Assembly: GCA_018970255.1 (NCBI GenBank)
Contig: JAGWWS010000009.1
Location: forward strand, 1 to 64,000
Source: Verrucomicrobiota bacterium
GTDB lineage: Bacteria; Verrucomicrobiota; Verrucomicrobiia; Chthoniobacterales; Terrimicrobiaceae
Length of the DNA: 64,000 nucleotides
Direction of reading: 5' to 3'
Every line of letters begins with the position of its first letter. Positions within the stretch are counted from its first letter, which is position 1. Below the pieces are notes generated by a model that did no database searches, was not told the DNA's origin, and was given only the letters and a program-made list of their open reading frames with translations. This document shows, piece by piece, positions 1 through 64,000 of the stretch. Position numbers and translations under genes: made by a program.

Positions 1-2
1 CG

Positions 3-56
3 GGGCTTATCAGCGTGGTGGTTTGCCTGTTGCTTTCGTTGTTCATTGTGCTGTGA
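3..56 (+). CDS. C-terminal tail of an upstream membrane protein (possibly MenA), partial
   Basis: Only the last 17 codons are inside the window. They read as a very hydrophobic helix (GLISVVVCLLLSLFIVL) ending in TGA at 54-56. The stop overlaps the GTG start of menC as GTGA. A hydrophobic C-terminus directly in front of menC and menE fits MenA (1,4-dihydroxy-2-naphthoate polyprenyltransferase, a UbiA-family membrane enzyme), but that name is inference from context; the fragment is too short to identify. Confidence 0.35.
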   Translation, partial: GLISVVVCLLLSLFIVL

Positions 57-952
57 GCGATTTTCTCCGGCGCCGATATCAACTTCCGCTCGCTGGGGGC
101 GGGGTTCGGTGCGGCGTGCTCATCCAGCGGGGCGGAAAATGGGGGGATGCGGCGCCACTGGAAGGTTGGAGCAGGGAGACGGTCGACGATGTGATGGCAT
201 GGAGGGAGGGGGTGAGGGTGCCGGCTTCGCTGGCTGCGGCACTGGAGGCGGTGGATTTGGAGTTTCCGGTTTTGCGGGATAAAGTGCCGGTGAATGCGCT
301 TCTTGATGGCGGGGTGGGGGAGGTTTTTGAGAAGGCAGTCCAGGCATCGAGGCGCGGGTGCCGGTGCGTGAAAATCAAAACGCGCGGGGTGCCGGCTGCG
401 GAATTGGTGGGATTGGTGGAGCGCATCCAGGATGCAACGGGTGGTGTGTCGGTTCGAATCGACTCGAACCGGGGCTGGGATTTTGGGATGGCGATGCGGA
501 TGGCGGAAGCGCTGGCGGGGAAAGGGGTGGAGTATTTCGAGGAGCCTGTCGGCGGGGATGAGATGGAGCGGTTCGTGAGGGAGTCGCCTGTTCCGGTGGC
601 GCTGGATGAGACGCTGCGTGAGGTTTCGCTGGAAGAACTCGGCCGCTTTTTGCGGGCGGCGGCGCTGGTTTTGAAGCCGACGCTGATGGGCGGTTTTTCG
701 GTTTGCCGGAGGTTTGCGGATGCGGGCGGGGCTTTGGGGATGCGGAGTGTGGTGAGCGCGTGTTTCGAATCGGGTGTGGGGATTTATTCGCTCGGGCGTT
801 TTGCGGCTTCGTTGCCGCTCGCCTCCGCGGCGGGTTTGGACACCTACTCGCGGCTGGAGGGCGATGTGTTGCAGCGGCGTTTGGATTTGGGCGGGTTTGT
901 TTTTCGTGCCAACGAGGCTATGCCGGAGGTCGATGAATCCGTTCTTTTCTGA
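53..952 (+). CDS. menC: o-Succinylbenzoate synthase (MenC)
   Basis: Enolase-superfamily enzyme that dehydrates SHCHC to o-succinylbenzoate in menaquinone synthesis. The superfamily ligands are in order: the KxK pair (VKIKTR, about residues 107-109), metal ligands in RIDSNRGW, YFEEP and ALDETL, and the opposite-face lysine in LVLKPTLMGG. Length (299 aa) is normal for the family. I chose the GTG at 53 because it overlaps the preceding stop (GTGA) and gives the usual short N-terminus before YQLPL; a TTG at 23 would extend it by ten unlikely residues. menE starts inside its 3' end (20-base overlap), so the two are translationally coupled. Confidence 0.9.
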   Translation: MSDFLRRRYQLPLAGGGVRCGVLIQRGGKWGDAAPLEGWSRETVDDVMAWREGVRVPASLAAALEAVDLEFPVLRDKVPVNALLDGGVGEVFEKAVQASRRGCRCVKIKTRGVPAAELVGLVERIQDATGGVSVRIDSNRGWDFGMAMRMAEALAGKGVEYFEEPVGGDEMERFVRESPVPVALDETLREVSLEELGRFLRAAALVLKPTLMGGFSVCRRFADAGGALGMRSVVSACFESGVGIYSLGRFAASLPLASAAGLDTYSRLEGDVLQRRLDLGGFVFRANEAMPEVDESVLF

Positions 953-2219
953 GGCTGCGGCGCGTTTTGCGGGTTCGACCGCGCTGGTGGACCGGCGCAG
1001 CGGGTTGAGTGTTGGGTTTGGCGGGTTGGTGGATTTTTTGGAGAGCCGCCCGCTGCCGGATGTGGGGTTCGTGGCTTCGAGGTCGGAGTCGTTTTTTGAC
1101 CATGTGGTCTTTTTGCTGGGGATGCTTGCTCGCGGGGCGGTGGTGGCTCCGGTGGGGCACCGGTTGCCGCTCGGGCGTGCGCGGGAGTTGGCTGCGGGAA
1201 TCGGGGTTTCGGGTTTTTGGAATGGGGGAGCCTTTGAGCCGATGGATGGAAGTGCGCCGCCGGTGGAGGGTCCGGGCACGGTGCTTTTCACTTCGGGTTC
1301 CAGCGGTGTGCCAAAGGCGGTGGCGCACCGTTTCCACCGCCATGTGGCGAGTGCGCGGGGGGCGGCGGAGCGGATTCCACTTGGTCCGGGCGATGGATGG
1401 CTGGTTTCGCTGCCGCCGCACCATGTGAGCGGGTTTTCGATTCCGGTGAGGTGTTTGCTCGCGGGGGCGACAGCGGTTTTTCCGGACCAGGGGTTGGATT
1501 TTTGCAGCCAGGTTCGGGACTCGGCGGTGACGCACCTTTCGGTGGTCGATACCCAGTTGCGGAGGTTGCTGCGTGCGGGGGTGGATTTGTCGGGGCTGAA
1601 GGCGGTGTTGGTGGGGGGCGGTCCGGTGCCGCGGGATTTGGTTTCGCAGGCGCTGGATGCGGGTGTGCCGCTGCATGTGACTTATGGAATGACCGAGGCC
1701 GCTTCGCAGGTTTGCACGACACAGCGGCTTTTCAAGGTGCCCGAAAGAATCCATGCGGGCACGCCACTGCCCGGGCGGGAAGTTCGGACCGTGGGGGGTC
1801 GAATTGAAGTTCGCGGCGAGGTGGTGGCGGATTCGGTTTCGGCATCGGACGGTTGGATGCAGACCGGGGATTGCGGGCGCTTTGATTCCGAGGGGAATTT
1901 GGTCGTGGAAGGGAGGGTGGACCGGATGATTGTTTCCGGCGGGGAGAATATCCATCCGGAGGCGGTTGAGATTTTGCTGGCGGAGGCGCCGGGGGTTGGG
2001 AGGGCGGTGGTGGTGGGGGTGCCGAGTGAGGAGTTCGGGATGCGGCCGGTGGCTTTTGTGGCGGGGGATTTCAGCGGTGAAGGATTGCGCGATTTTTTGA
2101 GGGGGAGGGTCGAGGCGTTTGCTGTGCCGGACCGTTTTTTGAAGTGGCCGTCTTCCGTGGATTCGGATGCGGCGAAGCCGGATTACCGCGCGTTGGAGAA
2201 GTTGGCTTTGGGAAGATGA
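933..2219 (+). CDS. menE: O-succinylbenzoate-CoA ligase (MenE)
   Basis: Adenylate-forming (ANL) enzyme that activates o-succinylbenzoate with ATP and CoA, the step after MenC. Motifs: phosphate loop FTSGSSGVPKAV (about residues 119-130), YGMTEAASQ, the hinge-side TGDCGRFD, RVDRMIVSGGENIHP, and a C-terminal region with the expected lysine (SDAAKPDYR). 428 aa is slightly short for the family but complete. The ATG at 933 lies within menC. The gene converges with the MidA-like gene after a 15-base gap; no strong terminator is visible there. Confidence 0.92.
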   Translation: MNPFFSEAAARFAGSTALVDRRSGLSVGFGGLVDFLESRPLPDVGFVASRSESFFDHVVFLLGMLARGAVVAPVGHRLPLGRARELAAGIGVSGFWNGGAFEPMDGSAPPVEGPGTVLFTSGSSGVPKAVAHRFHRHVASARGAAERIPLGPGDGWLVSLPPHHVSGFSIPVRCLLAGATAVFPDQGLDFCSQVRDSAVTHLSVVDTQLRRLLRAGVDLSGLKAVLVGGGPVPRDLVSQALDAGVPLHVTYGMTEAASQVCTTQRLFKVPERIHAGTPLPGREVRTVGGRIEVRGEVVADSVSASDGWMQTGDCGRFDSEGNLVVEGRVDRMIVSGGENIHPEAVEILLAEAPGVGRAVVVGVPSEEFGMRPVAFVAGDFSGEGLRDFLRGRVEAFAVPDRFLKWPSSVDSDAAKPDYRALEKLALGR

Positions 2220-2234
2220 AACGGATGGTGCGTT

Positions 2235-3215
2235 TCAGGCTTGGGCGCTGACGGAGCATCGCCCTCCACTTGGGGATTGGATGAGGGCGCGGAAGGCTTC
2301 GGTGGGGGCGGATTTTTTTCCGAGGAATTCGGAGAGGGTGGTGTGGGCGAGGGTGCGGAGGCCGAGGGCGGTGCCCCAGGTTTCGAGGTCGGTGAAATTC
2401 ACATCGGCGGTGATGTCCGCGAGGCCGGGGGCGGCAAGGATTTCTTCAAGGTCGAGGCGCTGGTGCAGGGCGTAGCCGCGCAGGGTTCCTTGCGGGCGGC
2501 GGTGGTAGAGGGTTTCCACGGGGGAACCGTAGTCGATGGTGAGCATCGCGCCGGAGTGGAAGGCGGGGACCCACTCGGCGAGCCATTGGCGGTAGGATTC
2601 GTGGACCTCGATGCGGCTGCCGGGCGGGAGGCCGAGGGTGAATGCAGTGGAGTCGGGGAGGGTCGCGGGGCGGAGGACTTGGCGGATGGGGTCGAGTTCG
2701 ATGTGGAGTTCGTGCCATTCGCCGGTGGCGGTTTTTTCGAAGATGCGGCAGGGGAAGGCGTCCGGGAGTTCGTTCGAGAAAATGGCGGCGGAGTTTCCTG
2801 TGGCGGCGAGGGCTTCGGCGGGCGTGGCGTGCCACTGGATTCGGAAGCCGCGGAGTTCCTTTTCCTGGGCTTCGCGGAGGCGGGGGGAGGTTTCGACGAT
2901 GTGGTAGCGGCGGGCGAGGCGGGCGGCGAAGCCGAGTTCGCGCAAGACGGAGCGGGCGAGTTTTCCGTTGCCCGCTCCGATTTCCACAATGTGGCGCTGG
3001 CGGGTGGAGTGGACCCATTCCGCGATGGGGCGGGCGAGGGGGGCGCCGAGCGTGGCGAAGGTGGAGAAGTCGCCGCGGGGGCCGATGCCGCGGATGCGTG
3101 TGGCGTAGTAGCCGAAGGCGGGATTGTGCAGCGCCTCGGCCATGAAGCGGTCGAAGGGGATGGTGCCGCCGAGTTCCCGCTGGAGTTCCAAGAGGAACCG
3201 GCGGGCTTGGCTCAT
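2235..3215 (-). CDS. SAM-dependent methyltransferase, MidA/NDUFAF7 family (COG1565)
   Basis: 326 aa. The SAM-binding motif VEIGAGNGKLARS, the family's early FDRFMAEALHNPAFGYY block and the later TIDYGSP are all present. Mitochondrial members methylate an arginine of a complex I subunit (NDUFS2); bacterial roles are less clear. The start codon overlaps the stop of the TPR gene in front (ATGA), so it is the last gene of the dnaA operon. Its final residues (QSPSGGRCSVSAQA) are encoded by a 28-bp repeat found again at 36118-36145, so the C-terminus seems to have been extended or replaced by repeat insertion. Confidence 0.82.
   Translation of the reverse strand: MSQARRFLLELQRELGGTIPFDRFMAEALHNPAFGYYATRIRGIGPRGDFSTFATLGAPLARPIAEWVHSTRQRHIVEIGAGNGKLARSVLRELGFAARLARRYHIVETSPRLREAQEKELRGFRIQWHATPAEALAATGNSAAIFSNELPDAFPCRIFEKTATGEWHELHIELDPIRQVLRPATLPDSTAFTLGLPPGSRIEVHESYRQWLAEWVPAFHSGAMLTIDYGSPVETLYHRRPQGTLRGYALHQRLDLEEILAAPGLADITADVNFTDLETWGTALGLRTLAHTTLSEFLGKKSAPTEAFRALIQSPSGGRCSVSAQA
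2241..2268. repeat. Dispersed 28-bp repeat, copy 1
   Basis: These 28 bases match 36118-36145 at 27 of 28 positions. The core can fold as GGGCG...CGCCC (5 bp) or GGAG...CTCC. This copy lies inside the last codons of the MidA-like gene and between convergent genes. It resembles a REP-type element; only two copies were noticed by eye. Confidence 0.6.
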
Positions 3216-4483
3216 GGGGCGACGAGGCTGTCGTCGGCGGCGCAGAGGTCCTGCCACTTTTGCTTGTAGGCGGAGTCGTAGCGCTGGTCCTGGAAATCGA
3301 GCATGAGTTCGCGGTGGGCGACGATTTTTTCGACCCGGAGTAGGGTTTCCTGCCAGACCTCGCGGAGGATGCGGAGTGCGGCGGGCTCGCGGTCCCAGAG
3401 GACGGCGTAGCTTTGGATGAACTCGGTGGCGTAGGAGGGCTCGGCGCGGTCGTTCGGGAACCAGATGTCTTTCGGCGGCTCGGGCGACTCGAGGAGCATG
3501 GGGGCCATGTAGATGTTGCGGAGGATGCCTTCGATGTATTTCGCGCGGGCTTCGGTTTCGCGCCCTTCGACGGAGGCGCAGAACGCCCAGCCGAAGAGGA
3601 AGGAGGGCTCGTGGAAATCGCCGGGGTATTGTTTTTTGTAGCGGGAAAAATATTTCGCGGCTTTCGCGGGCTGCTCGGCGAGGAGGTGGAGCATGGGGAT
3701 GAGGAAGCGCACGCCCTGGTTGTCGGCGGGGTTGCAGGCGAGGAGGCCTGTGAGTGTGGCGGCGGCCTCGGTGTAGCGCGAGAGGTGCCAATCGGTCATC
3801 GCGCTGCCGTAGATGGCGCGGAGGTAGGGGCGGGTGGAGTGGTCGCTCCACCAGGCGGTGGCGGGGTTCTCGCGCAGGTGGGCATCGCGGCGGACGACTT
3901 CGCCGTAGGCTTCGCCGCAGGCTTTCCAGTTGCCTTTGTTGAATTCGATATCGGCGAGTTCGATCCGGGCGGGGGAGCATTCGGCATCCTTGTCCAATGC
4001 GGCGCGGAGGACGGCTTCGCGTTTGTCCTGGGAGCGGATGCGGCGGGCGGTGCGGACGAGGCCGGCGGCGATTTCGGAGGGGAGGGGTGCGGCGGGGCCG
4101 CCGGGGCGGGCGCTTTTCGCCACGATGAGGCGGGTGACGGCGTGGAGTTCTTCGTTGAGGGATTTGTCGGGGGCGTGGAAGCGGATCTCGAGTTTCGCCT
4201 CGGAGGAGAACGCCTGCCAGTCCTCGTGGACCCAGTCCGGAGATTCGGGGACGAGCAACTGCTCGGGCGGGGTGTTTTTTTCGATGAGGCGGAAGACCAT
4301 GTTCTCGATGCGGGGCTGGTCGAGTTCCTCCATGATTTCGGGCGGGCCGACGGGGGAGCCGTTGCGGTCCAGCACGACGACGAGGGTGGGCAGGAACCAA
4401 TCGGTGCCGGTGGGGACGGGTTCGGCGAGGTCCAGCCAGTGGAGGCGCCAGGTGTTGCGGGGCGTTTTGAGCGGCTGGATCAT
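3212..4483 (-). CDS. Tetratricopeptide-repeat protein of unknown function
   Basis: 423 aa, cytoplasmic (no signal peptide or membrane helix). The N-terminal 110 residues form a mixed domain I cannot name; residues from about 140 look like degenerate TPR helices (for example AVLRAALDKDAECSPARIELADIEFNKGNWKACGEAY is split over two predicted helices). I chose the ATG at 4483 because it overlaps the previous stop (ATGA); a TTG nine bases upstream is possible. It sits between an exonuclease and a methyltransferase in the dnaA operon with 4-base overlaps on both sides, which argues for co-translation but not for a specific role. Confidence 0.75.
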   Translation of the reverse strand: MIQPLKTPRNTWRLHWLDLAEPVPTGTDWFLPTLVVVLDRNGSPVGPPEIMEELDQPRIENMVFRLIEKNTPPEQLLVPESPDWVHEDWQAFSSEAKLEIRFHAPDKSLNEELHAVTRLIVAKSARPGGPAAPLPSEIAAGLVRTARRIRSQDKREAVLRAALDKDAECSPARIELADIEFNKGNWKACGEAYGEVVRRDAHLRENPATAWWSDHSTRPYLRAIYGSAMTDWHLSRYTEAAATLTGLLACNPADNQGVRFLIPMLHLLAEQPAKAAKYFSRYKKQYPGDFHEPSFLFGWAFCASVEGRETEARAKYIEGILRNIYMAPMLLESPEPPKDIWFPNDRAEPSYATEFIQSYAVLWDREPAALRILREVWQETLLRVEKIVAHRELMLDFQDQRYDSAYKQKWQDLCAADDSLVAP

Positions 4484-5019
4484 AGTTTCCAATCCACGGG
4501 CAGGCTGTGGATGCGGCCGAAGCGGTCGTTGTAGAGGATTTGTTTGTGGGCGGCGCCGTATTCGTGGACGAGGCGGGTGACCTTAACATCGAAGCAGCAG
4601 TATTTCGCGATCTCGGCGAGCTTGCCCTCGCGCCACCAGCGGATGGCATCGAGGCCGTCGGCGGTTTTCCCCACGCCGAGGGTGGCCTGCGCGATGTCCT
4701 CGAGCTTCACGCGGTGGCCGGCGAGGCGCTCGACATCCTGCAGGAGGTCGAGGGAGACGAGGTTCTCGCGGAGGTCGAGGATGGTGTAGGCCATGAGGAC
4801 ATCGTAATCGAAGCGGACGGTGTTGAAGCCCACGACGAGGTCGGCGCGGCGGAGGCGTTCGATGAGGGCCTCGGCGCGGGACTCGGGGAAAATTTCGTAG
4901 CGCCGGTCGCGGCTGCTGTAGGTGACGCCGACGGACATGCCCATCTCGTGCTTGCGGTCCCAGCCGCCCACATCGTTGGCTGTGCGCTGGGTTTCGAGGT
5001 CGAAGTAAACGATGTCCAT
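4480..5019 (-). CDS. Predicted DEDD-type 3'-5' exonuclease (RNase H-like, YprB family)
   Basis: 179 aa single-domain protein. Exonuclease motifs are visible: ExoI VYFDLE with the Asp/Glu pair, ExoII GFNTVRFDYDV, and ExoIII YCCFDVKVT giving the DEDDy tyrosine and last aspartate. Members of this family are predicted to trim DNA or RNA; the substrate is unknown. It lies 44 bases after dnaA on the same strand and overlaps the next gene by ATGA, so it is probably co-transcribed with dnaA. Start ATG at 5019; a longer frame upstream overlaps dnaA and has no exonuclease-like sequence. Confidence 0.82.
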   Translation of the reverse strand: MDIVYFDLETQRTANDVGGWDRKHEMGMSVGVTYSSRDRRYEIFPESRAEALIERLRRADLVVGFNTVRFDYDVLMAYTILDLRENLVSLDLLQDVERLAGHRVKLEDIAQATLGVGKTADGLDAIRWWREGKLAEIAKYCCFDVKVTRLVHEYGAAHKQILYNDRFGRIHSLPVDWKL

Positions 5020-5063
5020 GCCGCGCGGGGGCGGTTCCGGGGGGAGCGGACCCGTGCCGCCGG

Positions 5064-6401
5064 TCACTGCTGGAGCTTGCTGTCGAGCAGGCTGACGACC
5101 TGGCGGGTTTTTTCGTCCTCGACCATGCGCTTTTTGACGAGCTTGCAGGCGTGGATGACGGTGCCGTGGTCTTTTCCGCCGAAGGCGTCGCCGATGTCGG
5201 TGAGCGAGGCCCCGGTGAGCTGGCGGGAGAGATACATGGCGATCTGGCGCGGGAAGGCGATGTTCGCGGGGCGGCGCTTGCTGGTCATGTCGGCAAGGCG
5301 GACATCGAACTGCTCGGCGACGCGGCGCTGGATCTGCTCGATGGTGATGGCGCGGCGGGCCTGCTCCTGGAAGATGTCGCGTAGGAGGTTCTCGATGGCG
5401 TCGCGGGTGAGTTCGCGTTCGCTGAGGGATTTGTAGGAGGCCACGCGCATGAGGGCGCCCTCGAGGCGGCGGACATTGTTGCGGATCTTGTCGGCGAGGA
5501 ACTCCACGATCCAGGGGTCGATGGAGAGCCCGAGGGCCTCGGCCTTGCTGCGGAGGATGGCGATGCGGGTCTCGGTGTCCGGCGGCTGGATTTCCGCGGT
5601 CATGCCCCACTCGAAGCGGGAGACGAGGCGCTGCTCGAGCTTCTCGATTTCGCTGGCCGGGCGGTCGCTGGAGAGGACGATTTGTTTGTGGCCGTCGTGG
5701 AGGGCGTTGAAGGTGTGGAAGAATTCCTCCTGCGAGCGTTCCTTGCCGGCGAAGAACTGGATGTCATCGATGAGGAGGACATCGGCCTGGCGGTATTTTT
5801 TGCGGAATTTGACGAGGGTGCCGTGCTGGATGGCGTCGATGAACTCGTTCGTGAACTGCTCGCTCGAGAGGTAAACGACCTTGGCGGATTTGTTGTTGGC
5901 GGCGACCTGGTGGCCGATGGCCTGGAGGAGGTGGGTTTTCCCGAGGCCGCTGATGCCGTAAATAAAGAGGGGGTTGTAGGTGATGGCGGGCGCCTTGGCC
6001 ACGGCGAGGGCGGCGGAGCGGGCGAATTCGTTGTTCGTGCCGACGACGAAATTCTCGAAGGTGTTCCGCGGGTTCATGCCGGTGGCGGCGGGGGACCGCT
6101 CGCGGGTGGCGCGTGGCGCCGGAGCTGTGGGCGTGGGCTCGGCCGTCTCCTGGTCGTTGGCCGGCTGGAGGGTGATCGTGCGGATGGCGGGGAGGACCGA
6201 GGCGACGGACTCCCTCACGATCGGCATGTAATTGCTCTCGATGAAAAATTGGTGGATGGGATTCGGGACCGAGAGGCAGATGGAGTCATTGGTGACGGAG
6301 AGGGCGCGCACGCCGGAAAACCAGCGCTCGAAGCCATCGGCGCTGACGCGCTGGCGGATGCTTTGGGAAATGAGTTCCCATGGGTCGGTGTGAGTGGTCA
6401 T
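5064..6401 (-). CDS. dnaA: Chromosomal replication initiator DnaA
   Basis: 445 aa with the standard four domains: N-terminal DnaB/DiaA-interacting domain (1-75), a linker rich in Pro/Thr/Ala, AAA+ domain with Walker A YGISGLGKTH (about 148-157) and Walker B VLLIDDIQFF, and the C-terminal DnaA-box-binding domain with signature FGGKDHGTVIHACK. It unwinds oriC and recruits the helicase loader. A well-formed promoter (6664-6692) and two DnaA boxes (6612-6631) lie upstream, which would permit autoregulation. Unlike the classical arrangement it is not followed by dnaN or recF. Confidence 0.97.
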   Translation of the reverse strand: MTTHTDPWELISQSIRQRVSADGFERWFSGVRALSVTNDSICLSVPNPIHQFFIESNYMPIVRESVASVLPAIRTITLQPANDQETAEPTPTAPAPRATRERSPAATGMNPRNTFENFVVGTNNEFARSAALAVAKAPAITYNPLFIYGISGLGKTHLLQAIGHQVAANNKSAKVVYLSSEQFTNEFIDAIQHGTLVKFRKKYRQADVLLIDDIQFFAGKERSQEEFFHTFNALHDGHKQIVLSSDRPASEIEKLEQRLVSRFEWGMTAEIQPPDTETRIAILRSKAEALGLSIDPWIVEFLADKIRNNVRRLEGALMRVASYKSLSERELTRDAIENLLRDIFQEQARRAITIEQIQRRVAEQFDVRLADMTSKRRPANIAFPRQIAMYLSRQLTGASLTDIGDAFGGKDHGTVIHACKLVKKRMVEDEKTRQVVSLLDSKLQQ

Positions 6402-6619
6402 TTGTGTGTTCGGCCGCGAGTCCCGGCGGCGGAGAGGTTGAGAATAGGGGTGAAGCCCTGCGCGGTCGGGCTGCCCTTGAGGGTAGAGACCGAGCGTCGG
6501 GTGTTGGCAAATTGATTGGGATGAAAATCCCCGCTTTCGGAGCCGCTGGAAACGCCGGCGAGCTGCGCGAGTTCCATCACGCGGCGGGCAAATTCAGAGG
6601 TTGGGCGGGAGTTTTTCAC
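6398..6619 (-). CDS. Possible small protein upstream of dnaA
   Basis: A 73-codon frame starting with GTG (MKNSRPTSEFARRVMEL...) whose TGA overlaps the dnaA ATG as ATGA, the spacing used by other gene pairs of this operon. Third codon positions are mostly C or G, as in neighbouring genes. There is no recognisable domain, and the frame starts within a DnaA box, so it could equally be dnaA leader sequence. If real it would be translationally coupled to dnaA. Confidence 0.35.
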   Translation of the reverse strand: MKNSRPTSEFARRVMELAQLAGVSSGSESGDFHPNQFANTRRSVSTLKGSPTAQGFTPILNLSAAGTRGRTHK

Positions 6620-6631
6620 AACTTATACACA
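6612..6631 (+). promoter_or_regulatory. Two tandem DnaA boxes
   Basis: TTATACACA at 6623-6631 matches the consensus TTATNCACA exactly; TTTTTCACA at 6612-6620 differs at one position. Starts are 11 bases apart in the same orientation, about one helical turn. They lie between the predicted dnaA promoter and dnaA. Confidence 0.65.
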
Positions 6632-6663
6632 TACGGGCGTTTGTCGCGCCCGCGAGGGGTCGG

Positions 6664-6692
6664 AGATTAGGAACGGCTCGGGGGGTGCTCAA
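6664..6692 (-). promoter_or_regulatory. Sigma-70-type promoter for the dnaA operon
   Basis: On the minus strand: -35 TTGAGC, 17-base spacer, -10 TAATCT. The start point would fall near 6657, so the transcript crosses the two DnaA boxes before reaching dnaA. Confidence 0.5.
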
Positions 6693-6733
6693 GAAAAATT
6701 GCGCAAATCGGCAGGGAAAAATTTTTGATCCAG

Positions 6734-6751
6734 GGTCAAAATTTCTTGACC
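6734..6751. repeat. Inverted repeat GGTCAA-N6-TTGACC
   Basis: Perfect 6-base arms in an AT-rich background, typical of a dimeric regulator's operator; it may instead belong to the origin. No regulator can be named. Confidence 0.4.
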
Positions 6752-6941
6752 GGTCCGCGGAGCAAGAATTCATGCGGGAATTCGGGCGTTCTGAAAAACC
6801 TTGTGCAATGAGGGGGCGGGATGTTCCGGGAGGGTTTTCGCCGTTTTCACGAAGGAAAACCGGGTCCGGAGTGGCTTGAAATCTGGCTTCGCGGGGTGGG
6901 AAATTCTTTTAATCGGTCCAAAATCGGATAGTTTTCCACGG

Positions 6942-8123
6942 ATGCGAGCGTTTTCGACCATGTTCGCGGGCGTTTTCGCGCTGACGGCCGCCTTTTCCGG
7001 CGGGATCGGGCGCGCGCAAGACCCGTGGATTGCCGGAGGGGGGAGTTTCGACCCCTTTCTACTGGCGTTGCAACCCGAGGTGAAGACGAGTGCGTTGCCG
7101 GCGTGGATGGAGGGTCCGGCGGCGGTGAGGCCGGAGCTTTCCTTGGTCGAGGTGCCTGTGCCGCCACGCTGGAGGGAGGCTGCAGTCGAGATGTTCGCGC
7201 TGACGGTGGTTTTCAACGACAAGGGCGACGGGGGGCCTGCCGTGGAATGGCGGGCCGATGGAGGCGAGACGACGACTCTTTCCTACGGGTTGGGGGAAGT
7301 CGGCAAGGGGGTGGGGTTGAATTCACGGACCGTGCTCGTGCCGCAGGTGCTCACACGCGAGGGGGGCAAGCTGGTGGTTTCCTACTACGGGAATTTCGAT
7401 TCGTTGCTGAGCCTGGCGGTGCGACCGGCGCGGGAGGATTTGCTGGCGGTGCTGGGAGCGCGGCGCTCACCCTCGATGGTCGATGGCGGGTTGCAGGTTT
7501 ACGAGGACCGCGAGGTCAACGGCTCGCGGCAGGTGAAAATCACGGGTGACACGCAAAACGGGGCGATCGTCGAGGCGGAGTTGGCGGCGGAGGTGGAGGA
7601 AATCGAATCGGCCATTGAGTTCGTGGCGCCGGTGCAGGGCAAGGTCGAAGGGGCGTTCGTCCATCTCGAAACACTGGGGCTCGATCCCGAGGCGCGGCTG
7701 GAGCTTTCGGTCAACGGCGCGGCGGCAACGGCGCTCTCGTTTCCCGCGTTTGAATTGGATGACCCATCGCTCGTCACGGATTGGAACGGGCGTCTGGTTC
7801 TGGCGGGGTGGAGGAAGGGGTCGGTGTTCGTGCCGGCGCGGTTGCTCAACGATGGCGAAAACTCGCTCGTGCTTTCGCTGAAGCGTTCCGAGGGCGAGAC
7901 GGGCAGGAAGGTTTATCTGCGGAACACATCGATTCATTTGAGATTCGCGCAGGCGCCGATCGACCCGAATACGGTGGTCGAAACGGCAGAAGATCTGGCC
8001 GGGCGACCGGTGGAAAAGGCATCGGAGCCCGATTTTACGCTGGTGGAGCCGGCATTGCCGGTGGCGGAGCCGCAGCAGGATGAGCTGCCGCAAGTGATCA
8101 CCTCGCCCTCGCCCGGGCGCTGA
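6942..8123 (+). CDS. Secreted protein of unknown function
   Basis: 393 aa. A clear Sec signal peptide (MRAFSTMFAGVFALTAAFSG, cleavage likely after GRAQ) is followed by a beta-rich region without recognised motifs; residues from about 225 contain jelly-roll-like stretches (VELNGAAA-type turns, LNDGENSLVLSL) reminiscent of carbohydrate-binding or galactose-binding folds, which is a weak guess. The tail is acidic and Pro-rich. An adenylate cyclase starts 16 bases downstream, so the two may be co-expressed. Start ATG at 6942 chosen because it opens the signal peptide. Confidence 0.72.
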   Translation: MRAFSTMFAGVFALTAAFSGGIGRAQDPWIAGGGSFDPFLLALQPEVKTSALPAWMEGPAAVRPELSLVEVPVPPRWREAAVEMFALTVVFNDKGDGGPAVEWRADGGETTTLSYGLGEVGKGVGLNSRTVLVPQVLTREGGKLVVSYYGNFDSLLSLAVRPAREDLLAVLGARRSPSMVDGGLQVYEDREVNGSRQVKITGDTQNGAIVEAELAAEVEEIESAIEFVAPVQGKVEGAFVHLETLGLDPEARLELSVNGAAATALSFPAFELDDPSLVTDWNGRLVLAGWRKGSVFVPARLLNDGENSLVLSLKRSEGETGRKVYLRNTSIHLRFAQAPIDPNTVVETAEDLAGRPVEKASEPDFTLVEPALPVAEPQQDELPQVITSPSPGR

Positions 8124-8139
8124 GGGATTTGATTTTTTG

Positions 8140-10173
8140 ATGAGGTTTCGCCGTGAGATTTCCTTCCGCTGGCTGCTGGCGGGGATTTTTTCGGGGCTGA
8201 TTGTGATTTCGACGGGCTCGGTTTTGTGGTTGGCGTCCGAGGGAACGGGGCGGGCGGTGCGGGATTTGGCGCAGGGGCAGGTGGACGCCTCGCTCGATTC
8301 CGTGGGCTCGAGGGTGAAATTGTATTTCAACCCGGCGAACCGGTTGCTGAAAACGGTTCGCGGCGGAATTTTGAACGGCGTGGTGCCGCTGGATGATCCT
8401 GAAGCGATGGCGCGGAGCCTTGCGAGAATCATGCGGTTGGAGGTGGATATATCTTGGATCGGTTTCGGATATGCGGATGGAAGGACGGGTTCGGCACGGC
8501 TCGATGGCGGCAAAATCTTTGCGGTGGGATCCAATGCGGCTTCGGGGGATCTGGAGGTGCGCGAGTTGTTGCCCGACGGGAACCTTGGTGCGGTGGTCGA
8601 GTCGATGCCCGAAAAAGATTTCGATGCGCGCAAGAGGCCCTGGTTTCAACCCGCGGTGGATGCGGAGGGGGTGGTCTGGAATCCACCGTATGATTTTGTG
8701 AGCGGGGGCAGGGGAGTGGGTGCGTCGCTTGCGGTGAGGACTACCGGCGGGGAGTTGCTGGGTGTGGTTTACGTGGATTTCACGCTGGATAGCATTTCGG
8801 CGTTTCTTGACCGGGTGGCGGATCAGACGAAGGGCGGGACATTGGTTTATCTGAACTCCGGGGAGCTGCTCGCGAAGTCCACGACCGGGGTGCCGCCCGA
8901 GGTGGCCGAGAGGCTCGGAGCGATGATGAAAAATTCGATACAACTCGGTGAGCTGCAGAGCGAGGGGCAGACGGTTTTCGACGAGGTGAGTCACGGCGGG
9001 GGATCGAGCATCGTGGCGATGCGCGAGGTCGATTTGGAGGGCGGGGGCTCGGGTGTGTGTGTGGTGGTGTTCGACCGGAAGCGGACCTTCGGTGCGGTGG
9101 AGTCGCAGATCGCGCGGAGTTCCGCCGCCGCCGCCGTGGTGTTCGCTTTGTCACTGGTGCTGGCGTTTTTCACGGCGAAGCGGCTTTCGCGGCCCTTGCA
9201 GTCCCTGACCCGCGAGATGGAAAAAATCGGGCGGTTCGAACTGGACTCGGTGGCGCCCACGGCGTCTTCCATCAAGGAGGTGGGGATTTTATCGCTGGCG
9301 GTGGAGAAGGGGCGGAACAATTTGAAATCGTTCTCGCACTATGTGCCGGCGGACATTGTGCACGGCTTGGTGAAGAGCGGCACCGTGGCTGCGCGCGGCG
9401 GGGAGCGGCGCGAGGTGACTGTGTTGTTTTGCGATATCGAGGGTTTCACGAGTTATGCGGAGAAGACAACGCCCGAGCAGGCGGTGGAAACACTGAGCGG
9501 GTGTTTCGAGGTTTTCGGGCGGGCGATTCACCGCAGCGGCGGCGTGATCGACAAGTTTTTGGGCGATGGGTTGATGGCGCTTTTCAACGCGCCGTCGCAC
9601 TTGGATGGCCATGCGGCGGCAGCTTGCCGGGCCGCTGTGGAAGCGATCGGCGAGTTGGGGGAGACCGGTGCGGGGAAAAGTTATGTGCCGCGTGTGAGGG
9701 TGGGGCTGAATGGTGGCGAGGCTCTGGCCGGAAACATCGGAACCAGCGAGCGGTTCAGCTACACGGCGATCGGCGATTGCGTGAATTTGGCGAGCCGGCT
9801 TGAGGGCATGAACAAATTTTACGGGACCTCCGTAATCGCGAGCGCGGCGATTCGGCGGGCGGCCGGGGATGCGGATTTCGTTTGGCGCGCTCTGGACCGG
9901 GTGGCGGTGGTGGGACGAAAGGAGCCGTTGGAGATTTTCGAACTCGTGGGGCTGCGGGCTTCGGTGGGGGAGGGAAAGTTGAAGATGGTCGGAATCTATG
10001 TTCGGGCCCTGGAGTTGTATTTTTCAAAAAAATTCGCCGAGGCATGCGAGTTGCTCGGGGAGATCGAGGGCGTTGACTCGGCCGCGCGAGTGCTTTTGGC
10101 TCGTGCGAGCGAATTGGTTGCACATCCGCCGACCGAGAACTGGGATGGTGTGTTCCGGGCGGATCACAAATAG
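8140..10173 (+). CDS. Membrane adenylate cyclase (class III) with extracellular Cache sensor
   Basis: 677 aa. Order: transmembrane helix (about 10-32), periplasmic double-Cache sensor (FDARKRPWF, then GVVYVDFTLD), second helix (about 325-345), HAMP-like linker (RLSRPLQSLTREM) and a C-terminal class III cyclase domain from about 420. Both metal aspartates (LFCDIEGFT and FLGDGLMALF), the adenine-selecting lysine (VIDKFLGD) and aspartate (AIGDCVNLA), and the transition-state Asn/Arg (NLASRLE) are present, so it should make cAMP in response to a small extracellular ligand. A TTG lies one codon before the ATG used. Confidence 0.9.
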   Translation: MRFRREISFRWLLAGIFSGLIVISTGSVLWLASEGTGRAVRDLAQGQVDASLDSVGSRVKLYFNPANRLLKTVRGGILNGVVPLDDPEAMARSLARIMRLEVDISWIGFGYADGRTGSARLDGGKIFAVGSNAASGDLEVRELLPDGNLGAVVESMPEKDFDARKRPWFQPAVDAEGVVWNPPYDFVSGGRGVGASLAVRTTGGELLGVVYVDFTLDSISAFLDRVADQTKGGTLVYLNSGELLAKSTTGVPPEVAERLGAMMKNSIQLGELQSEGQTVFDEVSHGGGSSIVAMREVDLEGGGSGVCVVVFDRKRTFGAVESQIARSSAAAAVVFALSLVLAFFTAKRLSRPLQSLTREMEKIGRFELDSVAPTASSIKEVGILSLAVEKGRNNLKSFSHYVPADIVHGLVKSGTVAARGGERREVTVLFCDIEGFTSYAEKTTPEQAVETLSGCFEVFGRAIHRSGGVIDKFLGDGLMALFNAPSHLDGHAAAACRAAVEAIGELGETGAGKSYVPRVRVGLNGGEALAGNIGTSERFSYTAIGDCVNLASRLEGMNKFYGTSVIASAAIRRAAGDADFVWRALDRVAVVGRKEPLEIFELVGLRASVGEGKLKMVGIYVRALELYFSKKFAEACELLGEIEGVDSAARVLLARASELVAHPPTENWDGVFRADHK

Positions 10174-10236
10174 GAGTCCCCGGACTTTTTAAAGATGTCT
10201 TCCACCCTGCGGCGGGGTTCGGCATTGTTTCGTGCG

Positions 10237-11079
10237 ATGAAAAGCGTGCGGGTGCGGGTGCCGGCGACGACGGCGAATTTGGGGCCGGGCTTCGATTGCC
10301 TGGGGATTGCGCTGCGGATTTACAATACTGTCGAAGTTTCCGGTGGGCGCGGTGAAGAGCCCGGGGAAATGGCGCGCGCGGCGGCGGAATTGTTTTTCAA
10401 GGCGGCCCGGCGGAAAAAATTCGATTTCCACTGGTCCGTGGAGGGGGGGGTGCCGAGGTCCCGCGGACTGGGCAGCAGTGTGACGGTGAGGCTCGGGATT
10501 TTGCACGGGCTCAATGTGCTCTCGGGTTCGCCCCTCGGTCGGGAGGACCTTTTTCATTTGTGTGCCGAACTGGAGGGCCACCCCGACAATGCGGCGCCGG
10601 CGGCTTTCGGCGGATTTTGCATCGCGCCGCCGATGGGGCCGGTGCAGCGCCATAAAGTGGGGAAGGCGCTCAAGTTCGTGGTTTTGATTCCCGGGATGCA
10701 ACTCGAGACCGAGCGGGCGAGGCGTGTTTTGCCCAAGCGCGTTTCCCTCGGGGATGCGGCTTTCGCGGTCGGCAACGCCGCTGCGATCGCCGGGGCTTTT
10801 GCCGGCAAGAATTACGAGGCTCTCCGCGGCTGCTTCGGCGACACACTTCACCAGCCGTTCCGTGAAAAACTGATGCCGTTCCTCGGCGATGTGATCCGGG
10901 CGGGGGAGGAAGCCGGTGCCCTCGGTGGATGGTTGAGCGGGTCGGGTTCGTCGATCGCTTGCGCGGCGCTGGGCAATGCCCCGCGGATCGCGAACGCCAT
11001 GGTGGCGGCGAGTGGATTGGACGAGGCTTGCGCAGTCGTGGTGGGTGCGGACAACACCGGAACGGTCGTTTTGAAATGA
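10237..11079 (+). CDS. thrB: Homoserine kinase (ThrB)
   Basis: GHMP-family kinase that phosphorylates L-homoserine with ATP in threonine synthesis. Family blocks: N-terminal VPATTANLGPGFDCLG, the ATP loop SRGLGSSV, and the C-terminal GGWLSGSGSSIACA. 280 aa from the ATG at 10237, which places the conserved VPATTAN block about ten residues in, as usual; an upstream ATG at 10195 would add 14 residues. The stop overlaps the lpxK start (ATGA). Confidence 0.93.
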   Translation: MKSVRVRVPATTANLGPGFDCLGIALRIYNTVEVSGGRGEEPGEMARAAAELFFKAARRKKFDFHWSVEGGVPRSRGLGSSVTVRLGILHGLNVLSGSPLGREDLFHLCAELEGHPDNAAPAAFGGFCIAPPMGPVQRHKVGKALKFVVLIPGMQLETERARRVLPKRVSLGDAAFAVGNAAAIAGAFAGKNYEALRGCFGDTLHQPFREKLMPFLGDVIRAGEEAGALGGWLSGSGSSIACAALGNAPRIANAMVAASGLDEACAVVVGADNTGTVVLK

Positions 11080-12266
11080 GGCGCTGGATCGAAGGGCTCG
11101 AATCCTTCGCCATGGATGTGATCATGGACCGCCGGGCGGGGCGGCGAGCGGGCGCTCTGCGCGGGGTTCTATTCTGGCTCTCCGGGATTTACCGCCTCAT
11201 TGTCCAGTCGCGTCTCGCGCTCTATCGCAACAGGATTTTCCGCAGCCATTCGCATGGATGCTTGGTCATCAGCGTGGGCAACCTCACCGTCGGCGGGACG
11301 GGAAAAACGCCGGTGGTCGAAATGCTCGCGGGGGCTTTGCAAAAAGGCGGGCGGCGCGTGGCGATTTTAAGTCGGGGATACAAAAGCGTGCCGCGACCGC
11401 TCTTGGTCCGGCTTTTTGAAAAACTCACCCGCAACAAATCGCCTTTTGTGCCCCGCGTGGTTTCGGACGGGGTTTCGCTGCTGCTCGATTCCAGGACGGC
11501 CGGGGATGAGCCGTTCATGCTTGCCAAAAACTTGCGTGGCGTGGTGGTGCTTGTGGACCGCGACCGTGTGAAGAGCGGCATCCATGCCATCCGGGAATTC
11601 GGCTGCGACACGCTGGTCCTCGATGATGGCTACCAGTATGTGCGGATGCGCCACGGGCTGGAGATTGCTTTGATCGATCGGCAGTCGCCATTTGGAAATG
11701 GCTTCATGCTCCCCCGGGGCACCTTGCGCGAACCGCCGGAAAACCTCGCGCGCGCCACCCACATTTTCATCACGAAGTGCGATGGCGGGGACAACAGCGA
11801 ACTCGTCCGGGAAATCCGCCGCCACAACCCCGCGGCGGACATCATCGAATGCACCCACCGCCCGAAGCACCTCCAAAACTTCGCAACCGGCGAGTTGAAG
11901 CCCCTCGAATTCCTGCACGGGCTGAGGGTGGGGTCGCTTTGCGGGATAGCGGTGCCGGAGAGTTTCGAAGGCGCCCTCCGCCAACTCGGGGCAAGCGTCG
12001 ATATCTCGCAGAACTATGCGGACCACCACCGGTATTCTTTGAAGGAGGTCGAGCGTTTCGTGCGGCGCTGCGCGCGGCGGAACCTTGACGCTGTGCTCAC
12101 CACGGAAAAGGACGCCGTGCGCATTCCCCGGATCATGAACCCGGAGGTGCCCATCTACTACCTGCGCGTCGAAATCGAAATTCTGTCGGGGCAGGGGAAT
12201 TGGGAAAAATTTGTTGAAAGGCTGACGCGCAAGCGCGAATCCTTGGCGCCCCAGCTTGCCTATTGA
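11076..12266 (+). CDS. lpxK: Tetraacyldisaccharide 4'-kinase (LpxK)
   Basis: 396 aa membrane-associated kinase that phosphorylates the lipid A disaccharide precursor at the 4' position; it shows that the cell makes lipopolysaccharide. The Walker A SVGNLTVGGTGKTP (about 67-80), an N-terminal hydrophobic helix (ALRGVLFWLSGIYRL), LDDGYQY and the late TTEKDAVR block are all typical. Start ATG overlaps the thrB stop. Its end overlaps the convergent SRPBCC gene by seven bases. Confidence 0.94.
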   Translation: MRRWIEGLESFAMDVIMDRRAGRRAGALRGVLFWLSGIYRLIVQSRLALYRNRIFRSHSHGCLVISVGNLTVGGTGKTPVVEMLAGALQKGGRRVAILSRGYKSVPRPLLVRLFEKLTRNKSPFVPRVVSDGVSLLLDSRTAGDEPFMLAKNLRGVVVLVDRDRVKSGIHAIREFGCDTLVLDDGYQYVRMRHGLEIALIDRQSPFGNGFMLPRGTLREPPENLARATHIFITKCDGGDNSELVREIRRHNPAADIIECTHRPKHLQNFATGELKPLEFLHGLRVGSLCGIAVPESFEGALRQLGASVDISQNYADHHRYSLKEVERFVRRCARRNLDAVLTTEKDAVRIPRIMNPEVPIYYLRVEIEILSGQGNWEKFVERLTRKRESLAPQLAY

Positions 12267-12715
12267 CCCGCGAAAAACCTGCGTGTGGCCGCGTGTCTGG
12301 CGCGGAAGATTCCTGCGAAAACCAATGGCAGTGCGAGCCGCGTGGCGAGGGTGCCGGCGGCGCCGCCTTTTAGAAGGCATTTCACCCGGTCGGTCATGAG
12401 CGTTCCCTCGGGATGCGGTTCGAAAATGTGGCTGTGGCGCCAGTGAACAAATGGCGAGCGGAGCGCCCCGTCGACCAGCAGGCGGGGGCTTTCCACTTCC
12501 TCCCAACGTCCGGTCCAATCGATCGGCAGCCCGAATTGCGAGGCGCGGATGCGGAAGGTTCCGCCGGGGGCGGCTTTTTCGCGGCACTCCACGCTTTGGA
12601 TGCGCAGCGATGGCGGGGCGATGCGCGCAATGTTCCGCGGGTTTTCATGGAAGGCGAAAACCTCGGGCGGGGTTGCACGAAGGGGGGTGGAGCGTTGGTA
12701 GGTGTAGGTTTTCAA
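12260..12715 (-). CDS. SRPBCC-fold protein (polyketide cyclase/dehydrase type)
   Basis: 151 aa. [22 protein letters not shown] followed by [12 protein letters not shown] and a central [18 protein letters not shown] block is typical of COG4276-like SRPBCC ligand-binding proteins. The ligand is unknown. No ATG fits; a TTG at 12715 gives exactly the family's usual N-terminus, whereas longer starts add residues unlike the family and run into the acpP promoter region. Confidence 0.75.
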
Positions 12716-12792
12716 AGGGTGAAATGTCTTGACCGCTTTTTGCCAATGGCAAGTGTGTCGCACGCCGCTCCGGTTTTTCTCCAATTTCCTTG

Positions 12793-12821
12793 TTGCAAAA
12801 CGCGGGGTCGGTCGTTACTCA
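12793..12821 (+). promoter_or_regulatory. Probable acpP promoter
   Basis: TTGCAA, 17-base spacer, TACTCA, ending 23 bases before the acpP ATG. The same TTGCA...TAC pattern precedes rpsJ and the tRNA gene. A short palindrome (TTGCCA-A-TGGCAA, 12740-12752) lies upstream. Confidence 0.4.
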
Positions 12822-12844
12822 CAACCCGCAACTCATCACAAAAC

Positions 12845-13090
12845 ATGTCTGAAAAATCCATCGAAGAGAAAGTCAAAGATATCATCGTCGAGCAACTCGG
12901 TGTCACCGCCGAGCAAGTCACCCCGTCCGCCTCGTTCATCGAGGACCTCGGGGCGGATTCCCTCGACACCGTCGAACTGGTCATGGCCTTCGAGGAGGAA
13001 TTCGGGGTCGAAGTGCCCGATGAGGATGCCGAGAAGCTCCAGAGCGTCGGCGATGTGATCAAATACATCGAAGAAAAAGCTTCGAAGTAA
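12845..13090 (+). CDS. acpP: Acyl carrier protein
   Basis: 81 aa, acidic, with the phosphopantetheine attachment motif [10 protein letters not shown] (Ser about 38). Carries growing acyl chains in fatty acid and lipid A synthesis. It stands alone: no fabD/fabG/fabF adjoin it, and it is followed directly by a strong terminator. Confidence 0.97.
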
Positions 13091-13117
13091 TTTCCAAGCG
13101 ACAACTCAATTTCAGGG

Positions 13118-13143
13118 AAACCCCGCTTCGGCGGGGTTTTTCT
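13118..13143 (+). terminator. Rho-independent terminator after acpP
   Basis: Stem AAACCCCGC / GCGGGGTTT closed by a TTCG tetraloop and followed by a T-rich tail (TTTTTCTTTT), 27 bases after the acpP stop. Confidence 0.9.
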
Positions 13144-13176
13144 TTTGCTGGAATTCGGCACTTCGGGGTGGAAAAG

Positions 13177-13210
13177 AAAAACGCCCGCCGTATTTGGCGG
13201 GCGTTTTTGT
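13177..13210. terminator. Bidirectional terminator after rplC
   Basis: Stem AAACGCCCGCC / GGCGGGCGTTT with a 6-base loop, T-run on one side and A-run on the other, so it works for the leftward rplC transcript and as back-up for acpP. Confidence 0.85.
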
Positions 13211-13237
13211 TTGGAAGAATTTTCCGTTTTGGACGGG

Positions 13238-13882
13238 TTACTTTTTGGCGGCCGCTTTTTTCTTTGCCGGGCGGACGACCACGAACGAGCCGTTCGCACC
13301 GGGGACTGCACCGGCGACCACGAGGACGCCTTCTTCGCCGCGGACCTGGAGGACGCGGAGGTTTTGGACCGTGACGCGCTCGTCTCCCATGTGGCCGGGC
13401 ATGCCCATGTTTTTCCACACGCGGCCCGGGGTGGAGCGGTTGCCGATGGCGCCGTTCCGGCGGTGCATGGTGGATCCGTGGGTCATGGGCTGGCCTTGGA
13501 AATTGTGCTTCTTCATCGTGCCCTGGAAACCCTTGCCCTTCGACTGCCCGATGACATCGACGAACTGGCCGATCTCGAAATTCGAGACGGGGACATCCGC
13601 GGACTCGGGTGCGGCGGCGCCGTCGGCGAGGCGGAACTCGCGGATGAAGCGCTTGGGCGTGGAGGAGGATTTGGCGAAGTGCCCGGCCATGGCCTTGCCG
13701 ATGCGCTGGGGCTTCTGGTCGCCGTAGCCGAGTTGCACGGCGGAGTAGCCGTCCTTTTCGGTGGTCTTGAGTTGGAGGATGCGGTTGCCGCCGGCTTCGA
13801 TGACGGTGGCGGGCGTGGCGCGGCCCTTGTCGTCGTAGAGGCGGGTCATGCCGATTTTTTTGCCGAGGAGTCCGATGCTCAT
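13238..13882 (-). CDS. rplC: 50S ribosomal protein L3
   Basis: 214 aa. N-terminus MSIGLLGKKIGMTRLYDDKG, the GKGFQGTMKKHNFQG loop and GRVWKNMGMPGHMG are diagnostic of L3, with a Lys/Ala-rich tail. Binds 23S rRNA near the peptidyl-transferase centre and starts large-subunit assembly. It is followed by a terminator, not by rplD, so the usual S10 operon is cut after the second gene. Confidence 0.97.
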   Translation of the reverse strand: MSIGLLGKKIGMTRLYDDKGRATPATVIEAGGNRILQLKTTEKDGYSAVQLGYGDQKPQRIGKAMAGHFAKSSSTPKRFIREFRLADGAAAPESADVPVSNFEIGQFVDVIGQSKGKGFQGTMKKHNFQGQPMTHGSTMHRRNGAIGNRSTPGRVWKNMGMPGHMGDERVTVQNLRVLQVRGEEGVLVVAGAVPGANGSFVVVRPAKKKAAAKK

Positions 13883-13888
13883 GGTGTG

Positions 13889-14206
13889 TTAGATTTTGAT
13901 GGTGATGTCGACGCCGGCCGGGAGGTTGAGCTTGCGGAGTTCGTCAACGGTTTTGGAAGTGGGCTCGACGATGTCGAGGAGGCGCTTGTGGGTGCGGATT
14001 TCGAACTGGTCCATCGATTTTTTGTCCACGTGCGGCGAGCGGTTGACGGTGAAGCGCTCGATGCGGGTCGGGAGTGGGATGGGTCCTGTGACCTTGGAGC
14101 CGGTGCGTTTGGCGGTTTCGACGATTTCCTGCGCGGAGGCGTCGAGGATGCGGTAGTCGAATGCCTTGAGGCGGATTCGGATTTTTTGCGTGGTGGTTGC
14201 TGCCAT
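13889..14206 (-). CDS. rpsJ: 30S ribosomal protein S10
   Basis: 105 aa; [29 protein letters not shown] and the central [24 protein letters not shown] block (split here) are classical S10. Also acts as NusE in transcription antitermination. It lies six bases before rplC and 111 bases after pdhC, where tuf would normally stand. A separate promoter is visible upstream. Confidence 0.97.
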
Positions 14207-14261
14207 AGGAATAAAGAGCTGTTGGTTTCGCTTGCCCCGCCAGGTTGGCGGAGGAGTGCGG

Positions 14262-14289
14262 AAAGTAGGGAAAGGCCTCCCTTTTGCAA
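14262..14289 (-). promoter_or_regulatory. Probable rpsJ promoter
   Basis: Minus strand: TTGCAA, 16-base spacer, TACTTT, about 55 bases before the rpsJ ATG, between pdhC and rpsJ. It would allow the two ribosomal genes to be expressed independently of pdhABC. Confidence 0.4.
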
Positions 14290-14317
14290 GGGCAATTTTC
14301 GCTCTGCCTCGCGTGGG

Positions 14318-15508
14318 TCAGAGCGACTCGGGCGAGTTCAGGAGTTCGCCGATGCGCTTGAGCAGGCGGCCGGCGGCGCCTCCATCGAGCACGCGGTGGT
14401 CGAAGCTGAGCGTGAACTGGGCTTCGACGACCGGGACGAATTCCTCAAGCTGCGGGTTCCAGAAGGGGACGGTTTGGCCGGCGCCCATGCCGAGGAGGAG
14501 CGTTTGCTCGGGGAGGGGAATCGGCGTGGCCAGCGTGAGGCCGAAGGTGCCGTAGTTTGTGATGGTGGCAATGGAGCCGCCGGTATCCGCGGGCGAAAGG
14601 CGGCGCTGGCGGGCGAGTTCGACGAGGCGGTTGTAGCGGGAGACAAGGTCGTCGAGAGGGTATTGGTCTGCATTGCGGATGACCGGGACGAGCACGCCAT
14701 CCTCGGCCTCGACGGCGAAACCGATATCGACGGCGGGCGGGTGGATGATGCTTTCGCCGATGAGGCGGCCGGCGGGGGCGCTGTTTTCGCCAAGGGCGAC
14801 GGCAAGTGCGCGCAGGGCGTAAAGGGCGGGGCCTGGCTTCGAGGGGTGCGTTTTGCGGTGGGCGAGGAGCTTGTCCATGTGGACCGGCAGCACGACGGTG
14901 GCCAGCGGGCGGGTCCAACTGCGGATCATCGCATCGGCAACGGCCTTCCTCATCGGCGAGGCCGGCGTGATGCGGTTGTTTTCGATGCTGCCCATGAAGC
15001 GCTCAAGGTCTTCGATGGTGACGCGGCCGCCGGCGCCGCTGCCGGGAATGCCCGAGAGGTCGGCGGCGCGGAGGCCGAGTTCCGCCATGCGGGCTTTCAT
15101 CCGCGGGGACATGTAGGCCACGCCGCCCGCGTGGGCGGGGACGGGGAGGCCGCCGGGGACGGTGGGTTCGACTTTTTGCGGGGGGGCGTGGGTTTCGGTG
15201 CGCTTCTTCTGGGGCTTGCGGCCGGGCTTTTCGTCATCGGAAAGCCCGAGGCGCTTGGCTTCGGCGGCATCGACCTCGATTTGCCCAAGGACGGCGCCGA
15301 CCGGGTAGCTCGAGCCGGCCTCGAGGGAGAGTTCCGAGATCCGCCCCGAGCAAGTGGCGGTGACCGCCATGACGGCTTTGTTGGTTTCGACTTCGATGAT
15401 GTCGGCATCCGCCTGCACGGTGTCGCCCTCCTTGACGAGGATGCGGACGATGGTGGCCTCCGCGATGGATTCGCCGAGCTGGGGCATTTGGATAGGGACG
15501 AGGGCCAT
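14318..15508 (-). CDS. pdhC: Pyruvate dehydrogenase complex E2, dihydrolipoyl acetyltransferase
   Basis: 396 aa. One N-terminal lipoyl domain (MPQLGES; lipoyl-lysine in VETNKAVM, about residue 42), a Pro/Lys-rich linker, an E1/E3-binding domain (about 130-165, MSPRMKARMAELGL) and the catalytic domain ending with the acyltransferase motif SFDHRVLDGGAAG. Transfers acetyl groups to CoA. Start ATG lies two bases after the pdhB stop. No E3 (lpd) gene is in the window, so it must be elsewhere. The 2-oxo acid could also be branched-chain; pyruvate is the more likely substrate. Confidence 0.9.
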   Translation of the reverse strand: MALVPIQMPQLGESIAEATIVRILVKEGDTVQADADIIEVETNKAVMAVTATCSGRISELSLEAGSSYPVGAVLGQIEVDAAEAKRLGLSDDEKPGRKPQKKRTETHAPPQKVEPTVPGGLPVPAHAGGVAYMSPRMKARMAELGLRAADLSGIPGSGAGGRVTIEDLERFMGSIENNRITPASPMRKAVADAMIRSWTRPLATVVLPVHMDKLLAHRKTHPSKPGPALYALRALAVALGENSAPAGRLIGESIIHPPAVDIGFAVEAEDGVLVPVIRNADQYPLDDLVSRYNRLVELARQRRLSPADTGGSIATITNYGTFGLTLATPIPLPEQTLLLGMGAGQTVPFWNPQLEEFVPVVEAQFTLSFDHRVLDGGAAGRLLKRIGELLNSPESL

Positions 15509-15510
15509 GG

Positions 15511-16473
15511 TCAGATGTGGAGCAGGCGCCGCGCGGCGGCGGCGATGGTGGATGCGGTCGGGCGGTGGACCGACCAAAGATCGGGGTGGTAGGGCACGGG
15601 CGTGTCCTTGGCATTGATGCGCATCGGCGCGGCGTCGAGGAGGCCGAAGCCTTCGGTGGAAACGCGCGAGATGACTTCCGAGGTGACGCCGCCCCAAGGC
15701 CATTCCTCGCTGACCACCAGCAGGCGGCCGGTGCGCGCGACGGAGGCGAGCACGGTGTCGGTATCGAGGGGCTTGACGCTGCGGAGGTCCACGACCTCGA
15801 GTTCGTATCCATCCGCGGCGAGTTCGGCTGCGGCGGCGAGGGATTCGTGGAGCATTGCGCCGTGGGTCACGATGGTGGCGTCGCGGCCGGCGCGTGCGAT
15901 GCGGGCTTTGCCAATGGGCAGCGAGGTCTCGGGGAGTTTCTCGGCCTTGAGGTGGTAATAGAGGAACTTGTGCTCGCAGAAGATGACGGGGTCGTCGATG
16001 GCGACAGCCTCGAGGAGCATTGTGTAAACATCCTCCACGGTGGCCGGCGTGACGACAACGAGGCCCGGCCAGTGGGCGTAGATGGCTTCCATGCTTTGGC
16101 TGTGGAAGGGGCCGGCGCCGGAAGTGCCGCCGGAGGGCAGGCGCACCACGATGGGGCAGGGCACACCGGTGCGGTAGAAGAGCGTGGCGGCGTGGTTGAC
16201 GATTTGGTTGAGGCCGCAGGTGGAGAAATCGGCGAACTGCATTTCCACGATCGGCCGGGCGCCCTCGATGGCTGCGCCGATCGCCATGCCCACGATCGCA
16301 TCCTCGCTGAGCGGGGAATCGAGCACGCGGCCGGGGAATTCGTTGGCGAGGTTTTTGGTCGCCTTGAACGCGCCGCCGAAATTCCCGATGTCCTGTCCGT
16401 AGAGGAAAACGCGGGGGTCGGTGGCGAGGGCCTTCTGCTGCGCGAGGCGGATGGCTTCGAGGTAGGTGATCAT
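15511..16473 (-). CDS. pdhB: Pyruvate dehydrogenase E1 beta subunit
   Basis: 320 aa, with YLEAIRLAQQKAL, YGQDIGNFGGAF (TPP-site region), SPLSEDAIVGMAIGAA and the C-terminal transketolase domain VDLRSVKPLDTDTVLASV. Pairs with PdhA to form the thiamine-diphosphate active site. The ATG at 16473 overlaps the pdhA stop (ATGA), so the subunits are translationally coupled. Confidence 0.93.
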   Translation of the reverse strand: MITYLEAIRLAQQKALATDPRVFLYGQDIGNFGGAFKATKNLANEFPGRVLDSPLSEDAIVGMAIGAAIEGARPIVEMQFADFSTCGLNQIVNHAATLFYRTGVPCPIVVRLPSGGTSGAGPFHSQSMEAIYAHWPGLVVVTPATVEDVYTMLLEAVAIDDPVIFCEHKFLYYHLKAEKLPETSLPIGKARIARAGRDATIVTHGAMLHESLAAAAELAADGYELEVVDLRSVKPLDTDTVLASVARTGRLLVVSEEWPWGGVTSEVISRVSTEGFGLLDAAPMRINAKDTPVPYHPDLWSVHRPTASTIAAAARRLLHI

Positions 16474-17480
16474 GCGGCGGCGTATTGCTCGCGGTATTCC
16501 GGCCGCGAGAGGGCGGCCCAATCGTCCTCGCCGGGGTCGGGTGGCGGTTCGCGGCGCACGCGGTCGGCGGTGGTGTTGACCTCGTTCTCGGTTTCGCGGC
16601 GCCAGGCGGCGAGGTCTTCGGCGGTTTTCCAACCCTGGGACAGGATGTGTTTTTCGGCGAGTTCGAGGCAGTCCGCGCCGACGGCGGATTTTTTCAACGA
16701 TTTGTCGAGGTAGGCGAAATCGTCGTGCTCGCCATGGCCGACGAGGCGGAGGAGCGGGGCCACGACCAATTGGGGGCCGCCGCCGTTGCGGGCATCGTGG
16801 ACGGCTTGGCGCAGGGTCTCGAGGCAACTCAGGAGGTCCGTGCCGTCCGCCCGGTGGCCGGCGACGCCGTAGCCCGCGGCCTTGTCGAGGAGGTCGGCGC
16901 AGGCGTATTGGCGCGAGTTCGGGGTCGAATAGGCATATTGGTTGTTGGCGACCACGACCACGAGCGGGAGTTTGTCCACGGCGGCGGCATTGAGCCCTTC
17001 GTGGAATGCGCCGGTGGATGTGCCGCCATCGCCGATGCAGGTGGCGCCGACCACTCCGGTTTCGCCGCGCAGGCGGCGGGCGAGCAGCGCCCCGGCCACG
17101 GCAGGGACCATGGCGCCGAGGTGGCTGATCATGGCGTAGTAGCCATCGCGGGGGCGGCCGCGGTGGATGTTGCCGTCGCGGCCGCGCATGGAGCCCAATT
17201 GCGAACCGAGGTAGGTGCGGAGAGTGTCGAGGATGGTGTCGCCGAAAGCGAGGCGGCCGGCCTGGTCGCGGATGAGGGGTGCGAAAACATCGCCCCGGCG
17301 CAGGTGGATGCCGACGGAAACGCTGAGGGCTTCCTGGCCCTTGCCGAGGAAGACGCCGCCCTTGATCATCCCGGCGCGGTAAAGGCTGGCGAGTTTCTCC
17401 TCCAGCACGCGCGAGGCGAGCATGGTGCGGTAGGCCTTGAGGTAGTCCGACTCGGTGACCGGCGCGGGCTTTTTCGACAT
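16470..17480 (-). CDS. pdhA: Pyruvate dehydrogenase E1 alpha subunit
   Basis: 336 aa. The thiamine-diphosphate motif is clear (IGDGGTSTGAFHEGLN ... NNQYAYST, about 158-195), as are GKGQEALSVSVG and the phosphorylation-loop region GHGEHDD. First enzyme of the complex that makes acetyl-CoA from pyruvate. ATG at 17480 chosen; a longer frame upstream runs through the terminator of the leader. First gene of pdhABC, and preceded by a structured leader (17563-17765). Confidence 0.93.
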   Translation of the reverse strand: MSKKPAPVTESDYLKAYRTMLASRVLEEKLASLYRAGMIKGGVFLGKGQEALSVSVGIHLRRGDVFAPLIRDQAGRLAFGDTILDTLRTYLGSQLGSMRGRDGNIHRGRPRDGYYAMISHLGAMVPAVAGALLARRLRGETGVVGATCIGDGGTSTGAFHEGLNAAAVDKLPLVVVVANNQYAYSTPNSRQYACADLLDKAAGYGVAGHRADGTDLLSCLETLRQAVHDARNGGGPQLVVAPLLRLVGHGEHDDFAYLDKSLKKSAVGADCLELAEKHILSQGWKTAEDLAAWRRETENEVNTTADRVRREPPPDPGEDDWAALSRPEYREQYAAA

Positions 17481-17562
17481 GTGCGCAGCTTTATAGGAGT
17501 AGCGGCAGCGGGGCTGCAACCATTCGTTGCGTCGAGCGAATTCGGCCTTGGCAGATTCCCCC

Positions 17563-17597
17563 AAAAGAAAACGGCGCGTCTGATTCAGAGCGCGCCG
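17563..17597 (-). terminator. Intrinsic terminator inside the pdhA leader
   Basis: On the minus strand, CGGCGCG (17597-17591) pairs with CGCGCCG (17578-17572), extended by CTGA/TCAG inner pairs with one bulge, then TTTTCTTTT. It ends about 85 bases before the pdhA start, so transcripts must read through it or start after it to express pdhABC. Confidence 0.75.
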
Positions 17598-17765
17598 CTT
17601 TGACTATTGGAGAGAGGGTTGGACTGACTCCAATCGGTCGGTGATCACCATTCAACAGATTCCGTTCTGCCTTCGGGCCGGTTTGATTCGGTGGTCGACC
17701 TCACCGGGGGTTTTATCCCCGCCTTAACTCTTCGGAGGTTCCGGGCGCGCCTTTAGGACTTTTTT
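17598..17765 (-). ncRNA. Structured leader or small RNA upstream of pdhA (unknown class)
   Basis: The gene-free stretch 17481-17833 holds several strong stems: 17606-17612 with 17628-17634 (7 bp), 17636-17640 with 17696-17700, a GCC-TTCG-GGC tip at about 17669-17678, 17706-17709 with 17717-17720, and CTC-TTCG-GAG near 17728-17737. GGCGCG at 17744-17749 can also pair with CGCGCC at 17591-17596, one arm of the terminator, so terminator and long closing stem exclude each other. This is what a riboswitch or attenuator would look like, but it could equally be a free-standing sRNA ending at the terminator. It does not match the conserved cores of TPP, SAM-I, cobalamin, FMN, glycine or lysine riboswitches, SRP RNA or RNase P that I know. 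Confidence 0.5.
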
Positions 17766-17833
17766 CATTTTCCAAAAATCGTGGCGGGTTTTCCTCGTTG
17801 CCACCGGGGAGCCGGGGGGAGTAAAAGCCAACC

Positions 17834-18208
17834 ATGCTTCAAGATTACATACCGGTCCTCCTCCACATCATCGTGGCCGTGGGTTTCGCGACGGTTGCGA
17901 TGGTCGCGAACCTGGTTCTCGGCCGGGCGGGGCGCCGGACGCCGGACAAGGACATGGTCTACGAGTGCGGCATGGTGCCCGAAACCCAGGGGCAGCCGCG
18001 CTTCAGCGTGAAGTTCTATCTCGTGGCGATGCTCTTCATCCTTTTCGATATCGAAATCGTCTTCATGTATCCCTGGGCGGTGGTCTTCCAAAGTTTCGTT
18101 GCCCAGCACGGGGATGTGATCCTTTGGAGCATGCTGAGTTTCGTCGTGGTGCTGCTCTTCGGCTATGTTTACGCCATCAAGAAGGGCGCGCTCGATTGGT
18201 CGCGCTGA
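17834..18208 (+). CDS. nuoA: NADH-quinone oxidoreductase subunit A
   Basis: 124 aa, three transmembrane helices. Signature KDMVYECGMVPETQGQPRFS and FYLVAMLFILFDIEIVFMYPWA (split) are diagnostic. Membrane-arm subunit of respiratory complex I at the junction with the peripheral arm. It is not followed by nuoB-nuoN; an M48 protease gene comes next, so the rest of the complex must be encoded elsewhere. Confidence 0.95.
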   Translation: MLQDYIPVLLHIIVAVGFATVAMVANLVLGRAGRRTPDKDMVYECGMVPETQGQPRFSVKFYLVAMLFILFDIEIVFMYPWAVVFQSFVAQHGDVILWSMLSFVVVLLFGYVYAIKKGALDWSR

Positions 18209-18263
18209 CGGCCGCCCCGAAAAAAATCGACGCTGATTCGCGCGGGCGGGTTTAATCCCGGCG

Positions 18264-20054
18264 ATGGATTTCTTCGGTCACCAGGAAGCAGCGCGGCGCC
18301 GGACAAAGTGGCTGGTTTTTTATTTTGCGGCGGCCATTGCCTGCATCATTGCCGCTCTGCATGCGGCTTTTTGCGCGTTTGCGGGGCAACAATGGGACAA
18401 CTGGGAATTGCTCGGCGCAACTGCGGCGGGCGTGCTGGCTGTGGTGGCGGTCGGAAGCCTGGTGAAAATCGCCGAACTGGCGAAGGGCGGCCGTGCCGTG
18501 GCGGAAATGCTCGGGGGGGCACCCGTGAACACCGCCACGCGCAACCCCGCCGAGCGCCGCCTCCTCAATGTGGTGGAGGAAATGGCGATCGCATCGGGCA
18601 TGGCGGTCCCGCAGGTTTATGTGCTCGATGACGCCGCGATCAACGCCTTCGCGGCGGGCTACGGGGCGCGCGATGCAGTGGTCGGGGTGACGCGGGGCTG
18701 CATGGAACAACTCACGCGCGACGAGTTGCAGGGTGTGGTGGCGCACGAGTTCAGCCACATTCTGAATGGCGACATGCGGCTGAACATCCGGCTCATCGGA
18801 CTTCTCAACGGAATCCTTTTCCTGGCGGTGGTTGGAGGGGTGTTGATGCGGATCGCCGCCCATTCGCGCGGCGGCAGGTCGCGCAACGACAAGGGCGGCG
18901 GGTCGATCGTGATGGTGGTCATCGCCGCGGGTCTCGCCCTCTACCTTGTTGGCTGGATCGGCGTGTTCTTTGGCAAGCTCATCAAGGCGGCGGTCAGCCG
19001 GCAGCGGGAGTTCCTTGCCGACGCCTCGGCGGTCCAATTCACGCGGGACCCAAATGGAATTGCCGGTGCGCTCGAGAAAATCGGCGGAGTGGGTTCGAGG
19101 CTCGGGAACCCGCGGGCGCAGGAGGCGAGCCACATGTTTTTCGGAAACGGGCTGGCCGAATCCTGGTTCCAGCTTTTCGCAACGCACCCGCCGATTCCCG
19201 AACGCGTCTCCCGCATCCGCGGCATCCAAGCGGCCGCGATTCAGGCAGCAGGTAAAAATCCCCCGCCGTTGCCCGCCGCAGCGGATGCCGCCGCCGGGGC
19301 TTCGTTGCTGGCCGGAATCCCGGCTCCAGCGCAGGAATCGGCAAGGGATTTGTTTGGCGCCTGCGGGTTGGTTTACGGGCTTTTGCTTTCCAACGATGAA
19401 TCCATCCGCAAAAACCAACTCCGCACCCTGCAAGCCGACAAGGCGCTGAAGCGCGAGTCCGAAAAATCCGCGAAGGAAACTGCCGCACTGGGCTCCGGCA
19501 AGAAAATCGCGCTTGTTGAACTGGTGGTCCCTACGCTCCGGGGATTGTCCCCGCAACAGGCGGCCGTTTTCCGCTCCAACATCGAAGCGCTGGTCGCCGC
19601 GGATGGGCGGATCCACCTTTTCGAATACGCACTTCAAAAAATGCTGCTGCGCCACCTTGCCGATTTTTTCGGCACGAAGCGCAGGGGAGGGCCGAAGGTT
19701 CGGTCACTCGTGCCGTTGTTGCCCGATGTGGGTTTCGTGCTTTCCGCCGTGGCGAATGCCGAGGACGGCGGGACGCCCGCACGGGACCGTTCGTTTGCAG
19801 CCGGTGCCGCCGCGCTGGGTTCTGCAAAGTCGGCTTACCCGCTCGAGCGCCTCGCGAATGTGGACCTCCGGGAATTCGATGCCGCGCTGGAGCGCCTCGA
19901 CGGGGCGGTGGATTCCGTAAAATCCCGGGTTCTCGAGGCCTGCGAAGCGTCTGCCATGGCGGATGGCAAGGTGAATGGAATCCAATTCGAGCTGGTGCGC
20001 GCGATTTCGGACACGCTCGGATTCCCGATGCCGCCTGCGGTGGAAACGGCATGA
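18264..20054 (+). CDS. Membrane-bound M48-family metalloprotease (HtpX-like) with C-terminal extension
   Basis: 596 aa. Two N-terminal membrane helices (about 14-40 and 50-68), zinc motif HEFSH (161-165), two further helices (about 185-240), then the third zinc ligand in REFLADASAVQ, and FATHPPIPERVSRI. This core is like HtpX, which degrades misfolded membrane proteins. The 260-residue extension after that has no known motif but looks helical, with an acidic/alanine-rich pattern reminiscent of TerB-like domains (VAADGRIHLFEYALQKML); that comparison is tentative. The next gene starts within its stop codon (ATGA). Confidence 0.88.
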   Translation: MDFFGHQEAARRRTKWLVFYFAAAIACIIAALHAAFCAFAGQQWDNWELLGATAAGVLAVVAVGSLVKIAELAKGGRAVAEMLGGAPVNTATRNPAERRLLNVVEEMAIASGMAVPQVYVLDDAAINAFAAGYGARDAVVGVTRGCMEQLTRDELQGVVAHEFSHILNGDMRLNIRLIGLLNGILFLAVVGGVLMRIAAHSRGGRSRNDKGGGSIVMVVIAAGLALYLVGWIGVFFGKLIKAAVSRQREFLADASAVQFTRDPNGIAGALEKIGGVGSRLGNPRAQEASHMFFGNGLAESWFQLFATHPPIPERVSRIRGIQAAAIQAAGKNPPPLPAAADAAAGASLLAGIPAPAQESARDLFGACGLVYGLLLSNDESIRKNQLRTLQADKALKRESEKSAKETAALGSGKKIALVELVVPTLRGLSPQQAAVFRSNIEALVAADGRIHLFEYALQKMLLRHLADFFGTKRRGGPKVRSLVPLLPDVGFVLSAVANAEDGGTPARDRSFAAGAAALGSAKSAYPLERLANVDLREFDAALERLDGAVDSVKSRVLEACEASAMADGKVNGIQFELVRAISDTLGFPMPPAVETA

Positions 20055-20950
20055 CTACGGGGCGGTGGCTTTCGCCCGAGGCTGCGCAGGGCATCATGTC
20101 GCCTGGGACGGATGCTTTTCGGATTTTCCAATCGCCCGGGGCTTGGGTCGACCGGTTTGGCGGCTCGGCGGTGGTTTCTGCAAAGTCGGCGGGTGAGGCG
20201 TCGGAACTTTGCCGCGGCATTTCCGAAAACACAGCCGGTTTTGGCTGGCAGCCCGCGAGGGTGTTTTTCCGGGAACTCGTGAAACAGTCCGGCGGGGTGG
20301 GGTGCTTCGAACTGGTCTCCGGCGACCCGAACATGCCGCCCACCCAAACGGTTCGCGAGGACGGGCTCCGCTTCGAGGTGAATTTCTCCACCGGCTACAA
20401 CACGGGATTCTTCGCCGACCAGCGCGCCAACCGGAAACTCCTGCGCTCCCGCTGCGCCAAGCGGGTCTTGAACACCTTCGCGCACACTTGCTCGTTTTCG
20501 GTCGCCGCAGCATCCACCGGCGCGGCCAGCACGAATGTGGATTCCGCCAAGGCATTCCTCGAGCGCGGCAGGCGGAATTTTTCCCTCAATGGAATTTCGA
20601 TGGAAGGGCACCGCTTCGTGGCGGAGGATTCGCTTGCCTACATGCGGCGCCTCGCCAAGCGCGGCGAGCGATTTGATGCAATCATCCTTGATCCCCCCAC
20701 ATTCGGCCGCAGCGGCAGGCGGGAGTTCCGCTTCGACCGCGACTTTCCGGACCTGCTTCGCGCGGCGTGGGACCTCGCCGAGGAATCCTGCGCCATCCTG
20801 CTTTCCACGAATTCAAGCGCGTGGGATGCCTCGGGGCTCGAGCGCGCCTCCCGCGAAATCCTACCCGCTGGCACCGTGTTCCATGCCGAGCCGGTTCCCG
20901 TGGATTTTTCCGCGCATCCGCCGTCCAGTTCTGTTTGGGCGTTGCCCTGA
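20051..20950 (+). CDS. Class I SAM-dependent methyltransferase, RlmI/RlmK-like
   Basis: 299 aa. FEVNFSTGYNTGFFADQRANR matches the block before the SAM site in rRNA cytosine-C5/guanine methyltransferases of the RlmI/RlmL-C type, followed by VLNTFAHTCSFSVAAASTGA (SAM-binding loop) and the catalytic-region IILDPPTFGRS. It lacks an N-terminal PUA domain. Probably methylates rRNA; the target base is unknown. Confidence 0.85.
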   Translation: MTTGRWLSPEAAQGIMSPGTDAFRIFQSPGAWVDRFGGSAVVSAKSAGEASELCRGISENTAGFGWQPARVFFRELVKQSGGVGCFELVSGDPNMPPTQTVREDGLRFEVNFSTGYNTGFFADQRANRKLLRSRCAKRVLNTFAHTCSFSVAAASTGAASTNVDSAKAFLERGRRNFSLNGISMEGHRFVAEDSLAYMRRLAKRGERFDAIILDPPTFGRSGRREFRFDRDFPDLLRAAWDLAEESCAILLSTNSSAWDASGLERASREILPAGTVFHAEPVPVDFSAHPPSSSVWALP

Positions 20951-20993
20951 AAAAAATTCCCTTCCGGCGGGGCCGCAGTGGTATTGTGCCCGC

Positions 20994-21554
20994 ATGGCAA
21001 ACGAGCCTGGCACCAACGCCGCGCAGATGAGGTCCGAAATCCTCCGGGCCGCCCGCCTTTGCGCCCCGAACCTCGAGGCGCTCGGCGAACTGACTTTCGC
21101 CGGCGATGCCGCCAACCCGGGGCAACGCACGAACTGGGCATCCAGCGTCCTCCAGCCAATCCTCGTTCCCGCCGCCGTGCAGGCGTGGGAGTTCGGCCGC
21201 ACCGGTTTCCGCGAACTCCTCGCCGCCGACCAATCGCTTTGCGGAAAGCTCGCCGGCCCGCTTGCGCGCAACAGCCGCACGGCAGGCACCAAAATCGCGC
21301 TCGCCGCCCAAGCCCCCGCCGGCGAAACCGCGCTCGCCCGCTACATGCAGGCCCTCTCGCGCGGCGAGGCGCCGGGGCATTTCGCCGTGGTCTTTTGCGC
21401 CAGGGCTGGCGTTTTCCACATTCCGAGGCATGCCGCGCTGGCGGCGATGGTTTTCATGGAACTCCGCAACATCCCGGTCCCGCAGCTTTGGGATGCGATC
21501 GACGAATGCGCTGCGTTTTTCCCCGCCCCGGCAAAAGGGCTGCGGGCCGCTTGA
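20994..21554 (+). CDS. Conserved-looking helical protein, function unknown, next to clpS
   Basis: 186 aa, alanine-rich and helical, no signal peptide. A stretch around GHFAVVFCARAGVFHIP recalls UreF-type accessory proteins, but no urease genes are nearby and the resemblance is weak. It starts 43 bases after the methyltransferase and is followed three bases later by clpS, so it probably belongs to the clpS-DUF2017 unit. Confidence 0.65.
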   Translation: MANEPGTNAAQMRSEILRAARLCAPNLEALGELTFAGDAANPGQRTNWASSVLQPILVPAAVQAWEFGRTGFRELLAADQSLCGKLAGPLARNSRTAGTKIALAAQAPAGETALARYMQALSRGEAPGHFAVVFCARAGVFHIPRHAALAAMVFMELRNIPVPQLWDAIDECAAFFPAPAKGLRAA

Positions 21555-21557
21555 GGC

Positions 21558-21848
21558 ATGGCCGTTGCGGACACGCCCGAAACCAAAACCCGCGACCAGT
21601 CCGACCTGGACTCCGTCTGGAGCGTCATCGTCCACAACGACCCCGTGAACCTGATGAGCTATGTGACACTCGTGTTCCGGCGGGTGTTCGGTTTCCCGCG
21701 CGAGAAGGCGGAGCGGCACATGCTCGAGGTGCACAACCAAGGGCGCTCGATCGTGTGGTCCGGCGCGCGCGAGCCGGCCGAGGTTTACCTCCAGCAACTC
21801 CACGCCCACCTCCTCCTCGCCACTTTGGAAAAAGCCCCGCAAAACTGA
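21558..21848 (+). CDS. clpS: ATP-dependent Clp protease adaptor ClpS
   Basis: 96 aa. The N-degron pocket residues are recognisable (VIVHNDPVNLMSYV and AERHMLEVHNQGRS), with a disordered N-terminal tail as in the family. Delivers proteins with bulky N-terminal residues to ClpAP/ClpCP. The stop overlaps the next start by one base (TGATG). Confidence 0.9.
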   Translation: MAVADTPETKTRDQSDLDSVWSVIVHNDPVNLMSYVTLVFRRVFGFPREKAERHMLEVHNQGRSIVWSGAREPAEVYLQQLHAHLLLATLEKAPQN

Positions 21849-22327
21849 TGGCCGAGGTTTCGATCCAAAAAAACGGGGCGCTCAAATTCGATTTCGTGGC
21901 GCCACAGCTTTACGAAGTCCTCTGCGGGATCCGCGAAGCCGCCGAGACGCCCGACCCGCGGGTCGAAGCCCGGTTTTTCCCCGAGCCCTCCGAAGGCGAC
22001 GACTCGCTCGCCGAGGATTGGAAGGCATTCGTGCAGCCCGACCTCCACGAGGGTTTCCAATCCGCCCGCGAGACTGTCGCCGCCGACCTCCGCGGGGCGA
22101 AGGAGCGCAAGACCGGGCACTTCACATTCACCATCCCGAAGGCGCACATCGATGCCTGGCTCAGCGCGCTCAACCAGGCGCGGCTCGCGCTGGCCGAGGC
22201 GCACGGGTTCGGCGATGCCGAAATGTCCCGCGGCCCCCGCGACCAAAGCGACCCCAGGGAAACCGCGCTGTTCCGCTTGATGGTTTACGGATTGTTGCAG
22301 GAGCGGCTCGTGGCGACACTCGATTGA
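21848..22327 (+). CDS. DUF2017-family protein
   Basis: 159 aa. FVQPDLHEGFQSARETV and the C-terminal pattern WLSALNQARLALAEAHG ... VYGLLQERLVATL follow the DUF2017 family, which in actinobacteria is encoded next to clpS. The function is unknown; constant linkage to clpS suggests a role in Clp-dependent proteolysis. Directly coupled to clpS here. Confidence 0.8.
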   Translation: MAEVSIQKNGALKFDFVAPQLYEVLCGIREAAETPDPRVEARFFPEPSEGDDSLAEDWKAFVQPDLHEGFQSARETVAADLRGAKERKTGHFTFTIPKAHIDAWLSALNQARLALAEAHGFGDAEMSRGPRDQSDPRETALFRLMVYGLLQERLVATLD

Positions 22328-22345
22328 GCCACCACCCCTTTTTCA

Positions 22346-23821
22346 ATGAAAGCCACAAGCATTGCCCGCATCGCCCGCGCCGCCGGTGCCTCGCCCGCAG
22401 GGATGACGCGACGCCGGTTTGTCGAAATGGCGCTCGGCGCCGGTGCCGCCCTGATGCTGCCTGCGGCAGCCTTCGGCGGGCCTGGCTCGAAAAAACCCAG
22501 GGTGCTTGTGGTTGGCGCAGGGTTTGCGGGGCTGAGCTGCGCTTGGCAACTCAAGCGCGCCGGTGCCGATGTCACTGTCCTTGAATCCAGGAACCGCGTT
22601 GGCGGGCGCGTGCTGACGCTCGACAATTTCATCGACAACGCCGTGGTTGAAGCCGGGGCTGAGTTGATTGGCTCGAACCACCCCACTTGGCTGCAATACG
22701 CCGAGCGATTCGGCCTCGGCATGAGGGATGTGACGGAGGATGAAGATGCGGAAGCCCCGATCATCCTGGATGGGCGGCGGATTTCGGGACCGGAGTTGGA
22801 TGGGCTTTGGGAGGAGTTGTCCGCCGCCCTTTCCCTCATGAATGGCGATGCGCGGAAGGTTGACCTCCGTGCCCCATGGGCCGGCGAAGGCGCGGAAAAA
22901 CTCGACCGCACCAGCCTCGCGGATGCCGCAGCGCGCTGGGATGTTTCCAAAACCGTGCGCCATGCGGCGCTCACGCTCCTTGCGAACGACAATGCGATGC
23001 GCCCCGACCGCGCCAGCTACCTCGGCGTCCTTACCGCCATCGCGGGCGGCGGGTATGAGCGCTTTTGGACGGAGTCCGAGGTTTACCGTTGCGCCCAGGG
23101 GAACCAGGCGCTGGCTTTCAAACTGGCCGAAGCCATCGGCGGCGGTCTCCAGCTCGGTTGTGCCGTCGAGGAAATCCAACTGCGCAGCGGCGGCGCCTCC
23201 GCCAAGGATTCGAAGGGCGCCACTCACGAAGCCGACTGCATCGTGCTGACAGTCCCGCCCCCGGCTTGGCGGAATTTCAAAGTCGATCCCCCGGTCCCCG
23301 CCGGCTACGCGCCCTACGCGGGACCCGCCGTCAAATACCTTTCGAAAGTCTCCTCCGCGTTTTGGGAAGGCGGGGAAATGTCGCCGTATTCGCTCACGGA
23401 CACCGCTATCGGGCTCACTTGGGAAGGAACCGACGGGCAACGCAAAGGCGGCTCCGGTCCGGCATGCCTGGTGGTTTTTTCCGGTGGCAAGGCCGCGGAC
23501 AAATGCCTCGCGTTTTCCCCGTCCGGCCGCGGCAAGGAATTTTCGAGGCGCCTCGAGGTAATCTACCCCGGATACAGCGAAGCTTTTGAAAAGGGGATTT
23601 TCATGGGATGGCCGGAGGAGAAGTGGACGCGCTGCGGCTACACGAGCCCCGCGCTCGGGGAGGTCACGGCCATCTACCCGAAATTCGAATTACCTTTCCA
23701 GGAGCGCCTTTATTTCGCGGGCGAATACACGAGCCTCGACTTCACCGGCTTCATGGAAGGCGCGCTGAAAACCGGCGCCACCACCGCGGGGAAAATCGCA
23801 AAGTCCCTCAACCTCGCCTGA
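22346..23821 (+). CDS. FAD-dependent amine oxidase, Tat-exported
   Basis: 491 aa. Twin-arginine-type signal (TRRRFVEMALGAGAAL, about 20-42), then the Rossmann FAD motif VLVVGAGFAGLSCAWQL and VTVLESRNRVGGRVLT, and a C-terminal GEYTSLDFTGFMEGALKTG flavin-contact block. This is the flavin monoamine oxidase / phytoene desaturase-like fold. The periplasmic substrate is unknown, probably an amine or amino acid. It is followed by a gap of 61 bases before proC. Confidence 0.88.
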   Translation: MKATSIARIARAAGASPAGMTRRRFVEMALGAGAALMLPAAAFGGPGSKKPRVLVVGAGFAGLSCAWQLKRAGADVTVLESRNRVGGRVLTLDNFIDNAVVEAGAELIGSNHPTWLQYAERFGLGMRDVTEDEDAEAPIILDGRRISGPELDGLWEELSAALSLMNGDARKVDLRAPWAGEGAEKLDRTSLADAAARWDVSKTVRHAALTLLANDNAMRPDRASYLGVLTAIAGGGYERFWTESEVYRCAQGNQALAFKLAEAIGGGLQLGCAVEEIQLRSGGASAKDSKGATHEADCIVLTVPPPAWRNFKVDPPVPAGYAPYAGPAVKYLSKVSSAFWEGGEMSPYSLTDTAIGLTWEGTDGQRKGGSGPACLVVFSGGKAADKCLAFSPSGRGKEFSRRLEVIYPGYSEAFEKGIFMGWPEEKWTRCGYTSPALGEVTAIYPKFELPFQERLYFAGEYTSLDFTGFMEGALKTGATTAGKIAKSLNLA

Positions 23822-23882
23822 AGCCGAGGCGCGGGGCGACAAGAGCGTTTGCAAAACGGCTCTGGAACCATACGCTCCGAGC

Positions 23883-24680
23883 ATGAGATACGCGTTCATC
23901 GGTGCCGGGAAAATGGCGTCCGCGATTGTTCAGGGGCTCCTGCGGGCCAAGGTCTGCGCGGCCTCCGATATCACCGCCGCTTGCCCCGAGTCGGAGATTT
24001 TGCAGAGCCTCAAGGATGCGACCTCTGTGTGTGTGGTTCCTTCGAACTTCGACGCCGCTGCCGCGGCGCCCGTTTCCATCCTTTGCGTGAAGCCCCAGGA
24101 ATGCGCGGCTGCGCTGGCTCAAGCGGGCGAGGCGCTCGAGGGGAAACTCCTCGTCTCCATCGCCGCGGGGCTTGGGATCGATGCACTCCAGAAAATGGCC
24201 CCGAAAAGCCGCATCATCCGGGCGATGCCCAACACGGCCGCGATGGTCGGGCGCTCCGCCACGGCGTTCGCCTGTGGAAAAACCGCCACCCATGCCGATG
24301 CGTCCGAAGCCGAGGCGGTTTTCGGGAGCATTGGCGAGGTTTACAGGGTCGAGGAAAAGCTTCTGGATGCCGTCACGGGCTTGAGCGGGAGCGGGCCGGC
24401 CTATGTGTTTTTGATGATTGAAGCGTTGATCGACGGGGGTGTTTCTTCGGGGCTGCCCGCCGACCTGGCGAAACAACTCGCCGTGCAAACCGTCCTCGGG
24501 GCGGCGGAACTCGCGAAGGAAACCGCCGAGCACCCGGCCGTGCTGCGAGCTATGGTGACGAGCCCGGCCGGCACGACCGCCGAAGCGCTTGCCGTGCTGG
24601 AAGACCGGGGTGTTCGCGGGGCATTCGCCAACGCCGTTCGCGCAGCGGTCCGGCGCTCGCGGGAGCTTTCGGGGAAATGA
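23883..24680 (+). CDS. proC: Pyrroline-5-carboxylate reductase (ProC)
   Basis: 265 aa. N-terminal NAD(P) motif FIGAGKMASAIVQGLL, RAMPNTAAMVG, and the C-terminal signature LSGSGPAYVFLMIEALIDGG with VTSPAGTTAEAL. Last step of proline synthesis. Its stop overlaps the following TPR gene (ATGA). Confidence 0.95.
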   Translation: MRYAFIGAGKMASAIVQGLLRAKVCAASDITAACPESEILQSLKDATSVCVVPSNFDAAAAAPVSILCVKPQECAAALAQAGEALEGKLLVSIAAGLGIDALQKMAPKSRIIRAMPNTAAMVGRSATAFACGKTATHADASEAEAVFGSIGEVYRVEEKLLDAVTGLSGSGPAYVFLMIEALIDGGVSSGLPADLAKQLAVQTVLGAAELAKETAEHPAVLRAMVTSPAGTTAEALAVLEDRGVRGAFANAVRAAVRRSRELSGK

Positions 24681-25333
24681 TTTTTCGGGCGGCGCTCGTC
24701 TCCGCGGTCGTTTCTTCCGTTGTCGCCCTTGCCGAAAAAACCGAGCCGCCAAATTTCATGCCGGGGGTGGTTGTCAATGCCCTTGCCGAGGGGAACGCCG
24801 CTTTTGAAAAGCAAGACCTGCCGGTTGCCCGCCGGGCATATGAACAGGTTCTAAAAGTCGACCCGCGGAACGTTGCTGCACTGGTCAATCTCGGCTTGAT
24901 CGAAATCCAGTTAAAGAACCCCAAGCGTGCAGAGGAACTTCTCAATCAAGCCGTGGATATCCGCATCGATACCCCGCAAGCCTGGCTCGCCCTCGGAATG
25001 ATCCACATGGATGCAGAGAAGCCTGATGCCGCTCTCGCCGCTCTCTCGCAAGCCGTGCTCCGCGATCCCGAGAATCCCAAGGCGCGGAATTTTCTCGGTG
25101 TGGTGATCGGCCGCCGCGGTTGGATCGACGGTGCGCAGGCCGAACTCCGCCGCGCTGTCGAGTTGGACCCCGCCTACGCCGATGCGCACTACAACCTCGC
25201 GGTTTTTTACCTGCAGGAAAAACCTCCCGCAGTCGAACTGGCGCGCCGCCATTATTTCAAAGCGCGGGAACTCGGGGTTGAAAAAGACCCCGAAATGGAA
25301 AAGGTATTCCGCCAACCGCCAACGACTCCCTGA
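24677..25333 (+). CDS. Exported TPR protein
   Basis: 218 aa: short signal peptide (MIFRAALVSAVVSSVVALA) and about four TPR units from residue 35. Its last TPR (HYNLAVFYLQEKPP then ELARRHYFKARELG) closely resembles the C-terminus of the large coiled-coil protein at 54598-56910, so the two share an ancestral module. A carboxypeptidase gene follows after seven bases, suggesting a role at the cell wall. Confidence 0.78.
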   Translation: MIFRAALVSAVVSSVVALAEKTEPPNFMPGVVVNALAEGNAAFEKQDLPVARRAYEQVLKVDPRNVAALVNLGLIEIQLKNPKRAEELLNQAVDIRIDTPQAWLALGMIHMDAEKPDAALAALSQAVLRDPENPKARNFLGVVIGRRGWIDGAQAELRRAVELDPAYADAHYNLAVFYLQEKPPAVELARRHYFKARELGVEKDPEMEKVFRQPPTTP

Positions 25334-25340
25334 TTCGCCA

Positions 25341-26174
25341 ATGAGACTCCTTTTCGCCGCCGCCATTTTCGCCATTTCACTCACTGCCAGCGCGCAGTCC
25401 AACTTCTCCGGCCAGATCAATGCCAAGGCCGCTCTGCTGGTCGATGCCAACACCGGCAAGGTCCTCTACAAAAAGAACGACACGGTCCAGCGCCCGGTGG
25501 CCAGCACGCAAAAACTCCTCACAGCCCTCATCGTCGCCGAGTCCGGAAATCTCGACAAACCCGTCACGATCACGCTCTCGGATACCCAGTGCGAGCCTTT
25601 CAAACTCTATGTGAAGCCCGGCCAGACCTACACGCGGCGCCAACTCCTCCACGCATTGCTCATCCGCAGCAGCAACGATGTCGCCCGTGCGCTGGCCCGC
25701 GACAATGCCGGAAGCCAGGAGGCCTTTGCCCGCAAGATGAACCAGCGCATGCGTGAGCTCGGCGGCATGTCCTCGAATTTCATCAATCCGAACGGACTCC
25801 CCGCATCGGGCCAGTATTCCACAGCGCGCGATATGGCCAGAGTGGCGCGCATGGCTTATCGCCATCCGGCACTTCGGCAAATCATGCGAACCCCGCTCTA
25901 CAACTTCCGTTTCTCGGACGGGCGGGTCGTTCCTCTTCGCAATACCAACCGGCTCCTGCGCACCTACACCTTTTGCAACGGCATGAAGACCGGCTACACG
26001 AACCTCGCCGGGCATTGCCTGATTTCCAGCGGCACGGCCAACGGACGTGATGTCATCGCGGTCGTCCTTGGATCCACGAAAGGCGTCGTCGCGCAGGAGT
26101 CCGCGAAACTTCTGGCCCACGGATTGAGGCTCACGCCCACAGCTGTGAACCAAATGCGCATCGCTTCGAACTGA
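25341..26174 (+). CDS. D-alanyl-D-alanine carboxypeptidase (PBP5/DacF type, S11)
   Basis: 277 aa. Signal peptide (MRLLFAAAIFAISLTASA), then the penicillin-binding motifs: STQK (SxxK, about residue 54-57), SSN in LLIRSSNDVA, and KTG in CNGMKTGYT. Trims the terminal D-Ala of peptidoglycan stem peptides. It lacks the extra C-terminal anchor domain of E. coli DacA, so it is probably soluble in the periplasm. Confidence 0.92.
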   Translation: MRLLFAAAIFAISLTASAQSNFSGQINAKAALLVDANTGKVLYKKNDTVQRPVASTQKLLTALIVAESGNLDKPVTITLSDTQCEPFKLYVKPGQTYTRRQLLHALLIRSSNDVARALARDNAGSQEAFARKMNQRMRELGGMSSNFINPNGLPASGQYSTARDMARVARMAYRHPALRQIMRTPLYNFRFSDGRVVPLRNTNRLLRTYTFCNGMKTGYTNLAGHCLISSGTANGRDVIAVVLGSTKGVVAQESAKLLAHGLRLTPTAVNQMRIASN

Positions 26175-26179
26175 TCCGC

Positions 26180-28216
26180 TTGTCCAGATCCTACACCCTT
26201 CAAGCTCCGGCCGCATCGGGCACCGGCATTGACTTCGCGGCGGAACTGAACAGCCAACAACTTGCCGCCGTCACCTCTCCTCCGGGCGCCTCGCTGGTTA
26301 TCGCTGGAGCGGGAAGCGGTAAAACCCGAACACTGACTTACCGTGTGGCGTGGTTGCTGGAGCAGGGAATTCCCCCGCGCTCGATCCTCTTGCTGACATT
26401 CACCAACAAAGCCGCGCGCGAGATGATCGAGCGGGTTCAAAATCTTCTCCCCGGCCGAGCGGATGGACTTTGGAGCGGAACGTTCCATTCGATAGGCAAC
26501 AGGATTCTGCGCCAGAACGCCAAGGAGGCCGGGTTCCGGGAGGGCTTCTCAATCATGGATCGCGAGGACGCGGAGGACATGATTGCCGCCGTCGTTGCGA
26601 AGGAGGGTCTCGTGGACACATCGCGGAAGTTTCCGAAAGCCGCGGTGCTGGCGGATATTTTCAGCTACTCCATCAATACCGCCTCCCCCGTTTCGAAGAT
26701 TCTCGCCGAGAAATACCGCTACTTCATCCCTCTCGCGGCCGAGATCGAGAAAGTCCAGATCGCCTACGAGTCCCGTAAGCGCGAGGCGAACTCTCTGGAT
26801 TTCGACGATCTCCTCTCGAAAACCCTCGAGCTTTTCACCTCTTGCCCGGAGGTCGCGGAGCGTTACCAGCGCCAGTTCCAGCACATCCTCGTCGATGAGT
26901 ATCAGGACACGAATCGCCTGCAGTCCGAGTTGATCGACCGCTTCGCGCTCCATCACGGGAATGTGATGGTCGTGGGCGACGATGCGCAAAGCATCTACTC
27001 GTGGCGCGGAGCGAATTTCGAAAACATTCTGCACTTTCCGAAAGTCCGTCCCGACGCCCGGGTTTTCAAAATCGAGAAAAATTACCGAAGCGTTCCGCAG
27101 GTCCTCGATCTCGCAAACGCCGCGATTCTTCCGAACGAAAAACAGTTTCCGAAAAACCTCGAGCCGGTTCGCGGGCAGCATCCCGTCAAGCCGGCTCTTG
27201 TTGCTTTGGCCACGAATTCCCAGCAGGCGGCGTTCATCGCGCAGCGCGTGATGGAGCTTCTCGACGAGGGGATTCCACTCGAGCAAATGGCCGTCCTTTA
27301 CCGCGCGCACTACCATTCGATGGAAGTCCAGCTCGAGTTCACCAAGCGCGGCATCCCTTTTTCCATCACGAGCGGACTCCGATTTTTCGAGCAGGCCCAC
27401 ATCAAGGATGTCGCCGCCTTTCTCAAATTCGCGATCAATCCCCGTGATGAAATGTCCTTCAAGCGAATGGTCCGCATGCTCGCCGGAATCGGCAACAAGA
27501 CCGCCGAATCGCTTTGGGCCAAATCGCAGGCCCTGCTCGATGGCTCCACCGATTTCGCCCGGCTGGCCGAGTTGAAAGTTCCGGCCAAGGCCGCGAAGGA
27601 ATGGCAGCAACTCGTCCACACCCTCGCCGATCTCGTTCCCGCAGGGGCTCCGCTCTCTCCATCGGCCATGATCGAATGCGTCCTCTTCGCGATTTACGAG
27701 GACTACATGAAAACGAAGTTCTCGAACTTCGAAGCCCGCCGGGAGGATTTGCAGACGCTTTGCACCTACGCTGCGCAATTCGAGACGGCCACCGACTTCC
27801 TCTCCCAACTCGCCCTCCTTGGCGGACTCGAAACGGCGGATGCTTTCGCGGGTTCCGCCGACGCCGAAAAAATCACGCTCTCCACGCTGCATCAGGCCAA
27901 GGGTCTGGAGTGGCGCGTGGTGTTTTTGATTTGGCTCGCGGATGGAATGTTTCCTTCGAGCCGCAGCCTCGACGATCCCGGCGGCCTCGAGGAGGAGCGG
28001 CGGCTTTTTTATGTCGGCATAACGCGATGCATGGATGAACTCTATCTCACCTACCCGGAGATGCGCCTCGGCGCGGGCTATGGCGAAACCTTCCAAACGC
28101 CATCCCGCTTCCTGCGCGAAATTCCCGAGGAGCTTCTGGAAGTCTGGGAGGTGAATCCCTCGCCCTATGGAAAATCCAACGCCGAGTCCCGCAAGGTTGA
28201 CGAAGAGCCCTTCTGA
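26180..28216 (+). CDS. UvrD/PcrA-type superfamily 1A DNA helicase (first of two)
   Basis: 678 aa. All SF1A motifs: Q motif LNSQQLAAV, Walker A GAGSGKTRTL, FTNKAAREM, Walker B VDEYQDTN, DDAQSIYSWRGA, YRSVPQVLDLAN, TLHQAKGLEW and RRLFYVGITR. Unwinds DNA in repair or replication. No ATG precedes the Q motif; TTG at 26180 is the only reasonable start, five bases after the carboxypeptidase stop. A second, diverged helicase of the same family is at 61190-63196. The TIR gene starts within its last 50 bases. Confidence 0.93.
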   Translation: MSRSYTLQAPAASGTGIDFAAELNSQQLAAVTSPPGASLVIAGAGSGKTRTLTYRVAWLLEQGIPPRSILLLTFTNKAAREMIERVQNLLPGRADGLWSGTFHSIGNRILRQNAKEAGFREGFSIMDREDAEDMIAAVVAKEGLVDTSRKFPKAAVLADIFSYSINTASPVSKILAEKYRYFIPLAAEIEKVQIAYESRKREANSLDFDDLLSKTLELFTSCPEVAERYQRQFQHILVDEYQDTNRLQSELIDRFALHHGNVMVVGDDAQSIYSWRGANFENILHFPKVRPDARVFKIEKNYRSVPQVLDLANAAILPNEKQFPKNLEPVRGQHPVKPALVALATNSQQAAFIAQRVMELLDEGIPLEQMAVLYRAHYHSMEVQLEFTKRGIPFSITSGLRFFEQAHIKDVAAFLKFAINPRDEMSFKRMVRMLAGIGNKTAESLWAKSQALLDGSTDFARLAELKVPAKAAKEWQQLVHTLADLVPAGAPLSPSAMIECVLFAIYEDYMKTKFSNFEARREDLQTLCTYAAQFETATDFLSQLALLGGLETADAFAGSADAEKITLSTLHQAKGLEWRVVFLIWLADGMFPSSRSLDDPGGLEEERRLFYVGITRCMDELYLTYPEMRLGAGYGETFQTPSRFLREIPEELLEVWEVNPSPYGKSNAESRKVDEEPF

Positions 28217-29801
28217 CCAGCGGTATTGGTTTTTCATCAGCTACAGCCATTCCGACCTTGGCGAGGCGGCGCGGGTGCAGCGCGGCATCGAGGGGTTCCG
28301 GATTCCGGAGGCGCTCCGCGGGAAGTCCGGCCGGTTCGGTGAATTGCCGAAACGGCCCGTGCCAGTGTTCCGCGACCGCGATGCGCTGGCTTCGAGCCAT
28401 GACCTGACTGCGGAAATTCAGGGCGCGCTTGCTGCGAGTGCGAACCTCCTTGTGGTCTGTTCGCGGGCGGCGGCGCAATCCCGCTGGGTGGCGCGGGAGG
28501 TGGAGGCTTTTATCCAACTCCACGGGCGGGAAGCGGTGCTTTGCCTGGTGGTCGATGGTGAACCGAATGCCACAGATCCTTCGCAGGAATGCCTTCCGGC
28601 GCCGCTTCGCAGGGATGCCTTCGAGCACGATATCCTTGCGGTCGACCTCCGCCGCGGGGCGGATGGCCGCAGGCAAGCCCTGCTCAAAATCCTCGCCGGC
28701 GGCCTCGGGCTTCCCTACGGGCACCTCGCGGGCCGCGAACGCCGCCGGGCCGCCCGCCGCATGGTGGCTTGGATGGCGGCTTCGGCCGTTGTCACCGCCG
28801 GTTTTGGAATCCTCGCTTTCAACGCGGATTTAAACCGCAAGAAGGCCCTTCAAGAAGCGCGGCGGGCCAATATCACTTCCGACTACCTCACCTCGGTCCT
28901 TCTCCAATTTCTGCCCAATGAATCGAATGGAATTCCGAATGCCGCGCTTCTTCCGCTGATCGAGGCCAGCGCATCGGCTGAAAAACTTTCCCCACTCAAA
29001 GGGGAGCCGCTTGCCCTCATTCGCATTCAGAATCTTTTGGCCACCGCTTACCTCCAATTGGACCAGCTCGGAAAAGCGATCGACCTCTACGAGAAGAATC
29101 TGATTTTGGCGGAGAATGCCTTTGGTCCCGAAGACCCCCGAACGCTTGAAGTCCGTTTCAATGTGGCCAATGCCAGCGCCAAACTCGGAGACCAAAAAAG
29201 GGCCGAGGAGCTTTACCGAAGCCTCTTGGCAACAATTCTACGGAAGCCCGGGCAGTTCCCCGAGCAGCGCATCACGATCGTGTGCAACCTCGGCTCCCTG
29301 ATTGGAGAACAAAACCGGCGTCGCGAGGCTGCCGATTTGTTTGAGCAAAATCTCGATGCTTTGAATGGATACAGGTCCTCGTATGACATTGTTCTCCAAT
29401 ATCGGGCGAACTACGCGAACCAGCTTCTAATTCTCGGCGAAGGTCAAAAGGCTGTTGAAATTCTAACCGATGTCGCCGGAATTTTCGACCAAGCCTACGG
29501 TTCCCAGCAGATGAACACGCTCCAGGCGAAACACATGTTGGCCAACGCGCTGGTCGGTATCGGAAAGATCGAGGAAGCGGGTGCCATCTACCGCGAAATC
29601 CAAGGCCCGCTGAAACTCAAGGTCGGCCCAACGCACAGCCTCACCATCGCGAATGCGTTCAAGCTGGTCGAGCTGCTCCACCACACCGGCCGGACTGAGG
29701 AAGCCTGCGCGCTCTCGAAAGAATACTTCGGGAGCCCCCCGGATGCGGCGCTCGTCGAAAAAGCTGCCGGACCCGGTGAAAAATTGCCGGATTGCCCTTG
29801 A
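28167..29801 (+). CDS. TIR-domain protein with transmembrane helix and TPR tail
   Basis: 544 aa. TIR domain at about 18-165 (YWFFISYSHSD, RDRDALASSHDL, and SRWVAREVEAF holding the conserved Trp and likely catalytic Glu, about 107-111), one transmembrane helix (about 199-217), then a helical TPR region (about 230-540). Bacterial TIR domains often cleave NAD+; the Glu suggests this one may, but that is inference. The ATG at 28167 is supported by a strong ribosome-binding site (GGAGGTGA, 28147-28154) inside the helicase gene, so the two are coupled by a 50-base overlap. A TTG at 28197 is an alternative. The TPR half is lower in GC than the TIR half. Confidence 0.88.
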   Translation: MENPTPSPARLTKSPSDQRYWFFISYSHSDLGEAARVQRGIEGFRIPEALRGKSGRFGELPKRPVPVFRDRDALASSHDLTAEIQGALAASANLLVVCSRAAAQSRWVAREVEAFIQLHGREAVLCLVVDGEPNATDPSQECLPAPLRRDAFEHDILAVDLRRGADGRRQALLKILAGGLGLPYGHLAGRERRRAARRMVAWMAASAVVTAGFGILAFNADLNRKKALQEARRANITSDYLTSVLLQFLPNESNGIPNAALLPLIEASASAEKLSPLKGEPLALIRIQNLLATAYLQLDQLGKAIDLYEKNLILAENAFGPEDPRTLEVRFNVANASAKLGDQKRAEELYRSLLATILRKPGQFPEQRITIVCNLGSLIGEQNRRREAADLFEQNLDALNGYRSSYDIVLQYRANYANQLLILGEGQKAVEILTDVAGIFDQAYGSQQMNTLQAKHMLANALVGIGKIEEAGAIYREIQGPLKLKVGPTHSLTIANAFKLVELLHHTGRTEEACALSKEYFGSPPDAALVEKAAGPGEKLPDCP

Positions 29802-29965
29802 GGGCGCCCAGGAGGGCCCTGCTTGTCAGGACCGGATCGGTTTGGCCACACACGACAATCCCGGCGCCGGCAAGCGGCGCCCTCCTTGCACAGCGGAAAA
29901 CACGGATTCCCGTGGGAAGTGGGCCGGTTTTTTAAAGTCCTGCAAAATTGCGGGAGCGGCATCCC
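29802..29965. other. Intergenic region between convergent genes with hairpins
   Basis: No gene. The TIR stop codon lies in the loop of a small GCCC-TTGA-GGGC hairpin, and GGCGCCG-GCAAG-CGGCGCC (29863-29881) is a perfect 7-bp stem. There is no T-run, so this is not a classical intrinsic terminator, though it may still mark transcript ends. Confidence 0.4.
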
Positions 29966-30418
29966 TCAGCGCGTGAGGCGTTGGATTTCGGAAATCCAAT
30001 CCGGGTGGGAGGCGGCGAGGGCTTGGGCGTCGGCAAGTTCGAAATCTTCATCGCGGTAGGCGGGGTGGACGCTGACGGCGAAGAGGGCGTAGGCGCCGGC
30101 GGGGGCGCCGTCCGCGAGGCGCATGCCTTGCCAGACGCCGCCGGGGACGAGGGCCACGCGTTCGTTTTCGGGGCCGAGGCGGACGATGCGGCCGGTGCCA
30201 TCGGGGTGGAGTTGGAGCATTTCGGTCGGGTGCCCTTCGTGGAAATGGAACAACTCGTCCGAGGAAATCCGGTGCAGGGCGGAGAAGCTGTCCTTCGTGA
30301 TAAGGTAGTGGATGGCGGAGGCGGTTCCCTGCGGGTGGGTGTAGAAGCGGCGGAAGTAGCCGCCTTCGCCGGGGAGGGGGCCGAGGCCGAGTTTGGCGAT
30401 GGTTTGTTCGGCGGTCAC
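29966..30418 (-). CDS. Cupin-family protein (DUF985 / cupin_5)
   Basis: 150 aa single-domain cupin: GEGGYFRRFYTHP, LHRISSDELFHFHEGHP and VPGGVWQGMRL are characteristic. The metal-ligand histidines are present (HFHEGHP). Members are sugar- or small-molecule-binding proteins or isomerase-like enzymes; the function is unknown. Transcribed alone, divergent from the glycosyltransferase gene. Confidence 0.82.
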   Translation of the reverse strand: MTAEQTIAKLGLGPLPGEGGYFRRFYTHPQGTASAIHYLITKDSFSALHRISSDELFHFHEGHPTEMLQLHPDGTGRIVRLGPENERVALVPGGVWQGMRLADGAPAGAYALFAVSVHPAYRDEDFELADAQALAASHPDWISEIQRLTR

Positions 30419-30493
30419 GGGAGGGACGATGGTCGTGCGGCGGGGGCAAATCCAGCCTCGCCTTTTCCCGTGCGGCGTTTATAGCGTTCCGGC

Positions 30494-32995
30494 GTGAGCG
30501 AATTGCCGTCCGTGCGTGTGCGCGCGAAGTTTTTTTTCGAGGGCGAGAAGAAGTTTTTCCTCAAGGGCGTGACCTATGGTCCGTTCGCGCCCGATGCGCA
30601 GGGCGAGCATTTCGGAACGCCTGAGAAAGCCTCGCGGGACCTCGACCTGATGGCGGAGGCGGGGGTGAACATGGTGCGGATTTACTATGTGCCGCCGCGC
30701 TGGTTCCTCGACCTCTGCGCGGCGCGCGGGATCCGGGCGTTGGTTTCGATTCCCTGGGCCGAGCACCTCGAGTTTTTGCGGGACCCTAAGATCCGCGCTG
30801 CGGCTTGCGATGCGGTGAGGGAGGGGGTTGCCAAGAACGCGGGGCATCCGGCGGTTTTCGGCTACCTCGTGGGGAATGAAATCCCGACCACGATGGTGCG
30901 CTGGCTCGGGGCGCGGCAGGTCACCGAGTTCGTCGAGAAACTGATCGCGATCGGGCGGGAGGCGGACCCGCGGGCGCTTTTCTCGTATGCGAGCTACCCG
31001 CCCACGGAATACCTGCTGCCGCAGAACAGCGATTTCGTGACATTCAATGTCTACCTGCACCGGCAGGACGACTTCGAACGCTACCTCGCGCGGCTGCAAA
31101 ACCTCGCCGACGACAAGCCGCTCATCCTCGGCGAATTCGGGATGGACACGATCCGGCACCCCGAGGAGGAGCAGGCGGAGATGTTGCGCTGGCACATCGA
31201 GAGCGTGGTCCGCGGGGGCCTCGCGGGGACGATTATCTATGCGTGGACCGACGAGTGGTTCCGCGGCGGGCAGGAAATTTTGGATTGGTCGTTCGGGTTG
31301 GTGCGCCGGGACCGCTCGCCGAAGCCGGCACTGGAGACGGTGAGGAAACTTTTCGCGGGCGATGGAGCGATGTCCTCGCGCGTTAAGCTGAAGGCTTATC
31401 CGAAGGTGTCGGTGGTGGTTTGTTCCTACAACGGCGCGAAGACGCTCGACCGCTGCCTCGCCTCGCTGAAGGACATCAACTACCCCGACTACGAAGTCAT
31501 CCTCGTCGATGACGGCTCGAAGGACGACACCCAGGAAATCGCGGCGCGGCACCCGTGGGTGCGGAATATCCGGCAAGACAACAAGGGGCTGAGCTACGCG
31601 CGCAATGTCGGCGCCCGCGAGGCGAAGGGCGAGGTGATCGCCTACACGGACAGCGATTGCATGGCGGACCCCGATTGGCTCTACCACCTCGTCGGCACGC
31701 TGCTGGGCGGGGATTTCGCGGGGGTGGGGGGGCCGAACATTTCGCCGCCGGCGGAAAACTGGGTGCAGGCTTGCGTGGCCGCGGCGCCGGGGGGGCCGAG
31801 CCATGTTTTGCTCACCGATGTCGTCGCCGAGCACATTCCGGGCTGCAACATGGCGTTCCACCGTTGGGCGTTCGACCAGGCCGGGGGGTTCGATCCCGAA
31901 TACCGGAAGGCCGGGGACGATGTGGATTTTTGCTGGCGGCTGCAGCAGAGCGGCGGGGTGATTGCGTTCAGCCCCGCGGCGATCGTGTGGCACTACCGGC
32001 GCTTCACGCTGCAGGCGTTCCGCAAGCAGCAGGAGGGGTATGGCGAGGCGGAGTCCTTGCTGCGGTTCCAGCACCTGGTTTTTTTCGGGCCGACGGGGAC
32101 GGCGAAGTGGAAGGGGCAGATCTACGGCGCGCCCCGCTTCACCTGGCTCGTCAACCGCCCGGTGATCTACCACGGCGTTTTCGGCGAGGGGTTGTTCCAA
32201 TCGATTTACCCGACGCCGCAATCCGAGGTCGCCGCGTATTTGAGCAGCATAGAGTGGGTGGCGCTTACAGTTTTTGTTTTTTGCGTTTCAGTGCCGGTGC
32301 CGTTTTTGCGGATCGTTCCGTATTTGATGTTCGGCGGGACGCTGCTGGTGGCGCTCTCTTACATGATCCATGCGCGGCTGGAACCGAAGCACGACACGAT
32401 TCGGGCGAGGTTGTTGGTGGCGTTCCTGGCACTGGCGCAACCGCTCGTGCGCGGGTGGGCGAGGTATTTCACCTGGCTGAAGTTCAAGCGCACGCCGCCG
32501 GCGGTCATCGCCTCGCAGGAGAAAAATTTCAAACGCTCGCGCGGCGGCATCACGAAAATGCGGTTCTGGAGCGAGAACGGCCACGGGCGCGAGCGGCTGC
32601 TCAAGGAATCCGTGCAGGCGCTCGAGGACGAGGGTTGGAACTACTCGATCGATACGGGTTGGAAAGATTGGGACCTGCAAATCTACGGCAGCTTCTGGTG
32701 GGGGATCCAAATGCGGTCCGTCACCGAATACCACGGCGGCCCGAAGTGCCTCACGCGGGTGCACCTGAAGACGAGGATGGTGGCGACCACGCTGCTTTTG
32801 AATTTCGTGCTCGTGTGCCTCGTTCTCTGGCACCAGCTCGCGATCGGCGGCCCCTCCTGGTGGCCGTGGATTCCATATGGGATTTTTGTGTTCGTGCTGT
32901 TCCGGCGGGCGAGGCGGCTGAAGCGGCGCGTGGCGGACCTGGTCTGTGCGGCGGCCGAGCGTTGCGGATTCACCCGGATGGCAAAAAAATCCTGA
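30494..32995 (+). CDS. Glycoside hydrolase (TIM barrel) / family 2 glycosyltransferase fusion, membrane-bound
   Basis: 833 aa from a GTG start. Residues 10-290 form a GH2/GH5-like TIM barrel with an acid/base Glu in LVGNEIP (E129) and a nucleophile Glu in ILGEFGMDT (E214). Residues 303-560 are a GT-A family 2 transferase (VSVVVCSYNGAKTL, VDDGSKDD, DxD-type TDSDC, and the late DDVDFCWRLQQ). Membrane helices occur at about 590-630 and 755-795. The combination could build and trim the same polysaccharide, but the polymer is unknown. The C-terminal 200 residues between the helices have no known motif. Confidence 0.85.
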   Translation: MSELPSVRVRAKFFFEGEKKFFLKGVTYGPFAPDAQGEHFGTPEKASRDLDLMAEAGVNMVRIYYVPPRWFLDLCAARGIRALVSIPWAEHLEFLRDPKIRAAACDAVREGVAKNAGHPAVFGYLVGNEIPTTMVRWLGARQVTEFVEKLIAIGREADPRALFSYASYPPTEYLLPQNSDFVTFNVYLHRQDDFERYLARLQNLADDKPLILGEFGMDTIRHPEEEQAEMLRWHIESVVRGGLAGTIIYAWTDEWFRGGQEILDWSFGLVRRDRSPKPALETVRKLFAGDGAMSSRVKLKAYPKVSVVVCSYNGAKTLDRCLASLKDINYPDYEVILVDDGSKDDTQEIAARHPWVRNIRQDNKGLSYARNVGAREAKGEVIAYTDSDCMADPDWLYHLVGTLLGGDFAGVGGPNISPPAENWVQACVAAAPGGPSHVLLTDVVAEHIPGCNMAFHRWAFDQAGGFDPEYRKAGDDVDFCWRLQQSGGVIAFSPAAIVWHYRRFTLQAFRKQQEGYGEAESLLRFQHLVFFGPTGTAKWKGQIYGAPRFTWLVNRPVIYHGVFGEGLFQSIYPTPQSEVAAYLSSIEWVALTVFVFCVSVPVPFLRIVPYLMFGGTLLVALSYMIHARLEPKHDTIRARLLVAFLALAQPLVRGWARYFTWLKFKRTPPAVIASQEKNFKRSRGGITKMRFWSENGHGRERLLKESVQALEDEGWNYSIDTGWKDWDLQIYGSFWWGIQMRSVTEYHGGPKCLTRVHLKTRMVATTLLLNFVLVCLVLWHQLAIGGPSWWPWIPYGIFVFVLFRRARRLKRRVADLVCAAAERCGFTRMAKKS

Positions 32996-33005
32996 GGCGG
33001 CGCGC

Positions 33006-33980
33006 ATGTCGGAAAAAGTCAGCGACTACCGCTACGAATTGCCGCCCGGGTTGATTGCCAGCCGCCCGGCGGAGCGCCGCGATGCCTCGCGCATGCTCGT
33101 CCTCCACCGCGCCACCGGGCGGATCGAACACCGGATGTTCCGGGATTTTCCATCGTTCCTCCGCGAAGGCGACCTTGTGGCGCTCAACGACTCTCGCGTC
33201 ATCAAGGCGCGGTTGCTGGCGACGAATCCGGACATCGAGGTTTTCCTGCTCGAGAACCTCGGCGGCACGCGCTGGAAGTGCCTCGTCAAGCCGGGGCGGA
33301 AAATGCGGCAGGGCGTGGAGGTGGAAATTGCAGGAACCTCTGCGCGCGTGGAGGAAGTGTTGCCGGGCGGGGAGAGGGTGGTGGTTTTCCGCGAAGCGCC
33401 CGACCTCGTGCGCCATGGGCACATGCCGCTGCCGCCGTATTTCAAGCGCGGGGCGGATTCGGCGGACGACGAGCGCTACCAAACGGTCTACGCAAAAAAC
33501 CCGGGGTCGGTCGCGGCGCCGACGGCGGGGTTGCATTTCACACCCGAGGTCCTCGCAAAAATCCCACATGCCTTCCTGACGCTGCATGTGGGCGGGGGGA
33601 CATTCCTGCCCGTGAAGTCCGAAACGGTTGCGGGGCACGAGATGCACGAAGAGACCTACTCGATCGGCCAGGAAACGGCGGCGGCATTGAATTCCGCAAA
33701 ACGCATCGTGGCGGTCGGCACCACCGTGGCGCGCGTGCTGGAGTCCCAACCGCCGGGACCCATCGGCGCGGTTTCCGGAAGGACGGCGATTTTCATCCAC
33801 CCGCCGTATGAATTCCGCCACACGGGGGCTTTGCTCACGAATTTCCACCTGCCCGAGTCCACGCTCTTGATGCTGGTTTCCGCAATTGCCGGGCGGGAAA
33901 AAATCCTCGAGGCGTATGCGGAAGCGATCCGCGAGCGCTACCGCTTCTACTCCTACGGCGATTGCATGCTGATTCTCTAA
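33006..33980 (+). CDS. queA: tRNA preQ1 ribosyltransferase-isomerase (QueA)
   Basis: 324 aa. YELPPGLIASRPAERRDASRM, LNDSRVIKARL, GSVAAPTAGLHFT, LHVGGGTFLPV and TNFHLPESTLLMLVSA are hallmark blocks. Transfers and isomerises the ribosyl group of SAM onto preQ1 in tRNA to make epoxyqueuosine. Starts ten bases after the GH/GT gene, probably the same transcript. Confidence 0.96.
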   Translation: MSEKVSDYRYELPPGLIASRPAERRDASRMLVLHRATGRIEHRMFRDFPSFLREGDLVALNDSRVIKARLLATNPDIEVFLLENLGGTRWKCLVKPGRKMRQGVEVEIAGTSARVEEVLPGGERVVVFREAPDLVRHGHMPLPPYFKRGADSADDERYQTVYAKNPGSVAAPTAGLHFTPEVLAKIPHAFLTLHVGGGTFLPVKSETVAGHEMHEETYSIGQETAAALNSAKRIVAVGTTVARVLESQPPGPIGAVSGRTAIFIHPPYEFRHTGALLTNFHLPESTLLMLVSAIAGREKILEAYAEAIRERYRFYSYGDCMLIL

Positions 33981-34063
33981 ACTGAGGCCGCGCTTGCGAA
34001 ATGGGGATTGCCACCCCGCGGCGGTTCCCTTATTTCCCCGTTTTCACCCAACCCCACCTCCCT

Positions 34064-35410
34064 ATGACCACTGCACTCTCCACGAAACCCACCCTATCCT
34101 TTTGGCAAATCTGGAACATGTCGTTCGGCTTCCTCGGCATCCAGTTCGGCTGGGGCCTCCAAATGGCGAACATGTCCGCCATCTACAAATACCTCGGCGC
34201 CGCCGACAACGAAATCGCCTGGCTCTGGATCGCCGCGCCGCTCACCGGCCTCCTCGTCCAGCCGATCATCGGGCAATGGAGCGACCGTTCGTGGACGGGC
34301 TTGGGCCGCCGCCGCCCGTTCATCCTGGTCGGTGCGATCCTCACCTCGCTGGCGTTGGTTTTGATGCCGAATTCCCCCACGCTTTGGATGGCCGCCGGCC
34401 TCCTGTGGCTGCTCGACGGTTCGATCAACGCGAGCATGCAACCCTTCCGCGCACTGGTCGCCGACAACACGCCCCCGGAGCAAAACTCCCAGGGCTTCGC
34501 CATGCAGAGCCTCTTCATCGGTCTCGGCGGCACGGTTTCCTCCGCGCTTCCCTGGATGATGACAAATTGGTTCGGCGTTCCCGTGGAGGAAGCCGGCAGC
34601 GGGCACATCCCGGCCTCCGTGAAGCTCTCTTTCTACATCGGCGCCGCCGCCTGCCTGCTGGCCGTCGTTTACACCGTTTTCACCACGAAGGAATACCCGC
34701 CCTCGGAAGAGGAACTCGCGGCCATCAAGGCCCGGAAGTTCGACTGGACCCTCGGGCTCGGTGAAATTTTCGCCCTCATCCTCCGCATCCCTCGGCTCAT
34801 GTGGGAACTCGGCCTCGTCCAATTCTTCACCTGGATCGCGATGTTCTGCATGTGGATTTATTTCTCGCCCGCCGTCGCGAAGGACATTTTCAACGCTGCG
34901 CCGGACACCAAGGAATTCGGCGTCGCACTCGAGTGGGCCGGCTTCTGCTTCGCCGTTTACAACGCGGTTTGCTTCTTCTTCTCCTTCTTCCTGCTCTGGG
35001 TTACGCGCCACCTCAGCGCCAAAGTCGTCCACACCCTCTGCCTCCTGGCCGGGGCCGCCGGGCTCATGTCTGTCTTTCTGGTGACGGACAAAAACATGCT
35101 CCTCCTCTCCATGGCGGGCGTCGGCATCGCCTGGGCGAGCATCCTCTCGATGCCCTACGCCATGGTCAGCCCCGTGCTCCCGAAGGAAAACATGGGCGCC
35201 TACATGGGCATCTTCAACCTCTTCATCGTCGTGCCCCAAGTCGTGGCCACCCTCGGCCTCGGCCCCGCCATGAAACACCTCCTCAACAACGACCCCATGA
35301 ACGCGGTCGTTGCCGGCGGCGCCTGTTTCGTCGTGGCGGCCGTGCTCACGCTCTTCGTCCGGGCCTCGACCACAAAAGGCTCCTTCGCCGGCGGCAGTGG
35401 CGGGCACTGA
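34064..35410 (+). CDS. MFS transporter, sugar-proton symporter type (SLC45/sucrose-carrier-like)
   Basis: 448 aa with about twelve membrane helices. The motif DRSWTGLGRRRPFILVGAIL after helix 2 is typical of the SLC45/GPH-like sucrose and maltose carriers, as are QLGWGLQ-type (FGWGLQMANMSAIYKYLG) residues in helix 1. Probably imports a disaccharide with protons; the sugar cannot be read from the sequence. ATG at 34064 chosen; the 84-base gap after queA has no clear terminator. Confidence 0.85.
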   Translation: MTTALSTKPTLSFWQIWNMSFGFLGIQFGWGLQMANMSAIYKYLGAADNEIAWLWIAAPLTGLLVQPIIGQWSDRSWTGLGRRRPFILVGAILTSLALVLMPNSPTLWMAAGLLWLLDGSINASMQPFRALVADNTPPEQNSQGFAMQSLFIGLGGTVSSALPWMMTNWFGVPVEEAGSGHIPASVKLSFYIGAAACLLAVVYTVFTTKEYPPSEEELAAIKARKFDWTLGLGEIFALILRIPRLMWELGLVQFFTWIAMFCMWIYFSPAVAKDIFNAAPDTKEFGVALEWAGFCFAVYNAVCFFFSFFLLWVTRHLSAKVVHTLCLLAGAAGLMSVFLVTDKNMLLLSMAGVGIAWASILSMPYAMVSPVLPKENMGAYMGIFNLFIVVPQVVATLGLGPAMKHLLNNDPMNAVVAGGACFVVAAVLTLFVRASTTKGSFAGGSGGH

Positions 35411-35574
35411 GCTTCGACTCCCTGCCGCGTTGGGTTTTAGACAGGTCGGAGGCTTACGATCGCAAAGCCTCCCGCTTCGACAACTGCCCCTCACTTACAA
35501 GTAATATGCGACCAGTCGTGAAACTCAATTTTAACGAACTATCGTATACTATTCGTTCGGTTTGAGTAAGTGAT

Positions 35575-35922
35575 ATGGTCGCTTTCTCCGCAATATTGTT
35601 TTTGGTCATCGCAGTCGTTGTAATCTATCCCACGGTTGCGCTGCGGAAGCGCCAACGCACCACTTGGTGGGATTACGTTTACCCATTCACAGGGGTTGCT
35701 GCATGGTTTTCGCTTTTAGGCGTTGGCTCAACAGCAACCCTTTCCAACTTTGTTGTAGAAGTGTTTTGTATTGGCGTCCTTTCGGCTCTGCCCCCGTGGG
35801 TGCGCTGGCTGTTGTCCAGCACCGAAAAAGATCAGATTAAGACGTTGTCATTCTTGCTGACCTTCTTGCCAATTCTGGCAGCAGTCGTCATGCGGCTTAC
35901 AATGCCGACACTACCCGAATGA
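35575..35922 (+). CDS. Small integral membrane protein, unknown
   Basis: 115 aa with three predicted membrane helices (about 4-20, 40-62 and 90-108) separated by basic loops. Codon use is AT-richer than neighbouring genes. Resembles small membrane proteins encoded in accessory regions, but no family is recognised. ATG at 35575 has a weak upstream GAGTAAGTG ribosome-binding site. Confidence 0.55.
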   Translation: MVAFSAILFLVIAVVVIYPTVALRKRQRTTWWDYVYPFTGVAAWFSLLGVGSTATLSNFVVEVFCIGVLSALPPWVRWLLSSTEKDQIKTLSFLLTFLPILAAVVMRLTMPTLPE

Positions 35923-36008
35923 GAGAAAACCGAACCAAGCCTTTCACTTTACGTCGCGTTCCGCGCCGAAAGTGAAGGCAGACAATCGGCAAAGCTTCCG
36001 TCGTGGAT

Positions 36009-36128
36009 ATGGACCAGATTATCGAAGGCTTGAACGAACTGATTGGCGGAACTGCCTGAATTGGAAAGGTTCTTGCGGGAATAATGGTGCTGGTCTTGAT
36101 CGTTGGCTATCTCAAGTTTGGGCGCTGA
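36009..36128 (+). pseudogene. Possible small single-helix membrane protein split by an in-frame stop
   Basis: One frame reads MDQIIEGLNELIGGTA, TGA (36057-36059), then IGKVLAGIMVLVLIVGYLKFGR and TGA (36126-36128) inside the 28-bp repeat. Without the first stop it would be a 39-residue peptide with an amphipathic head and one membrane helix. It is either a degraded small gene or two unrelated chance frames; the continuity of hydrophobic pattern favours the former. Confidence 0.35.
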
Positions 36129-36145
36129 CGGAGCATCGCTCTCCA
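36118..36145. repeat. Dispersed 28-bp repeat, copy 2
   Basis: Matches 2241-2268 at 27 of 28 positions in the same orientation; the one change turns a G-C pair of the GGGCG/CGCCC stem into a G-U pair, so the fold is kept. Supplies the stop codon of the mini-ORF before it. Confidence 0.6.
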
Positions 36146-36307
36146 GGGAACGTGCTTTTTTAAATGAGTTGCTAACCTCTCCGCAAGAGCGCTTTGTTCA
36201 TTCAATTTTGGGTTTGGCATTATCCGGGAAACTCGGTCCGGAACTTGCTGTGAATAGGTCAAAACATCCGCTGGCACGAGCGGCGGACCAAATTTGCCTG
36301 ACCACAA

Positions 36308-37747
36308 ATGACCCAAAACCAGCCCTCCCCTTTATTCGAAGAAGCCACAGCCCTCCTCGACCTCGGACTCCAAAAAGAAGCGGTCCGCCTCATTGAAAGC
36401 CGGATCATCGCCGGCGCGGACCGCGATGTGCACGCCGCTGGGCTCGAGGTTTTCAACCGCCTCTGCCGCTTCCTGCGCTCCGGCATCCACGCCGATGCCC
36501 TGCTCGAGGCGGGCGATTGCAGCCGCGAGGAGCTTTTCCGGATCGCGCTTGCGTTCAATTTCTCCGGACGCGTGCAGGAAGCCTACGATATCGAAAAAGG
36601 CATCCACCCCGCTTGCAATGACACCTCGCTCGTCCGCCTCTACGGCCTTGCCTGCAAAGCCTCGCGCCTCGGCCGCCAGCAGGAAGCCCTCGGCCACCTG
36701 CTCGGTTGCTTCCACTACCAGAACATCGAAACCTGGGACGCATTCCGGAAAATTTTCCTCGATAGCGAACTTCAGCACCTCTGGGTCGCGATTCCCTCGC
36801 TGCAGATTTCCCTGCGCGACGCCATGCGGCATTGCGATCTCCCGTTCGACGAAATCCTCGCGCGGAACGAGTCCGTGTTCCCGCTCCGCTGCCTCGACCA
36901 CATGGACCTCGTGTTCATGCCCAAAAAATTCCGCGCTTTGCTCAACGAGGCGCAGTCCACTTGCTTCGAGGTCTCCCCGATGGCCGAGGCGGAAAACCCG
37001 GCGCTCTTCGCGGAGTTCGTCGAATGGCAGCGTGAAACCGTCGCGCCGCGGCTCGAAATTTTCAAACAGCTCCGCGACCGCATCCGTGCCACCGTGGTCG
37101 GCCGCCAACTCGAATTCGCCGAGTTCCAGGCCCGCCGCGGCCGGATCGGCTGCGCCCGCAACCACATCGTTTGCCACCTCCTCCACTCGCCCGGCGCCTC
37201 GATCGATGACATCCCCGACCTCCCGGTGTTGCGTCCGCTCTTGGAAGAATTCCGCCGTCAGCAGGAGGAGTGCCCCGAGTCATTCCGCTACTTGATTTCG
37301 TGGGAATGCAAATCCGACCCCGAGCGCTTCATCCGCGACATCCTGCCCGAGATGCCCGAGGCCAACCGCGAATCCGGCTACGCCAGCCTCGCGCTGGGTT
37401 GCATGCACTACCGGCTCGGCGACACCGCCGCCGCCATCGAGCATTGGTCCGCCTGCGCGCGCAAGTGGCCGCTCGACGACGCCCCCGTGATGAACGCCAC
37501 CATGATCCTCAGCGGCGAGCAGCGTTGGGACGAAGCCAACCGCTTCATCAACCGCCTGCCCGGCGAGTGCCGCGAGTCCGCCCTCTGGAAGAAAGCCTGC
37601 CATGCGATCCGCGAGCGCCGTTCCTTTTCCATCTGCAACAAATTCCACGCCGCCCCGGCGATCCCGACGCCTACTTTCGGCCGCCTGCACTCCGGCGCGG
37701 ACGAGGAATTTTTGATGGAGAAAAATCAGCTGATCGCGGCGGTTTGA
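36308..37747 (+). CDS. Helical-repeat (TPR-like) protein, unknown
   Basis: 479 aa, soluble, no signal peptide. Helical throughout with TPR-like turns at the N-terminus (SPLFEEATALLDLGLQKEAV) and near the C-terminus (ALGCMHYRLGDTAAAIEHWS). The middle (about 150-300) is helical with a conserved-looking MDLVFMPKKFRALLNEAQ segment. No family is recognised. It stands alone between the low-GC island and tRNA-Leu. Confidence 0.68.
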   Translation: MTQNQPSPLFEEATALLDLGLQKEAVRLIESRIIAGADRDVHAAGLEVFNRLCRFLRSGIHADALLEAGDCSREELFRIALAFNFSGRVQEAYDIEKGIHPACNDTSLVRLYGLACKASRLGRQQEALGHLLGCFHYQNIETWDAFRKIFLDSELQHLWVAIPSLQISLRDAMRHCDLPFDEILARNESVFPLRCLDHMDLVFMPKKFRALLNEAQSTCFEVSPMAEAENPALFAEFVEWQRETVAPRLEIFKQLRDRIRATVVGRQLEFAEFQARRGRIGCARNHIVCHLLHSPGASIDDIPDLPVLRPLLEEFRRQQEECPESFRYLISWECKSDPERFIRDILPEMPEANRESGYASLALGCMHYRLGDTAAAIEHWSACARKWPLDDAPVMNATMILSGEQRWDEANRFINRLPGECRESALWKKACHAIRERRSFSICNKFHAAPAIPTPTFGRLHSGADEEFLMEKNQLIAAV

Positions 37748-37784
37748 TTCATCGCGTGGCTGGTTGCGGGGCCGAAAATCCCGC

Positions 37785-37812
37785 TTGCATCGGGCGGGGC
37801 GGCTTTTACATT
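37785..37812 (+). promoter_or_regulatory. Promoter of tRNA-Leu
   Basis: TTGCAT, 16-base spacer, TACATT, 14 bases before the tRNA 5' end. Same TTGCA...TAC pattern as the acpP and rpsJ candidates. Confidence 0.5.
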
Positions 37813-37826
37813 GGCGGTCCTTTTCC

Positions 37827-37907
37827 GCTCGGGTGGTGAAATGGCAGACACGTGCGTTTGAGGGGCGCATGCCGCAAGGCATGGGGGTTCAAGTCCCCCC
37901 CCGAGCA
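37827..37907 (+). tRNA. tRNA-Leu (anticodon GAG)
   Basis: 81 nt cloverleaf: acceptor GCTCGGG/CCCGAGC with A73, anticodon stem TGCGT/GCGCA around a loop with GAG (reads CUC/CUU), long class II variable arm TGCC-GCAA-GGCA, and T arm GGGGG-TTCAAGT-CCCCC. The 3' CCA is not encoded. Confidence 0.95.
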
Positions 37908-37969
37908 GATTTCCTCTCCCCAACAAGCCGCTTTCCCCTCCAGGCCGCTTCTGTTTCGCTCCGGAGCAG

Positions 37970-38902
37970 ATGAATTTTCTTCTGGCGCGGGCGGCGAATC
38001 TTTTTCCGGTTTGGCTCCTGATTTTTTGCGGGCTCGCGCTGGTGGAGCCGGGGATTTTTACCTGGTTCTCGGGTCAATGGATCGTGGGTGCGCTGATGCT
38101 GATCATGCTTGGAATGGGGCTGACGCTGGAGCCGGCGGATTTCCGCGCGGTGGCGAAAATGCCGGGAGCGGTGCTGGCGGGATTCATCGGCCAATACACG
38201 ATCATGCCAATCGCAGGATGGACGACGGCGAAAATGCTGGGCCTGCCTACGGATTTCGCGGTGGGGCTGATTCTGGTCGCGTGCGCGCCGGGCGGGACGG
38301 CATCAAATGTGGTGACCTACATCGCGCGGGCGAATGTCGCGCTTTCGGTGGTGATGACCTCGTGTTCGACGCTGGCGGCGGTGGTGGTGACACCGTGGCT
38401 CACGCAATTGCTGGCCGGGGCGTATTTGCCGGTGGATGGGTGGGGGATGTTTTTGACCACGCTGCAGGTGGTGCTGGGGCCGGTGGCGCTGGGGGTGTTT
38501 TTGAACCGGCGGCTGCCGCGAGTGGCGGCATCTTTCGTGAACTGGGGACCGTTGGTCTCGGTGGTTTTGATTTGTATGATTTGCGCGAGCATTGTCGGCC
38601 AGGGGCGGGAGGCGATTTTGCAGCACATCGGCGTTCTGGCTCTCGCGGTCGGGATGCTGCACGGATTCGGATTTTTTCTCGGCTGGTTGGCGGCGTGGGC
38701 GCTGGGGTTCAAGCCGCCCGAGGCGCGGGCGATTTCCATCGAGGTCGGCATGCAGAATTCGGGGCTGGCGGCGGTTCTGGCCAAGGCGCACTTCGCGGCG
38801 AATCCTCTCACGGCGGTGCCCGCGGCGCTCTCCAGTGTGGCGCACAGTTTGATCGGGAGCTGCCTCGCGGCGTATTGGAGGGCGCGGGGCGTGAGGAACT
38901 GA
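37970..38902 (+). CDS. Bile acid:sodium symporter (BASS) family transporter
   Basis: 310 aa with about nine or ten membrane helices. LMLIMLGMGLTLEPADF, the ACAPGGTASNVVTYIARANVALSV crossover region (split over helix 4) and EVGMQNSGLAAVLA are the family's sodium and substrate sites. Imports organic anions with Na+; likely substrates include pyruvate, pantoate or bile-acid-like acids, and cannot be chosen by sequence alone. It ends one base from the convergent HtrA-like gene. Confidence 0.9.
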   Translation: MNFLLARAANLFPVWLLIFCGLALVEPGIFTWFSGQWIVGALMLIMLGMGLTLEPADFRAVAKMPGAVLAGFIGQYTIMPIAGWTTAKMLGLPTDFAVGLILVACAPGGTASNVVTYIARANVALSVVMTSCSTLAAVVVTPWLTQLLAGAYLPVDGWGMFLTTLQVVLGPVALGVFLNRRLPRVAASFVNWGPLVSVVLICMICASIVGQGREAILQHIGVLALAVGMLHGFGFFLGWLAAWALGFKPPEARAISIEVGMQNSGLAAVLAKAHFAANPLTAVPAALSSVAHSLIGSCLAAYWRARGVRN

Positions 38903-38903
38903 A

Positions 38904-39923
38904 TCAGTTCGGATGCGGCATGCCGGAGTCGGCCCGCATTTCTTTGACTGCGGCGCTCGGGTGCAGGACCGGCATGACGGGGATGTCCATCTGCCTCCCC
39001 TCGCGGGCGATCTGGATTTTCGCCTCCTCGCCGGCGGTGAGATAGTAGGCCGCATCGACGAGATCCTGGATCGAGCAAACTTTTCGGCCGTTGACCCCGA
39101 GAAGAATGTCGCCTTTGTGAAGCCCGAATTTCGCGGCCGGAGTGTCTGGCATCATGGTGACCACACGGGCGGTGGAGCCATCGACTGCGTCCGAGGCGTC
39201 TTCCACTTCGACGCCGATCCAGCCCGGGCGGAGTTCACCGAAGCGGGCGATGTCGCGGCGGATTTTTTCGGCGGCGCCGATGGGGAGAATGTAGCAGGAC
39301 CCGCCCTGGCCGATGCGGGCGGCGACGATCCCGATGACATTTCCATGGAAATCCACGACAGGCGCTCCGCCGTAGCCGGGCTCGACGGCCATGTTCAACC
39401 GCAGGTGCGAGGTGGAGAATTGCTTTCCGTTTTGATGGAAGTCGCGGCTGGCGATGAGGCCGAGCGTGGGGCTGGCCTCGAATTCGCGGGGGAATCCGAT
39501 GGCGATGACGGGGGTGGCGTTGCCGACGTGGTCGGAGTTTCCGACCGGAATGAAGGGGCTGATGCACTCGGTCTTCAGCAATGCGATGCCGGTGCGCGGA
39601 TCGCTGGCGATGATGCGGGCGGGGAGAGTGCGGCCTTGGAAATTCACGCTGACATCATCGGCCTTCATCACGATGCCCGAGTGCGTGTAGACCGTGCCGG
39701 AGGGGTCCACGAAAAACCCGCTGCCGAGGCGCACCCCGAGAGCATCGCTGGCACGCACTCGAACGACGGCATTGCGGTGGAGTTCAAAAAGCCGGGTGAT
39801 TTCCGAGTGAATGGATTCGGCGAGCGGGTCGGCCGATGCCCGGGGGGACAGGGAGATGGACAAACCGATGGCGCAAAGCGCCAGCGCGGTGCGGGCGAAA
39901 TTAGAAGCTCCGTTTCGACGCAT
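38904..39923 (-). CDS. HtrA/DegP-like protein with all catalytic residues lost (pseudoprotease), PDZ domain
   Basis: 339 aa: signal peptide (about 1-31), trypsin-like fold (about 40-220) and one PDZ domain (about 235-320, GDILLGVNGRKV). Aligned to the canonical S1C motifs, His is Gly83 (VYTHSGIV in place of TNAHVV), Asp is Gly112 (DPRTGIALL in place of TDLAVL) and Ser is Gly185 (EPGYGGAPVV in place of PGNSGGPLV), while the surrounding fold (GSGFFVDPSG, GFPREF, DFHGNVIGI) is well kept. This is not a broken gene: the frame is full length. It overlaps the anti-sigma gene by 23 bases, so it may be a periplasmic sensor or scaffold that binds protein C-termini. ATG at 39923 chosen. Confidence 0.85.
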   Translation of the reverse strand: MRRNGASNFARTALALCAIGLSISLSPRASADPLAESIHSEITRLFELHRNAVVRVRASDALGVRLGSGFFVDPSGTVYTHSGIVMKADDVSVNFQGRTLPARIIASDPRTGIALLKTECISPFIPVGNSDHVGNATPVIAIGFPREFEASPTLGLIASRDFHQNGKQFSTSHLRLNMAVEPGYGGAPVVDFHGNVIGIVAARIGQGGSCYILPIGAAEKIRRDIARFGELRPGWIGVEVEDASDAVDGSTARVVTMMPDTPAAKFGLHKGDILLGVNGRKVCSIQDLVDAAYYLTAGEEAKIQIAREGRQMDIPVMPVLHPSAAVKEMRADSGMPHPN

Positions 39924-40320
39924 AGCTGACAACCTCCGCCGGGAGGACGTATTCGACTGCGGTGAGCGGCTTGGCGGGGTTGGCCGGTTTTTGCGGAGCG
40001 CCGAGTTGGATATTTTGGCCGCCCGCGAGGCTCATGTTCACAGGGTTGGAATCATCGACCTCCGAGCCGGACCAATTGAAAATGGAAATGCCTGCGAGGA
40101 TCGCCACCGCGAAGGAGGAGGCGAGGGCCAAGCGAGGGATGGGGGGAGGGGTGAAGACCGAACAGAGGCGGTCCCAGGCGACCTTGATGAAAGGCCGGTG
40201 AATGACTTCGGCGCGCTGCCGAAGCTGAAACTCCGCGAGGAAATCCTCAAAAAAGTCCCCGGGAGGTTGCTCGTATCTTTTCAGACGAAGGAGCTTGCTG
40301 ATGCTTTCGTTTGGTTCCAT
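39901..40320 (-). CDS. Small single-helix membrane protein, probable anti-sigma factor
   Basis: 139 aa: charged N-terminal cytoplasmic region with SKLLRLKRYEQPPGDFFEDFL, one membrane helix (about 62-82) and a short periplasmic tail. It follows the ECF sigma gene by eleven bases and precedes the HtrA-like gene, the normal place for a membrane anti-sigma factor. It lacks a zinc-binding HxxxCxxC motif, so it is not a ZAS-type anti-sigma. The role is inferred from position. Confidence 0.7.
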   Translation of the reverse strand: MEPNESISKLLRLKRYEQPPGDFFEDFLAEFQLRQRAEVIHRPFIKVAWDRLCSVFTPPPIPRLALASSFAVAILAGISIFNWSGSEVDDSNPVNMSLAGGQNIQLGAPQKPANPAKPLTAVEYVLPAEVVSYASKRSF

Positions 40321-40331
40321 CGAATGGATAG

Positions 40332-40916
40332 TTATTTTTTTATAAACTCTTGCAGGTGGTTTTGCAACTGCCTGTGTGCGTAGAAAAGCCGTGAGCGCAC
40401 CGTGCCTTCCGAGATTTTTAGGATTTTCGCGATTTCCGCGTGGGGCATTCCCTGAATGTCAAACATGGTGACCACTGCTCTATGGTCGTGGGACAGCTTC
40501 ATCATGGATTCGTTCAATTTTTTTTGAAGCTCGGAGAGGTTCGCCTCGCGGTGTGGGTCGCCGTTGCTCGTGGCCTCGATGAAGTCGGGGTCGTTGAGGA
40601 TTCCGTTGTCCACATCGTCGAGGCTCATGGTTTTGCGCCGATTGCGCTTTTTGAGGAAATTGATCGCCATGTTCACGGCGATGCTGTGCATCCAGGTGTA
40701 GAAGCTGGATTTTCCCTGGAAGCCTTTGATCGAACGATAGGCCTTCGCGAAGACCTCCTGGAGGATGTCGTTCGTGTCCTCATGGCTGGAGGTCATGTTG
40801 TAAATGAGGCCGTAGAGGCGGGGGCTGAACCGGATGACGAGTTGGTCGAACGCGCGGGCGTCACCACTTTGCGTGCTTCGCACGAGTTGCTCGTCTGTCG
40901 GATCGGGGCTGTCCAT
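40332..40916 (-). CDS. ECF-type RNA polymerase sigma factor (RpoE-like)
   Basis: 194 aa: sigma region 2 (about 25-92, FDQLVIRFSPRLYGLIYNM and ILQEVFAKAYRSIKGFQG) and region 4 (about 130-185, helix-turn-helix HAEIAKILKISEGTVRSRL). Directs transcription of a stress or envelope regulon. ATG at 40916 preferred; 40928 is possible. It forms a leftward unit with the next two genes and is separated from the M23 gene upstream by a terminator. Confidence 0.92.
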   Translation of the reverse strand: MDSPDPTDEQLVRSTQSGDARAFDQLVIRFSPRLYGLIYNMTSSHEDTNDILQEVFAKAYRSIKGFQGKSSFYTWMHSIAVNMAINFLKKRNRRKTMSLDDVDNGILNDPDFIEATSNGDPHREANLSELQKKLNESMMKLSHDHRAVVTMFDIQGMPHAEIAKILKISEGTVRSRLFYAHRQLQNHLQEFIKK

Positions 40917-40960
40917 GACCGGGAGCATGGATGTTATCAAATGCGTCCAGCTTCGCGTAG

Positions 40961-40990
40961 AAAAAACGGGGCGGAGCGTCAGAACGCTCC
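40961..40990 (-). terminator. Terminator after the M23 peptidase gene
   Basis: Minus strand: GGAGCGT-TCTG-ACGCTCC stem that includes the peptidase stop codon, a short GCCCCG spacer, then a run of T (40966-40961). It divides the peptidase from the sigma factor gene. Confidence 0.55.
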
Positions 40991-41992
40991 GGTGATGAGT
41001 TCGAGGAAGCGGCGGCCGGAGTCGCTCAGGCGCGGGGAACCGGCGCTCCCGCCGAGGATTCCGCGCGTGGCGTGGTGGTAGGCCAGGGGCGTGGATTCCA
41101 CCCACTCGAGGCGGGGTTCGGTGGGGCGCCCCTCTGCGGGCGTGGCGGAGACGGGGGCGCCGTAGTTGGTGAAGGCGATGGTCCAGGCGGGCGCGCGGGA
41201 GGGTTTGCCATTTTCGAGGAGCCATGGGTTGTCGCGCAGGAGCGTGAGGCCGCGGGTGGCGGGGATGGTGATTTTGTAGAACGGCGGCAGCGAGCGGATG
41301 TGGTCCGAGAGGCGGAAGGCGGGGTCTTTCGCGCTGGCGAGGAGGACGGCGGCGGGTTCGATGCCGGCGAGGTTTAGGCCGTTGAACTCGCCGTGTTTGT
41401 TGGGTTCGGTGAAATGGCGCGCGTGCCAGGCGGCGAAATCCCCGCCGAGGCGCATGGCGATTTCGAAGTGGAGGTGGGCGCGTTCGCGGTTGAGGCCGTG
41501 GCCGGTGTAGCCCATGCGGCCGATGGCTTGGCCTTGCGCGACTTTTTGGCCGGCGGAAACGGCGGCCGCGGAGAGGTGCGCGTAGAGGGTGTAGATTTTT
41601 CCGCCTTCGATTTCGTGTTCGATGACAACATAGCGGCCGTAATTTGAAGCGCCGGCTTCGGTGCTGGCGTGGACGACCGTGCCGGCGGCGGAGGCGCGGA
41701 TTTCGTCGAGGGGGTTGCCCTGGGCGTCGCGGCGGACCGGGGCGATGTCGATGCCTTCGTGGAGCGTGGTGAAGATGACTTCTCCGGATTGGCGCTGGGG
41801 GCCGCGGACGAAGCCGAAGGACCCGCCTTGCCAGGGTTTCGATGCGACGCCTTCGAAATGGCGGTCGACATACATGTAGAAATCCTCCGGCCGGCCTTCA
41901 AGCAGGGCGCGGTTTTCGGTGGGCCAATCGAAGAGGGCTGCGTGCGCGGGGGTGGCGAGGAGCAGGAGTGCGGCGAAGAGGCGCGGAATCAT
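40979..41992 (-). CDS. Secreted M23-family (LytM) peptidase
   Basis: 337 aa. Signal peptide (MIPRLFAALLLLATPAHA), zinc ligands in LHEGIDIAP and RAHLHFEI, with YTLYAHLSAAAVSAGQKV between, typical of active peptidoglycan endopeptidases. A C-terminal extension of about 120 residues has no known motif. The ATG overlaps the stop of the gene in front (ATGA). Cuts peptide cross-links in the cell wall. Confidence 0.88.
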   Translation of the reverse strand: MIPRLFAALLLLATPAHAALFDWPTENRALLEGRPEDFYMYVDRHFEGVASKPWQGGSFGFVRGPQRQSGEVIFTTLHEGIDIAPVRRDAQGNPLDEIRASAAGTVVHASTEAGASNYGRYVVIEHEIEGGKIYTLYAHLSAAAVSAGQKVAQGQAIGRMGYTGHGLNRERAHLHFEIAMRLGGDFAAWHARHFTEPNKHGEFNGLNLAGIEPAAVLLASAKDPAFRLSDHIRSLPPFYKITIPATRGLTLLRDNPWLLENGKPSRAPAWTIAFTNYGAPVSATPAEGRPTEPRLEWVESTPLAYHHATRGILGGSAGSPRLSDSGRRFLELITGAF

Positions 41993-42504
41993 TCGCCGGC
42001 GGGCTTGGGCTTTTTGCGGGGTTTTTTCCCTTCCTTCGGGGCGCCGATGACGGGGAGGTGCTTTTGGAGTTGCAGGATTTCCTCCGGGGCGATGCCGCCG
42101 GGGACCATGAGGATGCCGTCCTTCACGGGGGCGTCGACCTTGAGCGCGGCGGCGACGCGGCCGTTCACGAGCACGACGGCGAGGCGGCCGCGGTCCTCGA
42201 CGGTGAACTGGTGGAGCTTGTTCGCTCCGTGGGCGTCGAGCTGGAAGTAGGCGCCGGAGAGGCCGTCGTGGCCGGGGAAGGGGTAGAAGGCCTTGAAGTC
42301 GCGCTCGTTCACAACGGGGACTTTCCGCATGAAGATTTTTTTCGGGGGATTTGTGAGTTGGATCTCGGATCCGAAGGACCCGCCGTCGGTGGCGCTGCCT
42401 TCGCCGTGGAGGCGGATGGCGGGGAGGGGTTCCTTTTTGGCGCCCGCGTGGAGGGGCTGCGCGAGGGCGGTGGCGATGAGGATGGCCGCGGCGGGAAGGC
42501 GCAT
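41989..42504 (-). CDS. Secreted protein of unknown function
   Basis: 171 aa: signal peptide (MRLPAAAILIATALAQPLHA), then a beta-rich region and a very basic C-terminal tail (GKKPRKKPKPAGE). The block VVLVNGRVAAALKVDAPVKDG recalls the periplasmic P1 head of SecD, only weakly. Coupled to the M23 peptidase by an ATGA overlap. Confidence 0.65.
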   Translation of the reverse strand: MRLPAAAILIATALAQPLHAGAKKEPLPAIRLHGEGSATDGGSFGSEIQLTNPPKKIFMRKVPVVNERDFKAFYPFPGHDGLSGAYFQLDAHGANKLHQFTVEDRGRLAVVLVNGRVAAALKVDAPVKDGILMVPGGIAPEEILQLQKHLPVIGAPKEGKKPRKKPKPAGE

Positions 42505-42573
42505 GGGTGCGGGATGGTGCGGCGGGGGGATAGGAATTGCAACCGCGGTTTTGATTGGTTAGTCGTGGCGCCG

Positions 42574-43209
42574 ATGAAACGAGCCGCCTTTGCGTTTGCA
42601 GCGATGGTTTTGCCGGTTTTCGCGCAGCAGGATTCCTCTGCGCCGTTTGCTGTGGCGATGCCCGACGAGTCGACGCCGTTTTTCGCCTCGGCGCGGCAGA
42701 GGGCATTTGGGGCGGAGGAGGCGGAGGCCGTGCAATCGCCGGCGCAAGGCTACCCGAGGGTGCGGCAGGCGCCTGATGGCATACTGAAGCAGGTGGGTAA
42801 TTTTTTCGCGGGGATTTTGCCGCCTCTGCGAGGCGGGGAGAAGAAGCCGGATGACGAGGCGTCCCTCTCCGTGCAACCGGAGTCGCCCAAAATCGGGCAG
42901 GACCGCGAATTGGATGTGGTTTATTCCGTGAAAAACAATTCCCGGAAGATGACGCGGTTGGAATTCCCGACCGACCAGCGGATCGAGATTTTGACGATGA
43001 ATGCGGGCGGCGCGGTGGTGGACCGGTGGTCGGACGACCGTTCGTTCCGGCCGCGCGAGGGGGTGGTGGTTTTGAACCCGAACGAGAGGATCGAGTTCCG
43101 CGAGAAGGTTTCGACGCGCGACATGCGGGCGGGGGAGACCTACACGATCGAAGCGAAGTTGGCATCGGACCCGGCTTTCCCGGTGGTCCGGACGGTGGTG
43201 CCGCGCTGA
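42574..43209 (+). CDS. Secreted protein with BsuPI (intracellular proteinase inhibitor) domain
   Basis: 211 aa: signal peptide (MKRAAFAFAAMVLPVFA), a variable linker, and a BsuPI-type beta-sandwich from about 115 (VYSVKNNSRKMTRLEFPT, then MRAGETYTIEAKL). In Bacillus this domain inhibits subtilisin-like proteases; here it is exported, so the target would be periplasmic. Divergent from the secreted gene at 42504 across a 69-base gap. Confidence 0.75.
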   Translation: MKRAAFAFAAMVLPVFAQQDSSAPFAVAMPDESTPFFASARQRAFGAEEAEAVQSPAQGYPRVRQAPDGILKQVGNFFAGILPPLRGGEKKPDDEASLSVQPESPKIGQDRELDVVYSVKNNSRKMTRLEFPTDQRIEILTMNAGGAVVDRWSDDRSFRPREGVVVLNPNERIEFREKVSTRDMRAGETYTIEAKLASDPAFPVVRTVVPR

Positions 43210-43222
43210 GGCGCGAGGGGCC

Positions 43223-43762
43223 ATGCTGGCGCGCGACAGGGTGCTGGGATTGGCGGCGGCGGTTGTTTTTTTTGGCGCGGGCGGTGCTTTTCCGCAGCAA
43301 CAGGAGAGGACATTGCTCGAGCGGATCGACCGGCCAGACACCACGCTTGCGAGCCCGATGCAAGGCAAGGCGTTCGTCGGCGGTGGCGGTGCGGAGTTGG
43401 GCAAATCGGCGGCGGTGCGCGAGTTCCCGGGGGCGGGCAAGAAGGCTGCCTTGGGGGAATTCGGCGGGACGAGGTCATTTTTCGGGATAAAAAACCCTTG
43501 GTTCGGGGAGAGGACCTTCGAGACAGGCCAGGCGGCGATGGTGCGGGATGCGCGGGTTTCGAAGGATTTTGCGACCCGGGATGCGCGCGTGGGGGAATTC
43601 GCGGCGGCGGAGCGGTCGGCGAAATTGGGCGGTTCCGGGTCGCCAGTGCGACCTTTTCTGGTGCGGGGCGAGGCGCAGGGGGCGCTCGACGGGATTTCCG
43701 ACAAGGTCAAAAAGGAGATGACGATTGACGAGGTGCGCGAGTTGTTGAACAAACCGCGTTGA
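43223..43762 (+). CDS. Secreted low-complexity protein, unknown
   Basis: 179 aa: signal peptide (LGLAAAVVFFGAGGAFPQ), then a Gly/Ala/Phe/Arg-rich, probably disordered region (for example RDARVSKDFATRDARVGEF, an imperfect duplication of DARV-x-FA). The C-terminal MTIDEVRELLNKP looks like a short helix. It starts 13 bases after the BsuPI gene, and tyrS follows after 17 bases. Confidence 0.65.
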   Translation: MLARDRVLGLAAAVVFFGAGGAFPQQQERTLLERIDRPDTTLASPMQGKAFVGGGGAELGKSAAVREFPGAGKKAALGEFGGTRSFFGIKNPWFGERTFETGQAAMVRDARVSKDFATRDARVGEFAAAERSAKLGGSGSPVRPFLVRGEAQGALDGISDKVKKEMTIDEVRELLNKPR

Positions 43763-43779
43763 TCCCCGCCCTTCCTGAC

Positions 43780-44940
43780 ATGACCGATTTCGAATTCCTC
43801 ACGCGCGGCTGCGCGAAAATCCTGAACCCCGCCGAACTTGAGGCGAAGCTCAAGCTCGGGCGGCCGCTGCGCGTGAAGCTCGGCGTGGACCCGACGGCCC
43901 CCGACATCCACCTCGGGCACAGCATTGCCCTTTCCAAACTGCGGGATTTCCAGGACCGCGGTCACATGGCGGTTTTGATCATCGGCGATTTCACGGCGAT
44001 GATCGGCGACCCGAGCGGGAGGTCGGCCACGCGCCCGCAATTGAGCCACGACCAGGTGATGGCGAACGCCAAAAGTTTCCAGGAGCAGGCGTTCAAAATC
44101 CTCGACCCGAAGGGCGCGGAGATCGTTTTCAACGGCGAGTGGTTCGAGGCGATGAGCTTCGAGGAAGTCATCAAGCTCAACAGCCGCGTGACGCTGCAGC
44201 AGATGCTCGTGCGCGAGGATTTCCGCGACCGGCTCGACAAGGGGCTGCCGATCCGCGCGCACGAGATCCAATACCCGATCATGCAGGGGTGGGACTCCGT
44301 GATGGTGCGGGCGGATGTGGAATTGGGCGGCACGGACCAACTTTTCAACATCATGGTCGGGCGCGACCTCCAGAAGGAGGAGGGGATGGAACAACAGGTG
44401 GCCATGGTGATGCCGATCCTCGAGGGGCTCGATGGGCACCAGAAGATGAGCAAGAGCCTCGGGAACTATGTCGCGGTCACGGACCCGCCCGGGGGGATGT
44501 TCGGAAAACTCATGAGCATCAGCGATGCGCTCATGGCGCGGTATTACGAAGTGCTGTTGCGCGAGGAATTGCCCGCCGGGATGCACCCGATGGAGGCGAA
44601 GAAGTCGCTCGCGCGGCGGATCGTGGAGCGTTTCCATGGCGCATCGGCGGCGCAGGCGGCATTGGCGGATTTCAACACCCGCTTCAGCGCGCGCGACCTC
44701 GAGCATGCGGACCTGCCGGTTTTCAAGCCCTCCGGCGCGCGCGACATCGTGGGCGTGGTGGTCGAGGCTTTTTCGATTTGCTTCCATACGACGAGGTCGC
44801 GTTCGGATGCGAGGCGCCTTGTCGAAGGCGGGAGCGTGCAGTGGCGCGGGGAAAAAATTTCGGACCCCAAGTTCCAACTGCCGCCTGGTGGGGGAATCCT
44901 CAAGCTCGACAAGACCCGTGCCGTGCGGGTGGGGGACTGA
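43780..44940 (+). CDS. tyrS: Tyrosyl-tRNA synthetase
   Basis: 386 aa class I synthetase of the shorter TyrZ type: HIGH-like HLGHS, GDFTAMIGDPSG, QYPIMQGWDSV, VELGGTDQLFN and KMSKS (about 222-226), with an S4-type RNA-binding domain at the C-terminus (SRSDARRLVEGGSVQ). Charges tRNA-Tyr. ATG at 43780 chosen over a TTG at 43759, because it gives the family's normal N-terminus. Confidence 0.96.
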   Translation: MTDFEFLTRGCAKILNPAELEAKLKLGRPLRVKLGVDPTAPDIHLGHSIALSKLRDFQDRGHMAVLIIGDFTAMIGDPSGRSATRPQLSHDQVMANAKSFQEQAFKILDPKGAEIVFNGEWFEAMSFEEVIKLNSRVTLQQMLVREDFRDRLDKGLPIRAHEIQYPIMQGWDSVMVRADVELGGTDQLFNIMVGRDLQKEEGMEQQVAMVMPILEGLDGHQKMSKSLGNYVAVTDPPGGMFGKLMSISDALMARYYEVLLREELPAGMHPMEAKKSLARRIVERFHGASAAQAALADFNTRFSARDLEHADLPVFKPSGARDIVGVVVEAFSICFHTTRSRSDARRLVEGGSVQWRGEKISDPKFQLPPGGGILKLDKTRAVRVGD

Positions 44941-44943
44941 CCG

Positions 44944-46818
44944 ATGAGGCCGGTCTTTTACGAAAGGAAATTCCGGCCCTACAACAAATTCAACGGGCGT
45001 TTTTTCTGGAGGCTGCTGCTGTTGATCCTGGCGGTGGTCGTGGGAAACGCGGTCTGGAAATTCGGCGAGAAGCAGGTTTCGCACTTTCAATCCGTGCGGC
45101 AAACCGCCGAAGCGGAGGCACTGCTGCGCAAAGGGCAAAAAGGCGAGGCCTTACTGAAACTGCGTGCAGCCCTTGGGAACGACCCACGCAATGTTCAGGC
45201 GAACCGTTTGACTGCGAAATTGCTCGACGCTCAAGGAGACTCGCGGGCTCTGGAGTATTATAGATTCGTGGTCCTCGCTGATGAGGTGCTTCCTGGCGAA
45301 TTGGCGGACATCAATTTCTCTCATGGCGGCGGTTCTGATTTTTTTGGGGAAAGTGGGGACGTTGTATTGAGTGGTGACCGTTTTCACGGTTCGGCCAAGA
45401 AAACTGAAATCTCAAAGCATGCGACAGAGTCCGATGCAAAAGCGTTTGCGTATGCTGCGGTTGCTTATGGAAACCAGCGGATAGCTCGGGAGGTTGCCTT
45501 GGCCGCGGTGCATAAGTGGAATCGCTCTGAGTTTCCGCATCTCGTGAATGCTGCAATTCACGTCCGCAATGGCGATGTGGTTGCCGCGGAGGAGGAGTTC
45601 CGGAATGCCGTTGCGCAAAGGGAAACAGCGGAGACTTTGAACGCGCTCGCCGATTTCCTGCTTGGCCAAAAGGAGAACCAAGCGGTGCGCGCCACCGAGG
45701 GTGCGGTGTTGTTGGAGCGAGTGGCGTCCGTCGATCGCGGTGAAAGCGGGAGGGCCGCGCTCAAGAGGATTTTTGTGCAACGCCTGGCGGAACCCGGTCG
45801 CATTCCCGCGTTGCTTTCCAAGTTCCGCTCGCTGGCGGGCAATGACCCGCAGGAACTGCTTTTTGCGGACTCGATCGAGTTGGATTGCTTTCCTGCGAAC
45901 AGGGACCGTGTGCTCGACGGGGTGGTCGCCCGGGCGCTGAATGCGCCGCCTGCGGAGCGGATTGTTGCTGTGCGTTGGCTGCTTTCCAAAAACGATGCCG
46001 CGCGCGCCGCTCAAGCGCTTCCGGTCCGCGATGCCGTGGGGGATGCGGATGCTTTCGAAACGGCGGTTGAAACGCTCTTTGCCCTCGAAAAATGGGAAGG
46101 GGCGGTCGGAGCCCTGCGTGCGCCGTCGAACCCGCTCGAACCGCACAGGACGGCTGCGCTCCTGGCTTCCGCCGCTTCGCTGCAGGGCGACAAGCAGTCC
46201 CGCGAACGCTGGATTGCCGTGTTGGACCAGAACAAGGGCGATCCCGGAAAGACCCTCTTCCTTTTGCAAAAAGCCGGGGCGGCGGGGCAGTGGGATGTGG
46301 TTTATGAACGATTCCCATCGCTGTTGAACGAGCCGGCCTGGGCTTTGCAGTCGTTTTCGCTGTTGGCCGACACGGCGCGCGGGAGCGGGGATGCGGAGGC
46401 GCTCCTGGAACTCCACGCGCTGGCATTGAATTCGCGGATGCTCGGGGGCGACCCGGCGGTGAGGGACCAAGCGGCGTTCGATCGCTTGATCGCCGGACAG
46501 GAAGTTCCCGAGGATGAATTGGAGGAGCGGTCGGAGGCTTTCCGGGAAAATAGTTCGATGCGCGTCACGCGGGCGCTCGGCTTGCTCGCAGAGGGGTCGC
46601 GGATGAGGGCGCTTTATGAACTCGAAGAGGTCCAGCCCAGAATCGATGTGGAAAAACTCGCACCGGCGCAGCAGGCGGTTTTTGCCGCTGTTCTCTCGGC
46701 AAGCGGGCGGGTTTCGGAAGCCGAGAAAATCGCCGGTGCGATTCCCGAAGGGGCGTTGATGCCGCAGGAGAGGGAATTTTTGGGAAGGCACTTGAAGCCG
46801 GCCGCCAAGGCGGATTGA
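44944..46818 (+). CDS. Membrane-anchored TPR-type protein, unknown
   Basis: 624 aa: cytoplasmic basic head, one membrane helix (about 20-40, FWRLLLLILAVVVGNAVW), then about 580 residues of degenerate TPR helices (for example ALLRKGQKGEALLKLRAAL). Starts three bases after tyrS. The stretch 45230-45600 is clearly lower in GC than the rest of the gene although the frame is intact, which suggests local recombination or insertion. Exopolysaccharide assembly is possible because a mannose-1-phosphate guanylyltransferase follows, but that is only context. Confidence 0.7.
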   Translation: MRPVFYERKFRPYNKFNGRFFWRLLLLILAVVVGNAVWKFGEKQVSHFQSVRQTAEAEALLRKGQKGEALLKLRAALGNDPRNVQANRLTAKLLDAQGDSRALEYYRFVVLADEVLPGELADINFSHGGGSDFFGESGDVVLSGDRFHGSAKKTEISKHATESDAKAFAYAAVAYGNQRIAREVALAAVHKWNRSEFPHLVNAAIHVRNGDVVAAEEEFRNAVAQRETAETLNALADFLLGQKENQAVRATEGAVLLERVASVDRGESGRAALKRIFVQRLAEPGRIPALLSKFRSLAGNDPQELLFADSIELDCFPANRDRVLDGVVARALNAPPAERIVAVRWLLSKNDAARAAQALPVRDAVGDADAFETAVETLFALEKWEGAVGALRAPSNPLEPHRTAALLASAASLQGDKQSRERWIAVLDQNKGDPGKTLFLLQKAGAAGQWDVVYERFPSLLNEPAWALQSFSLLADTARGSGDAEALLELHALALNSRMLGGDPAVRDQAAFDRLIAGQEVPEDELEERSEAFRENSSMRVTRALGLLAEGSRMRALYELEEVQPRIDVEKLAPAQQAVFAAVLSASGRVSEAEKIAGAIPEGALMPQEREFLGRHLKPAAKAD

Positions 46819-46841
46819 CGCGGTTTCGCCGCACCGACACG

Positions 46842-47915
46842 ATGGCGCCGATGGATTCACCCAAGATTTTCGCATTCGTGATGGCGGGCGGGAGCGGGGA
46901 GCGCTTCTGGCCGATGAGCCGGCGCAGCACGCCGAAACACCTCCTTCGCCTGCTCGACGACTGCACGCTCCTTGAAACGACGGTCCGGCGCCTCGAGGGC
47001 TTGGTGCCGCTGGAGCAGACTTTCATCCTGACCAACGAAGCCCAGCTTGCGGCGACGCAGCAGGCGGTGCCTTTCCTTCCCGGGCGGAACATCATCGCCG
47101 AGCCTGCGAAGCGCGACACCGCGCCGGCTTGCGCCCTGGCGACAGCGGTGGCGCGCGCGCACGACCCCAATGCCGCCTGCATCATCCTGCCCGCCGATGC
47201 GATGATCCACGACACAGCGAAATTCCGCTTGCAACTTTCGGATGCGGTTGCGGCGGCTGCCGGGGGTGCGATTGCGACGCTCGGGATCCCGCCGACCTTT
47301 GCCGCCACCGGCTATGGCTACCTCGAGGCGGGTGACGCCCTGCCCGCCGGCCCTGCTGGCAGCCGGGTGCACAAGCTCGCGAGGTTCGTTGAAAAACCCG
47401 ACCGGGAGGCGGCGGAATCGTATTGGAAAAAGGGCAACTTTTTCTGGAACGCCGGGATTTTCGTTTGGAAGGCATCGACATTCCTGGAGGAGGCGAAGCG
47501 CCAACTTCCGCCCCTCGCCGAATTCATCCGGTCGCTCGGTTCCATGGCCGGATTGCCCGCGTTGTTGGAATCGCGCTTCGCGGCGCTCCCGAAGATTTCC
47601 GTGGATTACGCGATTATGGAAAACGCGCGGGATGTCGTGGCGGTGTCGGCGGAATTCGATTGGGACGATGTCGGCGCGTGGACGGCCCTGCCCGCGCACA
47701 TCAAGCCCGATGCCGCCGGGAATTGCTCGAGGGGAAGCGTGGTGCAGCACGGCTCGAGCGGGAACATCGCCATCTCGAATGGCCGGACGATCGCACTTTG
47801 CGGAGTCGAGGGGCTGGTCGTGGTCGAGACCCGGGATGCCGTCCTCGTTTGTTCCAAGGAGGCGGTCCAGAGGGTCAAGGAACTCCAGCCCCTGCTGAAG
47901 GAGGAGCTCAAGTAA
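46842..47915 (+). CDS. manC: Mannose-1-phosphate guanylyltransferase
   Basis: 357 aa, single nucleotidyltransferase domain without the C-terminal isomerase half of bifunctional enzymes. AFVMAGGSGERFWPMSR (nucleotide loop), TPKHLL, FVEKPDREAA, FFWNAGIFVWKAS and SVDYAIMENA are typical. Makes GDP-mannose from mannose-1-phosphate and GTP for polysaccharide or glycolipid synthesis. A second ATG nine bases downstream is an alternative start. Confidence 0.92.
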   Translation: MAPMDSPKIFAFVMAGGSGERFWPMSRRSTPKHLLRLLDDCTLLETTVRRLEGLVPLEQTFILTNEAQLAATQQAVPFLPGRNIIAEPAKRDTAPACALATAVARAHDPNAACIILPADAMIHDTAKFRLQLSDAVAAAAGGAIATLGIPPTFAATGYGYLEAGDALPAGPAGSRVHKLARFVEKPDREAAESYWKKGNFFWNAGIFVWKASTFLEEAKRQLPPLAEFIRSLGSMAGLPALLESRFAALPKISVDYAIMENARDVVAVSAEFDWDDVGAWTALPAHIKPDAAGNCSRGSVVQHGSSGNIAISNGRTIALCGVEGLVVVETRDAVLVCSKEAVQRVKELQPLLKEELK

Positions 47916-47924
47916 CCGGGCGGC

Positions 47925-48530
47925 TCAAGCTGCTTCGATCCGTTCCCGGATCAGGGTGTGAAGCAGCTCCAGTCGCGCGGCCACATTGCGCTCCAAAAGC
48001 AGTGTGCGGCGCTGCACGGGGTCGGAGACCATGGCGGACGCCACAATGTCGGCAAAGGCACCCTCGGGCGAAACGGACTCGATGTAGTCGGCGAATCCTT
48101 TTGGTGCCTCGAATCCCTTCCGGAGGGCATCGAGGCAGGCTTTCGTGACTTTCGACCTCATCGCACGCGCGGCGGCTTCGTTGTCGGCCGCATCGGAAAG
48201 GATGCGGATTTCGGCGCGCGGGTAGGGTTCCATTTCAAAATCCCCGAACTCCACGCGGGCGACGCCCTGGAGGACGAGGTTCGAAGTTCCGCCCTCGTTC
48301 GAGACGCAGGCGCGGATGACGCCGAGGCCGCCGAAGGGCTCGCAGCGCTCCTCGTCGTCGGCATGCGCGATCGCGAACATGCGGTGGGAGGCGAGCGCGT
48401 TTTTGACCATGAGGCGGTAGCGGTCCTCGAAAATGTGCAGGGGAACGAGCGAGCCGGGAAAGAGGCTCAGCCATGGAAGAACCATGACGCCGGCGTTTTC
48501 GGGAAATGACTGGATGGGGTCGCCCTGCAC
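47925..48530 (-). CDS. Lon N-terminal-domain protein (LON substrate-binding domain only)
   Basis: 201 aa: VMVLPWLSLFPGSLVPLHIFEDRYRLMV followed by GGLGVIRACV (central blocks split) is the Lon PUA-like N-domain. No AAA+ or protease domain follows, so it is a free-standing substrate-binding protein. GTG at 48530 preferred; ATG at 48485 (starting MVLPW) also fits. Convergent with manC, nine bases apart. Confidence 0.82.
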   Translation of the reverse strand: MQGDPIQSFPENAGVMVLPWLSLFPGSLVPLHIFEDRYRLMVKNALASHRMFAIAHADDEERCEPFGGLGVIRACVSNEGGTSNLVLQGVARVEFGDFEMEPYPRAEIRILSDAADNEAAARAMRSKVTKACLDALRKGFEAPKGFADYIESVSPEGAFADIVASAMVSDPVQRRTLLLERNVAARLELLHTLIRERIEAA

Positions 48531-48594
48531 AATATCGCTTACGCACCCGGCGGGCGGGGGACGCAAAAATTTCTCCCCGGGTGGCGGGAGCGGT

Positions 48595-49497
48595 TTAGAA
48601 AACCCGGGGTTCGCCTTCGCGGAGGATGCAGATTTGGTCGAGCATCCGGCGTTCGGTGCCGTGGCGGAGGAGGCGCTCGGGCGGCTCGTGGAGCGGTTCG
48701 TAGCCGAGGCGGAAGGTGCCGAAATGCATGGGGACGAGTTTTTTCGCCTGCAACTGGATGAACGCCTCGATGGCTTCCTCGGGGTTCATGTGGACATCGC
48801 GCTTGGTGGGGGCGTCGTAGGCGCCGATGGGCAGGAGGGCGATTTCGACCGGCAGGCGTTCGCCGATCTCGCGGAAGCCCTCGAAGTAGGCGCTGTCGCC
48901 GCAATGGAAGACCGAGCGGCCCTTGTATTCGATGTGGAAGCCGCCGAAGCCGCGGTGGGTATCGTGGAGCACGCGGGCGCCCCAGTGGCGGGCGGGCGTG
49001 AGAGTGACGCGGAGCGCGCCGAGTTCGAACGACTGCCAGTGGCGGAGTTCCTGCACATGGTTGAAGCCGAGGCCGTGGACGAGCCCGCCGACATGCTCGG
49101 GCACGACGATCGCCTGGTCGCTCGCGACGGCGCGCAGGGTTTTTTTGTCGAGGTGGTCGAAGTGGGCGTGCGTGACGAGCACGAGGTCGATGGCCGGGAG
49201 GTCGTGGATTTCCATCCCCGGTTGGCGCACGCGCTTGATGACCTTCAGCCACTTCGCCCAATTCGGGTCGATGAGGATGCTGTGCTCGGCGGTCTGGACG
49301 AGGAACGAGGCGTGGCCGATCCAGGTCAGGCAAAGCTGTTCCGGTCCGAGTTCGGGGAACTCGGGTTTCGCGCGGCGGCCGGTGCGCTTGGCGAAGAGCG
49401 AGGGGATGACGACCTCGGCGAGGAAGTTGCGCTTGTGCCAACCCTCGCCGAGCCGCATGTCCACATGGTGTTCCGGTTTGGGGCGCCTGCTGGGCAT
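48595..49497 (-). CDS. MBL-fold metallo-hydrolase (UlaG / NAPE-PLD-like)
   Basis: 300 aa. The zinc motif THAHFDHLD (about 117-125), a second ligand set in VVPEHVGGL and HCGDSAYFEG, and PMHFGTFRLG near the C-terminus match the NAPE-PLD/UlaG branch that acts on phosphodiesters or lactones. Predicted cytoplasmic. ATG at 49497 used; ATG at 49524 is an alternative. Divergent from the 5-formyl-THF cyclo-ligase gene. Confidence 0.85.
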   Translation of the reverse strand: MPSRRPKPEHHVDMRLGEGWHKRNFLAEVVIPSLFAKRTGRRAKPEFPELGPEQLCLTWIGHASFLVQTAEHSILIDPNWAKWLKVIKRVRQPGMEIHDLPAIDLVLVTHAHFDHLDKKTLRAVASDQAIVVPEHVGGLVHGLGFNHVQELRHWQSFELGALRVTLTPARHWGARVLHDTHRGFGGFHIEYKGRSVFHCGDSAYFEGFREIGERLPVEIALLPIGAYDAPTKRDVHMNPEEAIEAFIQLQAKKLVPMHFGTFRLGYEPLHEPPERLLRHGTERRMLDQICILREGEPRVF

Positions 49498-49544
49498 TTT
49501 TTTCTCGATGAAATTCCGGACCATGCGTGAATGCGGCATTCTCG

Positions 49545-50096
49545 ATGATCGCGGAGCAAAAGCAAAGCCTGCGCGGGAGGGCGCGCGGATTGCTGGCGGA
49601 AATGCCGCCCGTGCGGAGCCGCCTCGCGGGCGTTTCGATCCTGGGGCACATGGCATTGTGGCTCGAGTGGCACCGCGCGCAAACGGTTTGCCTTTTCAGC
49701 CCGTTGGCCGACGAGCCGGATATCCTCAATCCCTGGCCGGATGGGAAAAAAGTTTTGATGCCGCGTGTGGCGGAGAAGGAGCTGCGGATCCATGCGGTCG
49801 CGGGGCCTTCGGATTTGGCGCCGGGGAAGTTCGGGATTTTGCAACCATTGCCCAGCACACCTTCCGCGCCCGAGGCGGCGGATTTCATTTTGGTGCCGGG
49901 GTTGGCATTCGATGCCAAGGGCGGCCGGCTCGGGCGGGGTGGGGGATTCTACGACCGGTTGCTCGCGCGCTTCGAAGGGGTGCGCGTGGGAATTTGTTTC
50001 AACGAAACGCTATTCGAAGACATTCCGCGCGAGGCGCACGATGCGGTGATGGATTTCGTGGCGACCCCGGACGGGATCATTTCCTGCGGGACTTGA
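49545..50096 (+). CDS. 5-Formyltetrahydrofolate cyclo-ligase family protein
   Basis: 183 aa. LILVPGLAFD-type FILVPGLAFDAKGGRLGRGGGFYDRLL and the basic N-terminus (KQSLRGRARG) are the family's substrate and ATP sites. Converts 5-formyl-THF to 5,10-methenyl-THF. ATG at 49545 used rather than GTG 49527. No 6S RNA gene precedes it, unlike proteobacteria. Its 3' end overlaps the convergent exonuclease by 20 bases. Confidence 0.9.
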   Translation: MIAEQKQSLRGRARGLLAEMPPVRSRLAGVSILGHMALWLEWHRAQTVCLFSPLADEPDILNPWPDGKKVLMPRVAEKELRIHAVAGPSDLAPGKFGILQPLPSTPSAPEAADFILVPGLAFDAKGGRLGRGGGFYDRLLARFEGVRVGICFNETLFEDIPREAHDAVMDFVATPDGIISCGT

Positions 50097-50670
50097 AGTA
50101 GGCGCCGAGGTTCGGGCGGGCGAGGAGTTCGGCGGGTTCGTTGGCGATCCCGGATTCCGCGACGAGGTGGTGCAAGAGGACAAGCGTGGCGAAGGCGTCG
50201 GAAGCGGCATCGTGCCAGCGGAAACCCGGGCGGGCGGTTTTTTCGAGGAGGCCGAGCGAGGAGATGGTGTCGCCCAGCGAGTGGGAGGGGAGTTGCGGAT
50301 GGAGGGCTCGGGCGAGGGCGAGCGTGTCGATCCACGGACCGAAGCCGTGGAGGGGGAAGGCGCGGAGGAAGCGTTTTTCGGTCGAAGCGCCGTGGGCTGC
50401 GATCCAGCGTCCCGAGAGGGCGGCCTTCACTTGCGGCCAAAGGTCGAGCAGGCGCGGGGCGTTGCGGAGTTCTTCGTCGCCGATCCCGTGGACGCGCTGG
50501 GCGGCCCATGCCACCGGGCGGGAGGGGCGGAGGTGGGAATCGAGGGCGATATCGATCGAGCCGCTGTTCCAATGCGCGACGGCGATTTGGATGGGTTCGT
50601 CGGTGAGGCCCGGTGCGGTGCCGGCGCTTTCGAAGTCCAGCGCGGCGAGTGGGATTTCGGCGATGGTCAA
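50077..50670 (-). CDS. DnaQ-like 3'-5' exonuclease (DEDDh)
   Basis: 197 aa. ExoI ALDFESAGT, ExoII IAAHGASTEKRFL, and ExoIII HDAASDAFATL with the DEDDh histidine. Similar to the epsilon subunit of DNA polymerase III or RNase T-like enzymes; no polymerase-binding tail is seen, so it may be a free exonuclease. TTG at 50670 is chosen because it overlaps the preceding stop as TTGA, matching the 4-base overlap pattern of this genome. Confidence 0.83.
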   Translation of the reverse strand: MTIAEIPLAALDFESAGTAPGLTDEPIQIAVAHWNSGSIDIALDSHLRPSRPVAWAAQRVHGIGDEELRNAPRLLDLWPQVKAALSGRWIAAHGASTEKRFLRAFPLHGFGPWIDTLALARALHPQLPSHSLGDTISSLGLLEKTARPGFRWHDAASDAFATLVLLHHLVAESGIANEPAELLARPNLGAYFKSRRK

Positions 50671-51725
50671 TCGCGGAGGAGCGCGGCGGTCGTTTCCCAA
50701 TCCATGCAGGCATCGGTGATGGACACGCCGTATTGGAGTTTCGAGGGGTTGGCGGGAAGCGGTTGGCTGCCGAAGTGGAGGTGGCTCTCGAGCATGGCGC
50801 CGATGAGGCGGTTGTTCCCGGCCGCGCGTTGTTCAAGGATGCTCTTCCAGACTTCCGGCTGGCGGAGCGGGTCCTTGCCGGAATTCGAGTGGCTGCAATC
50901 GACCATGATGCCGCCAGGCAACCCGGCCTTGGCGAGGGCATCGTTGGCTTTTTGGACATCGGCGGGCGAGTAGTTCGGACCGTTGCGCCCGCCGCGGAGG
51001 ACGACATGGGTGTCGGGGTTTCCTGCGGTTTTTACGATGCTGGTGGCGCCGTCGCGGTCGATGCCGAGGAAGCTGTGGGGCGTGCGCGCCGACTTCATGG
51101 CATCGATGGCCGTCTGGAAACTTCCGTCGGTGGCATTTTTGAAGCCGACCGGCATCGAGAGGCCGCTGGCCATCTCGCGGTGGGTTTGGGACTCGGTGGT
51201 GCGCGCGCCGATGGCGGCCCAGCCGACAAGGTCGGCGGTGTATTGAGGGATGATCGGGTCGAGGAACTCCGTGGCCGCGGGCAGGCCGAGTTCGAGGATG
51301 TCGAGAAGCAGCCGGCGGGCGGTCGAGATGCCCTTGGCGACATTGCAGGATTCGTCGAGGTCGGGGTCGTTGATCAGCCCCTTCCAGCCCGTGGTGGTGC
51401 GGGGCTTTTCGAAATACACCCGCATGACGAGGAGGTAGCGGTCCTCCACCTCGCGCGCCAATTCCGCGAGGCAGCCGGCGTATTCGAGGGCCGAGGCGGG
51501 GTCGTGGATCGAGCAGGGGCCTGCGATCACGAGCATTCGCGGGTCTTCGCCCGCGAGGATGGCACGGGCGGCGGCCCGGGTTTTTGAAACGAGGGCCAAT
51601 TGCGCAGGGCTGGCCGGAAGCTGCTCCTTGATTTGCGCGGGGCTCACCAGTCGCGTGACCCCGACAACGCGGAGGTTCTCCACCGGCACGCCGTTGGAAG
51701 CCTGGCTTGGGTTGCGGTCGCTCAT
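50667..51725 (-). CDS. aroG: 3-Deoxy-7-phosphoheptulonate (DAHP) synthase, class I
   Basis: 352 aa. AGPCSIHDPASALEYA, MRVYFEKPRTTTGWKGLIND (metal and PEP site), GARTTESQTHREMASG and MVDCSHSNSGKDP are diagnostic of type Ia AroF/G/H. First step of aromatic amino acid synthesis; which amino acid inhibits it cannot be told. It follows mlaD by 62 bases. aroF or aroH would be equally fair symbols. Confidence 0.95.
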   Translation of the reverse strand: MSDRNPSQASNGVPVENLRVVGVTRLVSPAQIKEQLPASPAQLALVSKTRAAARAILAGEDPRMLVIAGPCSIHDPASALEYAGCLAELAREVEDRYLLVMRVYFEKPRTTTGWKGLINDPDLDESCNVAKGISTARRLLLDILELGLPAATEFLDPIIPQYTADLVGWAAIGARTTESQTHREMASGLSMPVGFKNATDGSFQTAIDAMKSARTPHSFLGIDRDGATSIVKTAGNPDTHVVLRGGRNGPNYSPADVQKANDALAKAGLPGGIMVDCSHSNSGKDPLRQPEVWKSILEQRAAGNNRLIGAMLESHLHFGSQPLPANPSKLQYGVSITDACMDWETTAALLRD

Positions 51726-51787
51726 TGGAAAAGGGTCGGGACAATCCTGCATCGTGCGGCGCGTTGCAAACAAATGTTCCGGCGCGG

Positions 51788-52645
51788 CTAATTGGCCGGC
51801 GGCGGCGTGGTTTTCGAATCCTTATACCAAAGGACACCGTGCTTGCGGAGGTTCGCGATGAGGGCGCGGAGGTTGTCGGCCATCTCGCGGTTCGAGATGA
51901 GCGTGCCGAGCACGCCCTTGCCGGAGCGGACCTGTTCGATCAAGCCCTGCATGGCGGAAAGGGTTTTTTGGAGTTCGTCGGCCGCTTTTTTCGCGGAGTC
52001 CATGGTCTCCTTGCCGCTTTGGACGGCGGTGGAGGCTTCGGCCACCGCCGTTTCGATTTTCGCGGACGCCGCCTGGAGGTTCCGGATGGTGGCGGAAATC
52101 GAGTCCAACTCCTGCTTCGAGAGGACGGTCGAATCGAGTTTTTTGACGACGCCGTTGATGTTGCCAACGGTTTCGCGGAGGTCGGAAATGAGCGTGCCTG
52201 CGCTGTCGGCCATGCCGGCAATCCCGCCGGATTCCATAACGCCCTGGACCGTGGAGCCGGGCTCGATGAAGCCCGCCTTGCCGCCACCGTCGGCGAGGAT
52301 GATTTGGACATATTTGTCGCCGAGGAGGCCCGAACTGCCGATCGAGAATTGGCTGCCGACGGGGATTTTCACCTGCTCGAGGATGCGGAGTTCGACATAA
52401 ACGCCGCGCATGTCCGGCAGGATCGTCGGGGAGTTCATCACGCGGCCGACCTTGGCGCCAGCGAGGAGGACCTCGCCCCCGCGGAGCAGGCCGCTGGCAT
52501 TGGCAAACTCGGCGCGCAGGTTGTAGTAGCTGCTGAAGCCCTCGCCCAAGCGGCCGAAGTAGACGACCATGAGCGCGACGGTGACGAGCCCCGCGAGCAG
52601 GAATAGCCCCACCTTGATTTGTGTCGGTCGTTCCTCGGAGCTCAT
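51788..52645 (-). CDS. mlaD: MlaD-type lipid-binding MCE protein
   Basis: 285 aa: N-terminal membrane helix (about 10-30, KVGLFLLAGLVTVALMVVYF), one MCE domain (about 35-120, GLLRGGEVLLAGAKVGRV and GSSGLLGDKYVQI), then a long coiled-coil (about 155-260). Binds phospholipids in the periplasm and hands them between membranes. The coiled-coil tail is longer than in E. coli MlaD and could span more of the periplasm. Confidence 0.9.
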   Translation of the reverse strand: MSSEERPTQIKVGLFLLAGLVTVALMVVYFGRLGEGFSSYYNLRAEFANASGLLRGGEVLLAGAKVGRVMNSPTILPDMRGVYVELRILEQVKIPVGSQFSIGSSGLLGDKYVQIILADGGGKAGFIEPGSTVQGVMESGGIAGMADSAGTLISDLRETVGNINGVVKKLDSTVLSKQELDSISATIRNLQAASAKIETAVAEASTAVQSGKETMDSAKKAADELQKTLSAMQGLIEQVRSGKGVLGTLISNREMADNLRALIANLRKHGVLWYKDSKTTPPPAN

Positions 52646-52655
52646 CGGGCGGGCA

Positions 52656-53408
52656 TTAGTAGACGCTTTCGCCCGATCTTCCATCCACAAAATCCCGCAC
52701 GACTGGGTCGGTGCAGGCGCGGAGTTCCCCGGTGGTCCCCGAGAAATAAATCCGGCCCTCGTTCAACAGGGCGACGCGGTCGGCGATGTGGTAGCAGCTG
52801 ACCATGTCGTGGGTGACGACAATGGAAGTGACATTGAGGCTGGACTGGAGGCGGCGGATGAGGCGGTTGATGCTGTCGGAGACGATGGGGTCGAGGCCGG
52901 CGGTCGGCTCGTCGTAGAGGATGACATCCGGCGGGGAGATGATGGCGCGGGCGAGGGCCACGCGCTTGCGCATGCCGCCACTGAGGTTTACGGGCATTTT
53001 TTTCTCGTGGCCGGACATGTTCACCATGGAGAGGGACTCGGCGACCTTGTCGCGGATTTTCGCGGGGCTGCGTTCGCCGCGCTCGCGGAGGGGGAAGGCG
53101 ACATTGTCGAAGACATTCATCGAATCGAAGAGCGCGCCGTCCTGGAAAAGCATGCCGATGCGGAGCCGCACGGGTTCGAGTTCGCGTTCCCTGAGCCGCG
53201 TGACCTCGAGGCCGTCGAAAACGATGCTGCCCGCGACCGGTTTCATGAGGCCGATGAGGTGGCGGAGGAAGACGCTCTTGCCGCCGCCGCTCTTGCCGAG
53301 AAGCACGAGCGTTTCGCCCCGGACCACATCAAGGTCGAGGCCGCGGAGGATTTCCTGGCCGCCGATTTTTTGGACGAGGCCGCGGACCTGGATGAGCGGT
53401 GCGTTCAT
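52656..53408 (-). CDS. mlaF: ABC transporter ATPase MlaF
   Basis: 250 aa: Walker A LLGKSGGGKSV, signature LSGGMRKRVALARAI, Walker B VILYDEPTAGLDPI and the switch His in VVTHDM. Powers the Mla complex at the inner membrane. ATG overlaps the mlaE stop; mlaD follows after 10 bases. Confidence 0.95.
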   Translation of the reverse strand: MNAPLIQVRGLVQKIGGQEILRGLDLDVVRGETLVLLGKSGGGKSVFLRHLIGLMKPVAGSIVFDGLEVTRLRERELEPVRLRIGMLFQDGALFDSMNVFDNVAFPLRERGERSPAKIRDKVAESLSMVNMSGHEKKMPVNLSGGMRKRVALARAIISPPDVILYDEPTAGLDPIVSDSINRLIRRLQSSLNVTSIVVTHDMVSCYHIADRVALLNEGRIYFSGTTGELRACTDPVVRDFVDGRSGESVY

Positions 53409-54196
53409 CGGTCGCCGGCGGGAAAAACGATGTTGAGGGCCATGGTGAGGAAGAAGTTCGCAATGAGGATGGCCAGGGAGCAATTGACCACGGTGGCGGT
53501 GGTGGCGCGGCCCACGCCCACGGCGCCGTCCCTCGCCTGGAGCCCCTCGCGGCAGCTGATGAAGACAATCACCACTGCGAAGAAAAACCCCTTCGTGAGC
53601 GCCATGATGATGTCGCTGGAGTCCGTGAATTTCTGGGTGTTTGCCAGGAAATAGACGCCCGTGATGTTGAGGACTTCGACGCCGACATAGTAGCTCGCGA
53701 GGACGCCGCAGGCCACGCATTCCACCACGAGGAACGGCATCGAGATGAACATGGCCAGGGCGCGGGGCACAACGAGGTAGTCGACCGGGTTCACCGCGAG
53801 GGCGCGGAGGGCGTCGATTTGCTGGCTGACCTTCATGGTGCCGATTTCGGCGGTCATGGCGGCGCCCACGCGGCCGGCCACCATGATTCCCGTAAGCACC
53901 GGCCCCAATTCGCGGAACATCGAGAGCGCCACCACGGGACCGACGGCGGTTTCCATGTTGAGGCTTGCGAATTGGAAGTAGGCCTGCGCCGTGAAGACCG
54001 CCCCGGTGAACGCGCCGGTGACAATGACCACGGGCTGCGAGCGGAAGCCGATTTCGGCGATTTGTTGCAGGACCAGCTTCACGCGGATGCGGCCTGCGAA
54101 GCTCGAGCCGAATGTCTCGCCGGCGAGGATGGCCAACTGCCCGAGGTAGAGGAGGAAGGCGTTGCCGGCGTTTTGGAGTGTGGAAAGGAGTGCCAT
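53405..54196 (-). CDS. mlaE: ABC transporter permease MlaE
   Basis: 263 aa with about five membrane helices; GAFTGAVFTAQAYFQFASL and the conserved RELGPVLTGIMVAGRVGAAMTAEIGTM region (helix 3, split) define MlaE/DUF140. Forms the transmembrane channel for phospholipids. mlaB and mlaC are absent here. Confidence 0.95.
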   Translation of the reverse strand: MALLSTLQNAGNAFLLYLGQLAILAGETFGSSFAGRIRVKLVLQQIAEIGFRSQPVVIVTGAFTGAVFTAQAYFQFASLNMETAVGPVVALSMFRELGPVLTGIMVAGRVGAAMTAEIGTMKVSQQIDALRALAVNPVDYLVVPRALAMFISMPFLVVECVACGVLASYYVGVEVLNITGVYFLANTQKFTDSSDIIMALTKGFFFAVVIVFISCREGLQARDGAVGVGRATTATVVNCSLAILIANFFLTMALNIVFPAGDR

Positions 54197-54234
54197 GGGC
54201 GCGCCCGGCGCGGATGGGCGGAATCGGCCGCCGG

Positions 54235-54495
54235 TCAGGAAATGCGCTGGGTTTTCTTGTTCGGGTTCGCCTCGGGCGGGATTTGGCCCACGAACCGCGC
54301 TTGGAGGCCGAGTTTTCTGAAAATCGATTCGATGGTCATCGCGGAGGGAATGTCGCCGTGGAACTCCATGTAAACGATGTCGTGGTTGGTATCGACCTTG
54401 TAGCGCAGCCCGGGCATGACATCGAGCTCGAGCGCGAGGCCGAGCATCTTCTCGGGTTGGCGCAGGCCGGCGGCGTAGATTTCCAGTTCCACCAT
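54235..54495 (-). CDS. Small conserved-looking protein before mlaE
   Basis: 86 aa, no signal peptide or membrane helix. The predicted alternating strand/helix pattern (GLRYKVDTNHDIVYMEFHGD, then MTIESIFRKLGLQARFVGQ) is like a small ferredoxin-type beta-alpha-beta fold (HMA/ACT/NIL-like), without metal-binding cysteines. It is the first gene of the mla unit, 38 bases before mlaE, where STAS-type MlaB-like regulators often occur; it is not a STAS domain. The function is unknown. Confidence 0.65.
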   Translation of the reverse strand: MVELEIYAAGLRQPEKMLGLALELDVMPGLRYKVDTNHDIVYMEFHGDIPSAMTIESIFRKLGLQARFVGQIPPEANPNKKTQRIS

Positions 54496-54597
54496 GGGGG
54501 GAGTTTTCCGCAGCGGATGCGTGTTGCAAAGGGAAATTCGGCAGGGGATTCCGGTTGATCTTGGGGGCGGGGTGGGTCAATTTTCCGCGCCCAACGA

Positions 54598-56910
54598 ATG
54601 ACACGCGGATTCCTCCTCACGGCCATAGCTTTTTTTCTGGCGGTTTCCGGCGTGGTTTCCGCCGAGGAACCCTCCGATCTTTTCCTGCGGGCCTACCAGG
54701 AATTTCAGGCTGGGGAAGGGGATGAGCGTGATGGGAAATCACGCGAGGCTTTCGAGCGCTATCAGGAGACCGTGCGAATTCTGGAGCAAATTCAGGCGAA
54801 AGACCCGACTTGGCAGCAGCTCGTTGTGGAATTCCGTATGCGAAAAGCGCGCGAGGCCATGGAGAGGCTGCAGACAGAATTTGAAAAAACTTCTCGTCCG
54901 CCCGAGCCTCAAGCGCGGGAGGATTTGATTCCTGCCCGCCCGTTCGAGATCGATATTCCCGAGCCATTCGTCGGCACGGCCCCGGCTCCGACACCAACGC
55001 CGGCCCCGCGCACTCCCTTGGTGCAAACTCCCGCCGCATCGAGGGAAATTCTGCCATCGGTGATCGTGCCGCCGTTGCCTTCGGACGAAGAGCTGAGCGC
55101 TCAGGCCCAGGGGGAATTCTTTGCCAGCAAGGGCCGAATCACGGATTTGGAAGCCGAAGTGGCGCGGCTCAAGGGCGAGTTGGCCAGCGCGCGAATGGAG
55201 GTCGAAAAAAATAAAACCGAAATGGTCGCGGCAAAGGCGGAGTTGGCGCAGGCCCGGACCGAATTGGATTCCGTCAAGGCGGAGCGAGACCGCTACAAAA
55301 CAGTTGCGGCCGCCACAGACACTTCGCGCGTCGAAAAACTTTCGTCGCGCATCGCGGAGTTGGAGGCCGACAACGAGGCGCTGCTCGCCGAAAACAAACG
55401 AATCTCCGGCAAGCTCCGCCGTGCCTCGGACCACATCAAGGGGACGATGAAGACGCTGGCCGCGCTCGATGATGACCGCAAAGCCGTCGCCAAACAGCGG
55501 GACAAAGCGGTGCAGCGCGCGGAGCGGCTGAAGGATAATGAGGCGGAGTTGGTCAAACTGAAAACCGAGCGCGACAAGCTGGTCGGTGATTTCGAGAAGA
55601 CCAAAAAAGACATGGAGAAAGCGCAGGCCGAGGGCTTGGCGAAGGCGGAGGAGGAGAAAAAGAAGATCGAGTCGGACTTTGCCCAAACCAAAGCCGATAT
55701 GGAAAAGCAGCTTGCAAACAAGCAGTCACAAATCGACGAACTCGAAAAAATCCGTGCCAACAATCAGGAGCTTGCAGCCCGTCTTGAAAAGGCCGAGCAG
55801 CAAATCACGGAGGCTGAAAAAAACAAAGTCGGGCGGGATGAGCTCGCCAAGCTGGAAACGGAAATCTCCTCCTTGCAAAAGCAACTTGAGGATTCGCGGG
55901 CCGAAATCTCCTCGCGTGACGACAACATCAAAAGCCTGGTTGCGCAGTTGGACGAGGCCACCGGCGAGGTTGCCCGACTGAAGCTGAATCCCGAGCCTTC
56001 CGAGGACTCCAAGCGTTTCACCGAGGAGAATGAACTCCTCCGCTCCATCGTTCTCCGCCAAATCAAGGAACAAAACGAGCGTGCCCGGGCCGTGTCTTCG
56101 CTCGAGCAGGAATTGCAAAAACTCTACGTCAAATCCGACAACCTTTCCGCCCAGCTCGCGGTTTTGACTCGTCCTCCGGCGAATCTCTCGGAAAAGGAAA
56201 TGCTCCTCTTTCGCGAACCGGTCGTGATTTTGGAGGATCCCGACGTGGGGCCGACCCAGTCATCTGTGACGCAGGTCAGCGCCATCCCGGACTTGCAAAC
56301 GGGATTGCCGCCCGCTCCGGAAGGAATCGAGGCGCTGTCGCCGGAGTCTCGCGAGTTGGTCAATCAGGCACGCGACCTGATGCAGCTGCGGCGGTTTACG
56401 GATGCCGAAAAAATCTATGCGCAAATCGTCGAGTCTGCTTCTGACAATCATTTCGCGCTCTCGAATTTGGCCGTCACTCAAATCCAATCCGGCAAACTGG
56501 CCGCCGCGCAGGTCGCCTTGGAAAAAGCGCTGCGGGTGAAACCCGGTGACATTTTCGCATCGGTCAACCTCGCGAATGTTCTTTGCCGCCAGGGCCGCTT
56601 TGACGAGGCGATGGAACTGCTTAAAGAGGTCATCAAAAACGACCCGCAAAATGCCGTGGCGCACAATTACATGGCGATCGCCCTCGGGCGAAAGGGCAAC
56701 ACCGCCGAGGCCGAGGAGTTTTTCCAGCGAAGCATTCTGCTCGATTCCAAGTATCACAACGCGCACTTCAATCTTGCTGTCATGTATGCCGCCAGCGAGC
56801 CACCGGCGCTTGAGCTCGCCAAGAAACACTACGAGCGGGCCAAGCAACTCGGTGCCGACCCCGACTCCACCCTCGAGCAAAGGCTCGAGCACGTGCAGGC
56901 CGCAAACTGA
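54598..56910 (+). CDS. Large exported coiled-coil and TPR protein
   Basis: 770 aa: signal peptide (MTRGFLLTAIAFFLAVSGVV), an N-terminal helical domain, a Pro/Thr linker (TPTPAPRTP), a very long heptad coiled-coil (about 170-510, rich in KAEL/EKLE-type repeats) and four C-terminal TPR units (about 585-765). The last TPR resembles that of the smaller TPR protein at 24677-25333. Likely a periplasmic or envelope scaffold. Divergent from the mla unit. Confidence 0.8.
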   Translation: MTRGFLLTAIAFFLAVSGVVSAEEPSDLFLRAYQEFQAGEGDERDGKSREAFERYQETVRILEQIQAKDPTWQQLVVEFRMRKAREAMERLQTEFEKTSRPPEPQAREDLIPARPFEIDIPEPFVGTAPAPTPTPAPRTPLVQTPAASREILPSVIVPPLPSDEELSAQAQGEFFASKGRITDLEAEVARLKGELASARMEVEKNKTEMVAAKAELAQARTELDSVKAERDRYKTVAAATDTSRVEKLSSRIAELEADNEALLAENKRISGKLRRASDHIKGTMKTLAALDDDRKAVAKQRDKAVQRAERLKDNEAELVKLKTERDKLVGDFEKTKKDMEKAQAEGLAKAEEEKKKIESDFAQTKADMEKQLANKQSQIDELEKIRANNQELAARLEKAEQQITEAEKNKVGRDELAKLETEISSLQKQLEDSRAEISSRDDNIKSLVAQLDEATGEVARLKLNPEPSEDSKRFTEENELLRSIVLRQIKEQNERARAVSSLEQELQKLYVKSDNLSAQLAVLTRPPANLSEKEMLLFREPVVILEDPDVGPTQSSVTQVSAIPDLQTGLPPAPEGIEALSPESRELVNQARDLMQLRRFTDAEKIYAQIVESASDNHFALSNLAVTQIQSGKLAAAQVALEKALRVKPGDIFASVNLANVLCRQGRFDEAMELLKEVIKNDPQNAVAHNYMAIALGRKGNTAEAEEFFQRSILLDSKYHNAHFNLAVMYAASEPPALELAKKHYERAKQLGADPDSTLEQRLEHVQAAN

Positions 56911-56911
56911 G

Positions 56912-57664
56912 TCAGCGCACGCCGAGTATCCAGCCCTCCACTTCGGCCGAACGCTTTTCCTGCTCGGAGAGCTCCGGCTGAAGCATGGACTCCAGCTCTC
57001 CGGATTCGTCTGCCTCGCTCAAAGTTTGAGCTATCGTGAGTGCATCGAATTCATCCGCCGTGAGCCCCGGTGGGGCATCCTCCTTGCGCCAAAGTGATGG
57101 GTAAGCCTCTGCCAGCACATGCTTGCCATCCGGCACTCGAAAGCCATCGAAAGGCCAGAAGTGGATTTTTGAGCCGAGTTCTTTTCGAAAAACATTCAGC
57201 CAAGGAATTCCCGCATGCGTTGATTTGGCAACCGATCCGGGGACGCCGAAATGAAAAACGGATTTCGCTCCACAGCGAATCTCGGCCTGTCGTCGCCACC
57301 GCGCGTTTCCAGGACGATTCCTCGGGTTTTTGCGGAAGTCATCTACTTTGGACCCTTGTTTGTCTGTAGGGAAATCGTTCGATAACACTTCTAAGAAGTT
57401 GCCCCAGTTTTTCCGAATTCCATGGGTTTCAAACCACGAGATCGGGAATGAAAATCCATGATCGATGCCAACAATCACCGGCTCCGGTTTTTTGAAAATT
57501 TCCAGAAGCCAATTGGCAACCTCTCGCCGACTCCAATTCTGCCCCGGTCTTACCAGTTCGCACTGTCCCTGCCTGGCGATGGCGACACGAATTCCTCTGA
57601 GGTGTGTTTCGGGAGACGCCGCCCCCGAGTAATCGATGCCAATGTGAGTTTGAAACCGCGGCAT
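56912..57664 (-). CDS. DUF429-like predicted RNase H-fold protein
   Basis: 250 aa. IGIDYSGAASPETHLRGIRVA at the N-terminus, VIVGIDHGFSFP with the second acidic residue, and DEFDALTIAQTL near the C-terminus fit the RNase H-like DUF429 fold. Function unknown. It follows the second PilB-like gene by 13 bases. The middle of the gene is lower in GC than its neighbours. ATG at 57664 chosen; longer starts overlap the ATPase gene. Confidence 0.72.
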   Translation of the reverse strand: MPRFQTHIGIDYSGAASPETHLRGIRVAIARQGQCELVRPGQNWSRREVANWLLEIFKKPEPVIVGIDHGFSFPISWFETHGIRKNWGNFLEVLSNDFPTDKQGSKVDDFRKNPRNRPGNARWRRQAEIRCGAKSVFHFGVPGSVAKSTHAGIPWLNVFRKELGSKIHFWPFDGFRVPDGKHVLAEAYPSLWRKEDAPPGLTADEFDALTIAQTLSEADESGELESMLQPELSEQEKRSAEVEGWILGVR

Positions 57665-57677
57665 GCGGCGCGCGGGG

Positions 57678-59366
57678 TCAGGTGTATTTGACGACTTCCT
57701 CAATCGTGGTGAGGCCATCGTAAATGGATCGCAGCCCGTCCTCACGAAGCGTCGTCATGCCAAGTTCGATCGCCTTTTGGCGAATCAAGACACCTGGCGC
57801 GCGGTCGTTGATCATCTCACGAATCGGGTCCGAGATTTTCAACAACTCATAGATGCCCTTCCGGCCTTTGTAGCCGGTGTAATTGCACTGCTCGCAGCCC
57901 TTGCCGTAGTGGAAGGTTTTGTCGCCGATGTCGTGGATGCTGAGGCCCAAAGATCCGAGGACCTGCTCGCTCGGTTCGTAGGCGGTGCGGCATGCAGTGC
58001 AGATTTTTCTGACCAAGCGCTGTGCAAGGACGCATTCGAGTGAGGCGGAAATCAAGAAGGGTTCGATGCCCATGTCGACGAGACGAGTGACAGCACCGGT
58101 GGAGTCGTTGGTGTGCAGGGTCGTGAAAACCAGGTGCCCGGTGAGCGAGGCTTGGATCGCGATTTGAGCGGTCTCCGCGTCGCGAGTCTCACCAACGAGA
58201 ATTCGGTCAGGATCCTGACGCAGGAACGCGCGCAGGACTCGGGAGAAGCTCAGGCCGATGGCGTCGTTGATGGGAACCTGAATGATGCCATCGATTTCGT
58301 ATTCCACGGGGTCCTCGGCCGTGAGGAGTTTGGAGTCGACCGTGTTGATTTTGCGCAGGCAGGAATAGAGCGTGGTTGTTTTGCCTGAGCCAGTCGGGCC
58401 AGTGACGATAAAAATGCCGTTGGGCTTTTCGATGACCTGCAGGATGTAGTCCATGATCTCGGCGGGCATGCCGAGGGATTCGAGGTCCAGATTGACGCTG
58501 GAGCGATCGAGGACGCGCAACACGACGCTTTCGCCAAACGCGGTCGGCAGCGTGGAGACACGAAGGTCGACCTGCCGGCCGTTGATCTGGCGCTGGATGC
58601 GGCCATCCTGAGGTAATCGGCGCTCGGCGATGTTCAAATTCGACATCACCTTCACGCGGGAAATCACAGGCAGTGCCAAGCGAACGGGTGGGGGATCGAG
58701 TTCGTAGAGGGCGCCGTCCACGCGGTAGCGGATTTTGAACTCGTTTTCGAACGGCTCGAAGTGAATGTCGCTCGCTCGTGCGGCGATGGCTTTGTCCAGG
58801 ATGGCGTCGACATATTTGACGACGGGCGCGGAGTTGGCCTCGGCCTGGACGGCCTGTTGATTGAACTGATCGCCGTCGCCTTCCTCGACAACCATATCGC
58901 CGCCGAGTTGGGAGAGGATTTCTTTGATGCTGGAATCCTCCGAGCCGTAGTGGGAGCGGATCAGCTCCTGAACGCGCGATGGCAAGCCGACCACCTGCAC
59001 GATCTCGCGTCCCAGGGCGAAGCGAAGGTCCTCAAGGACCGGCGTGTTGAGCGGATCCGCGAGTGCCACGAAAATGGTGTTGCCGGAAGCGGCTACGGGA
59101 AGTGCACCGTGGAGGCGCGCCAGACCCGAGGGAATCAAGGCCAGTGTTCCCGCCTCGGGTTCGAAGGAGGAGAGATCGTTTGCTTCGACGCCGAGTGATT
59201 CCGCAAGGCCGTGAAGGAAATTCGCCTCGTCCACGACCCCGCTCTCAATGAGGACGGTATCGATGGACTTCCCGCCGGGGCCCGCCAAGTCGGCGATTTG
59301 GCGCGCCTGCTCCTTGGTCAGGAAACCGCGTTCAATGAAAACCTCCAATGTCTGCCCGGTGTCCAT
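57678..59366 (-). CDS. GspE/PilB-family secretion ATPase (second of two)
   Basis: 562 aa: N-terminal MshEN/T2SSE-N domains (about 5-150), then the ATPase core with Walker A TGPTGSGKTTTLYS, Walker B ILVGETRDAETA, and a tetracysteine zinc element (CTACRTAYEP and CEQCNYTGYKGR). Assembles type IV pili or a type II secretion pseudopilus. It starts two bases after its paralogue. No pilC, pilT or pilin gene is in the window. Confidence 0.92.
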   Translation of the reverse strand: MDTGQTLEVFIERGFLTKEQARQIADLAGPGGKSIDTVLIESGVVDEANFLHGLAESLGVEANDLSSFEPEAGTLALIPSGLARLHGALPVAASGNTIFVALADPLNTPVLEDLRFALGREIVQVVGLPSRVQELIRSHYGSEDSSIKEILSQLGGDMVVEEGDGDQFNQQAVQAEANSAPVVKYVDAILDKAIAARASDIHFEPFENEFKIRYRVDGALYELDPPPVRLALPVISRVKVMSNLNIAERRLPQDGRIQRQINGRQVDLRVSTLPTAFGESVVLRVLDRSSVNLDLESLGMPAEIMDYILQVIEKPNGIFIVTGPTGSGKTTTLYSCLRKINTVDSKLLTAEDPVEYEIDGIIQVPINDAIGLSFSRVLRAFLRQDPDRILVGETRDAETAQIAIQASLTGHLVFTTLHTNDSTGAVTRLVDMGIEPFLISASLECVLAQRLVRKICTACRTAYEPSEQVLGSLGLSIHDIGDKTFHYGKGCEQCNYTGYKGRKGIYELLKISDPIREMINDRAPGVLIRQKAIELGMTTLREDGLRSIYDGLTTIEEVVKYT

Positions 59367-59368
59367 GG

Positions 59369-61063
59369 TCAGTCGAGATCTGTCATGGTGGTGCTGATGA
59401 CCTCTTCGGCGGTGGTCATGCCGGCGAGGACTTTCCTCACGCCGTCCTCTCGGAGAGTGCGCATGCCGAGTTCGCGGGCGCGCTGGCGCAGGGCGATGGT
59501 CGAGGCGTTGTTGTTGATCATGTTCCGGACTTCGTCGTCCACGAGGAACAGTTCGAAAATGCCCATCCGGCCGCGATAGCCCTTCCCGCGGCAGTTTTCA
59601 CAACCGACCGGCCGCATGACTTTCGCGTTGCGGAGCTGCTTGGGATCGATTTGCAGGGAGTTCAGTTCGTATTCCGAAAGCTCAGCGGGGAGTTTGCACT
59701 CGGGGCAGAGACGGCGAACGAGGCGTTGTGCCACAACTGCGCGGACGGAACTCGAAACGAGGAACGGCTTCACTCCGATGTCCACGAGGCGGGCGATCGC
59801 GCTGGGGGCGTCGTTTGTGTGAAGCGTCGAAAGGACAAGGTGGCCGGTGAGCGAGGCGTTGACGGCGATGCTGGCGGTTTCGTGGTCGCGAATCTCACCG
59901 ATCATGATGATGTTCGGGGCTTGGCGCAGGATCGAACGGAGCGCCGCCGGGAAGGTCATGCCGATGGAGGAGTTCACTGGCACCTGATTGATCCCGGTCA
60001 TCTGATACTCGACCGGATCTTCGACCGTGATGAGTTTCCGGTCCGGCTTGTTCATGTAATTCAAGCAGCCGTAGAGAGTCGTAGTTTTTCCGGAACCCGT
60101 GGGGCCTGTGACGAGGATGATGCCGTCCGGGAGATTGATGCACTGCTCGAACTTCGCCTGGTCATCGGAGAGGAAGCCAAGGTCGGGCAATCCGAGGAGG
60201 AGTGAAGTTTTGTCGAGAATACGCATCACGACGCTTTCTCCATGGACGGTGGGGATCGTGGAGACACGGAGATCGAGAGATTTGTCGCCGACGCGGATTT
60301 GGATGCGGCCGTCTTGAGGCAGGCGTTTCTCGGCGATGCTCATCGTCCGGGACATGATTTTCAGACGGCTCACGATCGCGCCGTGCAGGCGCTTGGGCGG
60401 GGATTGCATCTCTTGCAGAACGCCATCGATGCGGAATCGCACGCGCATTTTTCCCTCAAGCGGCTCGATATGGATATCGCTCGCGCGGTTGGTGTGGGCC
60501 TCGAGTAGGAGCATCGAGACGAGTTTGATGACAGGTGCGTCGCCTTCACCCGCCCCCTCGCCATCTTCGCCGGCCTCGATATCCGCCCCCTCGACGCCGC
60601 CCATGGTTTTGAGCAGTTCGTTCGAGGCCTCATCCGCGGAGCCGTAGTGTTTGATGAGAAGTTTGTGGATCGCTTTTGGTGCCGCGCAAACGAACTCGAT
60701 CTCGCGTTGGAGCTTGTAGGTGAGATCGTCCATGGTCTGCATGGCCATGGGGTCGGCGAGTGCGACGATCAGGACTCCGTCCCGGACATTGATCGGGAGC
60801 GCCTGGTAGCGGCGGGCATCGTCCGCGGTGAGAAGCTCGGCGATTTTCTTTTCGACCACTGCGCCTTCGAGGTCGACGAACTCCATGCTGTTCATGGCGG
60901 CGAGCGCACGGCTGACATCCTCCTCGCCCACGGCGCCGGATTTGACCAAAGCCTCGATCAGCCCGCTCCCGCCGGAACTCGAGCGCGCCACGTCGATTTG
61001 GGACTTCGTCAGGAGTCCGAGGTCGCGGAGGCTTTCCGCAATGTATTCGTCGTTGTTGGGCAC
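59369..61063 (-). CDS. GspE/PilB-family secretion ATPase (first of two)
   Basis: 564 aa, GTG start. Same layout as the next gene: MshEN domain, an acidic insertion (about 170-185, GADIEAGEDGEGAGEGD), ATPase core (TGPTGSGKTTTLYG, IMIGEIRDHETA) and zinc element (CPECKLPAEL and CENCRGKGYRGR). The two differ widely outside the core, so the duplication is old. A strong promoter lies upstream (61088-61116). Confidence 0.92.
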   Translation of the reverse strand: MPNNDEYIAESLRDLGLLTKSQIDVARSSSGGSGLIEALVKSGAVGEEDVSRALAAMNSMEFVDLEGAVVEKKIAELLTADDARRYQALPINVRDGVLIVALADPMAMQTMDDLTYKLQREIEFVCAAPKAIHKLLIKHYGSADEASNELLKTMGGVEGADIEAGEDGEGAGEGDAPVIKLVSMLLLEAHTNRASDIHIEPLEGKMRVRFRIDGVLQEMQSPPKRLHGAIVSRLKIMSRTMSIAEKRLPQDGRIQIRVGDKSLDLRVSTIPTVHGESVVMRILDKTSLLLGLPDLGFLSDDQAKFEQCINLPDGIILVTGPTGSGKTTTLYGCLNYMNKPDRKLITVEDPVEYQMTGINQVPVNSSIGMTFPAALRSILRQAPNIIMIGEIRDHETASIAVNASLTGHLVLSTLHTNDAPSAIARLVDIGVKPFLVSSSVRAVVAQRLVRRLCPECKLPAELSEYELNSLQIDPKQLRNAKVMRPVGCENCRGKGYRGRMGIFELFLVDDEVRNMINNNASTIALRQRARELGMRTLREDGVRKVLAGMTTAEEVISTTMTDLD

Positions 61064-61087
61064 GCTTGTGAGGAAATGGTGTGTTGG

Positions 61088-61116
61088 TAATTAGGGGAGC
61101 TGCCGTGGGAAGTCAA
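61088..61116 (-). promoter_or_regulatory. Promoter of the secretion ATPase pair
   Basis: Minus strand: TTGACT, 17-base spacer, TAATTA, about 25 bases before the GTG start. The divergent helicase gene shares this 126-base intergenic region. Confidence 0.65.
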
Positions 61117-61189
61117 CGCACCCGCCTCCCGGAAAATTCACCGTCGCGCCCCGCGGATTTCTGCTAAAGCAACTGCCTCGCTTTCCAAA

Positions 61190-63196
61190 ATGCCCAGCTT
61201 CCGCCTCGCCGACCTCAATCCCGAACAACAGCGCGCCGCCACGCACGGGGACGGCCCGTTGCTCATCCTCGCGGGGGCGGGGACGGGAAAAACGCGCACG
61301 ATCGTGGCGCGGATCACCTGGCTGGTTTCGAACGGCACGCCGGCGTCGAAAATCCTGGCTGTCACTTTCACAAACAAGGCCGCGCGCGAAATGAAGGAGC
61401 GCATTTCGGGGATGTTGAGCGAGGACCAGGCGGAGGGGATCACGGCTTCGACCTTCCACGCGCTGTGCGTCCGGATCCTCCGCGGCGATGCCGACAAGCT
61501 CGGCTACAAAAACAACTTCACGATCTTCGACGAGGGCGACCAGCTCGGGCTCATCAAAAAGGTCATCAACCGCGTCACCGCGAAGGACGAGAAACTCGAC
61601 CCCGGCCTTGCAAAGAACCTCATCAGCAAAGCCAAGAACAACGGCTGGGCGCCGCCGCAGGACGATGAAACGGTCATCGGCGCTGTTTACGCCCGTTACC
61701 ACCGCGAACTCCATGCCCTGAACGCCATGGATTTCGATGACCTGCTGCTCCAGGCGGTGCGGCTCTTGAACGAACATCCGGCGGTCCGCGACAAATGGCG
61801 CGCCCGTTTTTCCCACATGCTCGTGGACGAGTTCCAGGACACGAACCGCCTCCAACTCGACCTTGTCGGGCTGCTCGCCAGCGGGAGCCCGCCGAATGTT
61901 TGCGTGGTGGGCGACGACGACCAGAGCATCTACGGGTGGCGCGGCGCCGAAGTCTCGAACATCCTGGAGTTCGAGCGGCACTTCCCGAACCCCGCCGTCA
62001 TCCGCCTCGAGCAAAATTACCGCAGCACGAACCAAATCCTCACCGCAGCGAACCGCCTCATCAAAAACAACCCGCGCCGCCGCGTGAAAAACCTCTGGAG
62101 CCCGGTGACGGCAGGCGATCCGGTCCATGTGATCTCGATTGCGGATGACAAGACCGAGGCGGAGTTCATCGCGGGCGAGATCGGGGCTCTGCGTTCGGCG
62201 CGGTCCCTACCTTGGGAGCATTTCGCGGTCATCTACCGCATGAACGCGCAGTCGCGGATTTTCGAGCAAACCTTCCGCCGCCTGCGCATCCCGTATCGGT
62301 TGGTGGGCGGGAAGAGTTTTTTCGACCGCCGCGAGGTGAAGGACATCGTCGCCACGATTTCGTGCATCTTGAACCCGCAGGATGACATTTCGCTCCTGCG
62401 AATCATCAACACGCCCCCGCGCGGCATCGGGGCAACGACCGTGGAAATTGCTCTTGAGGACAGCGCGAAAGCCCATCGCAGCCTTTTCGACACGCTCACC
62501 GCGCCGGAGTTCGAGCAGGGCGTCTCCCGCAAAACCGCCGCCGCGATCCGCACTTTCGCCGACGAACTTTCGGCGGCGCGAATTCAACTCCTCACGCCTG
62601 GGGCGAATGCTTTCGCGGTCGTCGAGGGCTATCTCGCCGGCAGCGGGTATTTCGATGACCTGAAGCGCAGTTGCAAAACGCCCGAGGAGGCGCTGAACCG
62701 CGAAGCGGGCGCGAAGGAAATCCTCAACGCGCTCGCCGCGCACCAACAAAAGGGCAGGGGATCCGTGCAGGATTTCCTCGACGACCTCGCACTGGACCGC
62801 GAGCGCGAGGAGGACAAAAAGGAAGACTCCACCGGCGTGACGCTCATCACGCTCCATGCCGCGAAGGGACTTGAGTTCCCGCATGTTTTCCTGGTCGGCG
62901 CGGAAGATGGGCTGCTGCCGCATGAGCGCTCGAAATCCGAAGGCACGGTGGACGAGGAGCGCCGGCTTTTTTATGTCGGCATCACGCGCGCCATGAAAAC
63001 GCTCACCATTACGAGTTGCCGCAACCGGATGAAATTCGGCTCTGCCATGCACTGCCGTCCCAGCCCGTTTTTGAAGGAAATCGAAGGGGAGGGCGTCCTG
63101 CGCGAGACGCACGAACAAATCATGTCCCGCCCGGTGGCGCAGGAGGACCTCGCCACTTCCTTTGCCAGCCTCCGCGCGATGCTCGCGGCGGATTGA
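61190..63196 (+). CDS. pcrA: UvrD/PcrA-type superfamily 1A DNA helicase (second of two)
   Basis: 668 aa. LNPEQQRAATHG (Q motif), LAGAGTGKTRTIV, FTNKAAREMKERI, VDEFQDTNRLQ, GDDDQSIYGWRGAE, QNYRSTNQIL, TLHAAKGLEFPHVF and RRLFYVGITRAM. Closer to classical PcrA/UvrD than the 26180 gene. Acts in nucleotide excision repair and in clearing RecA or replication forks. pyrG follows 51 bases downstream. Confidence 0.94.
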   Translation: MPSFRLADLNPEQQRAATHGDGPLLILAGAGTGKTRTIVARITWLVSNGTPASKILAVTFTNKAAREMKERISGMLSEDQAEGITASTFHALCVRILRGDADKLGYKNNFTIFDEGDQLGLIKKVINRVTAKDEKLDPGLAKNLISKAKNNGWAPPQDDETVIGAVYARYHRELHALNAMDFDDLLLQAVRLLNEHPAVRDKWRARFSHMLVDEFQDTNRLQLDLVGLLASGSPPNVCVVGDDDQSIYGWRGAEVSNILEFERHFPNPAVIRLEQNYRSTNQILTAANRLIKNNPRRRVKNLWSPVTAGDPVHVISIADDKTEAEFIAGEIGALRSARSLPWEHFAVIYRMNAQSRIFEQTFRRLRIPYRLVGGKSFFDRREVKDIVATISCILNPQDDISLLRIINTPPRGIGATTVEIALEDSAKAHRSLFDTLTAPEFEQGVSRKTAAAIRTFADELSAARIQLLTPGANAFAVVEGYLAGSGYFDDLKRSCKTPEEALNREAGAKEILNALAAHQQKGRGSVQDFLDDLALDREREEDKKEDSTGVTLITLHAAKGLEFPHVFLVGAEDGLLPHERSKSEGTVDEERRLFYVGITRAMKTLTITSCRNRMKFGSAMHCRPSPFLKEIEGEGVLRETHEQIMSRPVAQEDLATSFASLRAMLAAD

Positions 63197-64000
<804 letters not shown>

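Follow-up and report, generated by a model that had tools for sequence, protein, structure and literature searches.

The window, by which we mean the whole stretch of 64,000 nucleotides that was analysed, encodes an HtrA-family protein in which the catalytic triad has been lost, as it has in all of the orthologues examined, and which can be classed as a pseudoprotease on the grounds that this loss is conserved among orthologues under purifying selection; its non-proteolytic status is predicted. The gene stands third in a cluster on the minus strand, following those for an ECF sigma factor and for a putative anti-sigma factor with a single TM helix (Table 1), and this sigma/anti-sigma setting points to a role more specific than the general non-proteolytic one proposed in an earlier note on this DNA, which mentions neither strand nor operon. 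We judge the chances to be about evenly balanced that the protein works in the periplasm as a non-cutting regulator of an RpoE-like envelope-stress switch, in which its PDZ domain would bind the tail of the adjacent membrane protein.

Table 1. Positions in the window of the three clustered genes and of features within their products.
Feature	Position	Strand	Basis or remark
HtrA-like pseudoprotease gene	38904..39923	(-)	339 aa; trypsin-like domain + one PDZ domain
Sec signal peptide of pseudoprotease	residues 1-31 (...SPRASA-D)	(-)	called by eye
Trypsin_2 match	39327..39725, residues 67-199	(-)	Pfam, E 9.7e-16, above cut-off
PDZ_2 match	38982..39221, residues 235-314	(-)	Pfam, E 3.1e-12, above cut-off
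Gly83 codon GGC, catalytic His position	39675..39677	(-)	alignment
Gly112 codon GGC, catalytic Asp position	39588..39590	(-)	alignment; Gly in 48/48 order orthologues
Gly185 codon GGC, catalytic Ser position	39369..39371	(-)	alignment; GYGGAP replaces GNSGGP
Single-TM protein, putative anti-sigma factor	39901..40320	(-)	139 aa; stop overlaps pseudoprotease start by 23 nt
Predicted membrane helix of putative anti-sigma factor	40069..40134, residues 63-84	(-)	prediction
Conserved C-terminal tail AVEYVLPAEVVSYASKRSF-COOH, proposed PDZ ligand	39904..39960	(-)	partner-protein comparison
RpoE-like ECF sigma factor, first gene of cluster	40332..40916	(-)	194 aa; Pfam, NCBIfam

The open reading frame of the pseudoprotease is read from 39923 to 38904, from an ATG at 39921-39923, and its span is exactly the one given in the earlier note; a TTG at 39932 offers an alternative start, and the overlap with the upstream gene that the ATG gives is found in many orthologues. 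A convergent gene on the plus strand (37970-38902) encodes a transporter of the sodium/bile-acid-symporter family (SBF); its stop and the end of the pseudoprotease gene are 1 bp apart. By fold and homology the protein belongs to the HtrA/DegP family, with a trypsin-like domain followed by a PDZ domain. That both are intact and full length, as had been thought, is borne out by the Trypsin_2 and PDZ_2 matches and by an AF2 model made with 46 orthologues as input (pLDDT 90.3; pTM 0.84). A Foldseek search with this model returns DegQ, DegP, MucD and DegS as the best matches (probability 1.00), and the matches include DegS with a bound YQF peptide. The PDZ domain has a loop of the carboxylate-binding type, G-W-I-G-V, and a conserved helix at residues 284-298 (family consensus EDVLDASFFLTAG), both of which are more conserved among the orthologues than the domain on average. 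With this loop and helix, it may be a DegS/AlgW-like binder of aromatic C-termini.

In phmmer alignments to DegP-like, MucD and AlgW chains, T-H-S-G83-I-V lies over T-N-N-H-V-V, D-P-R-T-G112-I-A over D-P-x-T/S-D-x-A, and P-G-Y-G185-G-A-P over P-G-N-S-G-G-P. These alignments and the residue numbering agree in placing Gly83, Gly112 and Gly185 where DegP, MucD, AlgW and DegS have their catalytic His, Asp and Ser, just where the earlier note had put them, and the protein has neither the His-Asp-Ser triad nor the GNSGGP motif of an active HtrA/DegP serine protease. Orthologues turned up in most of the 58 related genomes searched, with scores well separated from those of normal HtrAs in the same genomes; the sets used comprise 48 full-length proteins from the order and 20 from outside it (19 of the same class and one, from G061, of another class of the phylum). 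A working triad is absent from 68/68 of these, where counts of loci are not counts of independent events. At the Asp position glycine is found in every one of the 48, and Gly or Asn in the other 20. The Ser position is mostly Gly or Ala within the order, with Ile and others also seen, while the His position drifts among Gly, Ser, Tyr, Ala, Asp, Asn and more. None of the 48 has His or Asp at its own site, and the single protein to retain the Ser (1/48; G027) does so without either. All three glycines occur together in 14/48, all in the window's own family (f1). Conservation of the glycines thus holds for Gly112 within the order and fails for the variable Gly83 and Gly185, and the earlier argument that the three residues were lost independently, and each time to glycine, has to be given up, only the change at Asp being fixed (Gly, with Asn elsewhere). 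Because the His and Ser positions vary, and the Gly-Gly-Gly combination is limited to those f1 proteins, glycine itself is not under selection, and we rejected it as the selected residue.

In a maximum-likelihood tree that kept the catalytic columns (3 of 292), the 68 dead proteins are split from 11 normal HtrAs by a 100/100 branch, the placement of the long G061 branch being uncertain. Pairwise dN/dS values among the orthologues range from 0.03 to 0.30, and the two that involve the window's gene, 0.30 and 0.16, are rough owing to high dS. By these comparisons the pseudoproteases form one ancient clade, distinct from normal HtrAs and under purifying selection. The dead triad across the order and outside it, the single clade, the dN/dS values and the kept gene order together support the view, taken from the outset, that a non-proteolytic role has been retained and that the gene is not decaying. 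Two single-contig genomes of 0.9 Mb from the same order (G031 and G040) are without the pseudoprotease; a 2.5-Mb genome of the same genus (G047) has the cluster.

The first gene of the cluster encodes an ECF sigma factor, as seen from TIGR02937 (111.5 bits against a cut-off of 42.9) and from Pfam Sigma70_r2 and r4_2. RpoE models are among its best NCBIfam matches, the RpoE equivalog TIGR02939 scores 132 bits against a cut-off of 236, and by these profiles the protein is RpoE-like, not RpoE. A search upstream of 24 sigma orthologues for an autoregulatory promoter of the RpoE type (GGAAC N14-19 ...) gave one weak match only and so lends no support to such a promoter. From the end of the sigma gene to the ATG of the putative anti-sigma factor there are 11 nt. 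Both genes lie upstream of the dead HtrA in 47/49 loci of the order, one miss being a contig end; at loci of the class and phylum outside the order, the TM partner is present in 20/20 and an adjacent sigma factor was found in 12.

The TM protein in the window matched no Pfam or NCBIfam family and no known anti-sigma domain. It has the layout of a membrane anti-sigma factor, adjoining an ECF sigma gene and consisting of an N-terminal helical domain (predicted at modest confidence), one TM helix and a periplasmic part; along the chain, an N-terminal motif LLRLKRYEQPP..YF..F is followed by the membrane helix, which a linker that differs greatly in length between proteins joins to a conserved tail. 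Gene order, topology and the predicted helices suggest that it is an anti-sigma factor. The last ~18 residues are conserved, with the consensus P-x-Y-V-L-x-x-R-P-V-S-Y-x-x-x-x-S-F in the order, where the C-terminal residue is Phe in 46/46 proteins; once G035, G036 and the 20 loci from beyond the order are counted, 68/68 end in an aromatic residue (62 Phe and 6 Tyr). Some of these endings, FSF and YSF for example, are similar to the YxF/WVF tails by which DegS and AlgW are activated (PMC8545111, PMC8103513). At one locus outside the class (L130, in G061) the partner has an extra N-terminal region that is weakly DUF4880-like (E 0.006, below the cut-off, in this relative only), and it ends NVDYSF, similar to the C-terminus of an outer-membrane protein.

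We propose that the N-terminal helices of the TM protein, as an anti-sigma factor, would hold the sigma factor in the cytoplasm, and that the PDZ domain of the pseudoprotease would bind its periplasmic tail. Because ~18 conserved residues exceed a PDZ ligand, the tail probably makes a second contact, perhaps in the cleft that once took up substrate; R175, which is present in 46/48 of the order and is Gln in normal HtrAs, adjoins this cleft by alignment. Binding of the tail would set the stability of the anti-sigma factor without cutting, by controlling the access of real proteases, most simply through shielding, as RseB shields RseA, with delivery instead being the other possible sign. Envelope damage may undo the complex, either through misfolded proteins, whose C-terminal peptides would compete with the tail, or through lipid, and after release the site-2 protease RseP, which is present in the window's genome, and an active HtrA or other site-1 protease would degrade the anti-sigma factor and so free the sigma factor. 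Competition by OMP peptides is unsupported in the window's genome, because the one Omp85-type protein read there ends ...SAEL and not in Phe; LptD of this genome carries a C-terminal extension, and porin O/P is absent from it. The BamA model TIGR03303 has no match in this genome. As a tentative extension, possible rather than probable, there could be a class-wide circuit in the Verrucomicrobiota in which the dead HtrA acts as a pure reader, its PDZ domain holding an OMP-like tail built into the anti-sigma factor, and in which the signal would be competition for the tail and not the activation of cutting.

A profile search with the TM protein also finds homologues in three further families, f15, f17 and f18. 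The first includes many genomes of 2-3.5 Mb that, by their size and number, appear to be Akkermansia-like, and there the next gene encodes a protein of 290-340 aa that aligns along its length with the pseudoproteases, in which Pfam detects the PDZ domain and hardly or not at all the trypsin domain; the gene order persists. The f15 loci that have the three-gene cluster with this more degenerate HtrA are L165, L166, L168-L172, L174 and L176. Their family's TM proteins end in EF, VF or DF, with Met in some Akkermansia-like genomes. In f18 no dead HtrA adjoins the TM protein, whose last residue is Arg, Gln or Tyr and is aromatic in 1/6. In f17 a dead HtrA was neither adjacent nor detected, yet the final two residues of the tail are Lys-Phe or Arg-Phe; those HtrAs of f17 with readable motifs have a normal GNSGG or GDSGG, and normal-triad HtrAs are plentiful. 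The anti-sigma-like proteins of f17 (L179-L191, L196-L198) are 260-300 aa long with a conserved [IL]KF or LRF tail. Since f17 keeps a Phe-ended tail without a dead HtrA, the tail may have other binders, and the rule that an aromatic tail is found if and only if a dead HtrA is found is partly supported, fitting f18 and not f17. Comparison of the three families gives a good, though not perfect, fit to an order of loss in which the protease site would have gone first and the protease core after it, the PDZ domain and the aromatic tail lasting longest.

Among other explanations, the one that survives best is that the pseudoprotease is a general periplasmic chaperone or holdase that binds unfolded proteins, placed in the operon since the sigma factor controls genes for envelope quality, and that the anti-sigma tail has another partner; we consider this fairly unlikely. 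HtrA proteins keep chaperone activity without the active-site Ser, as in DegP S210A, and the pseudoprotease has a signal peptide and not a membrane anchor. MucD, moreover, is an HtrA from the same kind of operon, mucD belonging to the P. aeruginosa algTmucABD operon (PMC6264809). A chaperone role would, however, leave unexplained both the co-conservation of an aromatic tail in the adjacent protein and the retention of the PDZ domain during decay of the protease core in f15. Also unlikely, in our estimation, is that the pseudoprotease serves an active HtrA as its adaptor or allosteric partner, whether in mixed trimers or by handing the anti-sigma tail to a competent paralogue. Such a partner would be at hand in the two normal-triad HtrAs of the window's genome, and MamO is needed for proteolysis by MamE without a triad of its own (PMC4794232). 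In three f8 genomes (G042, at locus L055, G032 and G050) a DegP-like gene with a normal triad lies ~5-7 kb from the dead one, but over the order no single active HtrA is consistently linked to the dead gene.

That a new chemistry has arisen where the triad once stood, by a relocated nucleophile or by metal binding, we hold to be very improbable: metal binding by MamO is a precedent (PMC4794232), and the family has its own invariant polar residues in the order (D60, H173, R175 and K220), but H173 is Tyr in other orders, no Ser or Cys is conserved across the orthologues as a replacement nucleophile, and His81, which the earlier note had named as a possible member of a working triad, is present in only 18/48. 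A triad rescued through His81 or another Ser or Cys was rejected in the absence of any conserved candidate. A pseudogene, local mutation or sequencing error can be dismissed, the same loss being found in 68 loci from many assemblies with open frames and the dN/dS values given above, and no close relative in this orthologue family having a normal triad.

Pseudoproteases of the HtrA family are already known (MamO, PMC4794232), as are HtrAs in sigma/anti-sigma operons (MucD). In the open-access papers searched, which do not extend to most subscription journals, we found no account of an HtrA that is dead throughout a class and is encoded in a sigma/anti-sigma operon beside a TM partner with such a tail. 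If the regulatory role proposed here is correct, the Verrucomicrobiota, which include lineages of soil and water and the Akkermansia-like genomes with their more degenerate version, would gain an envelope-stress switch with a binding-only HtrA, and the pseudoprotease would be a clean conversion of an enzyme to a regulator at the step of DegS, AlgW and MucD, where the textbook system cuts. It raises a testable question, namely whether peptide binding by an HtrA can alone control an anti-sigma factor, and proposes a function for an unannotated family of TM partners that current databases miss.

The pseudoprotease is like MucD in being a periplasmic HtrA encoded in an RpoE-like sigma/anti-sigma operon (algU-mucA-mucB-mucD in P. 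aeruginosa), and MucD is its second-best sequence match in the PDB (PDB ID: 8k2y; E 9.7e-32) and stands high in the fold search; MucD, however, keeps the GNSGGP active site, whereas the triad is gone throughout the pseudoprotease family. With DegS and AlgW, whose PDZ domains bind C-terminal YxF/WVF peptides and which both act on an anti-sigma factor (PMC8545111, PMC8103513), it has in common a trypsin-like domain with a single PDZ domain, and lacks the second PDZ domain of DegP. These two are membrane-anchored active proteases that cut RseA and MucA, whereas the pseudoprotease has a signal peptide and no triad, and it scores 97.1 bits with the DegS model TIGR02038 against a cut-off of 422.95. 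MamO is an HtrA-family pseudoprotease kept by selection (PMC4794232); it differs in keeping its His and Asp (only Ser is changed, to Thr), in binding metal, in its TauE-like fusion and in its part in magnetosome formation. The MamO model NF040961 gives the pseudoprotease 38 bits against a cut-off of 800, with the match limited to the protease domain. The fold of RseB is, to our knowledge, unrelated to that of HtrA, with no PDZ domain and no protease fold. RseB and MucB are periplasmic and non-proteolytic, and each shields an anti-sigma factor with which it shares an operon (PMC8103513, PMC8545111). The likeness to them lies in the proposed role only, that of a non-proteolytic periplasmic binder of an anti-sigma factor, but one that would be built on a DegS/MucD scaffold.
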